Shown: positions 1-64,000 of the stretch, piece after piece
How positions within the stretch are numbered: the first letter of the stretch is position 1
Layout of the letters: every line of letters begins with the position of its first letter
NCBI GenBank assembly: GCA_018333655.1
Contig: JAGXTJ010000032.1
Location: 1-64,000 of the forward strand
Direction: 5' to 3'
DNA: 64,000 nucleotides
Source of the DNA: Bacillota bacterium
GTDB lineage: Bacteria; Bacillota; UBA994
Position numbers and translations under genes: made by a program
Notes under the pieces: generated by a model
Databases searched by the model: none
What the model saw: the letters and a program-made list of their open reading frames with translations, nothing else
What the model was told of the DNA's origin: nothing

Positions 1-1
1 A

Positions 2-121
2 GATCGCATTGCCGTTCTCAACAGTGGCAGGATTGTGGAGCAAGGCACGCACGCCGAACTGATGGCCTTAGGCGGACTCTATTACGATATGTTTACACGT
101 CAGGCAAGCAGTTATATTTGA
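2..121 (+). CDS. ABC transporter ATP-binding protein, C-terminal fragment (cut by window edge)
   Basis: The last 39 codons of an open frame enter from the left edge and end at TGA 119-121. The peptide contains [20 protein letters not shown] followed by a short tail with [10 protein letters not shown]. This is the stretch after the H-loop in the nucleotide-binding domain of fused exporters (MsbA/LmrA type), where the half-transporter ends shortly afterwards. Substrate and full domain structure lie outside the window. It is on the opposite strand from the housekeeping run and is separated from it by the tRNA and the IS element, so it belongs to a different unit. Confidence 0.8.
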
Positions 122-550
122 TTCTGCGTACGGCCCTCCATCCGGAAGCCCTTTATTGCTCTAGCATTAAAGAGGCGATTCTATGCTCGGGAAGCGAGTT
201 GTTACCGCCCCATGTCACTTCTTCAACTTTCAAACTGACTGAGCCGATACCAGCCGATGCACTTTCGATGGCTTTGCGATTCATCTGCTAACGCAAGTTC
301 GTGGACGCTCATTGCGCGTAACTTCCCCACCGTTGCTGTCTAAATGTGACTCCGACCAAGCTTTACGGTAGCTCCCGGTCAGCTTACACCGTCTTCCGCT
401 CTGCATTATGGGTCAGCAGTAACAACTAGGCTGCTTAAGACTCTAAGCGATCCGCCTGACCATTGACCTTGCAGACACTGCTATTATTGATTCTCTAAAA
501 CTCCAACCTAATGTTAGAACTTTTGCGATCTGAGGGCAAAATAGAAGAAG
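122..550. other. Non-coding stretch; possible group II intron remnant on the minus strand
   Basis: No supported gene is seen between the ABC transporter stop and the tRNA terminator. Read on the minus strand, roughly 470 down to 190, the sequence is rich in short pairable blocks (for example GCTGACCGGGAGCTACCG and CAGATGAATCGCAAAGCC) that remind me of domain I of bacterial group II introns. This is recall of sequence style, not a match I can check, and no intron-encoded reverse transcriptase or domain V/VI is visible. If correct, it is a truncated fragment. It could equally be ordinary intergenic DNA. Confidence 0.2.
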
Positions 551-586
551 ACACAAAAACGCCAAGGGCTCAAGACCCTTGGCGTT
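551..586 (-). terminator. Rho-independent terminator of tRNA-Ala
   Basis: A 9-bp perfect stem (CGCCAAGGG at 560-568 with CCCTTGGCG at 576-584, extended by two A-T pairs) encloses a 7-nt loop. On the minus strand it is followed by TTTTTGTGT. It lies 12 nt past the CCA end of the tRNA, so the tRNA appears to be a single-gene transcript. Confidence 0.85.
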
Positions 587-597
587 ACTAGTTATTT

Positions 598-673
598 TGG
601 TGGAGCATAACGGGATCGAACCGTTGACCTCTTGACTGCCAGTCAAGCGCTCTCCCAGCTGAGCTAATGCCCC
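598..673 (-). tRNA. tRNA-Ala (anticodon GGC)
   Basis: The 76-nt cloverleaf is complete: acceptor GGGGCAT pairs with ATGCTCC, the D-arm contains TAGCTCAGCTGGGAGAGC, the anticodon stem CTTGA/TCAAG encloses loop CTGGCAG with anticodon GGC, and the T-arm contains GGTTCGATCCC. The third acceptor pair is G3:U70, the universal alanine identity element, which confirms the anticodon call. The 3' CCA is encoded (598-600). The gene is flanked by its own promoter and terminator. Confidence 0.97.
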
Positions 674-732
674 AAACGATTATTACGGAACTTCTCCGCC
701 GACCGTCCGGTCGTTTTTTGGCTACGCTCGTA

Positions 733-761
733 ATTATACGCGACCGAAGTTATCATGTCAA
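733..761 (-). promoter_or_regulatory. Consensus sigma-70/sigma-A promoter of tRNA-Ala
   Basis: On the minus strand a perfect -35 TTGACA (756-761) and a perfect -10 TATAAT (733-738) are separated by exactly 17 nt (739-755). Transcription should start near 726, about 53 nt before the mature tRNA end. That leader holds a short hairpin (CGACCGGACGGTCG) just ahead of the tRNA. Confidence 0.9.
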
Positions 762-804
762 CAAGCCGCATTAACTCATCTATAATCTTACCTAAGGGAG
801 CTAA

Positions 805-820
805 TTGACAAAGTAAATGC
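805..820 (+). repeat. Left outer inverted repeat flanking the IS30 region
   Basis: TTGACAAAGTAAATGC here is matched in inverted orientation at 2577-2592 (TTGACAAGGTAAATGC on the minus strand), 15 of 16 identical. The pair lies about 180-210 bp outside the inner repeats that hug the IS30 transposase. It may mark an older element into which IS30 inserted, or the outer limits of an unusually long IS. Confidence 0.55.
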
Positions 821-869
821 ACCTAGGGCATTGGCAAGTGGTTGCAGTAAGTATGACAATCCGTAGGTT

Positions 870-940
870 GCGTTTAGTTGGTAACTGTGGGGTGGACCCC
901 CTACCCCCCCCATGGGGGGGGTAGGGGGGTGCGTTTAGTT
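870..940. repeat. GC-rich perfect palindrome between direct repeats
   Basis: A 32-nt perfect palindrome (897-928) consists of C-runs and G-runs interrupted by TA and centred on AT. It is bracketed by two copies of GCGTTTAGTT (870-879 and 931-940). Related forms of this 10-mer (GCATTTAGTT on the minus strand near 2539, GCACTTAGTT on the plus strand near 2557) recur on the other side of the transposase. The arrangement is typical of non-coding ends of mobile DNA. No function is inferred. Confidence 0.6.
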
Positions 941-1014
941 TAACAATACTCCCTCTTGCGCTCTAGTCTCTGCTTTGTGACAATTATCTTGCCGTCACTA
1001 GCAGCCGTGAGGCG

Positions 1015-2353
1015 GTGAGCACGTTGGCTAAACATAAACACTTAACGAACGAAGACCGTAGTCAATTAGAGCATCTACTCCGGGGAAGGAGGTCCATCAA
1101 ATCCATAGCCCGTGTCCTTGGGAAAAGTCCCTCGACTATCGCGAGAGAAATTAAACAACACGCAGTCCAAAGCAACAAGTCCGCTCCTGGCCGTATCGCC
1201 AATCGCTGTCTCCATAGAAGAAACTGCTCAAAGTACTACCTCTGCGAGGACAAACCAAATTGCAAGAAGCAGCGATGTAGCACCTGCTCCCTGTGCAACC
1301 TTGTTTGCCCAGAGTTCGACGAAGAGCATTGTCAGCGCTTAGCCTTACCGCCTTATGTATGCAATGGCTGCGAAAGTGAGCCCAAGTGCACTCTCAAAAA
1401 GCGGTATTACCTGCACAGGCATGCCCAAACCGCCTATGCAGCGAAGCTGGTCGATTCCCGAGCTGGGGCAAACATTTCGGAAGAAGAGCTCTACCGCATG
1501 GATCAATTCATCAGCCCCTTGATCAAAAAAGGGCAGTCCGTTTATCACATTTTAATCAATAACCCCGATGAATTCACCTGCAGTGGAAAGACTATCTACC
1601 GCTATATCAACAGCAGCCTCTTGTCGGCCCGCAACATTGACCTGCCTAGGGTATGCCGACTTAAGCCGCGCAAGTCCAAGCCGCTCCAACATAAAGTGGA
1701 CAGGCAGTGTAGACATGAGCGCTCGTACGAAGACTTCCATGCGTTTCTAGAGCGCAACCCAGATACCGCTGTCGTTGAAATCGACACCGTCGAGGGGAAA
1801 AAGGGCGGCAGCGTTCTCCTCACCATCCATTTCAGAAACTGCGGACTGATGCTTGCTTTTCTGCGAAGTCGCAATACGTCGCAGTCTGTCATTGATGTTT
1901 TTCGAAGACTGCTCGCGATTCTGGGTAAAGAGTCTTTCCAGAGACTTTTCCCCGTGATCCTCACGGACAATGGCTCGGAGTTTTCCAACCCTTTGTCTCT
2001 GGAAACGGCGGAGGATGGCACCCGCATCACTTCGATCTTCTACTGTGACCCATCCTCACCCTACCAAAAACCTGCCATTGAAAATAACCATGAGTTCATC
2101 CGCCGTATTCTTCCTAAAGGCAGTAGCTTTGATGAGTTAACTCAATCCGATATCGACCAGATGATGAGTCACATCAACTCGTATAGCAGGGAAAAGCTAA
2201 ACGATAAGGTAATTTCAGTGTTCATTGAAATTACCTAAGTCACCCTACGAATCGTTTAGCTTCTTCTACGGTCAAGCTATTCTTGACCGGTTGGGTGTAT
2301 CGTCCATTCCACCGAACGAAATTCTTTTGCGCCCAACCCTGCTAAAACGGTAA
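1015..2353 (+). pseudogene. IS30-family transposase, frameshifted near the 3' end
   Basis: The N-terminus (HLTNEDRSQLEHLL, then SIKSIARVLGKSPSTIAREI) is the IS30 helix-turn-helix region. A cysteine-rich segment follows, and the C-terminal half carries the DDE core: VVEIDTVEGKKGG, LTDNGSEF and ENNHEFIRRILPKGSSFDEL. The annotated frame starts with GTG 1015; a TTG at 1024 has a better-spaced GAGGCGG ahead of it. Translation now stops at 2238, but codons 2240-2353 in another frame encode SPYESFSFFYGQAIL and the rest of a typical IS30 tail ending LLKR. The break is caused by a 31-nt insertion (2209-2239). Loss of the last 37 residues leaves the DDE residues intact, so residual activity cannot be excluded. 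Confidence 0.88.
2205..2239. repeat. 27-nt palindromic insertion with 4-nt duplication inside the transposase
   Basis: Insert 2209-2235 is an inverted repeat (GTAATTTCA ... TGAAATTAC with a short loop), flanked by TAAG at 2205-2208 and again at 2236-2239. Removing the insert plus one TAAG (31 nt) restores the IS30 reading frame exactly, so the pre-insertion sequence can be read directly. The size is far below known autonomous elements; it resembles a minimal MITE or a hairpin-templated duplication. Confidence 0.75.
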
Positions 2354-2576
2354 CCCAAAACATCTAGGCTGCTAGTGACGCAAGGCTATAACAACACCGC
2401 GGGAGGGGTGGCATTTACTCAGTCCGAAAAACTCGACTTTTGCCACCCTCGATGCCTCGCACCCATTTTATGCCCAATTTTCATGTTAACATGCCTTTTT
2501 TGCGTCGCCCCGCCTCGATATTGCCGCTCCCTGGAACAACTAAATGCACTCCCATTGCACTTAGTTTGACAAAGTG

Positions 2577-2592
2577 GCATTTACCTTGTCAA
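2577..2592 (-). repeat. Right outer inverted repeat flanking the IS30 region
   Basis: Partner of the repeat at 805-820 with one mismatch. The stretch between the inner IS30 repeat and this point contains no gene but has GGCATTTAC twice (near 2411 and 2577), which also ends this outer repeat, and an 8-bp inverted repeat GGGTGGCA/TGCCACCC near 2407-2448. Confidence 0.55.
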
Positions 2593-2627
2593 CTGACCGA
2601 AGAAGGCACCGTCCACGCCTCATCTTG

Positions 2628-4688
2628 CTAATTATCGACAATCTTCAATACCCCTAAATTTAAGCCAATTTGCCAATGCATCTTACTTCGGCCGCAGGCA
2701 AAGTCGATGGCCACAATGTGCACTACAGAGTCTCCATTGGTTTCAGTACTGAACTCCACTATCCTACCGGCGCCACGCGTACTATGGTGCACCATCATCT
2801 GAACACGGGGGATGGGCGAACTGGCTTTAGCGCTTGACTCAAAGCCTTCTGCTACAAAACATGAAGTAGTTGCATTCTTACCGCGGTACTTCGTCGGTGC
2901 TAGAACGGTCAGTCTGTCTTTTGCACGAGTACAGGCTACATAGAACAGCCTGCGCTCTTCCTCTAGCCCTGCACCTGAAGCGGAGAGAGCATGCGGCAAC
3001 AAACCGTCAATAGCGCCAATGATCCACACGGCTACAAACTCAAGTCCCTTGGCGGCATGTATGGTCATGAGATTAATAGCGCCAGGAACCGCATGTTCCC
3101 TTCTTGACTCTGCCATGGTTTGTTCAAGCTTGGCTAGGTGCTCTAGGTATCGTCCTATATCGCGGAAACCTTCTACTTCCTGCTGCAGTTCATCGCACAA
3201 ATTAACATACTCGAGCTCAGGAAGACCACGACGCTCTGCGTACCAACGCAAATACTGTCTGTAACCCATATCTTCGGTATAAATTCGTACTGCCTCTAAG
3301 GGCGCTTGCTTGCTAGCTTTATGCAAATTCGCCCATAACTTGGAGAGCTTCTCTTGGGACACAAACATTCGAGCGGCCTCCCAAAGGGGAGTACCCTGAC
3401 GAACAAGGCGCTTTAGCTCACTACTGTGATCCTCGCCTAAGTTGAGCTGGCGTCGGCCGATGGCCAAGAAGCTCTCTACTCTAGTCGGATCAAGAGAAAG
3501 CTTAAAGAAAGCCACAATCTCACGAATCACCCAGTGTTCTTCAAAAAAGCGCTCCTTGTCCCTGACGACGAAAGAGATGCCTTCGTCGACTAACATGTTC
3601 ACCAAGTGGTGATTATAGCGATTGACACGGTAGAGCACCGCCATCTCTTCAAGGGGTATGCCGGCATCTCTTTGCTTCTTAACCATGGTCAAAACGCTTT
3701 TGGCCTCAGCCCGCTCATTGCTAGGTGTCAGGAATGACGGAGCCACGCCCTCTGTTCGTACCGGCTCGCCAAGAGTCGCATAGCGCACGGAATTATGCGC
3801 AATCACACGATTTGCGAGCGAGATAATTGCTGCGGAAGACCTGTAATTTTGCATGAGGTCTATGCGCTCTGCACGTGGGAAAGACTTGCCAAAGTCTAGT
3901 AAAAATTCTGGACGTGCCGCACGCCAGCCGTAGATGGCTTGGTCTGTATCGCCCACTACACAGATATTGCTACTTGGGGCTGCAATTAATTTCAATATCT
4001 CAAATTGGGCCTTGTTTGTATCTTGAAACTCATCTACCAATATATACTCGGCCGCCTGCTGCATCTCTCGCAAGGAGCGCGGATCATCCTTAAGCAATTT
4101 ATATGTCTCACAAAGCATGTCGTCAAAGTCTAGGACGGACGCCGCCTGTTTTGCCTCTTCATAAGCAGTCCATACCGAAAGTAGTAGCTGATTAGTAGGG
4201 GCCACGTCTTTTCGCAGCAATAGGTTGTTCTTATGCCAACTTATCTCCTGCTGCAGGCTCTGCAACAAATCATCCTTTACCTCTTCCCCAAGCTGGCGCA
4301 GCGCGGCAGAAATCCAATCCCGCTTTTGCTTGTCTTGCGCCACGTTTCCACTAAAACCATTTTTCCTCAATAGGCCAAAGAACTGGCCGTGGAAAGTGCC
4401 AATGTTGAGTTTTGCCACCAATCGCTCGTCACCAGGCAGTAGTTCAACAAGACGTCTTTTCATTTCTGTCGCAGCGGCCTTCGTAAAGGTAGTAACGGTG
4501 ATACAAGAGGGATTTATCCCACTGGCCAGCAATGCGCCTACGCGGGCAGTTACCACCCTAGTCTTGCCGCTGCCTGGGCCAGCCACAACTACAAGTGGGC
4601 CATCGCGGTGCATGACTGCTTTATGTTGGGCTTCATTAAGTTTGTACTCGGTTCGACTGAGGTGGGCGAGAAAATAATCGAGGCGCAT
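2628..4688 (-). CDS. UvrD/PcrA-like superfamily 1 DNA helicase
   Basis: ATP-dependent 3'-5' DNA helicase of the UvrD/Rep/PcrA family, expected to act in repair or replication restart. Visible motifs in order are Walker A GPGSGKT (about 37-43), DEFQDTN (about 219-225), GDTDQAIYGWR (about 246-256), NYRSS, the late motif MTIHAAKGLEF and RLFYVACTRAKDRL. From ATG 4688 the protein is 686 aa, slightly short for PcrA, and its last ~60 residues do not resemble the usual PcrA tail. ATG 4688 is chosen because GGGAG lies 8 nt upstream; the frame stays open upstream to 4928 only by running through a 33-bp tandem repeat that is unlikely to be coding. An IS element ends 35 bp beyond its stop. Confidence 0.9.
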   Translation of the reverse strand: MRLDYFLAHLSRTEYKLNEAQHKAVMHRDGPLVVVAGPGSGKTRVVTARVGALLASGINPSCITVTTFTKAAATEMKRRLVELLPGDERLVAKLNIGTFHGQFFGLLRKNGFSGNVAQDKQKRDWISAALRQLGEEVKDDLLQSLQQEISWHKNNLLLRKDVAPTNQLLLSVWTAYEEAKQAASVLDFDDMLCETYKLLKDDPRSLREMQQAAEYILVDEFQDTNKAQFEILKLIAAPSSNICVVGDTDQAIYGWRAARPEFLLDFGKSFPRAERIDLMQNYRSSAAIISLANRVIAHNSVRYATLGEPVRTEGVAPSFLTPSNERAEAKSVLTMVKKQRDAGIPLEEMAVLYRVNRYNHHLVNMLVDEGISFVVRDKERFFEEHWVIREIVAFFKLSLDPTRVESFLAIGRRQLNLGEDHSSELKRLVRQGTPLWEAARMFVSQEKLSKLWANLHKASKQAPLEAVRIYTEDMGYRQYLRWYAERRGLPELEYVNLCDELQQEVEGFRDIGRYLEHLAKLEQTMAESRREHAVPGAINLMTIHAAKGLEFVAVWIIGAIDGLLPHALSASGAGLEEERRLFYVACTRAKDRLTVLAPTKYRGKNATTSCFVAEGFESSAKASSPIPRVQMMVHHSTRGAGRIVEFSTETNGDSVVHIVAIDFACGRSKMHWQIGLNLGVLKIVDN

Positions 4689-4789
4689 CTTTTCACTCCC
4701 GTCTTGCGACGTCATCCTGCGGGGAAAGGGCCAAGGGACCGGTCTATTTTCTAGGCTGGCGCGAACCTGTGGTGGGGAGTCTGGGCTGG

Positions 4790-4864
4790 CTGAATCACGG
4801 AGAACCGTCCCTGGCGCGTCAGCTGAATCACGGAGAACCGTCCCTGGCGCGTCAGGTGAATCAC
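4790..4864. repeat. 33-bp tandem repeat (two copies plus partial) of the AACCGTCCC family
   Basis: Two identical 33-bp units (4790-4822, 4823-4855), each containing TGAATCACGGAGAACCGTCC, are followed by a partial third (GTGAATCAC, 4856-4864) that overlaps the methyltransferase stop. The core GGGACGGTTCTCCGTGATTC on the minus strand recurs with variation at 18527-18591, 43597-43629 and 58754-58768. The tandem lies between the methyltransferase and helicase genes. Confidence 0.85.
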
Positions 4865-5595
4865 TTCCGGGCGGCGAGCTGGACACGGGTGCTGCCAGGG
4901 TGTGGTGGGTTGGTGGTAAGAAAGTCATAGGACACGGTGTGGGTGAAGCCCACGCTTTGGACTAGCTGCTCTAGCTCTGCTGGCACGAAGTAGGTCTGGC
5001 GATGGACTTCGTCAAAGCGTGTCCATGCGGTGGAGCTACTCTTTATGAACCCCGTCAGGCGGTGGGTAATAAGGGTGTCGTTCACTCTGACTTGCCAAAA
5101 ATAGCAGCTTTTTTCGCCGATGCGGTTGTATTCTGGGCGCGCCAAAAACCCGGCCAATCTGGCTGGGCCATGGACATCAAACAAGAGCAATCCCCCTGGC
5201 TTAAGGAGGGAGCAAGCACCAGAGAGAAATGTGCGGAGCTCTTTCTCGTTGCGCAAGTAATTTACGGCATCACAGGCAGCGATGATGAGGTCAAAAGGGC
5301 CTAGTGTGGCGGGCAGTTGGCGCATGTCGAGCAGCATGAAGCTGACCGCCGTGTTACCACGCAATTTCTGCTCTGCTTGGGTAAGCATTTCGGACGACAG
5401 ATCAGAGGCCGTGATGCGGTGTCCACCCTTGACCATCTCTAAGGTGAGATTCCCTGTGCCGCAGCCAATCTCAAGTATCGACTGGCCTTCTGAAATGGCA
5501 AAAGTGGCACGCAAGTAGTGCCACCACGCCGCATAGTCGAGGTGATTCATCCAGTCATCATAAACAAGGGCCAAAGAAGTATAGGCGGTGGTCAT
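4861..5595 (-). CDS. Class I SAM-dependent methyltransferase
   Basis: A Rossmann-type methyltransferase of 244 aa. The SAM-binding motif I is ILEIGCGTGNLTLEM (near residue 41), followed by the acidic motif ITASDLSSEML, motif LLDMRQLP, and LLKPGGLLLFDVHG after strand 4. The N-terminal YTSLALVYDDWMNHLDYAAW is characteristic of the methyltransferases that follow rsfS in many Firmicutes. The substrate is unknown. ATG 5595 overlaps the rsfS stop as ATGA, implying translational coupling; an upstream in-frame ATG would lie inside rsfS. Confidence 0.85.
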   Translation of the reverse strand: MTTAYTSLALVYDDWMNHLDYAAWWHYLRATFAISEGQSILEIGCGTGNLTLEMVKGGHRITASDLSSEMLTQAEQKLRGNTAVSFMLLDMRQLPATLGPFDLIIAACDAVNYLRNEKELRTFLSGACSLLKPGGLLLFDVHGPARLAGFLARPEYNRIGEKSCYFWQVRVNDTLITHRLTGFIKSSSTAWTRFDEVHRQTYFVPAELEQLVQSVGFTHTVSYDFLTTNPPHPGSTRVQLAARK

Positions 5596-5930
5596 AGGGA
5601 AACGCTCTTGGCTTCGCCCCACAGTCGCTCGAGGCTGTAGAAATCACGCGAGTCTTCCGTAAATACATGCACGACCACGGTCACCAAGTCTAGCAAAATC
5701 CACTTGCCATCAGGGTCGCTCTCTACTCCAGTAGGTAAAATACTCACTTTAGCCAATTCACGCTGTACATGCTCTAGAATCGCAAAGGTCTGCGTGCTTG
5801 AGTTGCCGCTAACTATGACGAAAAAATCTGCGACCACAGATAACTCTCGGAGATCAAGTATAGTCGGCCGCAGTCCCTTTTTATCTAGGGAGAGGGCAGC
5901 CACTCGCCGTGCTAGGTCAAGTCCATTAAT
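5592..5930 (-). CDS. rsfS: Ribosomal silencing factor RsfS (apparent ATT start)
   Basis: RsfS/RsfA binds ribosomal protein L14 and blocks subunit joining when nutrients are short. The family core is clear: ILDLRELSVVADFFVIVSGN followed by a QTFAILEHV helix and GKWILLDLVTVVVHVF. The first canonical start (GTG 5903) gives 103 aa and truncates the first helix. The frame continues upstream as INGLDLARR, fitting the family N-terminus, back to an ATT at 5930-5928, which stands 9 nt after a strong GAGGAG overlapping the LCP stop. Starting at ATT gives 112 aa, the usual length. ATT initiation is inferred, not proven. Confidence 0.85.
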   Translation of the reverse strand: MNGLDLARRVAALSLDKKGLRPTILDLRELSVVADFFVIVSGNSSTQTFAILEHVQRELAKVSILPTGVESDPDGKWILLDLVTVVVHVFTEDSRDFYSLERLWGEAKSVSL

Positions 5931-5936
5931 ACCCGG

Positions 5937-7118
5937 TCACTCCTCTCTGATAAAGTCTTTTCCGAGGACAATCGTGACGTCGGAACTGTGGGGCCCTGCC
6001 TCGCTGACCAAGAGACCCCGTCCGAGCGCACGAAAAACCATCTGCCCCGCGGCATCTTTACGTTGGTGTGCCGTTATCTGTGTCTTTTCTACTGTTTCAG
6101 TAGATGTTTCGATGGCGATGACATTAAAGCCTCTCCGCCTGAGAGCTCGCGCCACGGGCTGCCCAGAGGAATTGCCCGTAGCATCGCGTATCATGACGGT
6201 AACTGCACTCGTCTCTTCGCGCGTGTTTTGCCAGAAGCGCTCCCCGAGGAGAGCATCGAGAGCAGCATCATCGATGAGCCAGTAACTAGCGCCATTTATC
6301 CAGCCCTCGTTGCCGGGCATCGTCCACATCGCGACTTTGTCCGCTGCCACTTTATCTAAATGCGGCAAATGCCGGAGTACAGTAGCACCATCGATATTGG
6401 TGCGCACACTGCTTAGGGCTATTTGCACAATCTCATTGACCCGCAGCAAGTTAACCGGACGAATAAATGTTCTCGTCATGGCGAGAAGGAATGACTGCTG
6501 GCGTGCAATGCGCCCAATATCCCCATCCCAACCCCGGTAGCGGACATACTGCATGGCTTTATCGCCGTCGAGAACTTGCTGCCCTTTTTTAAGGTTGATG
6601 AGTAAGTCCTGATACGGGTCGTGGTAGTACATATCTTTTTCCACAAAATAGTCCACGCCACCAATGGCGTCAATCACACGACTGAAAGCATTGGTTTCTA
6701 CGCGCACATAGTAGTGAATAGGTAGGTCGAGCAACTGCTCTACAGTATCGACAGCCAGCATTATGCCCCCGTAGGCATGGGCATGGTTGATTTTGTCGAG
6801 TCGCGTTCGGCCAGGAATCCTTACCCTGCTATCACGCGGAATGGAAAGGACATTAACCGCTGAGGTGGCAGGGTCAAAACTAGCCACGATAATGGTATCA
6901 GTCCTTAGTGCCCCCTGCGTACCCCCTGGTAGGAGGCCTCTATCAGCGCCGAGAACTAGAATGTTGACGCGCTCGTTGATCATGGGGGGAGTAAGCACCA
7001 CAGGCCCGTCTCCCGGAGGACTCGCGCCTAGGCTATTAAACAAAACAACGGTTGCGCCTACCATGCCGCATACCAAAAGCCCCAGTGCGGCGCTTACATA
7101 TCGCAACACCTTGTGCAT
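5937..7118 (-). CDS. LytR-CpsA-Psr (LCP) family protein with C-terminal LytR_C domain
   Basis: LCP enzymes transfer lipid-linked glycopolymers to peptidoglycan outside the membrane. The sequence has one N-terminal membrane helix (about residues 4-28), then the LCP domain: NILVLGADRG, LRTDTIIVASFD, LSIPRDSRVRI, RLDKINHAHAYGG, YVRVETNAFSRVIDAIGGVD and MQYVRYRGWDGDIGRIARQQ with the arginines that bind pyrophosphate. The last ~90 residues (VTVMIRDATGNSSGQPVARAL onward) fit LytR_C. The start at 7118 has AGGAGG upstream; the open frame continues further but without a better site. In related genomes an HD-domain yqeK usually sits between nadD and this gene; here there is none. Confidence 0.9.
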   Translation of the reverse strand: MHKVLRYVSAALGLLVCGMVGATVVLFNSLGASPPGDGPVVLTPPMINERVNILVLGADRGLLPGGTQGALRTDTIIVASFDPATSAVNVLSIPRDSRVRIPGRTRLDKINHAHAYGGIMLAVDTVEQLLDLPIHYYVRVETNAFSRVIDAIGGVDYFVEKDMYYHDPYQDLLINLKKGQQVLDGDKAMQYVRYRGWDGDIGRIARQQSFLLAMTRTFIRPVNLLRVNEIVQIALSSVRTNIDGATVLRHLPHLDKVAADKVAMWTMPGNEGWINGASYWLIDDAALDALLGERFWQNTREETSAVTVMIRDATGNSSGQPVARALRRRGFNVIAIETSTETVEKTQITAHQRKDAAGQMVFRALGRGLLVSEAGPHSSDVTIVLGKDFIREE

Positions 7119-7371
7119 AAAAAATCTGCCTCCTAACCTGCATTCCCACCAACGCATAACGAGGTACACTTATGGTTGCATGGTCTGGTTGTATTGTCGC
7201 ACTCCGTGTTTTTCTCTTGTTGTTATAAGCGACCTCTGTGGTTGGATAAGGATCCCTCTCCATGGTGAAGGGTAGGAGACGATAGAAGGCATCTGCCGAA
7301 TGATTGTCACCGTGCCCTCACTTCCTCGTTAGGTGTCAACGGGAATGCAGGTCCTAAATGTCCACTTATGC

Positions 7372-8016
7372 TTATCTTATCATGAAAGGATCAGAGCACG
7401 TAGCGTGGTTCTCTGGTATATATAGCCTATTTTTATAGATATAGTTCTCTACTGCGTCAGGGACTAAGTAACGAATAGATTCCCCGCTGGCCACGCGGCG
7501 ACGCACATCAGTAGAAGAAATCGCCATGGCAGGCACTGAGATGAAGTGTATATTGCCCTGATCGCGAAAGCGCGCTAAGTCCTCTTTAGCCATGTAATTT
7601 TCGAGCGTGAAACCGGGCCGGCTAGCGGCCACAAAGTGACAAGACTTGAGTAACTCTCCGGCGCGATGCCAAGTGAGTATGTCGCGCATCACATCGGCAC
7701 CCGTTATAAAGTAGAGCTCGGCAGCGCTACCATACTCCGCCGCAAGCTGCATCACGGTATCAAAGGTATAGGAATGACCTGGTCGGTCGATTTCAAGCCG
7801 CGCAATTTGAAAATCTGGATTACTGGCAATGGCCAAGAAAGTCATCAGGTAACGGTGTTCTGCCCCCGTCACCTGTCGGCCTAATTTATGCGGTGGCTGC
7901 CCTGAGGGGACAAAAAGTACCTGCTCTAAAGAAAACTGATGTCTCGCGGCTTCCGCAGTAACGAGATGACCTAGGTGGATGGGGTCAAAAGTACCCCCCA
8001 TAATTCCTATGCGCAT
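7372..8016 (-). CDS. nadD: Nicotinate-nucleotide adenylyltransferase
   Basis: NadD makes deamido-NAD from nicotinate mononucleotide and ATP in NAD biosynthesis. The nucleotidyltransferase signature GGTFDPIHLGHL (residues 7-18, including the HxGH) and the late motif ISSTDVRRRVASGESIRYLVP are both present, and the ~214-aa length is normal. ATG 8016 is preferred over GTG 8025 because AGGGGGTGG lies 6-8 nt ahead of it. It follows obg by 12 bp. The 253 bp between this gene and the LCP gene contain no gene; there is a TTGACA near 7334-7339 on the minus strand but no convincing -10. Confidence 0.92.
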   Translation of the reverse strand: MRIGIMGGTFDPIHLGHLVTAEAARHQFSLEQVLFVPSGQPPHKLGRQVTGAEHRYLMTFLAIASNPDFQIARLEIDRPGHSYTFDTVMQLAAEYGSAAELYFITGADVMRDILTWHRAGELLKSCHFVAASRPGFTLENYMAKEDLARFRDQGNIHFISVPAMAISSTDVRRRVASGESIRYLVPDAVENYIYKNRLYIPENHATCSDPFMIR

Positions 8017-8028
8017 AGCAACCACCCC

Positions 8029-9837
<1,809 letters not shown>

Positions 9838-9838
<1 letters not shown>

Positions 9839-10101
9839 TAATTAGCTTCGATGGCGTAGACACTGACCTTTTTGCGGTCTTTATCTAAGCGTTCGAAGGC
9901 AACCTTACCAGTAACAAGGGCGAATAAGGTGTCGTCGCTGCCAATACCTACGTTAAAACCAGGATGTACCTTGGTGCCACGTTGGCGAACAAGAATTGTT
10001 CCGGCATTGACGCTTTGTCCATCTTGACGCTTCACCCCAAGTCGCTGCGAATGACTGTCGCGACCATTTCTAGAACTACCTACGCCTTTCTTATGTGCCA
10101 T
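9838..10101 (-). CDS. rpmA: 50S ribosomal protein L27
   Basis: Sequence begins [20 protein letters not shown], followed by [23 protein letters not shown] and [19 protein letters not shown], a full 87-aa L27. Most Firmicutes L27 proteins begin with a ~9-residue extension (ending LFFAS or similar) removed by the Prp protease, encoded between rplU and rpmA. Here the extension is missing and only 14 nt separate the two genes, so both features are absent together, as in E. coli. Confidence 0.98.
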
Positions 10102-10115
10102 TTACTGCACCTCCC

Positions 10116-10430
10116 CTAGTTAACGGTAATAGATTCGATGACTAATTTTGTGAAGGGTTGACGGTGACCGTTCTTTTTACGGTAGCGGGACTTTGCCTTG
10201 TAACGGAAGATAATGATTTTCTTTTCTCTACCATGTTCCATTACTTTAGCGGCTACAGTGACGTTAGGCAGGAGCGGAGTCCCAAAAACGGTTTCACTCC
10301 CTTGTGATACTGCGAGAACCTCGGTGAACTCATACATGTCACCGACATTAGTCTCGAGTTTCTCGACCATAACCATGTCGCCTGGTTTAACCCGGTACTG
10401 CTTGCCACCCGTTTCGATAACTGCAAACAT
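10116..10430 (-). CDS. rplU: 50S ribosomal protein L21
   Basis: 104 aa beginning MFAVIETGGKQYRVKPGDMV and containing KIIIFRYKAKSRYRKKNGHRQ, the conserved rRNA-binding C-terminus of L21. The ATG at 10430 is the family start; the frame is open further upstream but runs through the leader. First gene of the rplU-rpmA-spo0B-like-obg-nadD operon, with a strong promoter 114 nt upstream. Confidence 0.98.
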   Translation of the reverse strand: MFAVIETGGKQYRVKPGDMVMVEKLETNVGDMYEFTEVLAVSQGSETVFGTPLLPNVTVAAKVMEHGREKKIIIFRYKAKSRYRKKNGHRQPFTKLVIESITVN

Positions 10431-10537
10431 ACTGGCACCTCCTCTAGTTTGACTCGCCGTTTCGCGGGGGCACAAGGCTCTTTCATCCCTTAACGAGCGG
10501 TATCAGGTTGCCATCGCCAGATAAGACAACCTTACAA
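10431..10537 (-). promoter_or_regulatory. 5' leader of rplU, candidate L21 autoregulatory leader
   Basis: About 107 nt lie between the inferred transcription start and the rplU ATG. They contain pairable segments (for example GGTTGTC with GGCAACC across a short loop, and CCCGCGAAACGGCGAG). Structured rplU leaders occur in Firmicutes (Rfam L21_leader), and position and size fit. I did not fold it or align it to the family. Confidence 0.4.
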
Positions 10538-10543
10538 GTTCCT

Positions 10544-10572
10544 ATTTTATCACGCAGGGCTGGCGCGGTCAA
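10544..10572 (-). promoter_or_regulatory. Promoter of the rplU-rpmA-obg operon
   Basis: On the minus strand TTGACC (10567-10572) and TAAAAT (10544-10549) are separated by 17 nt, one mismatch from consensus in each box. The predicted start is near 10537. It lies between the stop of the upstream membrane-protein gene (10590) and rplU. Confidence 0.8.
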
Positions 10573-10589
10573 TCGCTAATCTTAGACGT

Positions 10590-11258
10590 CTACTGTGCGT
10601 CAATTTCACGCAGCAAGACAAAGGCGCAGGTCAGCGCAGTAACACCTAACGACTGGTAAAACAGATCGTAGGTAAGTTTAGCGACCACCTGCATACCTGT
10701 GGGCAGAAATGCTATGGCAGTGCTTGCTAAGCCTGTCAGGAGACTCCCTATGACAAGCAGGGCCAGGACCCACCACCATCTGCCGTCAATCATTTTCCAA
10801 GCGACGGAAAACGCCTCGGTGACACCGTAGTCCTCCAGCACAATCAAGTGAAAGAGAAAAACCAATTTAACGGCGATAATTAGGCCTGGCACCACAAGTA
10901 AAATACCACCTACTATGATAGCCGCCATGTACAGCAGCCCCGCCCCTGCGACTGGAAGAAGCTTGCTGGCTGACAAAGACATCGCTACACCCAAGTCCGC
11001 CTTGCCGACTAGGGCATCACGAGACATCTTAATAAGAATTACGGCACCTAGCAGGCTAAGCAAAATCATTAAGCCAAAATAGAGGATAAGCTCTGGCCAC
11101 ACTACGGGCCCCAAAGTAGCCCCTAACAAGCGCGAAGATAAATAGCCTTGCACCAAGACCGAAATAGCCGCGGGGAGAAATATGACGGGGTTGGCTAGGA
11201 GCAGATCGAAGCCACGCTTGATGACATCCCCTAGTTGCGCAAATTTCAGACCGTTCAT
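10590..11258 (-). CDS. Polytopic membrane protein of unknown function
   Basis: 222 aa with about five or six hydrophobic segments: VIFLPAAISVLVQGYL, LILYFGLMILLSLLGAVILI, LLPVAGAGLLYMAAIIVGGI with LLVVPGLIIAVKLVFLFHLIV, WWVLALLVIGSLLTGLA, and a last weaker one. The pattern (interior PGLI and AFSVAWKMIDG) resembles the loosely defined DUF975/glycerophosphodiesterase-membrane-domain type proteins, but I do not recognise it firmly. It stands alone between rng and rplU, with a possible extended -10 (TGGTACAAT, near 11314) upstream. Confidence 0.7.
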   Translation of the reverse strand: MNGLKFAQLGDVIKRGFDLLLANPVIFLPAAISVLVQGYLSSRLLGATLGPVVWPELILYFGLMILLSLLGAVILIKMSRDALVGKADLGVAMSLSASKLLPVAGAGLLYMAAIIVGGILLVVPGLIIAVKLVFLFHLIVLEDYGVTEAFSVAWKMIDGRWWWVLALLVIGSLLTGLASTAIAFLPTGMQVVAKLTYDLFYQSLGVTALTCAFVLLREIDAQ

Positions 11259-11357
11259 TAATAAAGCCCTTCTCGACTCCTAACTTTGGCCAAATTCACT
11301 CTACGAGGATAATTGTACCACGGAGACGAGGTGCAGAAGTTGCCCCAGTAAAACTAT

Positions 11358-13067
11358 TTATGCTTCTCTTTTAGGCGCGATAAACAACTTGGCGCGAGCA
11401 TAGGTCCGCTGTACCTTGACGATTTCAAAGGTGGCTTTTTTACCCACGAGGTCGGCAGCGTTCTCCACCTGGATGACATAGCCCTCAAGCCGCGTTACCC
11501 CATCTTCGGGTCGGTTATTGTGCACGCTATCGATGAGCAAGGTATGTATCTCGCCTAGGGCCACGGGAACAGCGGTCCTTTCTACCTCTTCCACTGAACC
11601 TGACAAGGCAATTTTGTACTCATCGGAATTCATCTGCTGCGAACCCCGAATAAAGATACGTTTTTCGGTCTCGCGCTCTAGACGCTCGAGATTAACCGCG
11701 TTGACGCCTATCAAGTTACCAGCGGTAACGGGATGCACCTGAATCAACACAGCAGGGTCGACGGTAGCCTTGAGAAAGCGTTTGAGCTCCCCCTCAATGC
11801 GACTACCGGCTATCTCTTCTGACAGCATTAGGCCCGTACCGTCACAGCAAGGGCAATTCTTCTGCAAGAGTTCGCTGATGCTCTGCCGTACCTTTTGCCT
11901 GGTCATCTCAACGAGGCCTAGTTGGGTGAGCCCAAGAATTGAGGTCTTGGTCTTGTCTCGCTGCACGGCTTCTTGCAGAGTGGTGAGCACCTTCTTCTGG
12001 TGTTCCTCTTTCTCCATGTCGATAAAGTCAATGATAATAATGCCGCCGATATTTCTTAGCCGCAGCTGACGGGCGATTTCTCGCGCGGCCTCGAGGTTGG
12101 CCTTAAGTATGGTGTCGGCTAGATTGGTGCTGCCCACAAACTTGCCGGTATTGACGTCGATAGAAGTAAGCGCTTCTGTCTGGTCTATGACAACATAGCC
12201 ACCACATTTAAGCCAGACACGGCTCTTCAGTATTTTCTCTAATTCAAGTTCTAGGCCAAAGGCTTCGAAGATGGGCTCTGCCTGCTGAAACAAGAAGATT
12301 TTGTCCTTGAATTCTGGCCCGATATCGTCCATTAAAGATAGGATTTGCTCATATTCCTCGGCGCTGTCTACAAACAAGCGCTGCACGTCATGGTCAAAGC
12401 TGTCGCGAATAATGCGGTAAAGTAGGCTCAAGTCCTTATGCAGGAGACTTGGCGCTTTGGCTACTTTGCCGCGATTTTTTATTCGTCGCCACAACTTGTC
12501 TAAGAAATCGATATCTTTCTTGAGATCTTCCGCCGCACAACCTTCCGCCATGGTGCGCACGATGACGCCCATGCCCGCGGGGAGAAACTCTCGCACCAGT
12601 TTACGCAAGCGGTCTCGCTCTTCCCCACCCGATATACGGCGCGACACGCCTACATAGTCGACTGTGGGCATGAGCACCACAAAGCGCCCCGGCAAGGAAA
12701 TATGGCGCGTGACCCTAGCACCCTTGGTGCCGAAGGGATCTTTGGCCACCTGCACAATGACATGCTGGCCTGCCTTGACCACATCTTTGATCGAAGAGTT
12801 GCTCGTGATTTTTTCGGGGATTTCATCGAGGCCTTCGACATTTTCTAAGGCATCATCGACATAGAGAAAAGTATTCTTAGGGAGCCCCACATTAACAAAG
12901 GCAGCCTGCATGCCAGGCAGGACATTGGCCACCTTCCCCTTGTAAATATTACCCACTACACGTTGTTCGGCATTGCTCTCCATGTAGAACTCAACTAGTT
13001 CACCATTCTCTAAAATCCCGACCCTAGTGTCTCGGGTGCCGCAACTGATGATAATCTCTTTAACCAA
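11358..13067 (-). CDS. rng: Ribonuclease E/G family protein
   Basis: Single-strand endoribonuclease acting in rRNA and tRNA maturation and mRNA decay. The order is an S1-like RNA-binding domain (VGNIYKGKVANVLPGMQAAF near 40-60), the catalytic region with TSIDVNTGKFVG and IIIIDFIDM (the metal-binding aspartates), and the zinc-link CPCCDGTG. A C-terminal extension ends in a TRAM-like segment (LEGYVIQVENAADLVGKKA), common in Clostridia. 569 aa. Start is TTG 13067 after AGGAGGGAGG. It overlaps the preceding gene by 8 nt. Confidence 0.95.
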   Translation of the reverse strand: MVKEIIISCGTRDTRVGILENGELVEFYMESNAEQRVVGNIYKGKVANVLPGMQAAFVNVGLPKNTFLYVDDALENVEGLDEIPEKITSNSSIKDVVKAGQHVIVQVAKDPFGTKGARVTRHISLPGRFVVLMPTVDYVGVSRRISGGEERDRLRKLVREFLPAGMGVIVRTMAEGCAAEDLKKDIDFLDKLWRRIKNRGKVAKAPSLLHKDLSLLYRIIRDSFDHDVQRLFVDSAEEYEQILSLMDDIGPEFKDKIFLFQQAEPIFEAFGLELELEKILKSRVWLKCGGYVVIDQTEALTSIDVNTGKFVGSTNLADTILKANLEAAREIARQLRLRNIGGIIIIDFIDMEKEEHQKKVLTTLQEAVQRDKTKTSILGLTQLGLVEMTRQKVRQSISELLQKNCPCCDGTGLMLSEEIAGSRIEGELKRFLKATVDPAVLIQVHPVTAGNLIGVNAVNLERLERETEKRIFIRGSQQMNSDEYKIALSGSVEEVERTAVPVALGEIHTLLIDSVHNNRPEDGVTRLEGYVIQVENAADLVGKKATFEIVKVQRTYARAKLFIAPKREA

Positions 13068-13746
13068 GATCCTCCCTCCTTTCTAACCATCTCTCCAGCG
13101 GCGTAACTAGTTCGTTGCCCCCAAGGTATAGTTCCTTACGCAGTACGCGGCCAGAGCCCCAGGTTTCATTGACCAAAGACCCGAGCAAACTTAGGTATTC
13201 ATCGGGGCGTAGCACGGTTGGCTCCCCATTGCTGAGTATGGCGCACAACTTGTGGCCGACAAGCTCTGACTTTCTGACCAGTGGCTTTGCATCCACCTGC
13301 TTAACATTCTTCTTCGTCTCTTTCCTAAAGATGACACTCTCTAAGGCGGCAAATTGCCGCAGGGCTTCCTCCACCGCACTACTCTCGGGCAGATCGATCT
13401 CGTACTCAGTAAAGGCCACCTCGGCAGCTAAAGGCCTTGCTTTGGCGTTAACCACAGCGCCCCCTAGGAAGCGAAACTGCTCATGGCCTGGTGTGGCCGA
13501 CAGCCTATCCTCTAGTTCAGCGAGTGCTAGAGGGCGCGCTAGGGTTAGGTCGACATAGTCGGCGTGGCTACGATACCCTAGGGGCATGGGGGCCGCTAAG
13601 GACATAATGGGATGCGGATTAAAGCCTTGACTGAGCGCGAGAGGGAGTTCGGCGCGCCGAAAAAGACGGTAGTAGGCTCGATGGGTATCGAGGTGAGAGA
13701 TGTACCCTAGTTCGTCCGCGCGGGCAAATTTGAGCCACAGCCTCAT
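13060..13746 (-). CDS. DUF2344 / TIGR03936 radical-SAM-linked protein
   Basis: 228 aa; the N-terminus reads RLWLKFARADELGYISHLD, then YRLFRRAELPLALSQGFNPH and MSLAAPMPLGYRSHADYVDL, diagnostic for the TIGR03936 family. These proteins are nearly always next to, or fused to, a TIGR03960 radical SAM enzyme, and are suspected to take part in RNA modification; the reaction is not established to my knowledge. ATG 13746 overlaps the radical SAM stop (ATGA), and the end overlaps rng. Confidence 0.92.
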   Translation of the reverse strand: MRLWLKFARADELGYISHLDTHRAYYRLFRRAELPLALSQGFNPHPIMSLAAPMPLGYRSHADYVDLTLARPLALAELEDRLSATPGHEQFRFLGGAVVNAKARPLAAEVAFTEYEIDLPESSAVEEALRQFAALESVIFRKETKKNVKQVDAKPLVRKSELVGHKLCAILSNGEPTVLRPDEYLSLLGSLVNETWGSGRVLRKELYLGGNELVTPLERWLERREDLG

Positions 13747-15572
13747 TCTCGACGCCCCCTTTCGGTAATAGTGCCTACGTGGAGCGCGGGGCACACGCCG
13801 CAGTCTTCACAAGACCCACTAGCACAGTCACCTGTCAGGGCAGCCTGACGTGCCCGCTCTCTCTCCTGCCACAAAAACTCCTTGCTAACCCCTGGAGAAA
13901 GATGCTCCCACGGCAACACCTCCGCAAATAAGCGCTCGCGGTTGGCGAAGGCGGCCGCGTCCAAGCCAACTTCGGCAAAAGCTTCCATCCACAAATCGAA
14001 GCGGAAGTGCTCGCTCCAGGCGTCAAATGTGCACCCGCGCCGGTAAGCGTCAAGCAAGACTTTGCCTAGTCTCCTGTCTCCTCTACTAAAGACGGCCTCG
14101 AGAAAGCTTGTGGTCGCCTCATGGTAGACAAACTTCACCCTTTTATCTTTGCGTAGCCGCTCTTTTAAGTAGCTCTGCCTCTCTTCTAAGGCCTGCATAG
14201 AACACTGCGGCTCCCATTGAAACGGGGTAAAAGGCTTCGGGACAAAGGACGAGACGCTGACGGTTAGCGGCAAGATTCGGGCCGCGCGGGAGATTAACAC
14301 TAACATTTCGTCGAGGTCGGCATAGGTCTCCGTCGGCAACCCCAGCATAAAGTAGAGTTTGACGCTACGAAAGCCTAAGTTTTTGGCGCCATGTAAGGCT
14401 TCAAGGAGAGCCTCACCGGTCACTTGCTTGTTGATAACATCTCTCAAACGCTGGGAGCCAGCTTCAGGCGCGAGCGTAATGCCGGACTTGCGCACTTTAG
14501 CGACATCTGCTGCCAAGCTTACCGAGAAACTATCGACCCGCAAGGAGGGCAGAGAGATATTGACCCCTTGGCAACTAAACTTGTCCACTAAGTCTTTAAC
14601 GAGAACCCCGATGTTACTGTGGTCCATTGTGGAAAGCGAGGCGAGTGACACTTCCTCGTAGCCGGTGTGGAGAATGGCCTGCTGCGCGGCAGCGACCAAG
14701 ACAGTGGAGTTAAACTCGCGCACTGGTCGATAAGTCATGCCCGCCTGACAAAAACGACAGCCCCTGGCGCAACCACGAAAAATCTCCAGCAGTACCCGAT
14801 CGTGCACGATGTCTAGGTAGGGGAGCACCGGCGCCACTGGTATATGTTCGATGCCCAAAGCCGCTACTACCCTTTTTTCTATGGTTGTAGGCAGGCATGT
14901 CTCTTTAGCCCGCAGCCCGCGAAAAGCCTCGTCAACACCGTACAGTGGCTCATAGAAGCTCGGCACATAGACGCCTTTGATCTCTGCGAGCGCGTTAAGA
15001 GTCGCCTCTCTGCTCCTCGTGGCGGCCTTTCCTTGGCGCAACACCTCTAAAATGTCAACTATAACTTCTTCGCCCTCGCCTAGGACCACCAGATCGACAA
15101 AATCTGCCAAAGGCTCGGCGTTGTAGGCACAGGGGCCACCGACAATGACGAGGGGGTGTTGCTCCTTACGGTCGGCTGACAAGAGAGGGATACCTGCCAA
15201 ATCTAGCATCCCCAAAATATTAGTGTAACTGAGCTCATACTGCAGGGTAAACCCCAGCACATCGAACTCGTCGAGCGGAGAAAATGTCTCTAGGCTGTAA
15301 AGTTTCACCTGGCTGGCACGCATGAGAGCTGCCATATCTACCCAGGGAGCAAAGGTACGTTCGGCTGCCGCATAGGGCAAGTCGTTGATAGCCTTGTAGA
15401 GGACTTTTAAACCTAGGTGCGACATACCCACTTCGTAAACATCGGGAAAAGCCAAGGCCACCCTGACCTCTACAGAGTGCTTGTCCTTTCGCACGGCGTT
15501 GACTTCACCACCGATGTAGCGAGCGGGCTTAAGAACCCGCGGTAGAATACTCTCAATCACTTTTGGAATCAT
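13743..15572 (-). CDS. TIGR03960 family B12-binding/radical SAM protein
   Basis: 609 aa. The N-terminal ~240 residues form a B12-binding-like domain (VALAFPDVYEVGMSHLGLKV, VVGGPCAYNAEPLADFVDLV and VLGEGEEVIVDI). The radical SAM core follows with LEIFRGCARGCRFCQAG, a CX3CX2C cluster site, and later APEAGSQRLRDVINKQVT. The C-terminus has a cysteine cluster CASGSCEDCGVCP. It may work with the next gene on an unidentified RNA or cofactor. ATG 15572 has AGGAGG 6 nt upstream. Confidence 0.92.
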   Translation of the reverse strand: MIPKVIESILPRVLKPARYIGGEVNAVRKDKHSVEVRVALAFPDVYEVGMSHLGLKVLYKAINDLPYAAAERTFAPWVDMAALMRASQVKLYSLETFSPLDEFDVLGFTLQYELSYTNILGMLDLAGIPLLSADRKEQHPLVIVGGPCAYNAEPLADFVDLVVLGEGEEVIVDILEVLRQGKAATRSREATLNALAEIKGVYVPSFYEPLYGVDEAFRGLRAKETCLPTTIEKRVVAALGIEHIPVAPVLPYLDIVHDRVLLEIFRGCARGCRFCQAGMTYRPVREFNSTVLVAAAQQAILHTGYEEVSLASLSTMDHSNIGVLVKDLVDKFSCQGVNISLPSLRVDSFSVSLAADVAKVRKSGITLAPEAGSQRLRDVINKQVTGEALLEALHGAKNLGFRSVKLYFMLGLPTETYADLDEMLVLISRAARILPLTVSVSSFVPKPFTPFQWEPQCSMQALEERQSYLKERLRKDKRVKFVYHEATTSFLEAVFSRGDRRLGKVLLDAYRRGCTFDAWSEHFRFDLWMEAFAEVGLDAAAFANRERLFAEVLPWEHLSPGVSKEFLWQERERARQAALTGDCASGSCEDCGVCPALHVGTITERGRRE

Positions 15573-15603
15573 CACTGGCCTCCTGAAATCTGCTTCACTA
15601 CTA

Positions 15604-16470
15604 TTATAGCCTACGATCATTAACAATGTCAGAAAAGGTGAGCACTGTTCCTTTTGCCAGCAGAGCGCGGCAGAGCAAGTCTTCGCTCACGGTCAGTACT
15701 TCACCGTTTGGCCGCACCACATTAAACACATGGTAACACCCGGGAGTCATCGCCTCTACTGCCTCCGCTGCCGAGGTGTCAGACAGCACCATGACCAATT
15801 TCCCGGGCAATACTCTTTTGTGCCACAATTCCGCCGTACGAGTTGTGACATAATTCATCAGCATGTAAGGAAACATTTTTTTCTCCTGCCGGGCCGCGTG
15901 AAGCAGAAACAAAGCAAGGGCCACGGCGTTAATGCTGACGACTCCGAGCAAAAACAAAACCGTGGCCGCCCCCAAAAAAATCCATACAGCGCGGAAGGTA
16001 TGTGTCAACACGCGCCGGGTGCCTGCCCCGAGGCCGTCTTGTCCCACGCAGTAGCTTCTGAGAATGCGCCCACCATCAAGCGGCAAGATCGGCAAGAGAT
16101 TTACGAGCAACAAGAGCACATTACTCTCTAGGAGGGCCACCCCCCAGGGGGCCCCGTAGTAGAAGAGGCCGATGACCAAGAGGACCAAGCTATTGGCGGG
16201 CCCCCCTAGCGCGAGGGTGGCCTCCTCGGCGGGGTCACCGCTAGCAAAACCACGCAGCTTGGCCACGCCGCCAAAGGGCATCAGCTCGATTTCCTCTACC
16301 TCTAGCCCGAGATTCTGCGCGGCAAACATGTGGCCGAGCTCGTGCACGAGGACGGAAAAAAGCATAACTAGGGTCAAAGTGGCATCCCCTAAGGTTAGTG
16401 AGACAAGTAGCCACAACAAAAAAAGATAGTGAACCCTGAGGTTCACCCCTAGGACCTGGCCTACCCTCAT
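15604..16470 (-). CDS. spoIVFB: SpoIVFB-like M50 intramembrane metalloprotease
   Basis: Zinc site HELGH (residues 45-49) in a membrane helix, and the third ligand in NLLPILPLDGGRILRSY, define the M50B family. About six hydrophobic segments are present, followed by a soluble C-terminal ~85-residue region resembling a CBS-like module (KLVMVLSDTSAAEAVEAM onward). SpoIVFB releases sigma-K from its precursor in the mother cell during sporulation. Its position beside a SpoIVFA-like gene and rodA supports that role. ATGA overlap with the upstream gene. Confidence 0.88.
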   Translation of the reverse strand: MRVGQVLGVNLRVHYLFLLWLLVSLTLGDATLTLVMLFSVLVHELGHMFAAQNLGLEVEEIELMPFGGVAKLRGFASGDPAEEATLALGGPANSLVLLVIGLFYYGAPWGVALLESNVLLLLVNLLPILPLDGGRILRSYCVGQDGLGAGTRRVLTHTFRAVWIFLGAATVLFLLGVVSINAVALALFLLHAARQEKKMFPYMLMNYVTTRTAELWHKRVLPGKLVMVLSDTSAAEAVEAMTPGCYHVFNVVRPNGEVLTVSEDLLCRALLAKGTVLTFSDIVNDRRL

Positions 16471-17090
16471 CGACCATGCACCCGCACCAGAGGGTCAACG
16501 TAGTTTCCCCCTTGGAGCACCGCGAAGAACACCCGCCCGCTGCTGCCCACACGCCCTAAAACGGCTCGCGCCGCCACTCTATCGCCCAAGGTGACGGCAA
16601 TGTCACTTAAGTCCCTATAAATTGTATACATGCCCGTGCCATGAAAGACCCTGACCTCACCTAGACTGTTGTCTAGAGCCGTGACGCGTCCATCGAGAAC
16701 CGCCCGCACTAGTTCACCCGGCGGAGCAACAATGTTGATGCCGCTCCAGTCCGCCGGCTGCACAGTACCCGCTACGGGCAAATTGTAGCTCGCCATGTCT
16801 GACCTACCCGTAAGGCGCGACCACACCGGCTGCACCGTCTCGTCCTCGGGGTACCAATCAAGCCAGCGCGACAAGGGGCTGACGCTCGCCGCGCCAGGAA
16901 CAAAAACATAGCGCAGGTAGTGACGCAAGGTACTAGACTGGGCGCCGACCCATACTAAGAAAAGGATAATACAAGCCAAGATACCTTTGGTCAGCCAAGC
17001 AGTCAAGGGCCTGCCTTTTGCCGGCACCTTGCGACGCGGCGAAAAGGGCCGTCTGCCACGATCTGTGTACTTCCACAAAGCCTGCCGCAC
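16467..17090 (-). CDS. spoIVFA: SpoIVFA-like M23 peptidase-domain membrane protein
   Basis: About 207 aa: a basic N-terminus, one membrane helix (LTKGILACIILFLVWVGA), then an extracytoplasmic region ending in a LytM/M23-type fold (VAPPGELVRAVLDGRVTALD, MYTIYRDLSDIAVTLGDRVA). The catalytic zinc residues of M23 enzymes are not evident, as in SpoIVFA, which instead holds SpoIVFB inactive until signalled. GTG 17090 follows TGGAGG by a normal distance; GTG 17099 abuts that site. It is translationally coupled to spoIVFB. Confidence 0.8.
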   Translation of the reverse strand: MRQALWKYTDRGRRPFSPRRKVPAKGRPLTAWLTKGILACIILFLVWVGAQSSTLRHYLRYVFVPGAASVSPLSRWLDWYPEDETVQPVWSRLTGRSDMASYNLPVAGTVQPADWSGINIVAPPGELVRAVLDGRVTALDNSLGEVRVFHGTGMYTIYRDLSDIAVTLGDRVAARAVLGRVGSSGRVFFAVLQGGNYVDPLVRVHGR

Positions 17091-17146
17091 AAGAGTCACC
17101 TCCAGAGCACCTAGTTATCTATACTCTGGCAGGCGTACCCCTATGA

Positions 17147-18259
17147 TTAAAACAAAATCTTCCGGTGGCGCAAATGCACATTAAGGACTAACCCTACGGC
17201 CAAAGACAGAGCCAAGTACGAACTTCCCCCATAACTCAAAAAAGGTAGCGGCAGGCCGGTCACCGGCATCATCCCCATGGTCATGCCGATATTGACGATA
17301 ATCTGAAAGGCAAACCAAGTGGCAACACCAACGGCTAGAAAGCGGCCGAGGTAGTCCTTGGCCACCGCCGCAGTCCTTAAGCAGCGGTAAACTAGGAAGA
17401 ACAAGGCGGCAATAAGGGCCACCGAGCCGATAAAGCCCAACTCTTCTGCCACGACAGAAAAAATGAAGTCAGTATGCTGCTCCGGCAAAAAGTTAAGGAG
17501 ACTCTGTGGGCCGGCCATAAAACCTCGCCCAGTAAACTGGCCCGAGCCGACGGCAATTATTGACTGCAAGAGATGGTAGCCAGTGCCGGCGCGATCCAAA
17601 GAGGGATCCATAAAAACTAAAAGGCGAGTGCGCTGGTACTCTCTTAAGCCGTACAACCATAGTAGCGGCGCGCTAGTCAGCCCTAAGGCCGCCAGCAAAG
17701 CCATCAGTTGACGAGTGATGCCAGCGGCGTAGAGCACCGCCAGCAAGATGCCGAGAAAGACCAGCGAGGTACCCAAGTCTGGCTGTATAGCAACAAGAAG
17801 CATGGGCACGCCGACATGGACCACTGCAGTAACCAATTTAACGAGGGTGTTAATCTGGCCTAGCTTTTCAACTGTTGCCGCCAGGGTGATAACGACGGCA
17901 AGCTTGGCAAACTCTGAAGGCTGCAAAACAAAACCACCTACATTTAGCCACCTGACAGCCCCACCCCGCTCTACCCCTGCGACTAACACTAGTACAAGCA
18001 GGCCTAAGCTGGCGAAGTACACCGGCCACCTCAGTGCACCAAAGAGTTGGTAATCGAAGTAGACGGCGATAAACAAAATGACCTGGCCCACTATGATCCA
18101 CATCAATTGCCGCGAGACAAAGTATAATGGATCGCCAAATTCGTTATTGAGGGAGGCGCTCCAAATCATGAGTGCTCCAAAGAGTGAGATACCAAGGTAG
18201 GATAAGTACAAACCCCAGTCAAAACTACGCAAGAGCTTTCTGTCAAAGACATCAAACAA
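17147..18259 (-). CDS. rodA: Rod-shape peptidoglycan glycosyltransferase RodA (SEDS family)
   Basis: 370-aa, about ten-helix SEDS protein that polymerises lipid II with a class B PBP during elongation. Conserved parts: FDWGLYLSYLGISLFGALMI, GWLNVGGFVLQPSEFAK-like segment (RWLNVGGFVLQPSEFAKLAV), LVAIQPDLGTSLVF, the long loop with LPEQHTDFIFSVVAEELGF, and GLPLPFLSYGGSS near the end. Start TTG 18259 has AGGAGG 9 nt upstream and overlaps the minE stop. Its likely partner mrdA is three genes upstream. Confidence 0.95.
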   Translation of the reverse strand: MFDVFDRKLLRSFDWGLYLSYLGISLFGALMIWSASLNNEFGDPLYFVSRQLMWIIVGQVILFIAVYFDYQLFGALRWPVYFASLGLLVLVLVAGVERGGAVRWLNVGGFVLQPSEFAKLAVVITLAATVEKLGQINTLVKLVTAVVHVGVPMLLVAIQPDLGTSLVFLGILLAVLYAAGITRQLMALLAALGLTSAPLLWLYGLREYQRTRLLVFMDPSLDRAGTGYHLLQSIIAVGSGQFTGRGFMAGPQSLLNFLPEQHTDFIFSVVAEELGFIGSVALIAALFFLVYRCLRTAAVAKDYLGRFLAVGVATWFAFQIIVNIGMTMGMMPVTGLPLPFLSYGGSSYLALSLAVGLVLNVHLRHRKILF

Positions 18260-18506
18260 TGGGTAGTTCCTCCTGACGCACGAGGCCCTTGATGGGCAAT
18301 TTGAAGTGGAGCAGGGCCCCCTCTGGCCGTATCTCTAGCTCAAGCACTGCCGCGTCATTATCGCTGTCGACAAACTCTTGCGCTGCGAGGAACAAGACCT
18401 CTTTGAGTTCATCGAGAAGCGCAGGGGACAACATGGCTCTATCGTGCACTAGTACCTGCCGCAGACGGTGCCTGGCCTGTTCTCTGCTCTTAATGCCTGT
18501 TTCCAC
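18252..18506 (-). CDS. minE: Cell division topological specificity factor MinE
   Basis: 84 aa. The anti-MinCD helix region is SREQARHRLRQVLVHDRAML, followed by SPALLDELKEVLFLAAQEF and a beta-rich topological specificity domain. GTG 18506 is chosen: GGAG stands 9 nt upstream, and upstream codons (to 18569) merely translate the inverted repeat between minD and minE. In its usual partnership MinE drives MinD off the membrane to position MinC, yet no minC is seen here. Confidence 0.9.
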   Translation of the reverse strand: METGIKSREQARHRLRQVLVHDRAMLSPALLDELKEVLFLAAQEFVDSDNDAAVLELEIRPEGALLHFKLPIKGLVRQEELPIV

Positions 18507-18526
18507 GACGTCCCGCTCCTTTCTTG

Positions 18527-18591
18527 GCGACAGAGGGGACGGTTCGTTTTGTCGGTCGTTTTGCGACAAAACGAACCGTCCCCTCTGTCGC
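18527..18591. repeat. 28-bp perfect inverted repeat between minD and minE
   Basis: Arms 18527-18554 and 18564-18591 are exact complements around a 9-nt loop, with the family core GGGACGGTTCGTTTTGTCG in each arm. There is no trailing T-run, so it is not a standard terminator, though the RNA hairpin would be very stable and could separate minD and minE expression. It belongs to the dispersed AACCGTCCC repeats seen elsewhere in the window. Confidence 0.9.
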
Positions 18592-18596
18592 GATGT

Positions 18597-19391
18597 TTAC
18601 CGTCCCACGCCCACAAAGCGACGCAAGAATGCTACAACACCCTCTCCACTAGCCATCTTGCGCAAAGGCACCGCTTCGCCGAGCAACCGACGAGCTATGT
18701 CGCGGTAGTGTGCGCCAGCTAGGGAGCCTTGAAGACATACTGAGGGCTCCCCCCGATTAGTCGCCACAATAGTCATTTCATCTTCGGGCACTATGCCGAG
18801 CAGATCAATACGTAAAAACTCGAGCACATCGCTTTGGCTGAGCATATCTCCGCGACGCACCATGTTCGGTCGCAAGCGATTTATGATTAATTTAGGGGAG
18901 GCAATGCCCTTACTGCGCAGTAGCCCAACCACACGATCGGCATCGCGCACGGCCGGCAGTTCAGGGGTAGTCACCACTAAAGCGTCGTCTGCTCCTGCCG
19001 TGGCAACATGGAAGCCAGTATCGATACCGGCTGGCGAATCTACGAAGACGTATTCATGCGTCATAGCCAGTTCGCTGACAATTCTCTTCATATCTTTCTC
19101 CTGCACGCGGCTACTTCTGCTTTGCAGAGCCGGCAAGAGGCTTAGGGTCGTGTACTTCTTGTGCCGAATAAGGGCTTTTTCTAACGTGGCCCGCTTCTCT
19201 AAAACGTCGCCAATATGGTAGACAATCCTGTTTTCGAGACCGAGAAACAAGTCAAGATTACGCAGTCCTAGATCCGCATCCACCAAGGCTACACTATGGC
19301 CCTTCTCTGCCAAGGCCACGCCAAGGTTTGCGGTAGTAGTGGTTTTCCCTACGCCACCTTTGCCCGAAGTCACGACAAACACTTTACCCAT
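18597..19391 (-). CDS. minD: Septum site-determining ATPase MinD
   Basis: 264 aa. Deviant Walker A GKGGVGKTTTTANLG (residues 10-24), VDADLGLRNLDLFLGLENR, VFVDSPAGID and IINRLRPNMV identify MinD. The C-terminus ends with a basic amphipathic stretch (GVVAFLRRFVGVGR) suited to membrane targeting. Directly upstream is mrdA, so the usual minC between them is absent. A stable inverted repeat follows the stop. Confidence 0.95.
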   Translation of the reverse strand: MGKVFVVTSGKGGVGKTTTTANLGVALAEKGHSVALVDADLGLRNLDLFLGLENRIVYHIGDVLEKRATLEKALIRHKKYTTLSLLPALQSRSSRVQEKDMKRIVSELAMTHEYVFVDSPAGIDTGFHVATAGADDALVVTTPELPAVRDADRVVGLLRSKGIASPKLIINRLRPNMVRRGDMLSQSDVLEFLRIDLLGIVPEDEMTIVATNRGEPSVCLQGSLAGAHYRDIARRLLGEAVPLRKMASGEGVVAFLRRFVGVGR

Positions 19392-19471
19392 AGCACTATT
19401 AAACCTCCCCTGTGGAGTGTTTTATAAATAGTGTTTCGCCGTGTTTCCACAAACTCCTTTTGCTAGGGGGA

Positions 19472-21484
19472 CTATTGACCAACTCTTTCTAGTTTTAGGC
19501 GAAAGTACTCGTCTAGCAATTTACGGGCGATGGGAGCGGCGGCAGTACCTCCGCTCCGACCATGCTTGACTAACACGGAAACGACTATTTCCGGGCTACT
19601 TACAGCGTCAACCGCAGCCCAACCTGCGAACCAACCGTGGGAGTCAACAAAACGGCCTCCCTCCATGACCTCAGCGGTACCGGTCTTACCAGCCGAGAAG
19701 TATGGGGCCCCACGAAAAACCCCGGAGGCAGTTCCACTATTAAGACCAAGACCGGTGACTTGGGTCACTTGGCGCAGACCCTCTTGTAGATGCCGCCACT
19801 CTGTATCGTTGATAAGTCCGGCAGGATTTTGCGGAGTGCGAAGCAAGGAGGCCACCAGTTTTGGCTCGGTCTGGTCTACTACCTCTCCTGCCGCTGACAC
19901 CACCCGCTCAACCAAGAATGGCTGAAAGCGATGGCCCGTCGCAAGCATGGCCATGAAATTAGCTACTTGTAGTGGTGTGTATCTATGAGCGCCCTGGCCG
20001 ATGGCAATATCGGCCACCTCGCCGGGGTAGGGATTGAGTGGCCTCCTATCGGATGGATTGCGGCGCAAGTGTGCTCTAATTCCTTCTCTAAATCGCTCGC
20101 TGGTGGGTAGGACCCCTGTGTCATGTCTAAACCCTACTAATTCTGGTAGCGATACCGGCACACCTAAGCCCATAAATGCGGCCACATCGGCAACTTGGTC
20201 TAGAACAAGGGCAGCCCCCCGGGAGCGCAACAATTCAAAGCCGAGCTGGTAAAAATAGACATTGCAGGAGACCCGCATGGCATCAAGATCACTTACCTGC
20301 CCGTGTCCGGTACCAAACTGCTCGATCCAGCAGCCCTTCCCGCCCGGTCCGAGCATGGCCTCGTCATGTAGCCGCCCAGTGCAGACGACCGGCGGCCGCA
20401 GGAGCAGGTTCGCCTTAGCACCGGAGATCAGCCCCGCGATTTCTGTTACGGGCTTAAACATCGACCCTGGGGCTGCGGCTACTAGGGGCTTGGCCTCAAG
20501 TGGTCGAGCTGGGTCCGCACTTAAGCTGGTAAAGTCTCGCGACAGATGGGCCGGTGCAAAATTCGGAATGCTAATAAACGACAGGATACGGCCGTCACGC
20601 GGGTCAAGGGCCACTACAGCAACCTCATGCGCCTCGGGGGCCGTGGTCTCACGCAGTTTTGGCAGAAACTCATTGACGAGCCAAGTCTCTACACTCTGCT
20701 GCAACTCGGCGTCAATAGTAAGTTGCACATTGTTACCTGGTACAGGCTCAATTTTCTCTACTTCGCGCATCAAACGACTGAGTTTGTCTACCTCTACTAC
20801 CTGCGAGCCGTCCACCCCCCGCAAAGAAAGATGCGGGCCCACAAACTCAAACGCGGCCTCGACTCCCCATCTACCCACGCGGCTATCAAGTCGGTAGCCG
20901 GTCAGTCCGGCGTCCACTAGGGCGCGCAACTCCTCTGGCCCCCCCGTAAAGCGCCCTAAACCACCTAAAATGTGGCTGGCTATGCTCCCTAAGGGGTAGG
21001 TACGCACTGGCTGCACGTCGACAAAAACGCCGGGCAACTCAAGGCGTCTTTCTTCAATAAGGAGAAGTCTCGGGTCGTCAAAGGGCAGGGCTATGTCGGT
21101 CAAGCGAACTGGTTGCCAGCGCCTAAACCTATTGGCATGAAAGCGACTTTTGAACGTAGCGACAGAGATCTCTGGGTCGAGACCCTCGGGGTCAAGAATG
21201 GCGACCAATGTTTCTAGGATATCTTCGAGCTCTGGAGCCCGCGTGTGATACATCGAGACGAAGTAGCCGGGTGCATTGCTGGCCAGCACCACCCCACGAG
21301 AATCGACAATCTTACCGCGAGGGGCTAGTTGCACTATTTGGCGGAACCTATTTTCGTCCGCGCTTTGCCTGTACTGTGCACCCAAGACGATCTGCAACAT
21401 CCCTAAACGAAAAACCATGACCAGTAAGGCGATGAGAACAGCCATGATCAGGACATTAAGGCGGTGAGGAAACTCTTTTTCCAG
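19472..21484 (-). CDS. mrdA: Penicillin-binding protein 2 (class B transpeptidase)
   Basis: Elongation-specific transpeptidase. N-terminal membrane anchor (LIALLVMVFRLGMLQIVLGA), PBP dimerisation domain, then the acyl-enzyme motif PGSMFKPVTEIAG (SxxK), the SCN motif in MRVSCNVYFYQLGFELL, and KTGTAEVMEG (KTG). The first ATG is at 21445, but a CTG at 21484 lies 9 nt after GAGGAG overlapping the mreD end; it adds EKEFPHRLNVLI, giving a cytoplasmic tail like those of relatives and 670 aa. CTG initiation is inferred. Confidence 0.93.
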   Translation of the reverse strand: MEKEFPHRLNVLIMAVLIALLVMVFRLGMLQIVLGAQYRQSADENRFRQIVQLAPRGKIVDSRGVVLASNAPGYFVSMYHTRAPELEDILETLVAILDPEGLDPEISVATFKSRFHANRFRRWQPVRLTDIALPFDDPRLLLIEERRLELPGVFVDVQPVRTYPLGSIASHILGGLGRFTGGPEELRALVDAGLTGYRLDSRVGRWGVEAAFEFVGPHLSLRGVDGSQVVEVDKLSRLMREVEKIEPVPGNNVQLTIDAELQQSVETWLVNEFLPKLRETTAPEAHEVAVVALDPRDGRILSFISIPNFAPAHLSRDFTSLSADPARPLEAKPLVAAAPGSMFKPVTEIAGLISGAKANLLLRPPVVCTGRLHDEAMLGPGGKGCWIEQFGTGHGQVSDLDAMRVSCNVYFYQLGFELLRSRGAALVLDQVADVAAFMGLGVPVSLPELVGFRHDTGVLPTSERFREGIRAHLRRNPSDRRPLNPYPGEVADIAIGQGAHRYTPLQVANFMAMLATGHRFQPFLVERVVSAAGEVVDQTEPKLVASLLRTPQNPAGLINDTEWRHLQEGLRQVTQVTGLGLNSGTASGVFRGAPYFSAGKTGTAEVMEGGRFVDSHGWFAGWAAVDAVSSPEIVVSVLVKHGRSGGTAAAPIARKLLDEYFRLKLERVGQ

Positions 21485-21982
21485 TTAGTCCAGCTCCTCT
21501 CTTTGACTAGGCAGCAGTCTTGTCAGCCACTGATGCACCCAGGGCATCAGTGCGGCATTTACGAGAACTGTAGGGATGAAGACGGATACAAAGGCGCGCC
21601 GCCACCAGACAGCAAAAGCCACGTTAGAGAGCGCCAAAACGACGAGCTCAAAAAACGCGGTGCCCAGAAAACCCACAACGACCGGCACTAGGTAGGCGTC
21701 CCGATAAACATGCCTCTCCAAGTACCCGGTGAAATACCCGATAAGTACTAGTGGCAGTGCGGCTAGGCCTAGAGCGGTGCCGAGAACGAGGTCGGCAAGT
21801 AAGCCTATCCCAAAACCCGCCATTAGACCAGCTAGAGCCCCGTAAGATAGAGAGACCACAGTGACAACAGCCACCAAAACATTAACCCTGCCGCCAAAAA
21901 CAGCGAAATGTGGCAACACTGTGCCCTGCAGCACTACGGCCACAAATCCGAGCAGCACCACGCGCAAAAAGGCTTTGCTCAA
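21485..21982 (-). CDS. mreD: Rod shape-determining protein MreD
   Basis: 165 aa, about five hydrophobic segments (VVLLGFVAVVLQGTVLPHFA, VNVLVAVVTVVSLSYGALAG, GFGIGLLADLVLGTALGLAA and others). The LADLVLGTALGL pattern in an early helix is characteristic of MreD. It links MreC to the RodA-PBP2 machinery. It overlaps mreC by 4 nt and abuts mrdA. Confidence 0.9.
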   Translation of the reverse strand: MSKAFLRVVLLGFVAVVLQGTVLPHFAVFGGRVNVLVAVVTVVSLSYGALAGLMAGFGIGLLADLVLGTALGLAALPLVLIGYFTGYLERHVYRDAYLVPVVVGFLGTAFFELVVLALSNVAFAVWWRRAFVSVFIPTVLVNAALMPWVHQWLTRLLPSQREELD

Positions 21983-22812
21983 GGCGCACCACGCCTTAAG
22001 ACAAAAACCTCTTCCAAGCGCTCTAAATCAACTGCCGGCATGATGCGCGCAAATTTTAGCAGGCCATCTGCGCTGACAAAAATTTCTTGAACATGGCCGA
22101 TGACAAAAATTTGATCCCTAGGGAAAATGGCTCCTAAACCCGAGGTGGTAATGACGTCTCCTTCGCTAATGGCAAAGTCACGCGGTAGGCGTGGCAAGCG
22201 GACCATGCCCCGCGCACCCGGATCTCCCTCGGCGATAGCCCCGTGCCGGCTAGCCTGCACCATCGCCGCGATACCACTGCGCGGGTCGGTAATAAGCAGC
22301 ACGGTCGCCGTGCTCTCTGTTACTTCGATAATTCTGCCCACGGCTCCGCTCGGTGTCACTACCGGATCGTCAACAGAGATACCATGGCGGGACCCCCTGT
22401 CAATGATCAAATCGCTATGCCAAGCCACGAACCCCCGCGAAATGACACGCGCCATAGTTAAGGGAAGTAGAGGACGCTCGTCGCGATAATTTAGCAACTC
22501 CCGCAGTCTCTCTGCCTCCGCCTTGGCCTCCAGTAAATTGGTATTCTGAAACTGCAAGGCCGCCAGTTCTGCTCTAAGCCGCGCATTGTCGCGCCCTAGC
22601 TGCCGTAGCTCTAAAACGTATCGCGTAGTGCGGCGCCCGAGGTCGACCACAGAGGCCAAAGCCCTCTGCACGGGTGCTACGGCACCGCTGACATAATATT
22701 CAACGAGAGAAACATTATCTCCCTCGCGTGCGGAGAACATCAACAGCCCCGTGAGAAGAACGACCACGAGGAACAAAAGAATGACCTGTCTGTTCTGCCA
22801 CCTAAATATCAT
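21979..22812 (-). CDS. mreC: Rod shape-determining protein MreC
   Basis: 277 aa, with an N-terminal membrane helix (VILLFLVVVLLTGLLMFSA), a coiled coil (ENARLRAELAALQF-like heptads, about residues 75-110) and the beta-barrel region with ARVISRGFVAWHSDLIIDRG, DPVVTPSGAVGRIIEV and VLLITDPRSGIAAMVQ. ATG 22812 is preferred to ATG 22818, because GGGGA lies 6 nt before the former and directly abuts the latter. Confidence 0.93.
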   Translation of the reverse strand: MIFRWQNRQVILLFLVVVLLTGLLMFSAREGDNVSLVEYYVSGAVAPVQRALASVVDLGRRTTRYVLELRQLGRDNARLRAELAALQFQNTNLLEAKAEAERLRELLNYRDERPLLPLTMARVISRGFVAWHSDLIIDRGSRHGISVDDPVVTPSGAVGRIIEVTESTATVLLITDPRSGIAAMVQASRHGAIAEGDPGARGMVRLPRLPRDFAISEGDVITTSGLGAIFPRDQIFVIGHVQEIFVSADGLLKFARIMPAVDLERLEEVFVLRRGAP

Positions 22813-22824
22813 GCCCATTCCCCG

Positions 22825-23853
22825 CTATCTAGTTTTGGGAGATGCGTCTAATCTCCTTAATAGATTCAAGTGGTCAAACGTTTTTCCTGCACCCTCCACC
22901 ACCGAAGTTAGCGGATCTTCTGCCATCAGTACGGGCATGCCCGTTTCCATGGCTATAAGCTTATCGAGCCCTCGCAGCAGGGAGCCCCCCCCCGTCATCA
23001 CCATGCCGCGGTCCATAACATCGGAGGCGAGTTCAGGCGGAGTGCGCTCAAGCGTGGCCTTAACAGCCTCGACAATACCTCGCACGGCCTCCGCTAGGGC
23101 ATGGCGCACCTCGACGGAGCTCAAAGTCAGGGTTTTCGGTAGCCCGGTCACTAAGTCGCGCCCGCGCACCTCCATCACGGTTTCGCCCATGGGGTAGGCA
23201 GAACCAATGGTAATTTTTACTTCTTCGGCAGTGCGTTCGCCAATCAGGAGACTGTAGTTCTTTTTGACGTAGACGACAATCGCTTCATCCATTTCATCGC
23301 CACCCGAGCGAATAGACTGATGGGTGACAATGCCGCCGAGGCTTATAATGGCAACTTCGGTCGTTCCCCCACCGATCTCCACAATCATGTTCCCCGTTGG
23401 TTCATTGACGGGCAAGCCCGCCCCAATCGCCGCAGCCATAGGTTCCTCAATGGTGTACGCTTCCCTGGCACCGGCACTAATGGTGGCGTCTTTGACTGCG
23501 CGCTTTTCAACTTCTGTCACTCCAGCAGGCACACAGACAATGACCCGCGGCCGAAAGAAGTAACCGCCCTTAGTGGCGCGGCGAATGAAAGCCTTGAGCA
23601 TTTTCTGGGTAATGTCAAAATCGGCTATAACACCGTCTCTGAGGGGGCGCACGGCGACGATGTGCCCAGGTGTACGACCAATCATGGCCTTGGCGGCCTC
23701 CCCTACTTCCAGGAGCTCATGGGTTTCGCGATTTATGGCGACTACGGAGGGCTCCCTGAGGACAATGCCTTTTCCTCTCACATAGACCAGTGTGTTTGCC
23801 GTTCCTAGGTCAATACCCATATCCCGCGCGAAGTACCGATTCAAAAAGTTCAT
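22825..23853 (-). CDS. mreB: Rod shape-determining actin-like ATPase MreB
   Basis: 342 aa. Phosphate 1 motif [20 protein letters not shown], connect 1, phosphate 2 [17 protein letters not shown] and adenosine motif [15 protein letters not shown] are all present. MreB filaments guide the RodA-PBP2 complex. It follows radC by 18 bp and precedes mreC, the standard Firmicutes order. Confidence 0.97.
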
Positions 23854-23871
23854 CAGATGCTTTCTTCTCCT

Positions 23872-24546
23872 TTACGTAAGACCCTTTTCTTTAAGACTTA
23901 GTATAACCTCACGGCCAAAAATAACATGGTCCAAAACCTCTATACCCACGATCCTTCCTACCTCCATGAGGCGACGCGTGACTTCGATGTCCTCGCGCGA
24001 AGGGGTGGGGTCTCCACTAGGATGGTTGTGGGCCACAATGACTGAGGCTGCGCTATGACGAATGGCCGCGCGAAAGACCTCGCGCGGATGCACGATGGAC
24101 GAGTTTAGGCTGCCGACCGACACTTCTTCTAAACCAAGAAGGCGGTTCTTGGTGTTGAGGAGCACGGCATAAAAACGCTCCTTCTCTTCATAGCGAAACC
24201 GCTCTGCTAGTATGTATTGCACGTCTCGCGGGGACTTGACCACCGCAGGCTCGCTACCTGTGAGATGCATGCGCCGCGACAGCTCAACGACGGCTAAGAG
24301 GAGCACGGCCTTGGCAGGACCTATGCCCTTAATTTCGCACAGCTCGCCATAGCTCATGTGCACTAACTTGCCGACATCTCCCGCCTTAATAAGCACACGC
24401 TGTGCCAAGTCTAGCACATTCTCGCCCTTAAGGCCCGAGGTCGCCATGAGGATAGCCAGCAACTCAGAATTAGACAGCTGATGTGCGCCCCTTGAGAGCA
24501 GCCTCTCGCGCGGGCGCTCTGTGCGGGGCAAGTCTTGTATCGCCAC
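23872..24546 (-). CDS. radC: RadC/YsxA JAB-domain protein
   Basis: 224 aa. An N-terminal helix-hairpin-helix (CEIKGIGPAKAVLLLAVVEL) is followed by an MPN/JAMM metal site with VIVAHNHPSGDPTPSREDIE (H-x-H-x10-D). Despite the name, a repair role is doubtful; the function remains unsettled. Start GTG 24546 after TTGGAGG. Located between maf and mreB as in many Bacillota. Confidence 0.92.
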   Translation of the reverse strand: MAIQDLPRTERPRERLLSRGAHQLSNSELLAILMATSGLKGENVLDLAQRVLIKAGDVGKLVHMSYGELCEIKGIGPAKAVLLLAVVELSRRMHLTGSEPAVVKSPRDVQYILAERFRYEEKERFYAVLLNTKNRLLGLEEVSVGSLNSSIVHPREVFRAAIRHSAASVIVAHNHPSGDPTPSREDIEVTRRLMEVGRIVGIEVLDHVIFGREVILSLKEKGLT

Positions 24547-24550
24547 GACC

Positions 24551-25147
24551 CTACCTCCAAGCCTCCGTCACTTCCACACCCCACTGCCTGAGAAGCCCAC
24601 ATAGTTTCGTCAGTGGTAGCCCCACGACATTGTTGTAACAACCCCGAATACTCTCTACGAAGAGTGCCCCGCGCCCTTGAATACCATAGGAGCCTGCCTT
24701 GTCTAGTGGCTCAGCGGTGGCCACATAAGCTGCTATCTCTTGTGCAGAGAGGGGTCTAAAGGTTACTTCCGTACACACCGAGCCGAGCAGGTACTGACCA
24801 TCGGGCCTTACTATGGCGACGCCAGAGACGACTTCGTGCGCCCGACCAGATAATCGCTGCAGCATGTAGCTAGCGTGCTCACTGTCGCGCGGCTTGCCAA
24901 AGATCTCTCCCTCTAGGGCCACCACGGTATCCGCCCCGATAATGACAGAGTCTCGGGGCACTTCTAGTCTACCAAAGACAGCGCCGCGCGCCTTGCCAAG
25001 CGCATATTCTCTGGCGAGGTGCTCTGGGTTCCCCCACAGTACCTCACTCTCCAGAAAACTAGAGGGCACTACGATAGGCTCTACGCCTATCTGTCGTAGC
25101 AATTCAAGGCGGCGTGGCGAAGCAGAAGCTAAGTAGAGCGGCCTCAC
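24551..25147 (-). CDS. maf: Maf family nucleoside triphosphate pyrophosphatase
   Basis: 198 aa. LYLASASPRRLELLRQIG at the N-terminus, GADTVVALEGEIFGKP and SGRAHEVVSGVAIV, then DKAGSYGIQGRGALFVESIRG, the complete Maf signature. Maf proteins hydrolyse dTTP/UTP or modified nucleotides and influence septation. GTG 25147 overlaps the upstream stop (TAGTG). The open frame extends upstream but would overlap DUF4321. Confidence 0.93.
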   Translation of the reverse strand: MRPLYLASASPRRLELLRQIGVEPIVVPSSFLESEVLWGNPEHLAREYALGKARGAVFGRLEVPRDSVIIGADTVVALEGEIFGKPRDSEHASYMLQRLSGRAHEVVSGVAIVRPDGQYLLGSVCTEVTFRPLSAQEIAAYVATAEPLDKAGSYGIQGRGALFVESIRGCYNNVVGLPLTKLCGLLRQWGVEVTEAWR

Positions 25148-25410
25148 TAGAGTGCCCGATACGCCAAGTAGCCCAAGATGAGCCCGAGCACACCCGCCAC
25201 CGAGAGCCGTAGCGTCAGGCCGAAGGTCAGAGACAGCATACCTAAGTCTAAAGCAAAAGGTGGCATAATACCATAGGTCGGACTCGACCAAGCGAGAAAA
25301 GGCAAGTAATCAGCGCCAAAGGTACTAAGCAGACCCCCAAGGAACACACCCACTATAAGCAGTAAGAACAGCAACCAGCCACTTCGCCTAGATTTTCCGG
25401 AACGCACCAT
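25147..25410 (-). CDS. DUF4321 small membrane protein
   Basis: 87 aa with two hydrophobic segments (WLLFLLLIVGVFLGGLLSTF and LRLSVAGVLGLILGYLAYR) and the linker LDLGMLSLTFGLTLRL, matching the DUF4321 pattern. Function unknown. Families like this sit beside maf and radC in Clostridia. ATG 25410 has AGGAGG 9 nt upstream and overlaps the end of the transporter gene. Confidence 0.75.
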   Translation of the reverse strand: MVRSGKSRRSGWLLFLLLIVGVFLGGLLSTFGADYLPFLAWSSPTYGIMPPFALDLGMLSLTFGLTLRLSVAGVLGLILGYLAYRAL

Positions 25411-25942
25411 TTCGCAGAACCTCCTTGGGCAAGTATCGATAGAGCATAGCACCCACTAGACCTACAAAGTATCCGGTGGGTACGGCAAAAAAGAGCAGGT
25501 AGGGCAGATGCACCATCAGGCCAAAATGGTTTACCAGCAGGGCTGCCACAAGAAGTTGCGTCACATTGTGTGTAACAGCGCCAAGCATGCTGAGACCAAT
25601 GGCGCTGACTCTTGCCCCGCCAAGTCTCCGCACATATCCCATGGCTAGGGCACTAGTTACGGCACCCGCAAAGCTCAGAAAAAAACCGAAAGTAAGAAAT
25701 GTGCCCCCTAGCAACCCCCCTAAGAGGGCACGTAGAGCCGCAATGATGGTCGCTTGCTTGGTTCCATAGGCCAGAACGACAGCTAAAGTCACGATATTGG
25801 CCAAGCCAAGCTTAGCCCCTGGGCCCAGTAACAGGTAAAAAGGGTTCGGCAACGCGGCCTCGACCACATGGAGCGCCGCCGCGCCAGCGACTAAGAGAGA
25901 GTTTCGCACCAGCACCTGTGTGTTTACTCTGCCCATAGACAT
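25388..25942 (-). CDS. Gx transporter family protein (heptaprenyl diphosphate synthase component I-like)
   Basis: 184 aa, five or six membrane helices: VEAALPNPFYLLLGPGAKLG, LANIVTLAVVLAYG, LLGGTFLTFGFFLSFAGAV and VSAIGLSMLGAVTHNVTQLL. The PGAKLGLANIVTL and GAVTHNVTQL motifs are typical. The Hpre_diP_synt_I label reflects historical annotation; structural resemblance is to ECF S-components, so transport of a small substrate is plausible. It is usually found beside apbE and rnf genes, as here. Confidence 0.8.
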   Translation of the reverse strand: MSMGRVNTQVLVRNSLLVAGAAALHVVEAALPNPFYLLLGPGAKLGLANIVTLAVVLAYGTKQATIIAALRALLGGLLGGTFLTFGFFLSFAGAVTSALAMGYVRRLGGARVSAIGLSMLGAVTHNVTQLLVAALLVNHFGLMVHLPYLLFFAVPTGYFVGLVGAMLYRYLPKEVLRNGAFRKI

Positions 25943-25943
25943 A

Positions 25944-26966
25944 CTACCTTAGTACTTCCGTGAGTGCCGCCATGCCCGATGACATGATGAACTCTTGCTC
26001 GGCAGTGATTAAGAGTGCTTCGACACCTTCCCAATCTTCGATCAGGGCGAGCCCAGCCTCCTTGCCAAGTACCATCACCGCTGTCGCGATGGCATCAGCG
26101 ACGGCAGCCTTGCTGGTGACGATGGTAACGCTAGACAGGCCGCGCACTGGGCTGCCTGTTCTGGGGTCTATAATATGGGTGTAACGTATACCGTCCTCGA
26201 CAAAGTAACGTTCATAATCCCCAGATGTCAGGACGGCGCCATCCATAACACTGACTACGGCTACGAGACGCTCGCGATTAACGGGGTCTTGCACCCCGAC
26301 GCGGGCTTTGCGCGCGCCGAGCCAACGCGGGCTATTCGGGCGGCCGCCCGTAATGCGCACGTCGCCACCCGCATCTACCACGGCATGTCTAATGCCGCGG
26401 CTATAGATAAACTCGGTGGCTCTATCGACAATGTAGCCCTTAGCCACGCCACCGAGATCAAGGCGCGTGGCGGGGTGTTTTAAGCGCACCCACTTTTCTT
26501 CACGACTAAACTCTACATTCGTAAAACCGACACCATTCATGGCGGAGAGCAGCTCCTCGGCAGTTGGCACCTGCCTAGCCTCTGTGCCAAACCCCCACAG
26601 CCTAAGCACGGCACCGATAGTCACATCGAAAGCGCCGTTAGTCCTGCGAAAGACTTCTTCCGCGACCTCTAGCACTTCTATAGTTTCGGCACTAACCGAC
26701 ACTTGCGCGCCTAGAGCGTTATTAATGCGGTAGACATCGCTGCCCTCAATATGAGCAGACAGGAGTGCCTCTAGGCGCCTCATCTCTACTACAGTTTCGT
26801 CTAACACTCTCTCCGCCTCGCGGCCATCGGCCATAACGCTCACAAAAGTGTCCATCATGAGTACGTCGCGCCTTGCCGACTCCATGCTCAGGTATCCCTG
26901 CAAGACCCAGACACCACTAACTATAACAAGTAGTATGAACGCCAACAACAGTTGTTTTAATTTCAA
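25944..26966 (-). CDS. apbE: FAD:protein FMN transferase ApbE
   Basis: ApbE attaches FMN by a phosphoester bond to threonine of RnfD/RnfG-type proteins. Motifs: MDTFVSVMADG, the RINNALG region, DVTIGAVLRLWGFG, LDLGGVAKGYIVDRA, VVDAGGDVRITGGR, RYTHIIDPRTGSPV and AVADAIATAVMVLG. An N-terminal membrane helix lacks a lipobox cysteine, so it is probably membrane-anchored outside. The start is TTG 26966, 7 nt after AGGAGG; the longer frame would overlap rnfB. 340 aa. The only visible flavinylation target in the window is RnfD. Confidence 0.94.
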   Translation of the reverse strand: MKLKQLLLAFILLVIVSGVWVLQGYLSMESARRDVLMMDTFVSVMADGREAERVLDETVVEMRRLEALLSAHIEGSDVYRINNALGAQVSVSAETIEVLEVAEEVFRRTNGAFDVTIGAVLRLWGFGTEARQVPTAEELLSAMNGVGFTNVEFSREEKWVRLKHPATRLDLGGVAKGYIVDRATEFIYSRGIRHAVVDAGGDVRITGGRPNSPRWLGARKARVGVQDPVNRERLVAVVSVMDGAVLTSGDYERYFVEDGIRYTHIIDPRTGSPVRGLSSVTIVTSKAAVADAIATAVMVLGKEAGLALIEDWEGVEALLITAEQEFIMSSGMAALTEVLR

Positions 26967-26976
26967 CTGACTACCT

Positions 26977-27007
26977 CCTAAGAAAACCGCCGAGCGTGGA
27001 GCTCGGC
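26977..27007 (-). terminator. Possible weak terminator/attenuator between rnfB and apbE
   Basis: A 7-bp perfect stem (GCCGAGC at 26989-26995 with GCTCGGC at 27001-27007, loop 5 nt) is followed on the minus strand by GGTTTTCTT and then directly by the apbE ribosome-binding site. The T-run is short, so partial attenuation is more likely than full termination. Confidence 0.4.
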
Positions 27008-27013
27008 AGTACA

Positions 27014-27817
27014 CTAGCCATGGATGGTTTTCATGGGGCACTTTTCGACGCACAGCCCACAATTTATGCATTTTTCATAGTCAATTACGGCCAAATTGTC
27101 CTCTAGGGAAATGGCCTTGGTGGGGCAGACCCGCACGCAAATGCCGCAGGCGATACAGCCGACCGTACAGCTCTTACGCACCTCTTTGGCCTTATCATGG
27201 GAACGACAGCGGATATGAACACGCTTCTCGGCCGGACGCAAAGAGAAAATTTGTTTCGGGCAACCTTGCACACACATGCCGCAGGCCGTGCACTTTAGGG
27301 CGTCGACCACCGGAATACGGTTAGCATCCATGCTGAGAGCGTCAAAGACGCATAGCTTGACACAGGTGCCATAACCAAGACAGCCGTACTGGCAGGCTTT
27401 GTCCCCGCCGAGCATAGCGGTTGCCGCCACGCAATCAGGTATGCCTTCGTAGGCAAAGCGGCTGCCCGCTTCAGCATCTCCCCCGTCACAGTAAGGGGTA
27501 GCCACTTGGCGCTCTACCTGGGGCAAGGGCGAAAGATTCATGATGCGGCTCAAATTGGTGAGAAGGTCATTGCCACCTACAGGGCATTTATTGATACTGG
27601 CCTCGCCCTTGGCCACAGCGGCCGCATAGGCCGAGCACCCCGGGTAGCCGCAGCCCCCACAATTTGCGCCCGGCAAGGCGACCAAGACCTGGTCATAAAG
27701 CGGGTCAGTGGGCACAGCGAACTTTTTGGCGGCAAGCCCGAGGCCTGCGCCAAAGAGAAGGCCGAGCCCCCCTAAAGAGGCTAGGGCAATGAAGATGGAA
27801 CGAAGATCTAGCTGCAT
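27014..27817 (-). CDS. rnfB: Ion-translocating oxidoreductase subunit RnfB (ferredoxin-docking)
   Basis: 267 aa. An N-terminal membrane helix is followed by the Fe-S domain NCGGCGYPGCSAYAAAVAKG, a cysteine-rich linker (CQYGCLGYGTCVKLC) and two more ferredoxin-type pairs (CTACGMCVQGCP, CIACGICVRVCP, then CINCGLCVEKCP), giving several [4Fe-4S] clusters. RnfB accepts electrons from reduced ferredoxin. It is last in rnfCDEAB, with apbE directly after. Confidence 0.96.
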   Translation of the reverse strand: MQLDLRSIFIALASLGGLGLLFGAGLGLAAKKFAVPTDPLYDQVLVALPGANCGGCGYPGCSAYAAAVAKGEASINKCPVGGNDLLTNLSRIMNLSPLPQVERQVATPYCDGGDAEAGSRFAYEGIPDCVAATAMLGGDKACQYGCLGYGTCVKLCVFDALSMDANRIPVVDALKCTACGMCVQGCPKQIFSLRPAEKRVHIRCRSHDKAKEVRKSCTVGCIACGICVRVCPTKAISLEDNLAVIDYEKCINCGLCVEKCPMKTIHG

Positions 27818-27829
27818 ACAGAACCCTCC

Positions 27830-28405
27830 TTACAACAAGCCTTGAAAGCCCAAGAAAGACATGGACAAGAGCCCGGCCACAATGAGGGCAATGGGGAAGC
27901 CCTCTAAGGCCTTGGGGATAGGGGCATAGTCTAGCCGTTCCCTAATACCGGCAAAGACGACAATGGCCAAGCCAAAACCCACCGCACCCGCAAAACCGTG
28001 TACTAAGGACTCTACCAGCGTGTAGTTTTCATTGAGATTAATCAGTGTAACGCCCAGCACCGCGCAGTTAGTCGTAATAAGGGGAAGGTAGACGCCTAGG
28101 GCCTGGTACAAAGTTGGTGTAGCCTTAAGCATTACCATTTCGACAAACTGCACGAGCACGGCGATAACTAAAATAAAGGCGATGGTGCGCAGATACAGCA
28201 TCCCAAAGGGCATTAACAAGTAGGTCTGTATGGTCCAGGTAGCCAAAGAGGCCACGGTCATAACGAAAACCACGGCCAGGCTCATGCCAACTGCCGTCTC
28301 TACCTTGCGAGACACGCCTAGGAAGGGGCAAATCCCGAGGAATCTCGTCAGGACAAAATTGTTGATAAGAATAGCCCCCAGAAAAATCACAAACAGATTA
28401 GGCAC
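27830..28405 (-). CDS. rnfA: Ion-translocating oxidoreductase subunit RnfA
   Basis: 191 aa, six membrane helices. Recognisable parts: AILINNFVLTRFLGICPFLG, with the conserved cysteine of the intramembrane [2Fe-2S] cluster, and YLPLITTNCAVLGVTLINL with the second cysteine. RnfA and RnfE form an inverted-topology pair holding the cluster in the membrane. Overlaps the rnfE stop by 8 nt. Confidence 0.96.
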   Translation of the reverse strand: MPNLFVIFLGAILINNFVLTRFLGICPFLGVSRKVETAVGMSLAVVFVMTVASLATWTIQTYLLMPFGMLYLRTIAFILVIAVLVQFVEMVMLKATPTLYQALGVYLPLITTNCAVLGVTLINLNENYTLVESLVHGFAGAVGFGLAIVVFAGIRERLDYAPIPKALEGFPIALIVAGLLSMSFLGFQGLL

Positions 28406-29006
28406 GGCGACGCACCTCCCTCTGATTCTGCACGTAGTTGATCAACCCAATAATGAGGCCAAGACCTATAAACGCCCCTGGAGGCGAGACCATAAGCTTC
28501 ATCGGTTCGAAAGTTGCCGGCAAGAGTGCCAGGCCAAAGAAAGTCCCTGCACCCATTACTTCGCGCACAGAAGCGAGAATGAGGAGTGCTACCGTGAAGC
28601 CAAGCCCCATGCCGATGCCGTCAATGGCAGAGAGAAAAACACCGTTTTTTGAGGCAAAGGCTTCGGCCCGCTGCAAAATAATGCAGTTGACGACGATTAA
28701 GGGAATAAAGATGCCGAGCACCCCGTGCAGGCCAGGAACAAAGGCCTCCATGAGCAAGTCTACCATGGTAACAAAGGTAGCTATGACGACAATGTAGCAG
28801 GGAATACGAATTTTGTCGGGGATAACAGGTCGCAAGAGAGAAATGAGAATATTGCTTGCCACCAGAACAGCCGTCGCGGCCAAACCCATGCCCAGACCAT
28901 TAAGGGCCGCGGTTGACACAGCCAGTGTCGGGCACATGCCCAAGAGTAGCCGCAAAACGGGGTTTTCATCAAGTAGGCCACGGAAAAATACCCGCAAACT
29001 GCTCAT
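28398..29006 (-). CDS. rnfE: Ion-translocating oxidoreductase subunit RnfE
   Basis: 202 aa; NPVLRLLLGMCPTLAVSTAA and GIFIPLIVVNCIILQRAEAF carry the cysteines matching those in RnfA. Six membrane helices. Its start lies only 9 nt after the rnfD stop, where rnfG (normally between D and E) would be expected. Confidence 0.96.
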   Translation of the reverse strand: MSSLRVFFRGLLDENPVLRLLLGMCPTLAVSTAALNGLGMGLAATAVLVASNILISLLRPVIPDKIRIPCYIVVIATFVTMVDLLMEAFVPGLHGVLGIFIPLIVVNCIILQRAEAFASKNGVFLSAIDGIGMGLGFTVALLILASVREVMGAGTFFGLALLPATFEPMKLMVSPPGAFIGLGLIIGLINYVQNQREVRRRA

Positions 29007-29015
29007 AATATCCTC

Positions 29016-29957
29016 CTAGCGGACGCCAAAACGGCGCCCCATAGTGTAGCGATCAATTAAGGGAGTAAGCCCATTCATGATGAGGATGGCATAAGTCACT
29101 CCTTCTGGCAGTCCACCATAGAGCCTGATGACGGCAGTAATAATTCCGGCCCCGAGCCCCATAATGACCCGACCTAGTTTCGTGACCGGCGTGGTCACCC
29201 AGTCGGTAGCCATAAAGAAGGCCCCTAGCATCAGACCCCCCGAAAGCACATGAAAGAGAGGGTCGCCCGAAAAGTAGCCGACTTGCCCGCGCGCGGGTAA
29301 AGCCCATGTCAAGAAAGCTACCGTCGCGATGTAGAAAAAAGGTATTTTCCAGTCGATGATCTTCTTGTAGATGAGGAACACCCCTCCCACAAGAAGCAAC
29401 AGCACGGCCACCTCACCTATACTCCCCGCTTTAAAACCAAGCAGCATATCGGAGTAAGCGGGCAAGGCCTCGCCAGCCCGGAGAAGGGCTAGTGGGGTGG
29501 CGGACGAGACTAAGTCCGGGCCGACCCACGCTGTCATGCGTGCTGGCCAAGACGAGACGAGTATGGCGCGTCCGACCAAGGCAGGGTTGAAGGGGTTGTA
29601 GCCAAGACCACCAAAGACATGCTTGCCAATGGCGATGGCCAGAACTGAGCCTATGGCCACCATCCACAGGGGAGCCCCTGCGGGCACATTCAGGGCCAAA
29701 AGTAAGCCCGTGAGAGCGGCACTGCCATCCTGGACCACGGTCAACGGTTTCTTTTGGAAATGGAGGATGGCGACCTCGCCTAGAACCGCTGCCAAGACAC
29801 CGGTTACAAGTATAGCCACCACATACCAACCAAAATGAAAAACAGCAAATAGTGCGGCTGGCGCTAACGCAAGTACAACCAACCACATGGCTTGGCGCAC
29901 CGTCACGCCGCTATGCAAATGGGGTGAAGATGATATAGCTAGTTTCTTTATCTCCAC
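29016..29957 (-). CDS. rnfD: Ion-translocating oxidoreductase subunit RnfD
   Basis: 313-aa membrane protein of the RnfD/NqrB family. SSPHLHSGVTVRQAMWLVVL starts the first helix; DGSAALTGLLLALNVP and GGLGYNPFNPALVGRAILV follow. The covalent-FMN site is seen as SSATPLALL with the acceptor threonine at about residue 154. Start GTG 29957 is set by GGAGG 8 nt upstream; the open frame further upstream would overlap rnfC. With no RnfG present, this is the one covalent flavin carrier visible. Confidence 0.95.
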   Translation of the reverse strand: MEIKKLAISSSPHLHSGVTVRQAMWLVVLALAPAALFAVFHFGWYVVAILVTGVLAAVLGEVAILHFQKKPLTVVQDGSAALTGLLLALNVPAGAPLWMVAIGSVLAIAIGKHVFGGLGYNPFNPALVGRAILVSSWPARMTAWVGPDLVSSATPLALLRAGEALPAYSDMLLGFKAGSIGEVAVLLLLVGGVFLIYKKIIDWKIPFFYIATVAFLTWALPARGQVGYFSGDPLFHVLSGGLMLGAFFMATDWVTTPVTKLGRVIMGLGAGIITAVIRLYGGLPEGVTYAILIMNGLTPLIDRYTMGRRFGVR

Positions 29958-29982
29958 TATCGTGCCCTCCTGGAATATCTCT

Positions 29983-31296
29983 TTAACGGGACTTACGGGC
30001 ATAAATATCTGACTTAACGAGGCGAATCCACTGCACGAGGGGTATCCCAGCCGGGCAGACATAAGCACAAGGGCCACATTCCCTGCAGTCAAGGGCTCCG
30101 ATCATTTCTGCCTCTTCTAGGCGTCCCTTCATGGCATAATGAGCCAAGGTGGTCGGCTGCAAAAACATGGGACAAGCGTCCACGCATTTTGCACAGCGCA
30201 CGCAGGCGCTGACCGGGGGCGCACTAGATTCTTGTCGCGACAGAGCGAGGATGCCCGAAGTGCATTTGGTGACGGCGACCTCTAGGGTATGCACGGCCAT
30301 GCCCATGAGCGGGCCACCGGAAATCAGTTTGTAGGGCGTACAGGTGAGCCCTCGCTCCGCTAGTATGTCGGCAAAAGTAGCACCTACTCTTACCCATAAA
30401 TTGCCAGGCGAAGTTACACACTCGCCCCCCACAGTAACCACCCGCTCTACAGAGGGCATCCCCGTGGTCATGCCGCGGGCAATAGCCTGTGCGGTATGGA
30501 CATTATTGACCACCACGCCAACATGCACGGGCAACTTGCCGGGAGGCACTTCCTTGCCTAGACAAGAATGAATAAGCTGCAGTTCAGCCCCCTGCGGGTA
30601 CTTAACGGCGAGGGATGTTACCGTGATGTCGCTGTAGCGCGCTGCCGACAGACGGAGAGCAGCTAAGGCATCGGGCTTATTCTCTTCCACCCCGATATGG
30701 CCAGCGCTCGCGCCACTTGCTTTCATCAGGCAACGCAGGCCGTAAATTACTTCATCAGGGAACTCCACCATGATGCGGTGATCATCTGACAAGTAGGGCT
30801 CGCACTCCGCGCCATTTAAGAGCACAGTCTCTATCTTGTGAGCACTATTCCCCTGCAATTTGGCATACGTAGGAAAGCCACCGCCACCCATGCCCACGAC
30901 ACCTAGTTCGCGTATGATGGCGACAAGTTCCCCGGGGGAGAGCTTGTCCACATGCGGCTTAGGTAGAACTGAGGGGTGTTTCTCGTCGAGAAAATCGTTT
31001 TCAATGACAATGGAGTTGACTTGCCTACCATTGATGTGAGGCCGCGGCTCGATAGCTACCACCACCCCCGACACTGAGGCGTGCACGGGTGCGGCCAAAG
31101 AGTTACCCACGCCACCAATCTGTTGTCCCATGAGTACGCGCTCACCTACCGCCACCACGGGGTGGCACTCTTTCCCGATATGCTGCAGCAAGGGAATAGC
31201 CAGAAGCTTAGGTACGCTGAGAAACTCGATGGGTACAGCTGTGGCTACTTTGCGGTAAGGAGGATGAATTCCGCCGGTAAAAGACTTCGCCACCAT
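29983..31296 (-). CDS. rnfC: Ion-translocating oxidoreductase subunit RnfC (NAD-binding)
   Basis: 437 aa. N-terminal biotinyl-like/barrel region (GGVGNSLAAPVHASVSGVVV), the NADH/FMN Rossmann part (GVVGMGGGGFPTYAKL, LLNGAECEPYLSDDHRIM), a SLBB domain, and two C-terminal [4Fe-4S] sites CVRCAKCVDACPM and CRECGPCAYVCPAG. RnfC is the cytoplasmic NAD+ site. First gene of rnfCDEAB, with GAGGAG before ATG 31296. The 97-bp gap to hydA contains a small hairpin (GGTAGC/GCTACC) without a T-run, so read-through from the hydrogenase genes is likely. Confidence 0.96.
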   Translation of the reverse strand: MVAKSFTGGIHPPYRKVATAVPIEFLSVPKLLAIPLLQHIGKECHPVVAVGERVLMGQQIGGVGNSLAAPVHASVSGVVVAIEPRPHINGRQVNSIVIENDFLDEKHPSVLPKPHVDKLSPGELVAIIRELGVVGMGGGGFPTYAKLQGNSAHKIETVLLNGAECEPYLSDDHRIMVEFPDEVIYGLRCLMKASGASAGHIGVEENKPDALAALRLSAARYSDITVTSLAVKYPQGAELQLIHSCLGKEVPPGKLPVHVGVVVNNVHTAQAIARGMTTGMPSVERVVTVGGECVTSPGNLWVRVGATFADILAERGLTCTPYKLISGGPLMGMAVHTLEVAVTKCTSGILALSRQESSAPPVSACVRCAKCVDACPMFLQPTTLAHYAMKGRLEEAEMIGALDCRECGPCAYVCPAGIPLVQWIRLVKSDIYARKSR

Positions 31297-31393
31297 TTTT
31301 CACTCCTCAAACTGTGGAAAATTCAGTATTTTAGGGTAGCGAACAATGCTACCCCTCGTTAAGTTTACCTCATGGTTCGACATAAAACAACAA

Positions 31394-33148
31394 CTAGCCT
31401 TTTCGCCAAGGAAAACGACCGCGTTCGACAAAGTGGGTGTGCAAGAGATGGTGCGCCTTCTCTCCGCCTACCTCCCCTAGGTACTCGGCATAGAGGTTTT
31501 TCACCGCGGGGTTTTCGTGGCTCTTGCGGAGAGCGAGCTTTTTATCTATGGCGTAGATGCTCTCTAAACGGGCCTGCTTGCCCTTCGCCGCCTCTTCATG
31601 ACTGATACGTGGTTGCCCGCCGCCACCTAGACAGCCGCCTGTGCAGGCCATAAACTCGATAAAGTGATACTCAGCTTCACCCGCCTTTAGGCGAGCTAAG
31701 AGTTTCGCGGCGTTACCTAGCCCATTGACAACCGCCACCTTGACCATGCCGAGCTTAGGAATCTCTACACTGGCTTCTTTTACGCCCTGAAGACCTCGCA
31801 CTGCCGTAAAATCAAGTTTTTCGAGATCTTGTTCGGATATCCATTCGTAGGCTGTGCGTAGCGCGGCCTCCATGACACCGCCGCTAGCAGCGAAGAGGAC
31901 GCCCGCGCCGGTAGACATGCCGAGAGGCGCATCAAAGGCACTATCCGGCAAGTTGGCCAAGTCTAAACCTGCCGTTTTGAACATGCGGGCTAGTTCTCGC
32001 GTGGTCAGAACCACATCTACCTCGGCAACACCTTCATGGGTAAACTCAGGACGGCTGGCCTCAAATTTCTTGGCGGTACAGGGCATGACCGCTACCGAGA
32101 CAATTTTCTCGGGAGATATGCCGACCACCTTGTCGGCGTAGTAGCTCTTAACTAGTGCACCCATCATTTGCATGGGTGATTTGCATGACGACAAATTGGG
32201 GATGAACTCTGGGTAAAAGTGCTCCACAAACTTTATCCAGCCAGGACTGCACGAAGTCATGAGAGGTAGGGTCCCACCCGTTTTGACCCGCTCTATAAGT
32301 TCATGGGCTTCTTCGACTATGGTCAAGTCCGCCGTGAAATCGGTATCAAAAACGGCAGAGAACCCTAACATGCGTAACCCTGTCACCAGCTGACCGGTAG
32401 TGACTGCCCCCCGCGGCAAACCAAACTCCTCGCCGATGGCCACGCGCACCGCCGGCGCAACTTGCACCACTACATGTTCTTTATTGCCAATAGCGCTAAA
32501 TACTTGGGCCGTATTGTCCACCTCGGTGATGGCCGCGGTGGGACAGACGGCCGCGCACTGACCACAAAACACACAGGTGGTAGAATTGAGCTGACGATTG
32601 GCGTCAGGAGCAATAATCGAGTTAAAGCCGCGCTCCGCCACCGAGATCACACCTACGTCTTGCACTTCGTGACACACGGCCACACAGCGGCGACAGAGTA
32701 TGCACTTGTTGGGGTCGCGCACTAAGGCTTTGTTCGTAAGATCAATCGGCCACTCTGATTTTGCGCCGGTGTAAGTGATAGTGGTCACGCCTTGGGCATG
32801 GGCGAGCTTCTGCAGTTCGCAGCTCGTGTTCCGCACGCATGTCAAGCAAGTGTCAGGGTGATTAGACAGCAAGAGCTCGATATTGACACGGCGGGCTTGC
32901 CGCACCTCAGGCGTATTGGTGCGCACTACCATGCCAGGTGCAGCCTCGAGCACGCATGAGGCTTGTAGTCCCCTAAAGCCCTCGACGTCGACCACACACA
33001 CACGACAAGCACCGATTTCGTTAATTTCCTCCATGAAACAGAGGGTGGGAATGTTCACGCCAGCTTCACGTGCCGCCTGGAGAACCGTTGTCCCGGGCGA
33101 CACTTCGATAGTCCTGTTGTCAACGGTAAGTTTAATCATCTCTTGCAT
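31394..33148 (-). CDS. hydA: [FeFe]-hydrogenase catalytic subunit HydA
   Basis: 584 aa. N-terminal [2Fe-2S] domain (CFMEEINEIGACRVC), the His-ligated [4Fe-4S] site (HPDTCLTCVRNTSC), two [4Fe-4S] sites (CILCRRCVAVCHE, CVFCGQCAAVCP), then the H-cluster signatures TSCSPGW, MPCTAKKFE and MACTGGCLGGGGQP, all with canonical residues. This layout matches the trimeric NAD- and ferredoxin-linked hydrogenases; the extra C-terminal [2Fe-2S] domain of Thermotoga HydA is absent. ATG 33148 follows GGAGGG. Confidence 0.95.
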   Translation of the reverse strand: MQEMIKLTVDNRTIEVSPGTTVLQAAREAGVNIPTLCFMEEINEIGACRVCVVDVEGFRGLQASCVLEAAPGMVVRTNTPEVRQARRVNIELLLSNHPDTCLTCVRNTSCELQKLAHAQGVTTITYTGAKSEWPIDLTNKALVRDPNKCILCRRCVAVCHEVQDVGVISVAERGFNSIIAPDANRQLNSTTCVFCGQCAAVCPTAAITEVDNTAQVFSAIGNKEHVVVQVAPAVRVAIGEEFGLPRGAVTTGQLVTGLRMLGFSAVFDTDFTADLTIVEEAHELIERVKTGGTLPLMTSCSPGWIKFVEHFYPEFIPNLSSCKSPMQMMGALVKSYYADKVVGISPEKIVSVAVMPCTAKKFEASRPEFTHEGVAEVDVVLTTRELARMFKTAGLDLANLPDSAFDAPLGMSTGAGVLFAASGGVMEAALRTAYEWISEQDLEKLDFTAVRGLQGVKEASVEIPKLGMVKVAVVNGLGNAAKLLARLKAGEAEYHFIEFMACTGGCLGGGGQPRISHEEAAKGKQARLESIYAIDKKLALRKSHENPAVKNLYAEYLGEVGGEKAHHLLHTHFVERGRFPWRKG

Positions 33149-33161
33149 GGTTCTCCCTCCA

Positions 33162-34955
33162 TTAAGACCGCACGATGGCGCCAAAGGGACACTTCTCAAG
33201 ACACGCGCCACAGTTCACGCACTTAGCCCGCACAATGCGGTAGACTTCTTTGGGCTTGCCCGAAACAGCAGCCGTAGGACATACCCGCGCGCAGAGCCCA
33301 CAGCCGCGGCACTTACTAGCGATAATATTGTAGCTAATGAGGGCCTGACAGACCCCAGCCGGGCAGCGCTTCTCACGAATGTGCGCTTCGTACTCTTCGC
33401 GGAAGTGCTTGATCATCGATAGCACCGGGTTGGGCGCGGACTGACCAAGGCCACAGAGTGAGGTCTCACGAATATTCTCGGCCAAGCCATAGAGAGCTTC
33501 TATGTCGCCCACGCGCCCTTCTCCCTTGGTTATACGATCGAGAATCTCGAGCATCCTCTTGGTGCCAATGCGACAGGGCGTGCACTTGCCACAGGACTCA
33601 TCCTGCGTGAAGTCTAAAAAGAAGCGAGCCATGTCAACCATGCAAGCGTCTTCATCCATGACAATCAGGCCACCTGAGCCCATCATGCTGCCGGCGGCCA
33701 CCAAGGTGTCATATTCCATCGTCACGTCTAGCTGCTCTTTCGTAAGACAGCCTCCTGAAGGGCCACCGGTTTGCGCGGCCTTAAACTCCTTGCCACCGGG
33801 AATACCGCCACAAACGTCAAAAACTATTTGTCTTAGCGTCATGCCCATGGGCACTTCCACCAAGCCTGTATTGTTTATATTGCCCGCGACGGCGAATACC
33901 TTGGTTCCCTTGCTCTTTTCAGTACCGATACGAGAATACCACTCGGCACCATAGAGAATGATGGGGCAAATATTGGCGAAGGTTTCTACATTATTAATGA
34001 GAGTCGGCTTTCCCCAGAGCCCTTTGACAGCGGGATACGGTGGACGCGGGCGAGGCTCACCCCGCCTACCCTCAATAGAGGCCAAGAGAGCTGTTTCCTC
34101 ACCACATACGAAAGCCCCAGCACCAACGCGAATCATAATATCAAAAGAGAAATTAGTGCCAAAGATATTTTGCCCTAGAAAGCCATATTTTCGCGCCTGG
34201 TCTAAGGCTAGCTGCAGGCGCTTCACCGCTAAGGGGTACTCTGCGCGAACATAGACATAGCCCTTACTCGCACCTACGGCATAGCCGGCGATGGACATGG
34301 CCTCAATTATGGTGTGGGGGTCGCCCTCTAGAATACTGCGGTCCATAAACGCGCCAGGATCACCTTCGTCGGCGTTACACACCACGTATTTTTGCTCGCT
34401 GGGCGCACGCAGAGTGAAACCCCATTTTTTACCTGTAGGAAAACCAGCGCCTCCGCGCCCACGTAAACCACTGGCGGTAATGGTCGCGATTACTTGCTCT
34501 TCAGACATCGTCGTGAGTACCCGAGCGAGGCCTTCGTAACCATCACGCGCAATATACTCTTCGATCACTTCTGGGTCAATAAGACCGGTGTTGCGCAGGG
34601 CAATGCGTATCTGTCGGTTGAAAAACTCCATCTCGCCGTAAGTCTGTACCAATTGGCTGGTCAGAGGATTACGGTACAGAAGTCGCTGGATTGTTCTGCC
34701 CTTGAGAAGATGTTCGTTGGCAATCTCGCGCGCGTCATCCGTGGTGACATTGCGGTAAAATACCCCCTCGGGGTACACGACAATAACCGGACCTAAGTCG
34801 CAAGTGCCTATACAGCCTGTCTCTATAACCTTGATCTCTCTGTCTAGCCCCAACTTGGCGATTTCATCTGTTAGGGCCTGCATAGTGTTAAGGCAGCCAG
34901 AGGACACACAGCCCGCCCCGGCACAGACCAACACATGTGCTCTATATAAATTCAA
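33162..34955 (-). CDS. hydB: NuoF-like diaphorase subunit HydB of the hydrogenase
   Basis: 597 aa. An N-terminal thioredoxin-like [2Fe-2S] domain (CAGAGCVSSGC, later CIGTC), the FMN/NADH module (SGLRGRGGAGFPTGKKWGF, CNADEGDPGAFMDRS), SLBB, and the [4Fe-4S] site ESCGKCTPCRIGTKRM. Two ferredoxin-type clusters follow at the C-terminus (CRGCGLCARVCP, CVNCGACLEKCP). It oxidises or reduces NAD(H) and passes electrons to HydA. Start TTG 34955 after AGGAGGGG. It lies 13 bp upstream of hydA. Confidence 0.95.
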   Translation of the reverse strand: MNLYRAHVLVCAGAGCVSSGCLNTMQALTDEIAKLGLDREIKVIETGCIGTCDLGPVIVVYPEGVFYRNVTTDDAREIANEHLLKGRTIQRLLYRNPLTSQLVQTYGEMEFFNRQIRIALRNTGLIDPEVIEEYIARDGYEGLARVLTTMSEEQVIATITASGLRGRGGAGFPTGKKWGFTLRAPSEQKYVVCNADEGDPGAFMDRSILEGDPHTIIEAMSIAGYAVGASKGYVYVRAEYPLAVKRLQLALDQARKYGFLGQNIFGTNFSFDIMIRVGAGAFVCGEETALLASIEGRRGEPRPRPPYPAVKGLWGKPTLINNVETFANICPIILYGAEWYSRIGTEKSKGTKVFAVAGNINNTGLVEVPMGMTLRQIVFDVCGGIPGGKEFKAAQTGGPSGGCLTKEQLDVTMEYDTLVAAGSMMGSGGLIVMDEDACMVDMARFFLDFTQDESCGKCTPCRIGTKRMLEILDRITKGEGRVGDIEALYGLAENIRETSLCGLGQSAPNPVLSMIKHFREEYEAHIREKRCPAGVCQALISYNIIASKCRGCGLCARVCPTAAVSGKPKEVYRIVRAKCVNCGACLEKCPFGAIVRS

Positions 34956-34966
34956 GTTTACCCCTC

Positions 34967-35323
34967 CTAGTTGCGCGTAACCCATTCTTCGATTACCGTT
35001 CCACCCATGACATGCGAGAGTACAATGCGCCGCGCTTTTTCGGGGGTCACCCGACCATAGAGCGTTCTGCCGTCCCGCGCATTAATTTCAACCACAGGCT
35101 CGCGCTCACAGATGCCGATGCAGCCGGTTTGTGTTACTACCACACCTGTCAGTCCTTGCAGGGCGATTTCACGCACAAAGGTGTTAAGCGTCTCCCTCGC
35201 TCCAGCGGCGATACCACAAGTACCCATCCCCACCACAATACGCACATCTGCTTCGCCTTCTCGTAGTGCGGTCATGCTGCGCACCTCGTCGCGCAGTCTA
35301 CGCAAATCTTCTACTGTCTTCAT
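34967..35323 (-). CDS. Thioredoxin-like [2Fe-2S] protein (HndB-like)
   Basis: 118 aa; conserved GMGTCGIAAGARETL and TQTGCIGICEREPVVEI hold the cluster cysteines. It resembles HndB of the NADP-reducing hydrogenase and the N-terminus of HydB. It probably supplements electron transfer within the complex or is a regulatory iron-sulfur carrier. It sits between the ATPase gene and hydB, overlapping the former by 4 nt. Confidence 0.85.
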   Translation of the reverse strand: MKTVEDLRRLRDEVRSMTALREGEADVRIVVGMGTCGIAAGARETLNTFVREIALQGLTGVVVTQTGCIGICEREPVVEINARDGRTLYGRVTPEKARRIVLSHVMGGTVIEEWVTRN

Positions 35324-35865
35324 TGCTCTCCCCCTAGCGCCCTTTCATGTTCGGCAATATACCCTTGCAACCACTCAATGATTTTGGGGTGCTGAGATAA
35401 GTCCTCGCATACCGCCCGCACTTCCCGACTGTCAAAAGTAAATTCTCTGCTGTCTACGGTGTGGCGGTATAGCACTTCGATGTGTGGATTCACGGCCATG
35501 ATGGCAGCGACTGTCGCGGCCATATCCCCAAGCGGCACACGATCAATATGATCATGTCTAAAGTAGACTTCTACTGTGGTCCCCTGCCCCAGAACAGACT
35601 CGACAGTCATACTCCCCTCGCACAGTTCTGCGGCCGCTTTGAGCAGGGGAATACCTAGGCCCACGCGCCTTGTTGTGCGGGTGGTGAAAAAGGGGTCGGA
35701 CACGGCTTCTAGCGTTTCTCGCTCCATACCTCTGCCATTATCAGCCAAAGTAATCCGCAGGCTGTTCTCGGCATGTGCCTCGACAATAGTGATGACAATT
35801 TCTGAAGCGCCCGCCGCAATACTGTTCTGTGCCAAATCGAGGATGTGTAATGCAAGTTCTTCCAT
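35320..35865 (-). CDS. GHKL ATPase / histidine-kinase-like protein in the hydrogenase operon
   Basis: 181 aa. HILDLAQNSIAAGASEIVI (N-box), LADNGRGME (G1) and GLGIPLLKAAAELCEG (G2) form a HATPase_c domain. No dimerisation/phosphoacceptor helix precedes it: the domain begins within a few residues of ATG 35865. The C-terminal ~65 residues have no recognised domain. Such genes sit between hydC and hydB in many clostridial operons. Function is unknown; an ATP-dependent regulator or assembly factor is possible. Confidence 0.8.
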   Translation of the reverse strand: MEELALHILDLAQNSIAAGASEIVITIVEAHAENSLRITLADNGRGMERETLEAVSDPFFTTRTTRRVGLGIPLLKAAAELCEGSMTVESVLGQGTTVEVYFRHDHIDRVPLGDMAATVAAIMAVNPHIEVLYRHTVDSREFTFDSREVRAVCEDLSQHPKIIEWLQGYIAEHERALGGEQ

Positions 35866-35866
35866 A

Positions 35867-36361
35867 CTAGTATTTTGCGAGAACCTCGGCCACCTTCTCA
35901 ACCTGCAAGCGTCCGTAAACATCTTCATTGATGGTGATCACGGGGGCTAGCCCACAGGCCCCAATGCAGCGGGTCACTTCTAAAGTGAACTTGCCGTCGC
36001 CTGTAGTATCATTCACTTTTACGCCAAGTTGTTTTTCGAGCTCGGCTAGCACTTGCGCCGCGCCCCGCACATAGCATGCTGTCCCCAAGCAAACCCCGAT
36101 TTTATACTGGCCGCGTGGCTTGAGTGAGAATAGCGAGTAAAAAGTAGCCACGCCATACACTTCACTCACTGGTACGCCGAGAGCTTCGGCCACTTTCTCC
36201 TGCACTTCCTCAGACACAAAACCAAAAACGTCTTGCGCCGCATGAAGAACTTGTATGAGTGCACCTGCATCGCCTTGATGCGCTACCAGAATCTCTTCAA
36301 GTTGTTCATAACGAGGGTCACTCTCTACTGACGAACTACACTGACACTTGCTGCCTGCCAT
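35867..36361 (-). CDS. hydC: NuoE-like [2Fe-2S] subunit HydC of the hydrogenase
   Basis: 164 aa; the NuoE fold with VSEVYGVATFYSLFSLKPRG, CLGTACYVRGA and VTRCIGACGLAPVI, giving the four cluster cysteines (CX4C ... CX3C). The N-terminal SKCQCSSSVES is an unusual short Cys-rich tail. It delivers electrons in the HydB flavin module. AAGGAGGG precedes ATG 36361. An 80-bp AT-rich gap separates it from the PHP gene upstream, so an internal promoter is possible. Confidence 0.93.
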   Translation of the reverse strand: MAGSKCQCSSSVESDPRYEQLEEILVAHQGDAGALIQVLHAAQDVFGFVSEEVQEKVAEALGVPVSEVYGVATFYSLFSLKPRGQYKIGVCLGTACYVRGAAQVLAELEKQLGVKVNDTTGDGKFTLEVTRCIGACGLAPVITINEDVYGRLQVEKVAEVLAKY

Positions 36362-36441
36362 TTTGTTCCCTCCTTAACATTGTCCGTGAATTAAGTCACT
36401 AATTATTTTAAGAATAACTGCAGTTGCTTATGTCGGGACTA

Positions 36442-37140
36442 TTAGTACTTCTCCTTCAGGGCTGCCACCACTCCTTCCGGCGTGCGCACCGCAACTTCTA
36501 ACTCCCAGGGGTTGCTCGCGGCTAGGGTCGACAAGTTATGGGCATCGGAATTAGTAATATAAGGGTAACTGCGTGTCGAAAGGGGCTGCTTACTCCCTTT
36601 GGATACTTCGAGCAACCTTATCGGCAGGTGTGGCGGGATAGACCCCAGTTGCGTCGCTAAGCCATAAGTTCTATCGACATGGGCCGGAATCACCAGACCG
36701 CCCAACTCGCCTACGGTATGACAGAGCTCGTCTATACCTATGTCTGTAGGCGCTAGCAAGAGCTTCTCCTCCCAGCCAATGATGCGGCTCTCGGCATCAA
36801 AAAGATACTGCTGCCCAAAGAGTTCGCCATCACCTTTACGCGGCGGCAGCCGCTCGTAAACCATGGCCCCAAAGCCTTCTGCCACAGCAAGATTGCCAAA
36901 GAGGCAGAGCGCATGCACGTCTTCTTTCGTCCAGACTTCTAAGCCGGGGATCACAATCAGCCTGTTCCCCGCTGCCTCAGTGACAGCCCGCACATTGTGA
37001 CAGCTATTATGGTCAGTGATAGCAATGACATTTGCTCCGACTAACGTTGCCATATTGACAATATTGGCAGGCGTCATCTCACGATTAGCACATGGCGAAA
37101 GGGCGGTATGGATGTGTAAATCACAGCGCACCTTACTCAC
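36442..37140 (-). CDS. PHP-domain phosphoesterase
   Basis: 232 aa. DLHIHTALSPCANREMTPAN, ITDHNSCHN, VIPGLEVWTKEDVHALCLF, GLVIPAHVDRTYG and ITNSDAHNL give the full set of metal-binding His/Asp of the PHP fold. The substrate is unknown. A copy of this gene with DRTGG and degenerate-hydrogenase genes occurs beside hydABC in related anaerobes, from memory. Start GTG 37140 overlaps the upstream gene by 8 nt. Confidence 0.88.
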   Translation of the reverse strand: MSKVRCDLHIHTALSPCANREMTPANIVNMATLVGANVIAITDHNSCHNVRAVTEAAGNRLIVIPGLEVWTKEDVHALCLFGNLAVAEGFGAMVYERLPPRKGDGELFGQQYLFDAESRIIGWEEKLLLAPTDIGIDELCHTVGELGGLVIPAHVDRTYGLATQLGSIPPHLPIRLLEVSKGSKQPLSTRSYPYITNSDAHNLSTLAASNPWELEVAVRTPEGVVAALKEKY

Positions 37141-37480
37141 GTTTACACCCCCTTAGACCTAGGTTGTAGAGCTCCCCCACAAGTTCAAAGGCCACGCGGT
37201 TACTCTTTAAGAGCACGAGGTTTTCGTTCTTGGCCTTGTCCACCACGGAGGCAGACACAGGACAATTGACCACAATAATCGCCGAAAGCCCGAGCAAGGA
37301 GGCCACGGCAATAACATTAGCATGGGCTTGGCGAGTCACCCATAGGCAGTCGGTGGCAGCATGCGCCAAAACATCGCTGAGCATATCTGAAACATAGCCT
37401 CCGCTTATTTCTCGCCCTAGATGCGCCTGGCCAGACAATACTTCTAGTTGCAGAGCGCTGACAACATCCCCTAGTATCAT
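37133..37480 (-). CDS. DRTGG-domain protein
   Basis: 115 aa, matching a free-standing DRTGG domain: the signature region is GREISGGYVSDMLSDVLAHA, with HANVIAVASLLGLSAIIVV behind it. DRTGG domains accompany CBS and phosphotransacetylase-like enzymes and are presumed ligand sensors. It overlaps both neighbours, so is tightly co-translated with the sensory hydrogenase-like protein. Confidence 0.8.
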   Translation of the reverse strand: MILGDVVSALQLEVLSGQAHLGREISGGYVSDMLSDVLAHAATDCLWVTRQAHANVIAVASLLGLSAIIVVNCPVSASVVDKAKNENLVLLKSNRVAFELVGELYNLGLRGCKRE

Positions 37481-38799
37481 GGCTCTTCCTCCTTCCTGGT
37501 GCGGCTTTGGCCCATGGTCTGCGGCAATTGCTGGGTGAGCTCCATCAGTTCTTGCGCTAAATCAGTTACACGATCACGTAGTACAAAGTCGCAATCAGTC
37601 AAGGCGGCATTGCCGCGCACGATATCTTCGGCGAGAGCCCTACAGTGGGGAGCACCGCAAGAACCGCAATCTAACATCGGCAGTTTTTCCACAATCTTTT
37701 CTAACTGCGTAAGTTTTTGCAGGGCGATATCTACGTCATCGTCAAGCTGCAGAAAAGGGCGCGGACTGAGGTTCTGCTTAAGCTCTAGTGCTTCGCTGGG
37801 TAGCTCCACATTAGATGTCTCTTCTTTAGGTAGTCGCTCTGCTAGTCGCGCGAGTCGCACCCGCGCTACAAAGGGGTTTTCGACAACTAAAGCTCCGCCT
37901 ACACAGCCGCCGACGCAGGCCTGGCCCTCAATATAGCGAATATTGGTCAGTCGTCCGAGCTCCACCTCCTCAAGTAAAGCGATAACTTGCTCGATGCCGT
38001 CCACAGCGAGGTAGTCATGAATGGCCACCGCCTCCCCCTCTCCCCCACTGCGCGCCCACGCTAGGCCCCGCGCGCTACCCACAACGGGCTCGTCTTCGGT
38101 GACCGAAGACAGCAGGCGAAAGGCCCCACCATAGACTTCGGCTAAAGAAAAGGCCCCATTGAGGAGCGACTTCCCCACGCCAACTGGTTGATGCACCGCA
38201 GTAACTTTGGCTGGGCAAGGCGTAACAAAGAACACGCCCACTTCATCATCAAGGCACCCAGTTTCCCTGCGCACGTCCCTACGGGCTAAGTACGCAGCCA
38301 CTTCCATGGGGGCCTCAATGGGCACTAGGTGCTGTGTTAATTCAGGGTACCGCACCTGAATAAGTCGCACCACGGCAGGGCAGCTAGTGCTGATGCGCGG
38401 GAAGGGCCCCTCTGTCATAGCTAGGTGCTTGGCTATGGCTGAAGACACTAGTGACGCCGCCTGAAACAGCCCCCGCACATGCGTAAACCCCAGGAGTTTG
38501 ACAGCGGCCACCATCTTACCGACAGTGAGCTCGGAGCGAAACTGGGCAAAAAAAGACGGTGCAGGCAGGGCTACGGTGTACTTATAGTTCATAAGAACAC
38601 TGCGGCTATCCGTGTGCACCGACTTAGCTCTATTAGGGCAGGCCTTAATACACTGCCCGCAATCCACACAACGGGCATTGTCAATGCGCGCCTTGCCCTT
38701 ACGCACGCGTATGGCTTCAGTAGGACAGCGCTTAATACAATTGGTACAACCCCGGCACTTTTCTTCGCTCAACTGCACCGAATGAAAGTACGTAGTCAT
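37477..38799 (-). CDS. Degenerate [FeFe]-hydrogenase-like iron-sulfur protein, probable redox/H2 sensor (HydS-like)
   Basis: 440 aa. Two [4Fe-4S] sites (CRGCTNCIKRCP, CVDCGQCIKACP; about 15-54), then an H-cluster-like domain retaining the four ligand cysteines: STSCPAVV (Cys140), TPCPAKV (Cys195) and ACVGGCVGG (Cys295, Cys299). Catalytic motifs are altered: L1 lacks the TSCxPxW form, L2 lacks the Glu of PCxxKxxE, L3 lacks the GGGQP tail. An extra C-terminal cluster site (CGSCGAPHCRALAEDI, about 383-398) follows. This fits the putatively sensory group rather than a turnover enzyme. Gene context with an RsbW-like ATPase strengthens that inference. Confidence 0.85.
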   Translation of the reverse strand: MTTYFHSVQLSEEKCRGCTNCIKRCPTEAIRVRKGKARIDNARCVDCGQCIKACPNRAKSVHTDSRSVLMNYKYTVALPAPSFFAQFRSELTVGKMVAAVKLLGFTHVRGLFQAASLVSSAIAKHLAMTEGPFPRISTSCPAVVRLIQVRYPELTQHLVPIEAPMEVAAYLARRDVRRETGCLDDEVGVFFVTPCPAKVTAVHQPVGVGKSLLNGAFSLAEVYGGAFRLLSSVTEDEPVVGSARGLAWARSGGEGEAVAIHDYLAVDGIEQVIALLEEVELGRLTNIRYIEGQACVGGCVGGALVVENPFVARVRLARLAERLPKEETSNVELPSEALELKQNLSPRPFLQLDDDVDIALQKLTQLEKIVEKLPMLDCGSCGAPHCRALAEDIVRGNAALTDCDFVLRDRVTDLAQELMELTQQLPQTMGQSRTRKEEEP

Positions 38800-39243
38800 C
38801 TAAGTTGCCCGACTAGGGCAGGCAAAGGCCATGTACACGACAGTACCTTCTCCCATGACCGTCTTTATTTCTAGTATATCTGCATTGCGCGCTATATTTG
38901 GCAGGCCGAGCCCCGCGCCGAAACCTAGGGCACGCACATGGTCGGGTGCCGTGGAATAACCTTCTTGCATGGCTAGCTCGATATCTGGTATGCCGGGGCC
39001 TTTATCTTCTGCCCATACTTCAACTCGGGCGGAGGACATCTTGGCCTTAATCACCCCTTGGTAAGCGTGAATGACAATATTGAGCTCAGCCTCGTAGGTA
39101 GCAAGAGCAATGCGCCTGACTAAAGAGGGCGCAAGACCAACCTGTTGCAAAACGCGCTTGAGTTTAGCCGCGCCTTCACCGGCCTGACTAAAATCAGCAC
39201 CCACGACGGCATAAGACACTTCAAAAGTGGTTTGCTCCCCCAA
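38800..39243 (-). CDS. RsbW/SpoIIAB-like GHKL ATPase (anti-sigma-factor-type)
   Basis: 147 aa: RIALATYEAELNIVIHAYQG (N-box), AEDKGPGIPDIELAMQEGYS (G1) and LGFGAGLGLPNIARNAD (G2). Stand-alone kinases of this type phosphorylate an anti-sigma antagonist or bind sigma factors. Here it abuts the hydrogenase-like sensor gene with no gap and is the first gene of the cluster. Start TTG 39243 follows GGGGGTG. No STAS partner or sigma factor is encoded nearby. Confidence 0.85.
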   Translation of the reverse strand: MGEQTTFEVSYAVVGADFSQAGEGAAKLKRVLQQVGLAPSLVRRIALATYEAELNIVIHAYQGVIKAKMSSARVEVWAEDKGPGIPDIELAMQEGYSTAPDHVRALGFGAGLGLPNIARNADILEIKTVMGEGTVVYMAFACPSRAT

Positions 39244-39339
39244 CCCTGCACCCCCTTGCTTTCGGCCCTTGCAGTAGCCACACAGTTAAGATTATTCTCA
39301 CACGCAGAGGTTATTTCCTGCTGGAATTCTACCTGTGAA

Positions 39340-40611
39340 CTAATTAACTAAATAGGCACGCCGTGCTTCGGATATGGTGTACAAAGAGCCCGCTACTAAC
39401 ACCACATCCAACAGTTCAGCGTCTTTTAGGGCGGCGCTTAAGGCTAGGGCCACGGAAGCGTAGTGCTCTCCGCAGAGCCCGAGCTTGTTGGCGAGAAGAG
39501 CCAGTTCGCCCCCTGGCAAGGCGCGCGGAAGCGCGGGGGCAGCGGCGTAATATCGCTTGACAAAGGGAGCCAAGAGAGTAAGCATCTCTTGCGGTTCTTT
39601 GTCTTTCATAATGCCGACCACGAGGAGAACCTTTCTACCCGGCAGAAGCTCCACCAAGGAGTTAACGAGAGCGGTTACCCCATGCGTGTTGTGCGCTCCA
39701 TCCATAATGAGTAACGGCTGCTCTGCCACCACCTCGAACCTACCCGGCCAATAAACGGCGCTAAGTCCCCTCTGTAGGTCCTCTAGGCTTAGCGACCAAC
39801 CTAGTGCCCTTAGCCACAGCAAGGACTCTACGGCGAGTGCGGCATTGTGAAGTTGGTGCGGACCAAGAAGCGGCAGGTCAAGTTGCAGCAGAACATCCGC
39901 GCTCTGGTAGGCAAAGCTCTGCCCGCGGAGGGTAGCGGCGAGTGGGGCGACCGAAAAGTCTTTGTTTAGTATGCGTAGCGGAGCATTACTGGCATAGGCG
40001 ACCCCTGCGATGACCTGGAGGGCTGCTTCGTCACTCGTAGCGGTAACAACGGGGACACCAGGCTTAATAATGCCTGCTTTTTCAAAGGCAATTTTAGGCA
40101 AAGTATCCCCCAGAACTTCCATGTGGTCAAAGCCGATGTTGGTGATGAGGGAAATGTCGGGTACGACGACATTAGTCGCGTCAAAGCGTCCCCCAAGACC
40201 CACCTCTAGCACCACTACATCTACTTGGCTCTGTGCATAGTAGAGAAAGGCTAAAACCGTAATAAACTCAAATTGCGTCAAACCTAGCTCATCCGCCAAG
40301 GGCATAAGTTCGGTCACCATGCGGGCTAGCGCCTCTTGGCCGATGTCTGCTCCGTCTAGACCGAAACGGTCGGTAAAGGAGTCGATGTAGGGCGAGGTGT
40401 AGAGACCTGTTTTGTAGCCTGCCGCCCGCAAAACGCTAGCCAGCATGGCTGAGGTCGAGCCCTTGCCATTCGTGCCCGCCACATGCAGCACCTTGTACTG
40501 GCGCTCGGGGTGCCCCAAGCGGGCTAGAGCGGCCTGCATGCGCTCTAGCCCGAGTTGGCTACCAAAACGTCCTAAGGAGTGAATATAACTTACTGCCTCG
40601 GTGTAATTCAT
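39340..40611 (-). CDS. folC: Bifunctional folylpolyglutamate/dihydrofolate synthase
   Basis: 423 aa. P-loop VAGTNGKGSTSAMLASVL (about 44-61), YTSPYIDSFTDRFG, the VVLEVGLGGRFDATNVV region, GFDHMEVLGDTLPKIAFEKA and MDGAHNTHGV are conserved Mur-ligase-type motifs. It adds glutamates to folates. Overlap with valS by 4 nt suggests co-expression from the T-box promoter. The other folate genes are 8 kb away. Confidence 0.95.
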   Translation of the reverse strand: MNYTEAVSYIHSLGRFGSQLGLERMQAALARLGHPERQYKVLHVAGTNGKGSTSAMLASVLRAAGYKTGLYTSPYIDSFTDRFGLDGADIGQEALARMVTELMPLADELGLTQFEFITVLAFLYYAQSQVDVVVLEVGLGGRFDATNVVVPDISLITNIGFDHMEVLGDTLPKIAFEKAGIIKPGVPVVTATSDEAALQVIAGVAYASNAPLRILNKDFSVAPLAATLRGQSFAYQSADVLLQLDLPLLGPHQLHNAALAVESLLWLRALGWSLSLEDLQRGLSAVYWPGRFEVVAEQPLLIMDGAHNTHGVTALVNSLVELLPGRKVLLVVGIMKDKEPQEMLTLLAPFVKRYYAAAPALPRALPGGELALLANKLGLCGEHYASVALALSAALKDAELLDVVLVAGSLYTISEARRAYLVN

Positions 40612-43250
40612 TTTAGCTCCGCCAGCTTCTTTTCCACTTGGGACAACTTGGCCTCGTAGGCGGCCAGTTTAGACTGCTCAGCTTCGATCAACTCAGGCCG
40701 GGCCTTAGCGCGGAAACCCTCGTTGGCTAGCTTGCCGGCCGAGCGCGCCACCTCGCTCTGTAGCGCTTTCTGCTCCTCCGACAGTCGCTTAATCTCCGCC
40801 TCTACATCCACCAGCTCCGCGAGAGGCAAGTATATCTCGGCTCCCGCGACCACGACGCTGACAGCTTCACCTTTGGCAAAGGGCGAAGAAGGTACTATCT
40901 GCACATTTTTACCTCCGGCGAGGGCACGCATGTAGCTACTTCCCGCATGATAGATGCCTTCCCAACGCAGATCACTAGGCAGGATGTAAATGTCGGTACG
41001 GTGCGACGGGGCAATGCCCATCTCGGCGCGCACATTGCGCAGGGCACGTATGGCCTCCATAATGGCCACCATGCTCTCTTCGGCCTCTTCATCGACTAAC
41101 TCTAGCCTGCTTGGCCAGGGGGCCATGGTTATGGACTCGCCTGTATGAGGAAGTGCCTGCCAAATCTCTTCGGTAATAAAGGGCATGAAAGGATGCAAGA
41201 GCTCTAGCGTGCGCGAGAGGACATAGCAGAGCACGGAGAGTGTATTAGCCTTAAGGGACCCGCCCGACAAAAGATTGGTCTTGGCCATTTCAATATACCA
41301 GTCGCAGTAATCCGTCCAAATAAATTCGTACAGTAGGCGGGCAGCCTCGCCAAATTCAAAGCGCTCCATAAAGCGGGTGACGCCCTCGGCGGTGTGGCCG
41401 AGGCGTGACAAAATGTAGCTGTCCGCCAACGAGAGGTTTTCCTGGGGGGGCAACTCCGTCGCTACTACTTCTTGTGTGGCCATGTGCATTTGTACAAAGC
41501 GCGCGGCGTTCCAAATTTTATTGCAGAAGTTACGCGTTGACTCCAAACGCTCCTCGGAGAAGCGCATATCGCCGCCAGGGCTATTGCCGTTGACCAGGGA
41601 AAAGCGCAGCGTGTCGGCACCGTAGCGCTCGACCATCTCTAGGGGGTCAATACCATTGCCGAGCGACTTACTCATTTTGCGCCCTTCGCTATCACGCACA
41701 ATCCCATGAATGAGTACATGCGTGAAGGGCACTTGCCCTGTTAATTCTAGGGACATAAAGACCATGCGCGCCACCCAAAAATAGATGATGTCGTACGCGG
41801 TCACCAAGACACTAGTAGGGAAGAACTTTGCATAGTCGGGCGCGGCAGGGTCGGGCCAGCCTAGTGTCTCAAAGGGCCACAAGGCGGAACTAAACCAAGT
41901 ATCAAGAACATCCGTCTCCTGTACCAGCTCATGGCCGGCGCATTTAGCGCACTGCGAGGGAGCCTCGCGCGCCACCATCACCTCACCACAGGAGCAGTAC
42001 CAGACGGGCAGTTGATGGCCCCACCAAATTTGGCGCGAAATACACCAGTCCTTGACATTCTCCACCCAGTGCAAGTAAGTCTTAACAAAGCGCTCCGGCA
42101 CGAATTTAACCCTGCCCTCTTTAACGGCAGCAATGGCCGGGGCCGCGAGCGGGGCCATGCGCACAAACCACTGGCGAGAGGCAAGGGGCTCAATTACAGT
42201 CGTACAGCGGTAACACTGCCCGACACTCATGGGGTGTGCTACCGTCTTGACGAGCAACCCCTGCTCTTCAAGGAACTGCAAGAGCTCTTGGCGACACTGG
42301 AAGCGGTCGAGGCCGCTGTAGGGGCCGGCGAGTTCGCTCATGGTGCCGTCAGGATTCATCACATTAATTTTCTGGAGATTGTGCCTCTCGCCTATAGCAA
42401 AGTCGTTAGGGTCATGGCAGGGAGTCACTTTTACCGCACCGCTGCCAAAGTCCCTATCGACATAGGCATCGGCTACTATGGGTATGAGCCGCCCTAGCAC
42501 AGGGAGGACGACCATCTTGCCGACAAGGTGTTGGTAGCGCTCATCCTCTGGGTTTACAGCTATAGCCGTATCACCTAAGATCGTCTCCGGGCGGGTCGTC
42601 GCCACCGTCACATAGCCGCTCTCGTCGGCTAAACGGTAACGCACGTGGTAGAGGTGGCCATCTTTGTCGGCATGCTCTACTTCATCATCAGAAATGGCGG
42701 TGCGGCAGCGCGGGCACCAGTTGACAATGTAGCTGCCCCGATAAATTAACCCCCGCTCGTAAAGCCGCACGAAAGTTTCGCGCACCGCCTGCGAGCAGCC
42801 CTCGTCCATGGTAAAGCGCTCTCTATTCCAGTCACACGAAGCGCCTAGGGTACGCAACTGATCGGTTATGGCCCGGCCATACTCTTCCTTCCACTGCCAG
42901 ACGGCCTCCACGAATTTTTCGCGACCGAGGTCGTGGCGAGTGCGCCCTTCCGCCATCAGTTTCTTTTCCACCACATTTTGCGTGGCTATGCCAGCATGGT
43001 CTGTGCCGGGCAGCCACAGCGCGGCATAGCCCTGCATGCGCTTCTGGCGAATAATGATGTCTTGCAGGGTGTTATTTAAGGCATGGCCGATATGCAGGCG
43101 ATCCGTCACATTAGGGGGTGGAATGACGATGGTGAAGGGCTCGCCTAGAGCCTCTGCTGGGGGTGAAAAGAAACCAGCCTCTTGCCACCGCGGATACCAC
43201 TTTTTCTCGACTAGAGATGGGTCATAGTGCTTCGGGATTTCATTTGTCAT
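40608..43250 (-). CDS. valS: Valyl-tRNA synthetase
   Basis: 880 aa, class I synthetase. HIGH-type motif LHIGHALNN (about residue 53), WLPGTDHAGIATQ, the editing domain (ATTRPETILGDTAIAVNPED), zinc-like CSCGEVMVAREAPSQCAKC, the KMSKSLGN signature and a C-terminal coiled coil (AEIKRLSEEQKALQSEVARS onward) that binds tRNA. ATG 43250 has AGGAGGG 9 nt upstream. A T-box leader lies directly ahead, so expression should respond to uncharged tRNA-Val. Confidence 0.97.
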   Translation of the reverse strand: MTNEIPKHYDPSLVEKKWYPRWQEAGFFSPPAEALGEPFTIVIPPPNVTDRLHIGHALNNTLQDIIIRQKRMQGYAALWLPGTDHAGIATQNVVEKKLMAEGRTRHDLGREKFVEAVWQWKEEYGRAITDQLRTLGASCDWNRERFTMDEGCSQAVRETFVRLYERGLIYRGSYIVNWCPRCRTAISDDEVEHADKDGHLYHVRYRLADESGYVTVATTRPETILGDTAIAVNPEDERYQHLVGKMVVLPVLGRLIPIVADAYVDRDFGSGAVKVTPCHDPNDFAIGERHNLQKINVMNPDGTMSELAGPYSGLDRFQCRQELLQFLEEQGLLVKTVAHPMSVGQCYRCTTVIEPLASRQWFVRMAPLAAPAIAAVKEGRVKFVPERFVKTYLHWVENVKDWCISRQIWWGHQLPVWYCSCGEVMVAREAPSQCAKCAGHELVQETDVLDTWFSSALWPFETLGWPDPAAPDYAKFFPTSVLVTAYDIIYFWVARMVFMSLELTGQVPFTHVLIHGIVRDSEGRKMSKSLGNGIDPLEMVERYGADTLRFSLVNGNSPGGDMRFSEERLESTRNFCNKIWNAARFVQMHMATQEVVATELPPQENLSLADSYILSRLGHTAEGVTRFMERFEFGEAARLLYEFIWTDYCDWYIEMAKTNLLSGGSLKANTLSVLCYVLSRTLELLHPFMPFITEEIWQALPHTGESITMAPWPSRLELVDEEAEESMVAIMEAIRALRNVRAEMGIAPSHRTDIYILPSDLRWEGIYHAGSSYMRALAGGKNVQIVPSSPFAKGEAVSVVVAGAEIYLPLAELVDVEAEIKRLSEEQKALQSEVARSAGKLANEGFRAKARPELIEAEQSKLAAYEAKLSQVEKKLAELK

Positions 43251-43261
43251 CACTTTCGCCC

Positions 43262-43307
43262 TCCTAAAAGTAAAATAACGCCTCTGCCCGTAAAGGGCGG
43301 AGACGTT
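43262..43307 (-). terminator. T-box regulated terminator
   Basis: Stem AACGTCTCCGCCC with GGGCAGAGGCGTT (43277-43307), pairing through two G-U wobbles, then ATTTTACTTTT. The upper part of its left arm overlaps the T-box antiterminator sequence, as the mechanism requires. Confidence 0.85.
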
Positions 43308-43488
43308 CCGCGGTACCACCTTAATTCCCGCTTGCGCGGCTTAGAGCTGTAACGGGCCACCCGCTTGACACTACTTTTTTTCGCGCCAAGAGCTCGGGGA
43401 TGACGTGAGACCTGCGCAGCGGGCGGGGCTTTCAGCCGGCGACCCCTTCTCTACAGCCTTGCTCAGACTCGATTTCCCTTCAGTGCTT
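43262..43488 (-). promoter_or_regulatory. T-box riboswitch of valS
   Basis: About 227 nt of leader between promoter and valS contain the hallmark T-box AAGGTGGTACCGCGGAA (43306-43322 on the minus strand), which pairs with uncharged tRNA acceptor ends. It sits directly before the terminator hairpin. An AGAGAAGG-like segment near the 5' end fits the stem I region. I could not place the specifier codon with certainty; a GTC is expected for valine. Confidence 0.9.
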
Positions 43489-43494
43489 AGAAAA

Positions 43495-43523
43495 ATTATA
43501 TGTCTAACCCTCGCCTAAGTCAA
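43495..43523 (-). promoter_or_regulatory. Promoter of valS-folC
   Basis: Minus-strand TTGACT (43518-43523) and a perfect TATAAT (43495-43500) with a 17-nt spacer (43501-43517). The predicted start near 43488 defines the T-box leader. Confidence 0.88.
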
Positions 43524-43530
43524 GCGATTC

Positions 43531-43575
43531 AGAAGCAAGAAACAGGAAGCAAGACGCAAGAGAGAAGAAGGAACG
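43531..43575. repeat. 45-nt purine-rich dispersed repeat, copy 1
   Basis: Begins AGAAGCAAGAAACAGG and ends AGAAGAAGGAACG. It matches 58773-58817 at 40 of 45 positions in the same orientation. It lies just upstream of the valS promoter and is followed within 25 nt by an AACCGTCCC-family repeat. Confidence 0.85.
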
Positions 43576-43596
43576 GACGGCAGACTATGCCATTGG

Positions 43597-43629
43597 TGAA
43601 TCGCGAAGAACCGTCCCTAACGATTCACT
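43597..43629. repeat. AACCGTCCC-family dispersed repeat
   Basis: TGAATCGCGAAGAACCGTCC followed by CTAACGATTCACT. The outer TGAATCG/CGATTCA pair makes it weakly palindromic. It resembles the 33-bp tandem units at 4790-4855 base for base over most of the core. It lies between valS and the divergent GGDEF gene. Confidence 0.8.
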
Positions 43630-43697
43630 CAGCCTAGCAGGAAACTAGAAAAGGGTGTCGAATACTACGTGTGGATACTGGCGCAGGAGGCCTTCAT

Positions 43698-45143
43698 TTG
43701 GAAAGACGCGCACATCGCCTGCGAATTATGGAGCAGACAGAGGCCGCTGTTTTGGCCATCCACGCTCTGCACACCACTGTGGATGAGCTCATTACTGTAC
43801 TCCTTACACATCTGTGCACACTGCATCGTGCCACCGGCGTAGGGATTTGGACCGTGGAGAACGGTGTAGCACGACCAGTGCGCCTTGTTGACTGGCCAGA
43901 GGGGCTTGACCCTCTTGGCCAAGTTGTCGCGCCCGGCGAAAGCTCCTGCCACACAGTTCTTACCGCTCCACTGCAGTACCACCGCTTTGGTCAGGACGCC
44001 TTCTTGGCCTCAGCTCTGCCTGCCTCTAAGTCTAGTTCTTTAGCCAAGCAGCGCGCTTTAGAATCACTTGCTAAGCATGCCGCTACCGCCTTAGAGCACC
44101 TCGACCTCGACATGGCCTGTATGCAGCGAGCGAGCAAGCTTGAGCTACTGCACCATGTCGGCCAGCAGTTCACCTCTAACTTGAGCCCAGAGGCCCTGTA
44201 CTCCTCGATTTACCAAGAAGTACGCAAGGTTATGGTGGCGGACGTTTTCTTTGTGGCCCTGTATGACGACAGCAGACAAGAAGTAGAACTGGCCTATGTT
44301 TTTGAAAACGGCCACCAACTGCCACCACTTAAATTTGCCCTTAATGATGGGCCCACCTCGCGCGTTATCGCCACAAATTCGCCTCTCTTGTTTAATATCG
44401 ACACCTTCCCCCTACATACGATTACCAGGTTTGGCAATACCAGCAGAAGGACGCAGTCACTGATGATGGTGCCCATTGCTTTAAGGGGCAAGGTGTTAGG
44501 AGCGATCTCAGTGCAGAGCTTTACCCGCAATGCCCACAATGAGGATGACCTCAACGTGCTCTCTGCCATCGCTAGCCAAGCCGCTATCGCCATTGAAAAT
44601 GCCCACTTGTTCGCGGAAGCCCGGCGAATGGCGTCCACGGACGCCTTGACCGGCCTCCTGAATAGGCGCTCGTTTGTGGCCAAACTTGACGCGGAGCTAG
44701 CCGCGGCACAAGCGGAGGAGCGCACGCTCGCCTTGGTGATGATTGATTCCGACAGCCTTAAGCAAATTAACGAGCAGTTTGGCTACCATGCTGGGGACGA
44801 GCATCTCTGCAACTTAGCGAAAATCATTCAGTTCTCTGTACGACAGGAAGATACCGTCTCTCGCTACGGCGGCGACGAATTTATGCTTCTTTTGCCCGAT
44901 GCCACCGCAGAAGAGGCGAACACCATCGCCAACCGCATCATCCTGCAGGTGCACCGCACCATTCATACATTTAGTGGCGACACAGTCAATGTAACCATAA
45001 GTGCAGGCGTCGCGGAATACCCTCGGCATGCCAAAGACCGCGCCGAGCTGCTCTTAGCTACCGACCGCGCCACGAATTGTGCCAAAAGAATGGGCAAGAA
45101 TCGTGCCCATACCGCGAGCGGGCCTGCTAGTGCGGGCGTGTAG
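43698..45143 (+). CDS. GAF-domain diguanylate cyclase
   Basis: 481 aa, soluble. The N-terminal ~150 residues look GAF-like but weak; a clear GAF domain follows (LHHVGQQFTSNLSPEALYSS to AIASQAAIAIENAHLFAE). The GGDEF domain starts at STDALTGLLNRRSF and has the active motif RYGGDEFMLLLPDA. The inhibitory RxxD five residues upstream is not present (RQED precedes instead). TTG 43698 is chosen: GGAGG at 43686-43690 is 7 nt ahead, while GTG 43671 has no site. It should make c-di-GMP in response to a cytoplasmic ligand. Confidence 0.9.
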   Translation: MERRAHRLRIMEQTEAAVLAIHALHTTVDELITVLLTHLCTLHRATGVGIWTVENGVARPVRLVDWPEGLDPLGQVVAPGESSCHTVLTAPLQYHRFGQDAFLASALPASKSSSLAKQRALESLAKHAATALEHLDLDMACMQRASKLELLHHVGQQFTSNLSPEALYSSIYQEVRKVMVADVFFVALYDDSRQEVELAYVFENGHQLPPLKFALNDGPTSRVIATNSPLLFNIDTFPLHTITRFGNTSRRTQSLMMVPIALRGKVLGAISVQSFTRNAHNEDDLNVLSAIASQAAIAIENAHLFAEARRMASTDALTGLLNRRSFVAKLDAELAAAQAEERTLALVMIDSDSLKQINEQFGYHAGDEHLCNLAKIIQFSVRQEDTVSRYGGDEFMLLLPDATAEEANTIANRIILQVHRTIHTFSGDTVNVTISAGVAEYPRHAKDRAELLLATDRATNCAKRMGKNRAHTASGPASAGV

Positions 45144-45240
45144 ACGAGGTAGCACATATGCGCTATACTTTTCAGGGCATACGGCCTCTGGATGGCCGCA
45201 TTTCTAACTACACTGACTATCTACAGGCGAGGTGTGTTTT

Positions 45241-47622
45241 TTGCTGAAATTGCTACGGTTACTTGGCTCGCTTGTGAAAAGAAATGTCATGCGAGTCGTC
45301 GTGACTGCCCTTCTTCTTACGATGCTTCTGCCCGCGGCTATGGTAAATGCCGAAACGATTGATTTTCGTCGCCTATTTGATAACCACGGCTCGGTGATGC
45401 TCATTATAGATGTAGAGACGGGCAATCTTCTCTATGCCAATAATGCCGCGGCACGTTTTTACGGCTACACACGTGAGCAGCTTTTGGCGATGACTATTCA
45501 GGACATTAACACTCTTTCACCCGAGGAAGTCGCCCGCGAGCGCGAGGCGGCAGCGCGGGAAGAACGTAATTTTTTCCTCTTTAAGCACCGGCTGGCTAGC
45601 GGAGAGATACGCACGGTAGAGGTGTATACGTACCCCTATGCTCTCGGAGAACGGCCAGTTTTGTTTTCGATCATTAACGACGTGACTCCTTACTTTGCGA
45701 TACGAGAACTTTCAGACAGGCGCACTAGGTACTTTCTAGTGGGCTTGTCTGTTGCCTTTTTGATCTTGTCGACGGTGACACTATCGCTTGAGAATATGCG
45801 CCAGAAACTGCGAGAGAGCGAGCGGAAGACACAAAGCATCATCGCCAGCCTGCAGGGCATGGTTTACCGTTGCACGAATGACTCCACCTGGACCATGGAG
45901 TTTGTCAGCTCTGGCTGTGAGCCCCTGACAGGATACCCACCATCAGCATTCTTGCACGACAAGCTCGCTTTTAGTAGCCTTATAAACGAAAGTGACCGCT
46001 CTTTGCTGTGGAAAAAATGGCAGGACACCCTAGCCAAGCGCGTTCCCTTCTTCCATGAGTATGCTATAACCACGGCCGACGGCACAGTGAAATGGGTGCG
46101 CGAGCAAGGGCATGGCGTTTACGGGCCAGCAGGAGAGGCCATCGCCCTCGAGGGCTTTATCTGGGATGTGACGGAGGCGGTGCGAGCCCAGCAAGAGTTG
46201 CGCGCCAGCGAAGAAAAACTCCTGGCGACCTTGACTTCTGTCGGCGATGGAGTAATCACCGCCAACCAAGAGAGCATGGTCGAGTTTCTTAACCCCGTGG
46301 CTGAGCAACTTACCGGATGGACCCAGGCAGAAGCGCGGGGCAGGGCCTTTACCGAGGTCTTTAACATCATTAACGAATACACGCGTGAGCCGGCCGTGAA
46401 CCCCGTGCAAGAGGTTTTCGACACGGGTGAAATTGTGGCGCTAGAAAACCACACCCTCTTAATCTCGCGTGACGGCACAGAGCGCGCCATCGAAGACAGC
46501 GCTGCCCCCATCCACGACAAGCAGGGCGATATTAGCGGCGCAGTCTTAGTCTTTAGGGACTGCACCGAGAAGCACGCTAAAATCCGCGAGATTGAGTACC
46601 TAAGCTACCATGACCAACTGACGGGTGTATTTAATCGCCGCTTCTTCCAGGTGGAGATGAAGCGGCTCGATACGGCGCGCAACTACCCCATCTCTGTTGT
46701 GATAGGTGATGTAAACGGGCTAAAGCTAGTCAACGACGCTTTTGGGCACGATGTGGGCGATGAGCTTCTCCTTCGCGTGGCGCAAGTAATACAGCGGGAA
46801 TGCCGTGCGGATGACATTATTGCGCGCGTAGGCGGCGACGAGTTTCTCATTTTGCTGCCGCGGACTGATGCCCAAGCCACTGAATCATTGGTGAACCGCA
46901 TTAAGAGCAAAATTGACGCCTGCACTTTGCGCGATATCGCCATATCGGTCTCTTTTGGTTGGGACACCAAGACAGATGACAAGCAGAGTTTGAGCGAAGC
47001 GTTACGCAACGCCGAAAACCACATGTACAAAAAAAAGACGCTCGAAAACGCCAGTCACCGTAGCTTCACTGTTAAGTCCATACTCCATACTTTGCGCATT
47101 AAGAACCCGCGCGAAGATGAACACGCCAAGCGCGTCAGCCTACTGTGCCAAGCTCTAGGGCGGGCCCTCGGTCTTAGTGCGGATCAAACAGCGGAGCTAA
47201 CGCTCGCCGGTGAACTGCACGACATCGGCAAAATTGCGGTTGACGAGGCCGTGCTAAACAAGGCCGGCAAACTGACGCCCGACGAGTGGGATGCTGTTTT
47301 ACGCCACCCTGAGACAGGTATGCGCATCTTAGCCACTTCGCACGAGTTCTTCGGGCTAGCCGAGCATATTTATGCCCACCACGAGCGTTATGACGGCAAA
47401 GGCTACCCTAAGGGCCTCGCGGGGGACGAAATCTCTTTGCAGGCTAAAATTATCTCCCTAGCAGATGCCTATGATGCCATGACCACGGCCAGGCCCTACC
47501 GCAATGCGATGAGCGAGGCGGAGGCCATTGCCGAAATCAGACGCGGTGCAGGAAGCCAGTTCGACCCGCGGGTGGCACAAGTCTTCGTGGAACAAGTGCT
47601 CGGCCAAGCGTGGCGCCAGTAA
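45241..47622 (+). CDS. PAS-GGDEF-HD-GYP membrane protein (c-di-GMP turnover)
   Basis: 793 aa. An N-terminal signal/membrane segment is followed by a PAS (TGNLLYANNAAARFYGYTRE), a second membrane helix (YFLVGLSVAFLILSTVTLSL) and two further PAS domains (up to LVFRDCTEKHAKIREIEYLS). GGDEF comes next (YHDQLTGVFNRRFF, RVGGDEFLILLPR), then a C-terminal HD-GYP domain (LHDIGKIAVDEAVLNKAGKL, HHERYDGKGYPKGL). Both synthesis and hydrolysis motifs look intact. The start is set by GAGGTG upstream of TTG 45241; GTG 45232 is also possible. It follows the GAF-GGDEF gene by 97 bp and ends 13 bp from convergent pabC. Confidence 0.9.
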   Translation: MLKLLRLLGSLVKRNVMRVVVTALLLTMLLPAAMVNAETIDFRRLFDNHGSVMLIIDVETGNLLYANNAAARFYGYTREQLLAMTIQDINTLSPEEVAREREAAAREERNFFLFKHRLASGEIRTVEVYTYPYALGERPVLFSIINDVTPYFAIRELSDRRTRYFLVGLSVAFLILSTVTLSLENMRQKLRESERKTQSIIASLQGMVYRCTNDSTWTMEFVSSGCEPLTGYPPSAFLHDKLAFSSLINESDRSLLWKKWQDTLAKRVPFFHEYAITTADGTVKWVREQGHGVYGPAGEAIALEGFIWDVTEAVRAQQELRASEEKLLATLTSVGDGVITANQESMVEFLNPVAEQLTGWTQAEARGRAFTEVFNIINEYTREPAVNPVQEVFDTGEIVALENHTLLISRDGTERAIEDSAAPIHDKQGDISGAVLVFRDCTEKHAKIREIEYLSYHDQLTGVFNRRFFQVEMKRLDTARNYPISVVIGDVNGLKLVNDAFGHDVGDELLLRVAQVIQRECRADDIIARVGGDEFLILLPRTDAQATESLVNRIKSKIDACTLRDIAISVSFGWDTKTDDKQSLSEALRNAENHMYKKKTLENASHRSFTVKSILHTLRIKNPREDEHAKRVSLLCQALGRALGLSADQTAELTLAGELHDIGKIAVDEAVLNKAGKLTPDEWDAVLRHPETGMRILATSHEFFGLAEHIYAHHERYDGKGYPKGLAGDEISLQAKIISLADAYDAMTTARPYRNAMSEAEAIAEIRRGAGSQFDPRVAQVFVEQVLGQAWRQ

Positions 47623-47635
47623 AGAGCGCTACGGA

Positions 47636-48475
47636 CTAGAGCAACTTTCTGATACTGTTACTTTTGCTCGCGGGCACACACGACATTAGTACTTTGTCTT
47701 CTACCCGCCGAAGTGGCATGACGCCAAGTAGAGAGTTGGTCACAAAACCCTCTTCTGCTTGGTAAAGTGTAGACAGACTTAGTTCTGCCTCGCGACAGGG
47801 TAGGCCGTGCTTTTGGCAGAGCGCGAGAACCTGCCCCCGCATGATGCCCGGCAGTGCCCCGTCCGCTAGGCGCGGTGTCAACACTTCACCCTCCACTATA
47901 AGGAACAAATTGCTCACTGCTCCTTCAGCCAGGGAACCCCTGCTGTTAAGGAGCAGTGCTTCTTCTACCCCCTGTGCCAGCGCTTCACGCTTGGCCAGCA
48001 CATTGTCGAGAAAGCTCGTGGTCTTATGCCGCGAAAGCGGCGACGCTTCATTGCGCCTGGTTACACGCGAGATTAGGGCGGCAAAACCAGGCTCGTACAA
48101 GGACTCGGCGTAAGGTACCCCCTCTTTAAAAGAAATTATAATATCGGGGGGGTCGTCAGGCGAAAGCGAGAACCCCAAGCCGTAGCGCGGGGAGACGGTT
48201 AGGCGGAGCGACGCACTCGAGAGCATGTTCTTGGCGATGACGAGTGAAACAGCCGCGGCAAGCTCGAATGTGTCGGGCAGCCTGTAGCCAAAGTAGGCAG
48301 CAGAAGATAAGAGGCGCGCGAGGTGGGCAGCGAGAAAGCGCGGCTCTTGGTCTTTAACTAAAATAGTCTCAAAAATACCTTCGCCGAGCAAGTAGCCGCG
48401 GTTGTAGACCGCTACTTGACAAGCCTGGGCGCGCACAAGCTGCCCATTAAGGTAGAAGTAGGCTTCTTGGTGCAC
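47636..48475 (-). CDS. pabC: Aminodeoxychorismate lyase (class IV aminotransferase fold)
   Basis: 279 aa. NRGYLLGEGIFETILV, the PLP lysine in SRHKTTSFLDNVLAKREA, LLLNSRGSLAEGAVSNLFLI and EGFVTNSLLGVMPL are typical of the fold-type IV PLP enzymes. It could also be a D-amino-acid or branched-chain aminotransferase, but position 2 bp after pabB makes PabC, which releases p-aminobenzoate from aminodeoxychorismate, the best call. Last gene of the folate operon. Confidence 0.9.
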   Translation of the reverse strand: MHQEAYFYLNGQLVRAQACQVAVYNRGYLLGEGIFETILVKDQEPRFLAAHLARLLSSAAYFGYRLPDTFELAAAVSLVIAKNMLSSASLRLTVSPRYGLGFSLSPDDPPDIIISFKEGVPYAESLYEPGFAALISRVTRRNEASPLSRHKTTSFLDNVLAKREALAQGVEEALLLNSRGSLAEGAVSNLFLIVEGEVLTPRLADGALPGIMRGQVLALCQKHGLPCREAELSLSTLYQAEEGFVTNSLLGVMPLRRVEDKVLMSCVPASKSNSIRKLL

Positions 48476-48477
48476 TA

Positions 48478-49914
48478 CTACCCCCTCCCCGCGGGAAAAG
48501 AGGTCACCCCTAGACTGCGGAAGAGGGCCTTGGCTTTGTGCAAGGTCTCCTCATATTCTAGCCCGGGGTCTGAGTCCGCCACGATGCCGCCGCCTACTTG
48601 AAGAAAGACGGTGTCATTCTTACTGACCATGGTGCGGATGACGATGTTTAGGTCGGCTCTGCCGTCAAAACCGATGTACCCTAGAGAACCGGTGTAGATG
48701 CCCCGCCGCACGGGCTCTAGTTCCTCAATAATCTCCATGGCCCGAATCTTAGGAGCGCCCGTAATCGACCCCCCGGGGAAGGTAGCCTTAAGGAGGTCTA
48801 CTACATCCTTGCCCGGGGCAAGCTCGCCACGCACGGTTGACACAAGGTGAAAGACGGTGGCGTATTCCTCGAGCACCAAAAGCTCTGGCACATGCACGGA
48901 GCCATAGGCACAGACGCGGCCTAGGTCATTTCGCTCTAAGTCGACGATCATCACCAATTCGGCTCGGTCTTTGCTACTGTTTAGAAGCTCTTGCTTATGG
49001 GCGCGATCTTCTTCCGGTGTCTTACCCCGCGGCCGGGTCCCCTTGATGGGACGAGCCTCGACTACTCCTTCGGCGACGCGCAAAAAGCGCTCCGGTGACG
49101 AGGAGAGAAGCCGAAGCCCTTCGCCACAGTCCATGTAGGCGGCAAAGGGGGCCGGGTTTACCTGACGCAGACGACGGTAAAGCTCGTAAGGGGGCATAGC
49201 GAGGGGGGCCATAAAACGCTGCGTCATATTGGCTTGGTAGATATCGCCGGCGGCAATATACTCCTTAATGCGCAGTATACAATCACCATAGGACTGCCGC
49301 GTAAAGTGCGCCCTAATATCGCCGGCATTAATATTTTGCTCCTGCCAAGGGTCGACGAGCGACACCTCAGCATTGAGTAGACGTTCACGCAACTGTGCCA
49401 TAGCGGTTATCGCTTGCTTACGTCCCTCCTCCCCTGCCCCGGGCAAGCCGGAGGCGACGAGGTAGGCTCGATTGGCGACATGGTCTATAGCCAAAATAGA
49501 CGCGTAGAAGCAGAGATAAATATCTGGTACATCCAGATCGTTGGCGGTTTGATGAGGGAGAGACTCGACCATTCTGCCGAGATCGTAGGAGAAGAAACCT
49601 ACCGCCCCGCCGAGAAAGGGCATGGGCAAGTTACCGCGCTCTAGACTAAAGCGAGATAGTTGCTGGCGCAATACCGTGAACGGATCTGCCGTAAACTCTT
49701 CTCTGCGGTCATTCTCGATTATGACGACACGTTCTCCATACGTCTTTAGCACCAAAAATGGCTGGCTACCCATAAAAGACCACCTGCCCAGACTACCGCC
49801 GGGGCGGCTGCTATCTAGCCAGAAGGGATGAGGGTCGTCCTTAAGAACGGCGAATACTTTTTCAAGATCACTCGCTAAGTCTACTTCCTCGCACCAGGGT
49901 TTAACTGGCCTCAC
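48478..49914 (-). CDS. pabB: Aminodeoxychorismate synthase component I
   Basis: 478 aa, chorismate-binding fold. [40 protein letters not shown] (PIKGT motif), [40 protein letters not shown] and the final [20 protein letters not shown]. The PIKGT lysine is the PabB-specific active-site residue, distinguishing it from TrpE. It overlaps pabA by 4 nt. Confidence 0.95.
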
Positions 49915-50504
49915 TTGATCTCCTCCCTGTCAGGCAGGGCATAACCCAAAAAGTTAGCCAAAATATCTTTGCCGTGTTCTGTCAAAATAGCCTCTGGATG
50001 AAACTGAACCCCTTCAAGGCAGGGAATTTCGCGGTGTCGCATCCCCATAATTTCGCCCTCTGCCGTCTCTGCGGTAATTTCAAGACAAGAAGGCAAGGTC
50101 TCCCTCTCCACTAAGAGCGAATGATACCGCGTGGCGGCGAAAGGCGTAGGCAAGCCGCGAAAGACACCTTGCCCTAAGTGATGCACAGGGGAAGTCTTGC
50201 CATGCATAAGGCGCGCGGCACGCACTACTTTGGCGCCATACACCTGCCCAAGGCATTGATGGCCCAAGCAGACGCCTAAGATGGGCACCACCCCCGCGAA
50301 ATGGCGTACAATGTCTAAAGACACTCCGGCTTCGAGAGGGGTACAGGGCCCAGGTGAGATGACAATGCTGCTAGGCTTTAAGGCGGCCACCTCGGCGCAA
50401 GTTATACTCCGATTGCGGTAAACATGAACATCAGCACCTAGCTCACCGAAGTACTGCACCAAGTTGTAGGTAAAAGAATCGTAGTTATCGATTACAAGGA
50501 GCAT
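49911..50504 (-). CDS. pabA: Aminodeoxychorismate/anthranilate synthase glutamine amidotransferase
   Basis: 197 aa, class I amidotransferase: [26 protein letters not shown], the nucleophile Cys79 in [12 protein letters not shown], and the His169/Glu171 pair in [14 protein letters not shown]. It supplies ammonia to PabB; it may also serve tryptophan synthesis if no separate trpG exists. It overlaps folK by 13 nt. Confidence 0.95.
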
Positions 50505-50977
50505 GAACTTACTTCCTCTCCGCGCAAAATGGCGAGGAGAACGCGCGCCGGAACAAAGTCAGGCGGTACAAGTAGGTCCGGTGCTACTTCCACCAAGGGA
50601 GCCAAGACAAATTCCCTCTCCCTGAGGCGAGGGTGAGGAATGGTTAGGGTGGGCGAAGCCAACACCAGATCATCGTAGAGCAAGATATCGATATCTAGTG
50701 TGCGCGGCCCAAAGCGCAGGGTGCGCACACGCTTCGCTTGCCGCATAATGTCCTCTACCACCGCGAGGAGCGCTAGAGGAGCTAGGCTTGTACTTACTTC
50801 AACTACTGTATTTAAGAATAAACCTTGCTCTACTACACCCACAGGTTCAGTCTCTATGTACTTGGCCACGGCTACTACCTTGATGGCCTCATTTTGCGCG
50901 AGGCGATGGATGGCGGCGTCTAATTCACCCTGCCTATCGCCTAGGTTGCCGCCTAAGCCAAGAAATACGCGGGCCAC
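50492..50977 (-). CDS. folK: HPPK, 6-hydroxymethyl-7,8-dihydropterin pyrophosphokinase
   Basis: 161 aa with [39 protein letters not shown], the ATP-binding [16 protein letters not shown] and [20 protein letters not shown]. All are standard HPPK motifs. Start GTG 50977 overlaps the folB stop (TAGTG). Confidence 0.96.
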
Positions 50978-51336
50978 TAGCTCTGCCCCCGCTCTATGTC
51001 AACGGCCACAAAGTCGAGCACCCCGGAAAGGGGTGGATGGAGTTTCTTTACCGTAACTCGCACGCTGAGGGCTCCTAGGTCGAGTACCTGCGCCGCGATG
51101 CGTTCAGCGAGCGTTTCGAGGAGCCGCACTGCGGGCCCCTCCATAATGGCTTTAACGGCACTATATACTGCCGCATAGTTAAGAGAGAGCGCCAGGTCAT
51201 CGCTTGCTGCCGCCGCGCGGATATCTGTCGTCATGGTTAGGCTGACCGCAAAACGCTGCCCGAGGGTGTTCTCTGCCGGAAACACGCCGTGGTAGCCGAA
51301 AAACTGCATATTCTCAAGTCGTATGCTATCCCTCAT
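50977..51336 (-). CDS. folB: Dihydroneopterin aldolase
   Basis: 119 aa: LENMQFFGYHGVFPAENTLG carries the catalytic-region Tyr and Glu, LALSLNYAAVYSAVKAIMEG and VRLLETLAERIAAQVLDLG follow, and the terminal VTVKKLHPPLSGVLDFVAVD holds the conserved Lys. Converts dihydroneopterin to hydroxymethyl-dihydropterin. Overlaps both neighbours. Confidence 0.95.
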   Translation of the reverse strand: MRDSIRLENMQFFGYHGVFPAENTLGQRFAVSLTMTTDIRAAAASDDLALSLNYAAVYSAVKAIMEGPAVRLLETLAERIAAQVLDLGALSVRVTVKKLHPPLSGVLDFVAVDIERGQS

Positions 51337-52159
51337 GTGCTAGTCCCCCCCTAAGTAGAGCATCTGTCATGCGCGCTACCCGAACCATACTGGCCACATC
51401 ATGCACCCGCACCATACGTGCACCGCGGGTAATGCCATAGGCGACAGTGGCCGCAGTACCTTCCAGGCGGTCGTTCACGGGCAGGTCTAAGACCTTGCCA
51501 ATAAATGCTTTGCGTGAGGTACCAAGAAGTACAGGGTAGCCTAGGGCGACAATTTCAGAGAGCTCTCTCATCAATAAGAGATTGTGCTCTGCCGTCTTGC
51601 CAAAACCGATGCCTGGGTCTAAGATGATGTTTTCGCTGCGTACGCCGGCTGCGAGGGCTAAGGCCACAGAGGCCCCTAGGTCAGCGGCAACTTCTGCCAT
51701 GAGATCGCCATAAAGCGCTTCGTGGCGGTTATGCATCAGGCAAATGGGCACCCCCCACTCTGCGGCAAGCTCGAGCATAGCCCGCTCGCGGCGTCCGCCC
51801 CAGACATCATTAAGCATCGTGGCGCCCGCCTCTAGTGCCGCCTTGGCTACTTCGGGCTTGTAGGTATCAATAGAAATAGGTATGTCTGTAGCTGCAGACA
51901 GGGCCTGAATAATGGGCAAGACGCGCGCCATTTCTTCTGCGGCGGCGACTACGCTCGCCCCGGGGCGCGTTGATTCGCCCCCCACATCGATAATGTCGGC
52001 CCCCTCGTCCTTAAGGCGCAGGCCCTGCTCTACGGCCTCGTCTAAACGCAGAAAGCGTCCGCCGTCCGAAAAAGAGTCTGGCGTAACATTCAGTATCCCC
52101 ATCACCAGGGTGCGTGACGTTAAATCGTAGGCGCGGCCTTTAATATTTAGTATCGCCAT
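51326..52159 (-). CDS. folP: Dihydropteroate synthase
   Basis: 277 aa TIM barrel. MGILNVTPDSFSDGGRF, IIDVGGESTRPGA, ISIDTYKPEVAKAAL, ILDPGIGFGKTAEHNLLLM, GTSRKAFIGK and a final RVHDVASMVRV. All known sulfonamide-site loops are present. ATG 52159 after CGGAGG. Confidence 0.96.
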   Translation of the reverse strand: MAILNIKGRAYDLTSRTLVMGILNVTPDSFSDGGRFLRLDEAVEQGLRLKDEGADIIDVGGESTRPGASVVAAAEEMARVLPIIQALSAATDIPISIDTYKPEVAKAALEAGATMLNDVWGGRRERAMLELAAEWGVPICLMHNRHEALYGDLMAEVAADLGASVALALAAGVRSENIILDPGIGFGKTAEHNLLLMRELSEIVALGYPVLLGTSRKAFIGKVLDLPVNDRLEGTAATVAYGITRGARMVRVHDVASMVRVARMTDALLRGGLAHEG

Positions 52160-52176
52160 AATACCTCCGTGCTGAA

Positions 52177-52665
52177 TTAATACTGCACCCCGTGCTTGGT
52201 TACCATACGCTCATACTTGTAGCACTGCTCATGAGCCGCACAGTGTGAGCAAAGTCTTGACAGGTCATCCGCCTCGGCCAGTAATTGCCCTAAAGGGTGC
52301 AAGACCTCCGCGGGGGGCAGACGGTGACTTAGGATGGCCTCTCCTATAAGGGCGATTTCCTCCACACTGTAGCCATGCCTAGCAAGTAAGGGGCACGCTA
52401 AATCGCGACTAGCCACAGCATGGTCGATAGACGGGTCGTCATACTGCATAAAGCGACCAATATCATGGAGCAGGGCCGCCGCGTAAACAATAGCCTGTCC
52501 AAAGGCTAAGCCCCGCTCTAAACACAAAATCCAGGCAATCCGCGCGACATCGAGCAGGTGGTTAAAATCGTGGCGGCAGTAAGGTCGTAGCGCTTCTCGC
52601 TGGGTGTTTTCTGCTAGGCAAAGCTGGTAGTCGGGGTCGGCGATGAGTCGCCGCACGCGCTCCAT
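52177..52665 (-). CDS. HD-domain phosphohydrolase within the folate cluster
   Basis: 162 aa. HDFNHLLDVARIAW and ALLHDIGRFMQYDD form the metal site, with a further His (AILSHRLPP) downstream. The C-terminus contains CSHCAAHEQCYKYERM, a small cysteine group. It lies between folE and folP with 3 and 17 bp spacing. That position would suit removal of phosphate from dihydroneopterin phosphates, a step whose gene is often unassigned, but the fold also covers many nucleotide hydrolases. Confidence 0.82.
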   Translation of the reverse strand: MERVRRLIADPDYQLCLAENTQREALRPYCRHDFNHLLDVARIAWILCLERGLAFGQAIVYAAALLHDIGRFMQYDDPSIDHAVASRDLACPLLARHGYSVEEIALIGEAILSHRLPPAEVLHPLGQLLAEADDLSRLCSHCAAHEQCYKYERMVTKHGVQY

Positions 52666-52668
52666 GCT

Positions 52669-53235
52669 TTACCGGCCCTTGATTAAAGAAAAAGCTTCGG
52701 TGCGGGTCAAGTGATTAGAACGGAAAATGCCCCGTACCGCCGAGGTAACAGTCAGCGAGCCAGGTTTGTTGACCCCGCGAATGGTCATGCACAGGTGCTC
52801 GGCCTCGATAACTACCATGACTCCTTGCGGCTTGAGCGTCTTCATAATGGTATCGGCAATCTGTGTCGTCAGACGCTCCTGCAATTGGGGACGGCGCGAC
52901 AGTGTATCGACGACGCGTGCCAGCTTGCTCAGGCCAGTGATGCGCGCCGGATTAGGAATATAGGCCACATGCGCCTTGCCATAAAACGGCAGCAAATGAT
53001 GCTCACACATGGAGTAGAGACTGATGTCCTTCACAATGACCATCTCATCATGCTTTTCCTCATAAAAAAAAGTCTGCAGGAATTCGCTCGGGTCACGATG
53101 TAGACCAGAGAAAACTTCCGCATACATTTTGGCTACGCGCCTCGGTGTGTCCTTCAGACCCTCACGGTCTGGGTTCTCACCAATGGCCTCGAGAATCATC
53201 CGCATTGCGACCTCTATCTTACCTTGGTCTATCAT
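52669..53235 (-). CDS. folE: GTP cyclohydrolase I (type IA)
   Basis: 188 aa. The zinc ligands appear in [19 protein letters not shown] and [16 protein letters not shown], with [18 protein letters not shown] between. First enzyme of pterin synthesis, and first gene of the folate operon folE-HD-folP-folB-folK-pabA-pabB-pabC. GCGGAGG precedes ATG 53235; no clear promoter was found in the 65 bp upstream. Confidence 0.97.
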
Positions 53236-53300
53236 CTTGACCTCCGCGCTAAACTAAGTTTGCCTGTCTTCGGGTATTTTTCTAAGCTACTATCTCAGAG

Positions 53301-54623
53301 CTAGTCTATGGGCAACGCTGCCAATTTAGGGGCCAGAAGTTTTTGTAGCTCCGCAAGTTCTGGTATCTCTGCCAAGTAGCTATTGAGCGCGCTAAGGCAG
53401 GGCCGCAAGGCCTCCTTGGTCCAGTAGGGCACAAGTAAGCGGGCCGTCTCCTGGCTACCGTCTCGCCTCTTAGCTAAGAATTGCGTGCTTAAGTAGCCGC
53501 ACAGCAGTAGGCGGTAGTATACAGATAGTTTCCAAAGTGTTTGTTCTTGTAGCTTACGCTCTTCGTCGCCTAGAAAATCTGCTCGCGCCCCCAAGTAGTC
53601 TTTCATCAGCGCGCGCTCCGCAGAGGGTGTAAGGCCGGTGGCGGGGTCACACAGTAATTCCACCACATCAAGCAGGGATACATCTTGCCGCACCCGGCCA
53701 AAGTCAACGGGAGAGTACTTACTGTCTAAAGCAGCCGAGGCAAAGAAGGCCCGCGGTGAAGCCTCCGCCAATTTCGGTCCGGCTGGGATATCCCCAAGCA
53801 GGCAAATCGGCTCCGCTGACTGCGTCAAACGAAGGAGCTCGCTATCGGCCAAAGGCACCCCGGCCGTCATTAACCCGGCAAAAGTAGCTGCTATCTGCGA
53901 GCGCATCAGTGCGGGGGTAAGCCTGGCTGGCGCAAACAGCTCTGGCGTTAAACTGCCCGATGAGGCGTGAAACTGCGCTAAGGAGACCAGTAAACTCCTG
54001 AGCATTTCTTCTTTGTGCGCTTCGTCATGGCCTTGTAACGCTTTGTCTAGCCGCACTGTGCCGACGGAGGAGAGCAAAGTAATATTCTGCGCGGCATCGT
54101 GCGCTAAGAGCCTCGGAAAAAGCGCCGAATGGCTGTTTAGGGCGCGAAGTTGCTTAATTTCTTCAGCTTGGCGGGCGTTTTTTTGTTCTAGGATCCTAGC
54201 CTCTTCCCTTAAATCAGACAACGGATCATCTTTAAGGCGTCTGGCTTGCTCTGGCACAGCTTGGTCATACTCCACCCCCCCGCTGGCCTGCATGGGGTTC
54301 TGGTTGTCGCCCTCACTAGCCTTGTGGCGCTTTTGCCTCTCGGCCAAGAGTGACTCCAGCGGATAAAAAACTTGGGCTAGAACCTGCTCTGCTGTGCCAT
54401 CGGGAAAGAAGGCGGATACAGCGAAGTATACCTGCTCTTCAACCTGCTGCGGGGCAACGGCTACAGGTAACCGCTCTATATTGATCTTGCTTGGCCCCCG
54501 CCCGGCCTTATCTTTGAGGTATCTGGCGAGAAAGCGCCTGCTTAGTCGCACATCGGCAGGGCTAAAGTAGCGCCAGGCAAAAAACGCCACCCCAAGGACC
54601 AGTAGTCCATAGATAACTTCCAC
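53301..54623 (-). CDS. Membrane-anchored protein of unknown function, possible degenerate APH-like kinase fold
   Basis: 440 aa, not recognised. One N-terminal helix (VIYGLLVLGVAFFAWRYF) is followed by a charged linker, a short coiled coil (LREEARILEQKNARQAEEIK, about residues 137-160) and a ~270-residue C-terminal domain. LLVSLAQFHASSG, ICLLGDIPAG and SPVDFGRVRQDVSLLDVVEL follow the spacing of the aminoglycoside-phosphotransferase LaxxH, HGD and IDFG...D motifs, but the catalytic HGDxxxxN is not preserved. That reading is tentative. GTG 54623 has AGGAGG upstream. It follows the carboxyltransferase gene by 20 bp. Confidence 0.65.
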   Translation of the reverse strand: MEVIYGLLVLGVAFFAWRYFSPADVRLSRRFLARYLKDKAGRGPSKINIERLPVAVAPQQVEEQVYFAVSAFFPDGTAEQVLAQVFYPLESLLAERQKRHKASEGDNQNPMQASGGVEYDQAVPEQARRLKDDPLSDLREEARILEQKNARQAEEIKQLRALNSHSALFPRLLAHDAAQNITLLSSVGTVRLDKALQGHDEAHKEEMLRSLLVSLAQFHASSGSLTPELFAPARLTPALMRSQIAATFAGLMTAGVPLADSELLRLTQSAEPICLLGDIPAGPKLAEASPRAFFASAALDSKYSPVDFGRVRQDVSLLDVVELLCDPATGLTPSAERALMKDYLGARADFLGDEERKLQEQTLWKLSVYYRLLLCGYLSTQFLAKRRDGSQETARLLVPYWTKEALRPCLSALNSYLAEIPELAELQKLLAPKLAALPID

Positions 54624-54643
54624 GCCACACCTCCTAACTCAAT

Positions 54644-56026
54644 CTAAGTCGGGTACCCTTCCTCAGCAGCCTTATCCGCCAAGTTAAAGTCAACGCCATA
54701 CTTCGCTGCTTGCCGCTCCTTAAGGAACTTAAGAGCGACTTGGGGGAACAAGACATAAGAAAGCACGTCTTCTTCTTGCTCGAGGTAGGTAGCGACTTCT
54801 TTGCGTGCCGCGGGCAGCTCCGGCGCAAGCAAATCGGCCGGACGGCACTCTAAAACGGGCGTGTCACCAATGATCGATTTACGAAAATCTTTATCTATAT
54901 GGCCTGGGGCACGGCCGTACTGCCCGGCGAGATAGTTCTTCACTTCATTGGAGACCATCTTGTAGCGCCCACCCGCCAATACATTTAGCACCGCCTGGGA
55001 ACCGACAATCTGACTACTTGGCGTGACTAGCGGAGGAAAGCCGAGGTCGGCACGCACACGCGGCACTTCTTCAATCACTTGCGGTAGTTTGTCGACATCT
55101 GCCCCTAGCTGCGAGACAAAATTACTCATCATGCCACCAGGAATTTGCGACGAGAGTACATGAATATCCACGCCGTGGTAAATATTTTTGCCCTCGGCGT
55201 ATTTGTCTTTGCGCTCTTTTAGCTCTTGACTAATTTTAGCCAAGATCCCCATGTCTAATCCCAGTTCGTAGGGCGTGCCCTGCAGCGCCGCTACCATGGA
55301 CTCCGTACAGGGCTGACTAGTGCCGAGAGCCAGTGGAGACAGGGCCGTGTCGATGATGTCGACCCCTGCTTCTATAGCTTTAAGATAGGCCATGGAGGCC
55401 ATGCCGCTACTGTAGTGCGAATGTATCTCTAGGGGCAAGGGAAACTCTTTCTTTAACCGGCTGACAAGCTCAAAGGCCACATGAGGCGACAATATGCCCG
55501 CCATATCTTTAATGCAGAGAGAGTCTACTCCCATCTCTACCATGGTTCTAGCTGTATCGACAAAGTGCTCGATGGTATGCAAGGGGCTGACCGTGTAGAC
55601 GACCGCACCTTGCGCGTGACCGCCATACTCTTTAATGGCCTTGATAGACGTTTCAATATTGCGCATGTCATTTAAGGCATCAAAAACCCGAATAATATCG
55701 ATGCCGTTCTTCAAGCTAAGGCGCACAAATTCGCGCACTACATCGTCGGCATAGTGCCTGTAACCTAGTACATTTTGCCCCCTGAGCAGCATTTGTAGCT
55801 TGGAATCGGGCATGGCGCGGCGCAGAGCGCGCAGGCGCTCCCACGGGTCTTCGTTAAGAAAGCGCAGGGCGCTGTCAAAAGTGGCTCCCCCCCATACCTC
55901 AAGGGAATGAAAACCTACTTTGTTAAGGTCTTCGCAAAGGGGCAGCATATCTTCCGTCTTCAAACGCGTTGCCATCAGGCACTGGTGACCGTCGCGCAGG
56001 GTAGTGTCCATAACACGAACTTTCAT
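54644..56026 (-). CDS. Pyruvate/oxaloacetate carboxyltransferase subunit (biotin-free)
   Basis: 460 aa. HMGL-like TIM barrel: VMDTTLRDGHQCLMATRLKT, LEVWGGATFDSALRFLNEDP, MLLRGQNVLGYRHYADDVV, LCIKDMAGIL and IHSHYSSGMASMAYLKAIEA, which contain the metal ligands and the carboxyl-acceptor region. The conserved C-terminal PYC_OADA domain follows. The biotinyl domain with MKM is missing, as in split systems (PycB/OadA without its tail); a separate biotin carrier must be elsewhere. AAGGAGTG before ATG 56026. Confidence 0.92.
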   Translation of the reverse strand: MKVRVMDTTLRDGHQCLMATRLKTEDMLPLCEDLNKVGFHSLEVWGGATFDSALRFLNEDPWERLRALRRAMPDSKLQMLLRGQNVLGYRHYADDVVREFVRLSLKNGIDIIRVFDALNDMRNIETSIKAIKEYGGHAQGAVVYTVSPLHTIEHFVDTARTMVEMGVDSLCIKDMAGILSPHVAFELVSRLKKEFPLPLEIHSHYSSGMASMAYLKAIEAGVDIIDTALSPLALGTSQPCTESMVAALQGTPYELGLDMGILAKISQELKERKDKYAEGKNIYHGVDIHVLSSQIPGGMMSNFVSQLGADVDKLPQVIEEVPRVRADLGFPPLVTPSSQIVGSQAVLNVLAGGRYKMVSNEVKNYLAGQYGRAPGHIDKDFRKSIIGDTPVLECRPADLLAPELPAARKEVATYLEQEEDVLSYVLFPQVALKFLKERQAAKYGVDFNLADKAAEEGYPT

Positions 56027-56061
56027 CGCTGTTCACTCCTTCTAAGTACTCCTTAGCATCA

Positions 56062-56113
56062 AGGATAATGTATACACGACGCTTTGACAAGGTCTTGTGG
56101 AAAATGCTATGAG
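56062..56113. promoter_or_regulatory. Overlapping divergent promoters between the carboxyltransferase and ABC importer genes
   Basis: Plus strand: perfect TTGACA (56084-56089), 18-nt spacer, TATGAG (56108-56113), driving the substrate-binding protein. Minus strand: TTGTCA (56085-56090), 17-nt spacer, TATCCT (56062-56067), driving the carboxyltransferase. The two -35 boxes overlap, so the promoters would compete for polymerase. Confidence 0.55.
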
Positions 56114-56171
56114 TCACGCCCTCTGCCCTACTTGCATAAACTGTGACATCACATCTAGAGGGAGGTAGCCT

Positions 56172-57179
56172 ATGTCAAGGCGTTTGCTTGCGGTGTTCGC
56201 GCTGTGCACTATGTTACTCGGTAGTCTGGCCCTCGTGGCCTGCCAAAGACGTGTAGAGGTGAGAGACATTGTGCTCTCAGAGGTCATTCACTCCATCTTC
56301 TTTGCGCCACAATACGTAGCTCTCCACAAAGGTTTCTTTATGGACGAAGGCCTTAACGTGCGCCTTGAGGTCGCCGGAGGTGCTGACCGTGGGGCGGCAG
56401 CTCTGCTCTCTGGCAGTGCTCATATCGCCCTCTTTGGCACGGAAGCTGCCATCTACACCTTTAAGCAAGGGGCGGCTAACCCCATCGTGGCCTTCGCGCA
56501 GCTGACTCAGCGCGACGGGTCCTTCTTGGTTGGGCGCAATGCCGACCCGGATTTCACCTGGGAAGATGTGCGTGGCAAAACCATTATTGGCGGTCGCCGA
56601 GGCGGGGTACCGCAAATGGTGCTCGAACACATTTTGCGCCGGCACAATATTACCCCTCAGGTAGATGTAACGATCATCCAAAATATTGGTCTAGGGGCCA
56701 CCGCCGCTGCCTTTAGAGAAGGTACCGGGGACTTTGTACAGCTATGGGAACCCACCGCCAGCACCCTCATTGCCGCAGGCACAGGCAACATTGTAACGGC
56801 GCTAGGCGAGTACAGTGGCAAGCTGCCCTACACTGTTTTTCACGCTACACAGAGCTTTATTAAAGAGAACCCTGCCGTCCTCGAACAATTTACGCGGGCG
56901 ATTTATCGGGCGCAGCGCTACGTTGCCGAGAACGAGGCTGAAGTTGTGGCGCGAGCCATTGCCCCCTCCTTCCCCGAAATGACCCTAGAACAGATGACGG
57001 CCATTATCGCCCGCTACCAAGCGCTTGACATTTGGGCAGCAAGTCCCCTTGTCCAGAGCGAAGCGGTTGATCATCTACAAAACATCATGATTGAGGCAGG
57101 GGAGCTCGACACCAAGGTGCCTTTCACCCAAGTGGTCAACAATACCTTTGCCGAGAGGGCCATGCGGGCACGCAGGTAG
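56172..57179 (+). CDS. ABC transporter substrate-binding lipoprotein (SsuA/TauA/ThiY type)
   Basis: 335 aa. Lipoprotein signal with lipobox LVAC (Cys24). IHSIFFAPQYVALHKGFFMD, GGADRGAAALLSGSAHIALF and TIIGGRRGGVPQMVLEHILR are typical of the NMT1/SBP_bac-type periplasmic proteins for aliphatic sulfonates, taurine, nitrate or thiamine precursors. The actual ligand cannot be read from sequence. GGAGGTAGCC precedes the ATG. First of a three-gene importer operon. Confidence 0.9.
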   Translation: MSRRLLAVFALCTMLLGSLALVACQRRVEVRDIVLSEVIHSIFFAPQYVALHKGFFMDEGLNVRLEVAGGADRGAAALLSGSAHIALFGTEAAIYTFKQGAANPIVAFAQLTQRDGSFLVGRNADPDFTWEDVRGKTIIGGRRGGVPQMVLEHILRRHNITPQVDVTIIQNIGLGATAAAFREGTGDFVQLWEPTASTLIAAGTGNIVTALGEYSGKLPYTVFHATQSFIKENPAVLEQFTRAIYRAQRYVAENEAEVVARAIAPSFPEMTLEQMTAIIARYQALDIWAASPLVQSEAVDHLQNIMIEAGELDTKVPFTQVVNNTFAERAMRARR

Positions 57180-57216
57180 TACTGCCCGAAAGTACTTGAT
57201 AGTAGGAGGGATGGAC

Positions 57217-58008
57217 GTGGACTGTGTGGTGGCCCTAAAAAACGTGGCCCTTAAGTACTTGGCAGAAAGCGGCGAAACCCCAGCTTTAGAGGACATTTCC
57301 TTAACGGTCAAGGCAGGAGAGTTTCTTGGCATCGTGGGACCAAGCGGCTCTGGCAAGTCCACCCTGCTATCTATAGTCTCGGGGCTCATTACGCCAACCT
57401 ATGGCGAGGCAAGGGTGTGCGGGCAGAAAGTCACTGGCCCCAAGGAAGGCAAAGCCGCCTACATGCTACAACAAGACTGCCTACTAGATTGGCGAACCGT
57501 GGAGGGAAATGCGCTGCTAGGCCTTGAAATTATGGGTCGCCTGACACCAGAGAGTCGTGAGCGTACTCTTTCCCTCCTCAGGGAATATGGTCTTGCCGAC
57601 TTCGCCCACCTCTACCCACGTCAACTGTCAGGAGGCATGCGGCAAAGAGTGGCCCTCGTGCGCACACTAGCCACAAACCCCGCCATTTGTCTCTTAGATG
57701 AGCCCTTTTCTGCTCTTGATTACACTTCGCGACTAACGCTGCAGGATGATGTCTGGTCCATTCTACGGGGCCAAGGCGTCACCTGCATCTTGGTCACGCA
57801 TGACATACCCGAGGCCATTGCCATGTGTGACCGTATCATCGTCTTCACCAAGCGCCCAGGAAAAATAAAACTTGAACTGCAGATTGATCTAGCGCAAGAG
57901 GGGCAAAGCCCCATGGCCAAGCGTCAGTCTCCAGATTTTCGCTGGTACTTTAGCCGCATATGGGAGGAGATGGAGCTAAGTGTCGACAGAACACGCAGCC
58001 TTTCTTAA
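57217..58008 (+). CDS. ABC transporter ATP-binding protein (SsuB/TauB type)
   Basis: 263 aa. Walker A GPSGSGKSTLLSIVSGL, Q-loop MLQQDCLLDWRTVEGN, signature LSGGMRQRVALVRTL, Walker B ICLLDEPFSALD and H-loop LVTHDIPEA. The LDWRTV after the Q-loop is typical of SsuB/TauB. GTG 57217 is 6 nt after AGGAGGG; ATG 57211 directly abuts that site and is unlikely. The end overlaps the permease by 29 nt. Confidence 0.92.
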   Translation: MDCVVALKNVALKYLAESGETPALEDISLTVKAGEFLGIVGPSGSGKSTLLSIVSGLITPTYGEARVCGQKVTGPKEGKAAYMLQQDCLLDWRTVEGNALLGLEIMGRLTPESRERTLSLLREYGLADFAHLYPRQLSGGMRQRVALVRTLATNPAICLLDEPFSALDYTSRLTLQDDVWSILRGQGVTCILVTHDIPEAIAMCDRIIVFTKRPGKIKLELQIDLAQEGQSPMAKRQSPDFRWYFSRIWEEMELSVDRTRSLS

Positions 58009-58774
58009 GAGACTTCGCTTCACAAAACTCTGTATACGGCTAGTCCAAGTGGGTCTACTAGTGGGTTTCTTCGCCCTGTGGGAGGTAGCTACACAGCTAG
58101 GTTGGCTAGACTCCTTCCTCGTAAGCAGCCCCTCCCGCGTGTGGAGCACTATTCTTCTCTTGCATGCTGACGGAAGCCTCTACCGCCATATCGCCATCAC
58201 CAGCCTCGTGACTATGGTCGGTTTTGTAGGCGGCACAGTTATCGGCACCTTTATCGCTGCCCTACTGTGGTGGTTCCCCACTTTATACCTTACCGCGCAA
58301 CCCTTTCTTATCGTCATCAACAGCTTACCCAAAATAGCCCTTGGCCCCCTCTTTATTGTGTGGCTAGGTACGGGCTACCTCACCATAATCGCCATTGCCC
58401 TCGCCATTTCGCTGGTGACAACGGTTATTGTCGTACACAGCGGCTTCGCCAATATAGACCCCCTCAAGCTAAAACTTGTACATTCCTTTGGGGCCACAAA
58501 ATGGCAGTCCTTTCGCCTGGTCATCCTCCCCGGTAGTTTTCCAACTATTATGTCGGCCCTTAAAGTTAATGTGGGGCTCTCCTGGGTCGGGGTCATCGCG
58601 GGCGAGTTCTTGGTCTCCCGCGCTGGCCTTGGCTACCTCGCGGTCTACGGGGGGCAAGTCCTCAACATGAGCCTCGTCATGACCAGCGTTCTTATCTTGT
58701 GCGTCGCCGCCGCCCTGATGTACCAGGCCATCGTCCTCCTCGAGCTGCGACAACGGGGACGGTTTTTGAATTAG
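57980..58774 (+). CDS. ABC transporter permease (SsuC/TauC type)
   Basis: 264 aa, about six membrane helices. SSPSRVWSTILLL, TLYLTAQPFLIVINSLPKIA (LPKIALGPLFIVW) and the EAA-like loop LKLVHSFGATKWQSFRLVIL identify the BPD_transp_1 family. The C-terminal RQRGRFLN is encoded by an AACCGTCCC-family repeat (58754-58768), so the original stop may have been replaced. GTG start, coupled to the ATPase gene. Confidence 0.92.
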   Translation: MSTEHAAFLKRLRFTKLCIRLVQVGLLVGFFALWEVATQLGWLDSFLVSSPSRVWSTILLLHADGSLYRHIAITSLVTMVGFVGGTVIGTFIAALLWWFPTLYLTAQPFLIVINSLPKIALGPLFIVWLGTGYLTIIAIALAISLVTTVIVVHSGFANIDPLKLKLVHSFGATKWQSFRLVILPGSFPTIMSALKVNVGLSWVGVIAGEFLVSRAGLGYLAVYGGQVLNMSLVMTSVLILCVAAALMYQAIVLLELRQRGRFLN

Positions 58775-58842
58775 AAGCAAGAAGCAGGAGGCGAGAAGCA
58801 AGAGAGGAGAAGGAACGTTTATTAACCACAGAGTACACAGAG
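58773..58842. repeat. Dispersed repeats after the ABC importer operon
   Basis: 58773-58817 is copy 2 of the 45-nt purine-rich repeat at 43531-43575 (40 of 45 identical). TTAACCACAGAGTACACAGA follows at 58822, a sequence style often seen as a dispersed repeat in bacterial genomes. An AACCGTCCC-family core immediately precedes, overlapping the permease end; the same two repeat types also lie side by side at 43.5 kb. Confidence 0.75.
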
Positions 58843-58945
58843 TATGAAAGAGAGGAACAAGGAGTTTGGTTTGGTGGTTGAAATCGCGCCTCCGACAAAG
58901 GGGATGACTCTATTTGTTTTAGTCAGCGTATGCCACAATCACCCA

Positions 58946-58975
58946 TCGACCGAAAGGTGAGAATTATTGTATCAT
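58946..58975 (+). promoter_or_regulatory. Possible promoter of the secreted toroid-like protein
   Basis: TCGACC (58946-58951), 18-nt spacer, TATCAT (58970-58975). Each box has two mismatches to the sigma-A consensus. Spacing to the GTG start at 58996 would give a leader of about 15 nt. Confidence 0.35.
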
Positions 58976-58995
58976 TCACCTAAGGGGGTGGAGAT

Positions 58996-60192
58996 GTGCG
59001 CTGGCTCGTCATAGTGCTAATTTTTGTCTTGCTCTTTTTATCGACTCGGCTTGAACCCAGTCAACTTTATTCGAGCAAGGACTTTGTGCTTGCGCAGAGC
59101 ACAGATCTTTACACAGCCACACCTGCATTGCCTGCTCCTGTAAGCGCAAAGGGGTGGAAGAAACCTGAGATAGCCCTCTTCGCCCGAGATGAAAGCCTAC
59201 TCGCAAGCTTAGTTCAAATCTCTGAAGACGAACTCCTCTACCTCTTGAGCTTGCAGGATGATAATGGGATAATTGCCCAAACACCTGAACGCCTGCACAG
59301 CATCCCCTACTTTTCTAATATGGCGGCGATGGCGCTGCTCAGTGACCCGCGGGGACATGAGCCCGTGCGCAAATACATGGCATGGTACATCGCCCACCTA
59401 AATCGCCCAGACAAGTACAACTTCACCGGCACTATGTATGACTGGAGCAAAACAGACGGCGCATGGCAGCATACCTACAGCTATGACTCCGCCGACAGTT
59501 ATGCTGCCACTTTTCTTAGCCTCGTGCTAAACTACACCGAGGTCACTCTCGATGCAAGTTTTGCGATCGACAACATTCAAGCTATCGTGGATGTAGCCGA
59601 GGTGCTCATCAGGCTGCAAGACAGGGACGGCCTGATGTGGGCTAAACCCCGCTACTATGTTAAGTTTCTCATGGACAACGCGGAAAACTACCGTGGTCTA
59701 CGAGACGCCGAGAAGCTCATGCAACACCTCGGGCGCACGGACTTTAGTGCGCGCTATGGCCATGCCGCGACTAGGGTAGCGCGGGGCATGGAAAAGCGCA
59801 TGTGGAACGAGGCCGACCAAAGCTATGCCTGGGCGATAATGGGCCCGTTTTGGGTACGCCAGCAGAGGCAGCGATGGTACCCAGACACCGTAGCGCAGCT
59901 ATACCCGGTGGTGTTTGGCGTCATTCCGCCAAACTCTGAACGCGCCTCGCACCTCTATGCCAATCTTAACGCCAACTACCCCGACTGGACCAGCGGTCGG
60001 TTTGATGACCGCTTTCCTTGGACGGTACTGGCCTACATGGCCGCTCTGATGAACGACGATGTACGGGCGGTAAGCTACATGAAAAACGTGCACCAGACCA
60101 TAACCGCAGAGCATCGTTGCTATCCTTGGCACGCCTTTGAGTCGGCCTTTTATCTTAAGGCGTGGAACAAAATCCACGCACGCAATCCTTAG
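58996..60192 (+). CDS. Secreted six-hairpin (alpha/alpha toroid) glycosidase-like protein
   Basis: 398 aa with an N-terminal signal or anchor (WLVIVLIFVLLFLS). The body is helical with repeated aromatic/acidic motifs: PYFSNMAAMALLSDPRG, YSYDSADSYAATFLSLVLNY, LQDRDGLMWAKPRYYVKFLM, RMWNEADQSYAWAIMGPFW and DDRFPWTVLAYMAALMNDD. This fits the six-hairpin glycosidase-like superfamily, with DSADSYAATF suggesting one helix pair end. No family name or substrate is assigned. GGTGGAG precedes the GTG. It converges with the ABC-2 permease gene, 6 bp apart. Confidence 0.7.
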   Translation: MRWLVIVLIFVLLFLSTRLEPSQLYSSKDFVLAQSTDLYTATPALPAPVSAKGWKKPEIALFARDESLLASLVQISEDELLYLLSLQDDNGIIAQTPERLHSIPYFSNMAAMALLSDPRGHEPVRKYMAWYIAHLNRPDKYNFTGTMYDWSKTDGAWQHTYSYDSADSYAATFLSLVLNYTEVTLDASFAIDNIQAIVDVAEVLIRLQDRDGLMWAKPRYYVKFLMDNAENYRGLRDAEKLMQHLGRTDFSARYGHAATRVARGMEKRMWNEADQSYAWAIMGPFWVRQQRQRWYPDTVAQLYPVVFGVIPPNSERASHLYANLNANYPDWTSGRFDDRFPWTVLAYMAALMNDDVRAVSYMKNVHQTITAEHRCYPWHAFESAFYLKAWNKIHARNP

Positions 60193-60198
60193 TCGCTG

Positions 60199-61908
60199 CT
60201 AGCGACTAACAAGTGGCGCTTCTGTAGGCGGACTCTCTGCCTCCCTGAGAGCCTCCCAGGTAAAGTTAAAGGCGGTTCTCCACACGATAACAACTGCGAG
60301 CATCAAGACGACAAAGTAGCCCAAGAGGAATATGTTACTAGAGAAAAGACGCCAATGTATAAAGGCTAGCACACCCAGAAAAATAACACGGGCCAAGCTC
60401 TCCACCATGTCGCCACCGACGACCTGACCAAGCGCTGCCGAAAATGGCATGCGTTTTTTACCTAGACATGCACCCAGGAGCATGACTAAGAGCGAGCTAG
60501 TCAGTATGATAACCAGATGCTTGCCGCTCTCTACGCCCAAGAGCGCTAAAGTAACCACTATGAGGACAAGCACCGGCAAAGCCAAGTAACTAAGCAAGTA
60601 CCCCTGCATCGCTCCTCGCATGGCGCGGCCAGGATTTTTTAGCGGCAGGGCCTTGTACACCCAGGAGGCACGGTAGCTCTCGCTGTAGTCTATGAACCTA
60701 ACCATGCTGACTGGCGCAACAAGAAACGCATAGATGAACAAGACATTAACCCCACCCCGCAGAGCGTCCGACAGGGCGCCCCATGACATTTCATTTCCGA
60801 GCGTGGGCAAGAGCCCGGCAATAAAGGGCAAGGCCACGCCAAAGGCAAATTGCGGGTAGAGCTGAAATTTTAGCGCGCGCTCCTTGGTGAGCATCGCGTG
60901 TGCAAAACGAATAAAGGCACCCTCTATACGCTCGGGCGCGATAAGGCGCGTAACTCTCTGGATTAGTAAGGTGAGTGTTGTCTCGCGGTAGCGCGCGGTA
61001 GACCCAGAACTTTCGAGCTTCGCTAGGTATTTTTCAATATGCGGCGAGATAACGCTGATGTGTAGCCACATGGCCAGTACGGGCACAGCAAAACCTAAGA
61101 GCGATGAGAGAATGTAAGGCCTACTACGCGACGCTCCGACCACAAAGCTAATTAGACCCGCAAAGTAGGCAGGAGGCACAAAAATCTGCCACCAAGCCGG
61201 CTCGAGGTAGATGGCGAGGCCACGTAGCCCAATCGTACGATTAAACAACTGAAAGCCCAAGTTCATTGTAATCATCAGGAAAATTTGAAACATAATGATA
61301 ATGTCTTTAAGCTTCTCGCCGTCAAAATACCTGAGGACAGCAATATAGAGGAGCGATGTGACGCATACTGCCAGCATACACAGTAAAACGAGCGAGACTA
61401 CCATGACTCCAAAAAAGGCGAAACCAAACCTATACGCTCCGAGCGCCAGACCAGGCCCGGCCAGCGCCGTACAGAGTATGGTCAGGTGGATGGCAATGTG
61501 CGCAAGTTTAGCGGCGCTAATAGTTCGCGATGTTACCGGTTTTGTGGACAAAATGGTTCTGTCTCGCACTTCGAGCAGCAACCCAGAAAAATTAGACACT
61601 AAGGAAGTCAGCAAGATGAACAGCACTATCCCAAAGTAGAGGGTCATAACGGCAAACAAAGAGCCCTGAGAGAGCATAGCTAAGGCGGGAGCAAGACCAA
61701 CGAACGCATAGATCCACATGGATTTAACGAAACTGCTGTGCTCCTGCCCCTCCGGTGGTGGAGCACCCCCGGTCAGCACGTTAACATTGCGTCCGTCTAG
61801 GGCGAGCTTCACCTGCACGATGCGGCGCATAACTTTGTAGTTTACCCCAAGCCGCGTAAAAATCGCGGCGAAGAAGTCAAGCATCTTTAGCGACGTATAC
61901 TCGCTCAT
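60199..61908 (-). CDS. ABC-2 type transporter permease, large hydrophobic subunit
   Basis: 569 aa with about 12 predicted membrane helices (for example MWIYAFVGLAPALAMLSQGS, VMTLYFGIVLFILLTSLVSN, VLVLIVVTLALLGVESGKHL, ILLGYFVVLMLAVVIVWRTA). The two halves are separated by a hydrophilic loop (ARYRETTLTLLIQRVTRLIA region). Domain resemblance is to multi-helix exporters paired with a stand-alone ATPase; the transported substance is unknown. It follows the ATPase gene by 1 bp. Confidence 0.85.
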   Translation of the reverse strand: MSEYTSLKMLDFFAAIFTRLGVNYKVMRRIVQVKLALDGRNVNVLTGGAPPPEGQEHSSFVKSMWIYAFVGLAPALAMLSQGSLFAVMTLYFGIVLFILLTSLVSNFSGLLLEVRDRTILSTKPVTSRTISAAKLAHIAIHLTILCTALAGPGLALGAYRFGFAFFGVMVVSLVLLCMLAVCVTSLLYIAVLRYFDGEKLKDIIIMFQIFLMITMNLGFQLFNRTIGLRGLAIYLEPAWWQIFVPPAYFAGLISFVVGASRSRPYILSSLLGFAVPVLAMWLHISVISPHIEKYLAKLESSGSTARYRETTLTLLIQRVTRLIAPERIEGAFIRFAHAMLTKERALKFQLYPQFAFGVALPFIAGLLPTLGNEMSWGALSDALRGGVNVLFIYAFLVAPVSMVRFIDYSESYRASWVYKALPLKNPGRAMRGAMQGYLLSYLALPVLVLIVVTLALLGVESGKHLVIILTSSLLVMLLGACLGKKRMPFSAALGQVVGGDMVESLARVIFLGVLAFIHWRLFSSNIFLLGYFVVLMLAVVIVWRTAFNFTWEALREAESPPTEAPLVSR

Positions 61909-61909
61909 C

Positions 61910-62680
61910 CTATGTCACCAAGAGAGAAATGATTTCGTCTGCCACTTCTTTATGTCCCCTGAAGCCAGTAAGTTTGTTGAAGATATCGTGGAGCGATTTG
62001 TCAACGCCGGCCCCTCTAAGTTCCGCGATCGGCCCATCGGCCGCAATCACTCCGTTATGCAACAAAACGATACGGTCGCTAAGCTTCTCTACCACCTCCA
62101 TGATGTGCGAAGAATAGAAGATGGTCTTGCCCTGGCGCGCCAAACCAGCCATGACTTCCTTAACGATCATCACGCTGTTGGCATCTAGGCCGGAAATCGG
62201 CTCATCCCAGAAGAGAATGTCTGGGTTATGTATCAAACTAGCTATAATCAGCAACTTTTGGCGCATGCCTTTAGAGTAAGTAGAGATACGCGCACGGTAG
62301 CTGTCGGCAAGCCCAAGAAGATGCGTTAGCCTAGCCGCGCGCCTCGCCACAACCTCCGGTGCCACTCCGTACAAGTCGCCGACAAAGGTTAGATACTCCT
62401 GCCCAGACAGGCAGTCGTAGACATCACCCGCTTCAGGTACATAGCCGATTCTCCCTTTGTACTCCACCCCCGCTCTAATGTCACGCCCAAATATCGTCAC
62501 CTCGCCGTAGTACTGCTCGATCAAGCCAAGCACAATCTTAACGGTGGTACTTTTGCCCGCGCCATTAGCCCCGATGTACCCGATAATCTGCCCGGGGTAG
62601 ACCTTGAGATTCACCCCCCTTAGGACCGCCTGCGAACCATAACTCATCATCAGCTGCTTCATTTCAATTACCGGCTCCAC
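61910..62680 (-). CDS. ABC-2 type transporter ATP-binding protein
   Basis: 256 aa. Walker A GANGAGKSTTVKIVLGL, GYVPEAGDVYDCLSGQEYLT, signature YSKGMRQKLLIIASL, Walker B DILFWDEPISGLD and H-loop YSSHIMEVVEKL. The YSKGMRQ form of the signature is common in drug/lipid exporters of the ABC-2 class. GTG 62680 lies 7-8 nt after TTTTGGAGG. The 289 bp downstream toward the DUF4926 gene hold no supported gene. Confidence 0.92.
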   Translation of the reverse strand: MEPVIEMKQLMMSYGSQAVLRGVNLKVYPGQIIGYIGANGAGKSTTVKIVLGLIEQYYGEVTIFGRDIRAGVEYKGRIGYVPEAGDVYDCLSGQEYLTFVGDLYGVAPEVVARRAARLTHLLGLADSYRARISTYSKGMRQKLLIIASLIHNPDILFWDEPISGLDANSVMIVKEVMAGLARQGKTIFYSSHIMEVVEKLSDRIVLLHNGVIAADGPIAELRGAGVDKSLHDIFNKLTGFRGHKEVADEIISLLVT

Positions 62681-62969
62681 CGTCACACCTCCAAAAGATT
62701 CTCCTACTGTTACGCCATGGCGGCAGCCCCGTATTGCCACTGACAATCGTCAATCTCCATTCATTAAGTGTTAATACGTAGGGGTGGGTGATTTGTTTCA
62801 CTATAAGTTTAATCCTATGCAAGGGGATGAAACTGGGTTAATTATAGAAGCACCTTCTCATTTGTGTAGCCCCTGCTGACATGATTTACTTTGGGTCCAC
62901 TACGTCGGCCGCCTGGAAGCACATTGGTCCGTCTTGTCCTCGAATTCGGACAAATTACCTAGCAAAAGC

Positions 62970-63179
62970 TCACTCCTCGTACCCATTAATGGGGTCTCCC
63001 ACTCTCCACACTACTGCTACGACATCGTCATACAAAACGGTGACCAAATCCCCATCTCCCGGGGACAACTCTACTACATACGCCTGCGGCAAGCCTTGGC
63101 GCATCGAATATATGTGCACAACGGTTCCCCTGCGGCCATTTTTCAACCTGACTACATCATGTTCATTGATGAGCAACAT
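62970..63179 (-). CDS. DUF4926-like small protein
   Basis: 69 aa. LINEHDVVRLKNGRRGTVVH, then YVVELSPGDGDLVTVLYDDV, matches the small beta-barrel pattern of DUF4926 (D-V-V ... G-x-x-G-T-V-V-H-x-Y ... Y-x-V-E-F). GGAGG stands 9 nt ahead of ATG 63179, giving independent support. Members often sit near toxin/immunity or CRISPR islands. It is 45 bp past the degenerate end of the CRISPR array on the same strand as the array transcript. Confidence 0.65.
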   Translation of the reverse strand: MLLINEHDVVRLKNGRRGTVVHIYSMRQGLPQAYVVELSPGDGDLVTVLYDDVVAVVWRVGDPINGYEE

Positions 63180-63224
63180 AATTACGCCCCTCCTTTGCTT
63201 TCTTCTTTAACACCAATAAAGTCA

Positions 63225-64000
<776 letters not shown>

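Follow-up and report, generated by a model that had tools for sequence, protein, structure and literature searches.

A 27-nt hairpin within an IS30-type transposase gene of a Bacillota bacterium, probably one copy of a dispersed family of very short mobile hairpins

The interrupted IS30 transposase gene and its hairpin

We have analysed a stretch of DNA of 64,000 nt, hereafter the window, from a Bacillota bacterium of the lineage UBA994 (assembly GCA_018333655.1, contig JAGXTJ010000032.1, positions 1 to 64,000 of the forward strand). The source genome (G000) has 2.2 Mb and is a draft of 57 contigs, which are numbered with C in the following, the window contig being C32. Near the beginning of the window lies an IS30 family transposase gene, which is enclosed by a perfect 14-nt inverted repeat (left arm at 993 to 1006 on the forward strand, right arm at 2367 to 2380 on the reverse strand), presumed to represent the ends of the IS30 element. 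The main part of the gene (1015 to 2238, forward strand) matched NF033563 (transpos_IS30, 5e-32) and HTH_38 (5.6e-13) and is truncated by a frameshift. Just upstream of the element, at 897 to 928, we also observed a perfect palindrome of 16 + 16 nt, which consists mostly of C and G runs (CCCCCTACCCCCCCCA/TGGGGGGGGTAGGGGG) and, by eye, is flanked on both sides by TGCGTTTAGTT.

The frameshift coincides with positions 2205 to 2239, which read TAAG, a 27-nt hairpin and again TAAG. The left TAAG (2205 to 2208) and the right TAAG (2236 to 2239) are the presumed two copies of a 4-nt target duplication, and the hairpin between them, GTAATTTCAGTGTTCATTGAAATTACC, occupies 2209 to 2235 on the forward strand, which is also the orientation of its family. 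This arrangement, proposed in a preliminary description of the window, can be read directly from the sequence. The stem is longer by two pairs than described there, with 11 bp in total: the 5' arm AGGTAATTTCA (11 nt, 2207 to 2217) starts with two nucleotides of the left TAAG, the 3' arm TGAAATTACCT (2226 to 2236) ends with one nucleotide of the right TAAG, and between them lies an 8-nt loop GTGTTCAT (2218 to 2225), for which the family has GTGTTTAA and variants. The window copy carries matching changes in both arms, GGT..ACC instead of GGG..CCC. When 2185 to 2270 was folded as single-stranded DNA, the energy was -19 kcal/mol, compared with -5.67 (sd 2.26) for shuffled sequences (z -5.9; none of 200 as good). 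Part of this energy comes from an outer stem, a perfect inverted repeat of 12 bp within the IS30 coding sequence itself (left arm AAGCTAAACGAT, 2194 to 2205, forward strand; right arm ATCGTTTAGCTT, 2251 to 2262, reverse strand), whose 14-nt loop houses the hairpin. In 458,512 scanned bases, perfect inverted repeats with arms of 12 bp or more and a spacer no longer than 20 numbered 26, so that insertion into such a loop is unusual; this is a single case, spotted after the fact.

The main open reading frame (1015 to 2238) terminates inside the right TAAG, and the missing C-terminus is found in a different frame that is open at 2225 to 2353, where the displaced tail (2237 to 2353, forward strand) reads AAG, SPYES..LLKR and a stop codon. 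Residues 10 to 398 of the main part align to residues 1 to 389 of an IS30 transposase from Butyrivibrio (WP_139263702.1, 44% identity), and the tail KSPYES..LLKR aligns to residues 389 to 426 of the same protein (11 of 38 identical, E 1e-5). Both halves therefore claim K389, whose codon is the AAG of TAAG, so that omitting 31 nt leaves neither a gap nor an overlap, indicating a net insertion of 31 nt. Accordingly, the proposal that removal of 31 nt restores an uninterrupted tail of 37 residues (SPYES..LLKR) holds, with the two halves meeting at K389. A comparison with intact copies of this very IS had also been suggested. It could be made with WP_139263702.1, at 44% identity only, as a search of the source genome and seven relatives (E threshold 0.001) gave no further copy of this IS30.

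Copies of the hairpin in the source genome and its relatives

A search of the source genome with the core pattern, allowing up to three mismatches, revealed 14 copies of the hairpin, whereas the reversed control pattern gave none. They lie at C3:8913; C11:1150, 1181 and 1212; C15:32437; C32:2211 (the window copy); C43:2629, 25215, 27886 and 28733; C48:5169; C53:22078; and C55:25413 and 25553. A longer pattern gave 10 matches per strand, compared with 1 per strand for its control, and a covariance model built from 17 copies, with 150 of its 398 first-look candidates scored, returned the same 14 places and nothing further at E up to 1. As the trio on C11 forms one tandem array with a period of 31, the 14 copies represent 12 places. 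The family consensus of the 27-nt unit is approximately GGAATTTCAGTGTTTAATGAAATTCCA. The lack of a second copy had been named beforehand as a point against an insertion; this check was run, and with 13 sister copies in the same genome the insertion claim is not refuted.

Outside the source genome, 14 genomes were searched, and at E up to 0.001 four of them contain related hairpins (two matches in G003, one in G004, five in G005 and three in G006). Several of these keep the loop GTGTT with different stems that are still paired. The same threshold gave no match in 10 of the 15 genomes of the class that were covered, including both genomes of the same genus. An exact scan of genome_contigs, which may omit records of the window's own or very near genomes, gave three places, one of them the G006 locus (QLUS01000014.1, Bacillota HKB212) and the other two, in a Bacteroidota MAG and in Campylobacter, probably chance matches; the only place in viral_contigs is AT-rich and probably also due to chance. 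Matches with two mismatches at loci L034 and L035/L090 were not accepted as sure members, as they may be chance, and L090 overlaps an apparent start codon. Rfam reported no family for the hairpin at gathering score and only group II introns, at two of nine loci; on 701 bases around the window hairpin it gave two sub-threshold matches (E 0.49 and 0.58). A literature search by general terms found no published record of this hairpin.

Two further types of hairpin were observed on the way. G005:C57:1382-1534 (L033/L034) has two related-looking hairpins upstream of a thrS-like gene, in an apparent T-box leader; the leader and the gene were both named by eye. The window itself carries at 18527 to 18591 a 65-nt hairpin with perfect 28-bp arms (GCGACAGAGGGGACGGTTC..), and similar ones lie at L174:3080, L175:17640 and L186:2816; together they resemble a separate REP-type family.

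Nine of the 12 places in the source genome are within mobile elements, namely the IS30, two RAYT remnants, group II introns and ISNCY. The C15 copy lies in the last codons of a RAYT remnant, and the C48 copy lies beside a truncated RAYT. C55:25553 and C53:22078 are near matches to Rfam RF01999 (group II introns), and C55:25413 is further along the same intron as C55:25553, as seen in the alignment to L114 and L120. C43:2629 belongs to an ISNCY (NF033594, 2.3e-101), of which remnants are present at C43:28733 and C11; in the copies at C43:2629 and C11, the start codon follows the hairpin immediately. As for the remaining places, C43:27886 splits a reading frame, which reaches 673 residues when 31 nt are omitted (25, 28 or 34 nt do likewise by frame), and the 524-residue frame that reads through this hairpin had no Pfam match. 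C3:8913 and C43:25215 lie between listed open frames of at least 90 codons. Because the two copies at intron site A and the three ISNCY copies share their positions, they probably go back to one insertion each, which leaves nine independent events in the source genome. Two side observations concern these neighbourhoods: G004:C41 (L047:2900-3130) has a family hairpin behind the presumed terminal repeat and in front of the start codon of an IS5-type transposase gene (NCBIfam), a position as in ISNCY, and a second small palindrome, TGTGATTTCTCGGAAATCACA or near-identical, appears nested in the hairpins of the ISNCY remnants at L041:6610-6790 (C43:28733) and L042:1120-1180 (C11).

Hairpin-free sites, net length and rival explanations

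Homologous sequences without the hairpin were found for both intron sites. Site A measures 52 nt in both filled copies of the source genome and 21 nt in eight hairpin-free copies (four in G001, one each in G004 and G006, two in G007), and site B measures 50 nt in the source genome and 19 nt in two G007 copies. The net gain is thus exactly 31 nt at both sites. These copies are homologues in other genomes and not the same chromosomal locus. The alignment comprises 12 loci, two filled and ten from relatives, taken from 28 listed places: L129 and L133 were dropped as too diverged at the site, the partial intron matches L118, L122, L125, L126, L128 and L131 stop short of it, and the remaining places either match the hairpin itself or are further pieces of loci already aligned. 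When compared by blastn, two G001 intron copies gave a 27-nt gap in the query together with a 4-nt overlap in the subject. G006 was not counted at site B, since its copy (G006:C164; L146/L095) has a diverged hairpin there, with the same loop motif, next to rearranged sequence. By eye, an apparent reverse-transcriptase fragment is inverted directly behind this hairpin, which may mark a rearrangement breakpoint.

Other sites give the same or a similar length. The sole ISNCY relative found in 15 genomes (G014, 56% identity) has a leader that runs into the start codon without a hairpin, from which the net gain at this site is about 32, with AAATG on both sides. Because of this relative, we reject the hairpin as a fixed part of ISNCY. 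The C15 RAYT reads ..LETSH before the hairpin and ..AYQALQED behind it in another frame, as in intact RAYTs, which fits 31 nt; for this gene and for the IS30, the homologues are proteins, and the length comes from frame and residue count. At C48, TTGG stands on both sides, and omitting 31 nt opens the frame into the RAYT. The open-frame test, which fixes the length by frame only, speaks against 30 or 33 nt at the IS30 and C48, while 32 nt opens nearly the same length as 31; a stop codon lies nearby at the C15 RAYT, so the test says nothing on length there.

On the one hand, the 31 nt may consist of a 27-nt unit and a 4-nt target duplication. Exact flank repeats are present at three events, namely TAAG in the window, TTGG at C48 and the 5-nt AAATG at ISNCY. 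When ten events were compared in the register of the window copy (ISNCY omitted for its different length; one G006 and one G004 copy included), the flanks agreed at four of four positions in two events, at three in two, and at one or two in six. The summed matches in the best two of six registers were 24/40 vs 19.9 (p 0.049) and 21/40 vs 16.5 (p 0.032) for shuffled partners, uncorrected, and the other four registers gave p 0.34 to 0.87. Repeats of 4 nt at any of 49 offsets around 81 hairpins numbered 31 vs 15.5 expected from equal letters, a count that includes family copies and non-independent offsets and from which we draw no conclusion.

On the other hand, a Y1/HUH transposase (IS200/IS605 or RAYT type) may have inserted a 31-nt unit (GGGGAATTTCAGTGTTTAATGAAATTCCATT) in single-stranded form, with no target duplication and often just 3' of CTT; the TAAG repeat would then come partly from a likeness of the target to the element's own ends. 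By eye, CTT stands directly to the left of such a unit in six of ten independent events (the others having ATA in the window, GAA, TTT and GCT), and its right end is CATT or CATA in seven of ten, as if part of the element; in these counts ISNCY and the G004 copy are included and the G006 copy is omitted. The period of the C11 tandem is likewise 31, RAYT/Y1 matches exist in all eight genomes of the family (three in the source genome), and IS200/IS605 members are described in a passage of PMC2817692 as having neither terminal inverted repeats nor larger duplications. However, the exact TAAG, TTGG and AAATG repeats would all have to be coincidences. As for a RAYT as the moving enzyme, the source genome has two intact RAYTs, at C10:69199 and C5:8594, with no hairpin copy on either contig, for which reason we also reject the hairpin as a fixed part of a RAYT unit; three of the eight genomes (G001, G002 and G007) have RAYTs but no hairpin match, and the two RAYT remnants with copies appear interrupted rather than flanked. 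We consider single-strand insertion of a 31-nt unit possible but rather unlikely. Because the likeness of the flanks is largely common to the copies, both a 27-nt unit with a 4-nt duplication and a 31-nt unit beside a preferred site fit the data, and we lean towards the former, taking the 4-nt repeat as a true target duplication. The duplication that the preliminary description had proposed is therefore exact at the window copy, while as a rule of the family it is less firm, with flank sums barely above those of shuffled partners (p 0.03 and 0.05, uncorrected).

The preliminary description had offered a repair product as an alternative, in which a template switch at an inverted repeat made the hairpin in place. 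This would suit the position of the insertion in the 14-nt loop of the 12-bp inverted repeat and the matching changes in both arms, as arms can be homogenised by template switching (part of PMC8604942). However, the same 22-nt core occurs at 12 places in the source genome, where the flanks are mostly unrelated; this cannot be the work of a local event, so a one-off event is contradicted by the sister copies and we regard this origin as very improbable; the arms may still have been retouched later by template switching. A fixed regulatory or RNA element, such as an operator, an attenuator or a leader hairpin, could explain why the hairpin stands just before the transposase start codon in ISNCY and in the IS5-type element of G004. 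When six diverged relatives were added to the alignment, pairing changes on both sides also exceeded all 500 shuffles. We keep this as a hint only: the result leans towards pairing because a model that rewards pairing was the first to pick up three of the six diverged rows (the other three came from a pattern search), and the 17-row set without the six has no excess of pairing changes. The copies also break reading frames (IS30, C15 RAYT, C43 ORF), the hairpin is absent from homologous sites, and Rfam gave no family at gathering score, the window having only the two weak matches mentioned above, all of which makes a fixed element improbable. An assembly error or chimera at the window hairpin might be suspected in a draft of 57 contigs, but the insert differs from the other aligned copies by its changes in both arms, the junction is clean, the protein halves meet without loss, and the sister copies make an error at this spot unlikely; we judge it extremely improbable.

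The hairpins are dispersed over the genome, interrupt genes, are missing from homologous sites and add an exact net length at two of these. We are confident that they constitute a mobile family. The idea of a minimal non-autonomous element gains support from the 13 sister copies and from the two intron sites, where homologous copies without the hairpin are shorter by 31 nt. The window insert is thus probably one copy of a dispersed group of mobile hairpins that are very short and non-autonomous, and whose 27-nt unit lengthens the target by 31 nt.

Possible mechanism and comparison with known systems

The following steps would account for such a family. Each move may copy or carry the hairpin as a DNA unit, possibly single-stranded, with an enzyme supplied in trans that would recognise the stem and the GTGTT loop. 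A staggered cut of the target by about 4 nt and subsequent fill-in would duplicate TAAG at the window. The outcome there is a frameshift that removes the last 37 residues of the IS30 transposase. Copies already residing in ISNCY or a group II intron could then spread with their host element. Candidate enzymes are a Y1 transposase, for which the source genome has three matches, or some DDE enzyme. Changes in both arms of a stem, such as those of the window copy, may arise by template switching between the arms, a process described in parts of PMC8604942 and PMC8794818.

A single family arm reads GGGGAATTTCA with GTG. When 515,039 bases of the source genome (about 23%) were scanned for five half-patterns, every exact match belonged to a whole copy. 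As a tentative and unlikely reading, we also entertain that a small Bacillota lineage harbours minimal mobile DNA of a new class, a 27-nt hairpin that moves as a unit while its target is cut with a 4-nt stagger. Its length would hardly leave room for two separate end-binding sites of a transposase, so that a single enzyme complex would have to recognise the hairpin itself, by its stem and its GTGTT loop. Stems may then drift via template switching while staying paired, and only the loop would stay constant from genus to genus. As a further point against RAYTs, 6 of 14 readable RAYT loci (17 given, three without frame) have a different palindrome beside them, of the GGGACGG type. By eye, the 5' part of a UvrD-like helicase frame in the window (4790 to 4865) contains a tandem of TGAATCACGGAGAACCGTCCCTGGCGCGTCAG, which resembles these GGGACGG palindromes.

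The spread of hairpins of about 30 nt through bacterial genomes has, to our knowledge, yet to be explained. In the family described here, two sites have homologues lacking the hairpin, the net length is exactly 31 nt, a tandem repeats with that period, and the copies are few enough to be traced one by one. The 27-nt unit and its targets are direct material for testing the moving enzyme. With nine of 12 places in IS, RAYT or intron sequence, the family also shows how other mobile elements may come to be inactivated or modulated by short hairpins.

The hairpin is most likely a dispersed, mobile, non-autonomous element of the REP/SDR kind and not a repair accident. REPs are palindromes of 20-40 nt, sometimes in genes, which are thought to be moved in trans by Y1 transposases, according to passages of PMC3733652 and PMC2817692. 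Our hairpin resembles them as an imperfect palindrome within this size range that is dispersed in the genome, but differs in several respects. The GT(A/G)G head at the 5' foot of the stem was seen by eye in none of the 17 aligned copies, neither of the two intact RAYT genes, on C10 and C5, is flanked by two inverted copies, and the source genome has 14 copies, whereas REPs usually exceed 100 per genome (a passage of PMC2817692). Rickettsia palindromic elements share the insertion of palindromes into reading frames; however, as stated in an excerpt of PMC10969869, they measure about 150 bp and are inserted in frame, while our hairpin has 27-31 nt and shifts the frame. MITEs are similar in being dispersed and non-autonomous, with inverted repeats and possibly a short target duplication, and hairpin-free sites exist in relatives for our family (introns A and B). 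Unlike MITEs, the hairpin comprises 27-31 nt in all, and neither an autonomous parent nor, within the scanned 23% of the source genome, a solo arm was found.

The SDR5-type repeats of Elhai and colleagues are reportedly mobile units of a few tens of nucleotides with precise insertion. SDR5 and other small dispersed repeats of cyanobacteria are the closest idea, and the likeness lies in the very short mobile unit and its precise insertion. Such very small mobile repeats (Elhai et al. 2008) are referred to in a part of PMC4390886, where SDR5 is said to insert within HIP1 sites, whereas our family, in another phylum, is often found beside CTT or with a 4-nt repeat. Compared with SDR-type repeats by description rather than by sequence, the hairpin is likewise a unit of a few tens of nucleotides that is inserted precisely, with a net gain of 31 nt at intron sites A and B.
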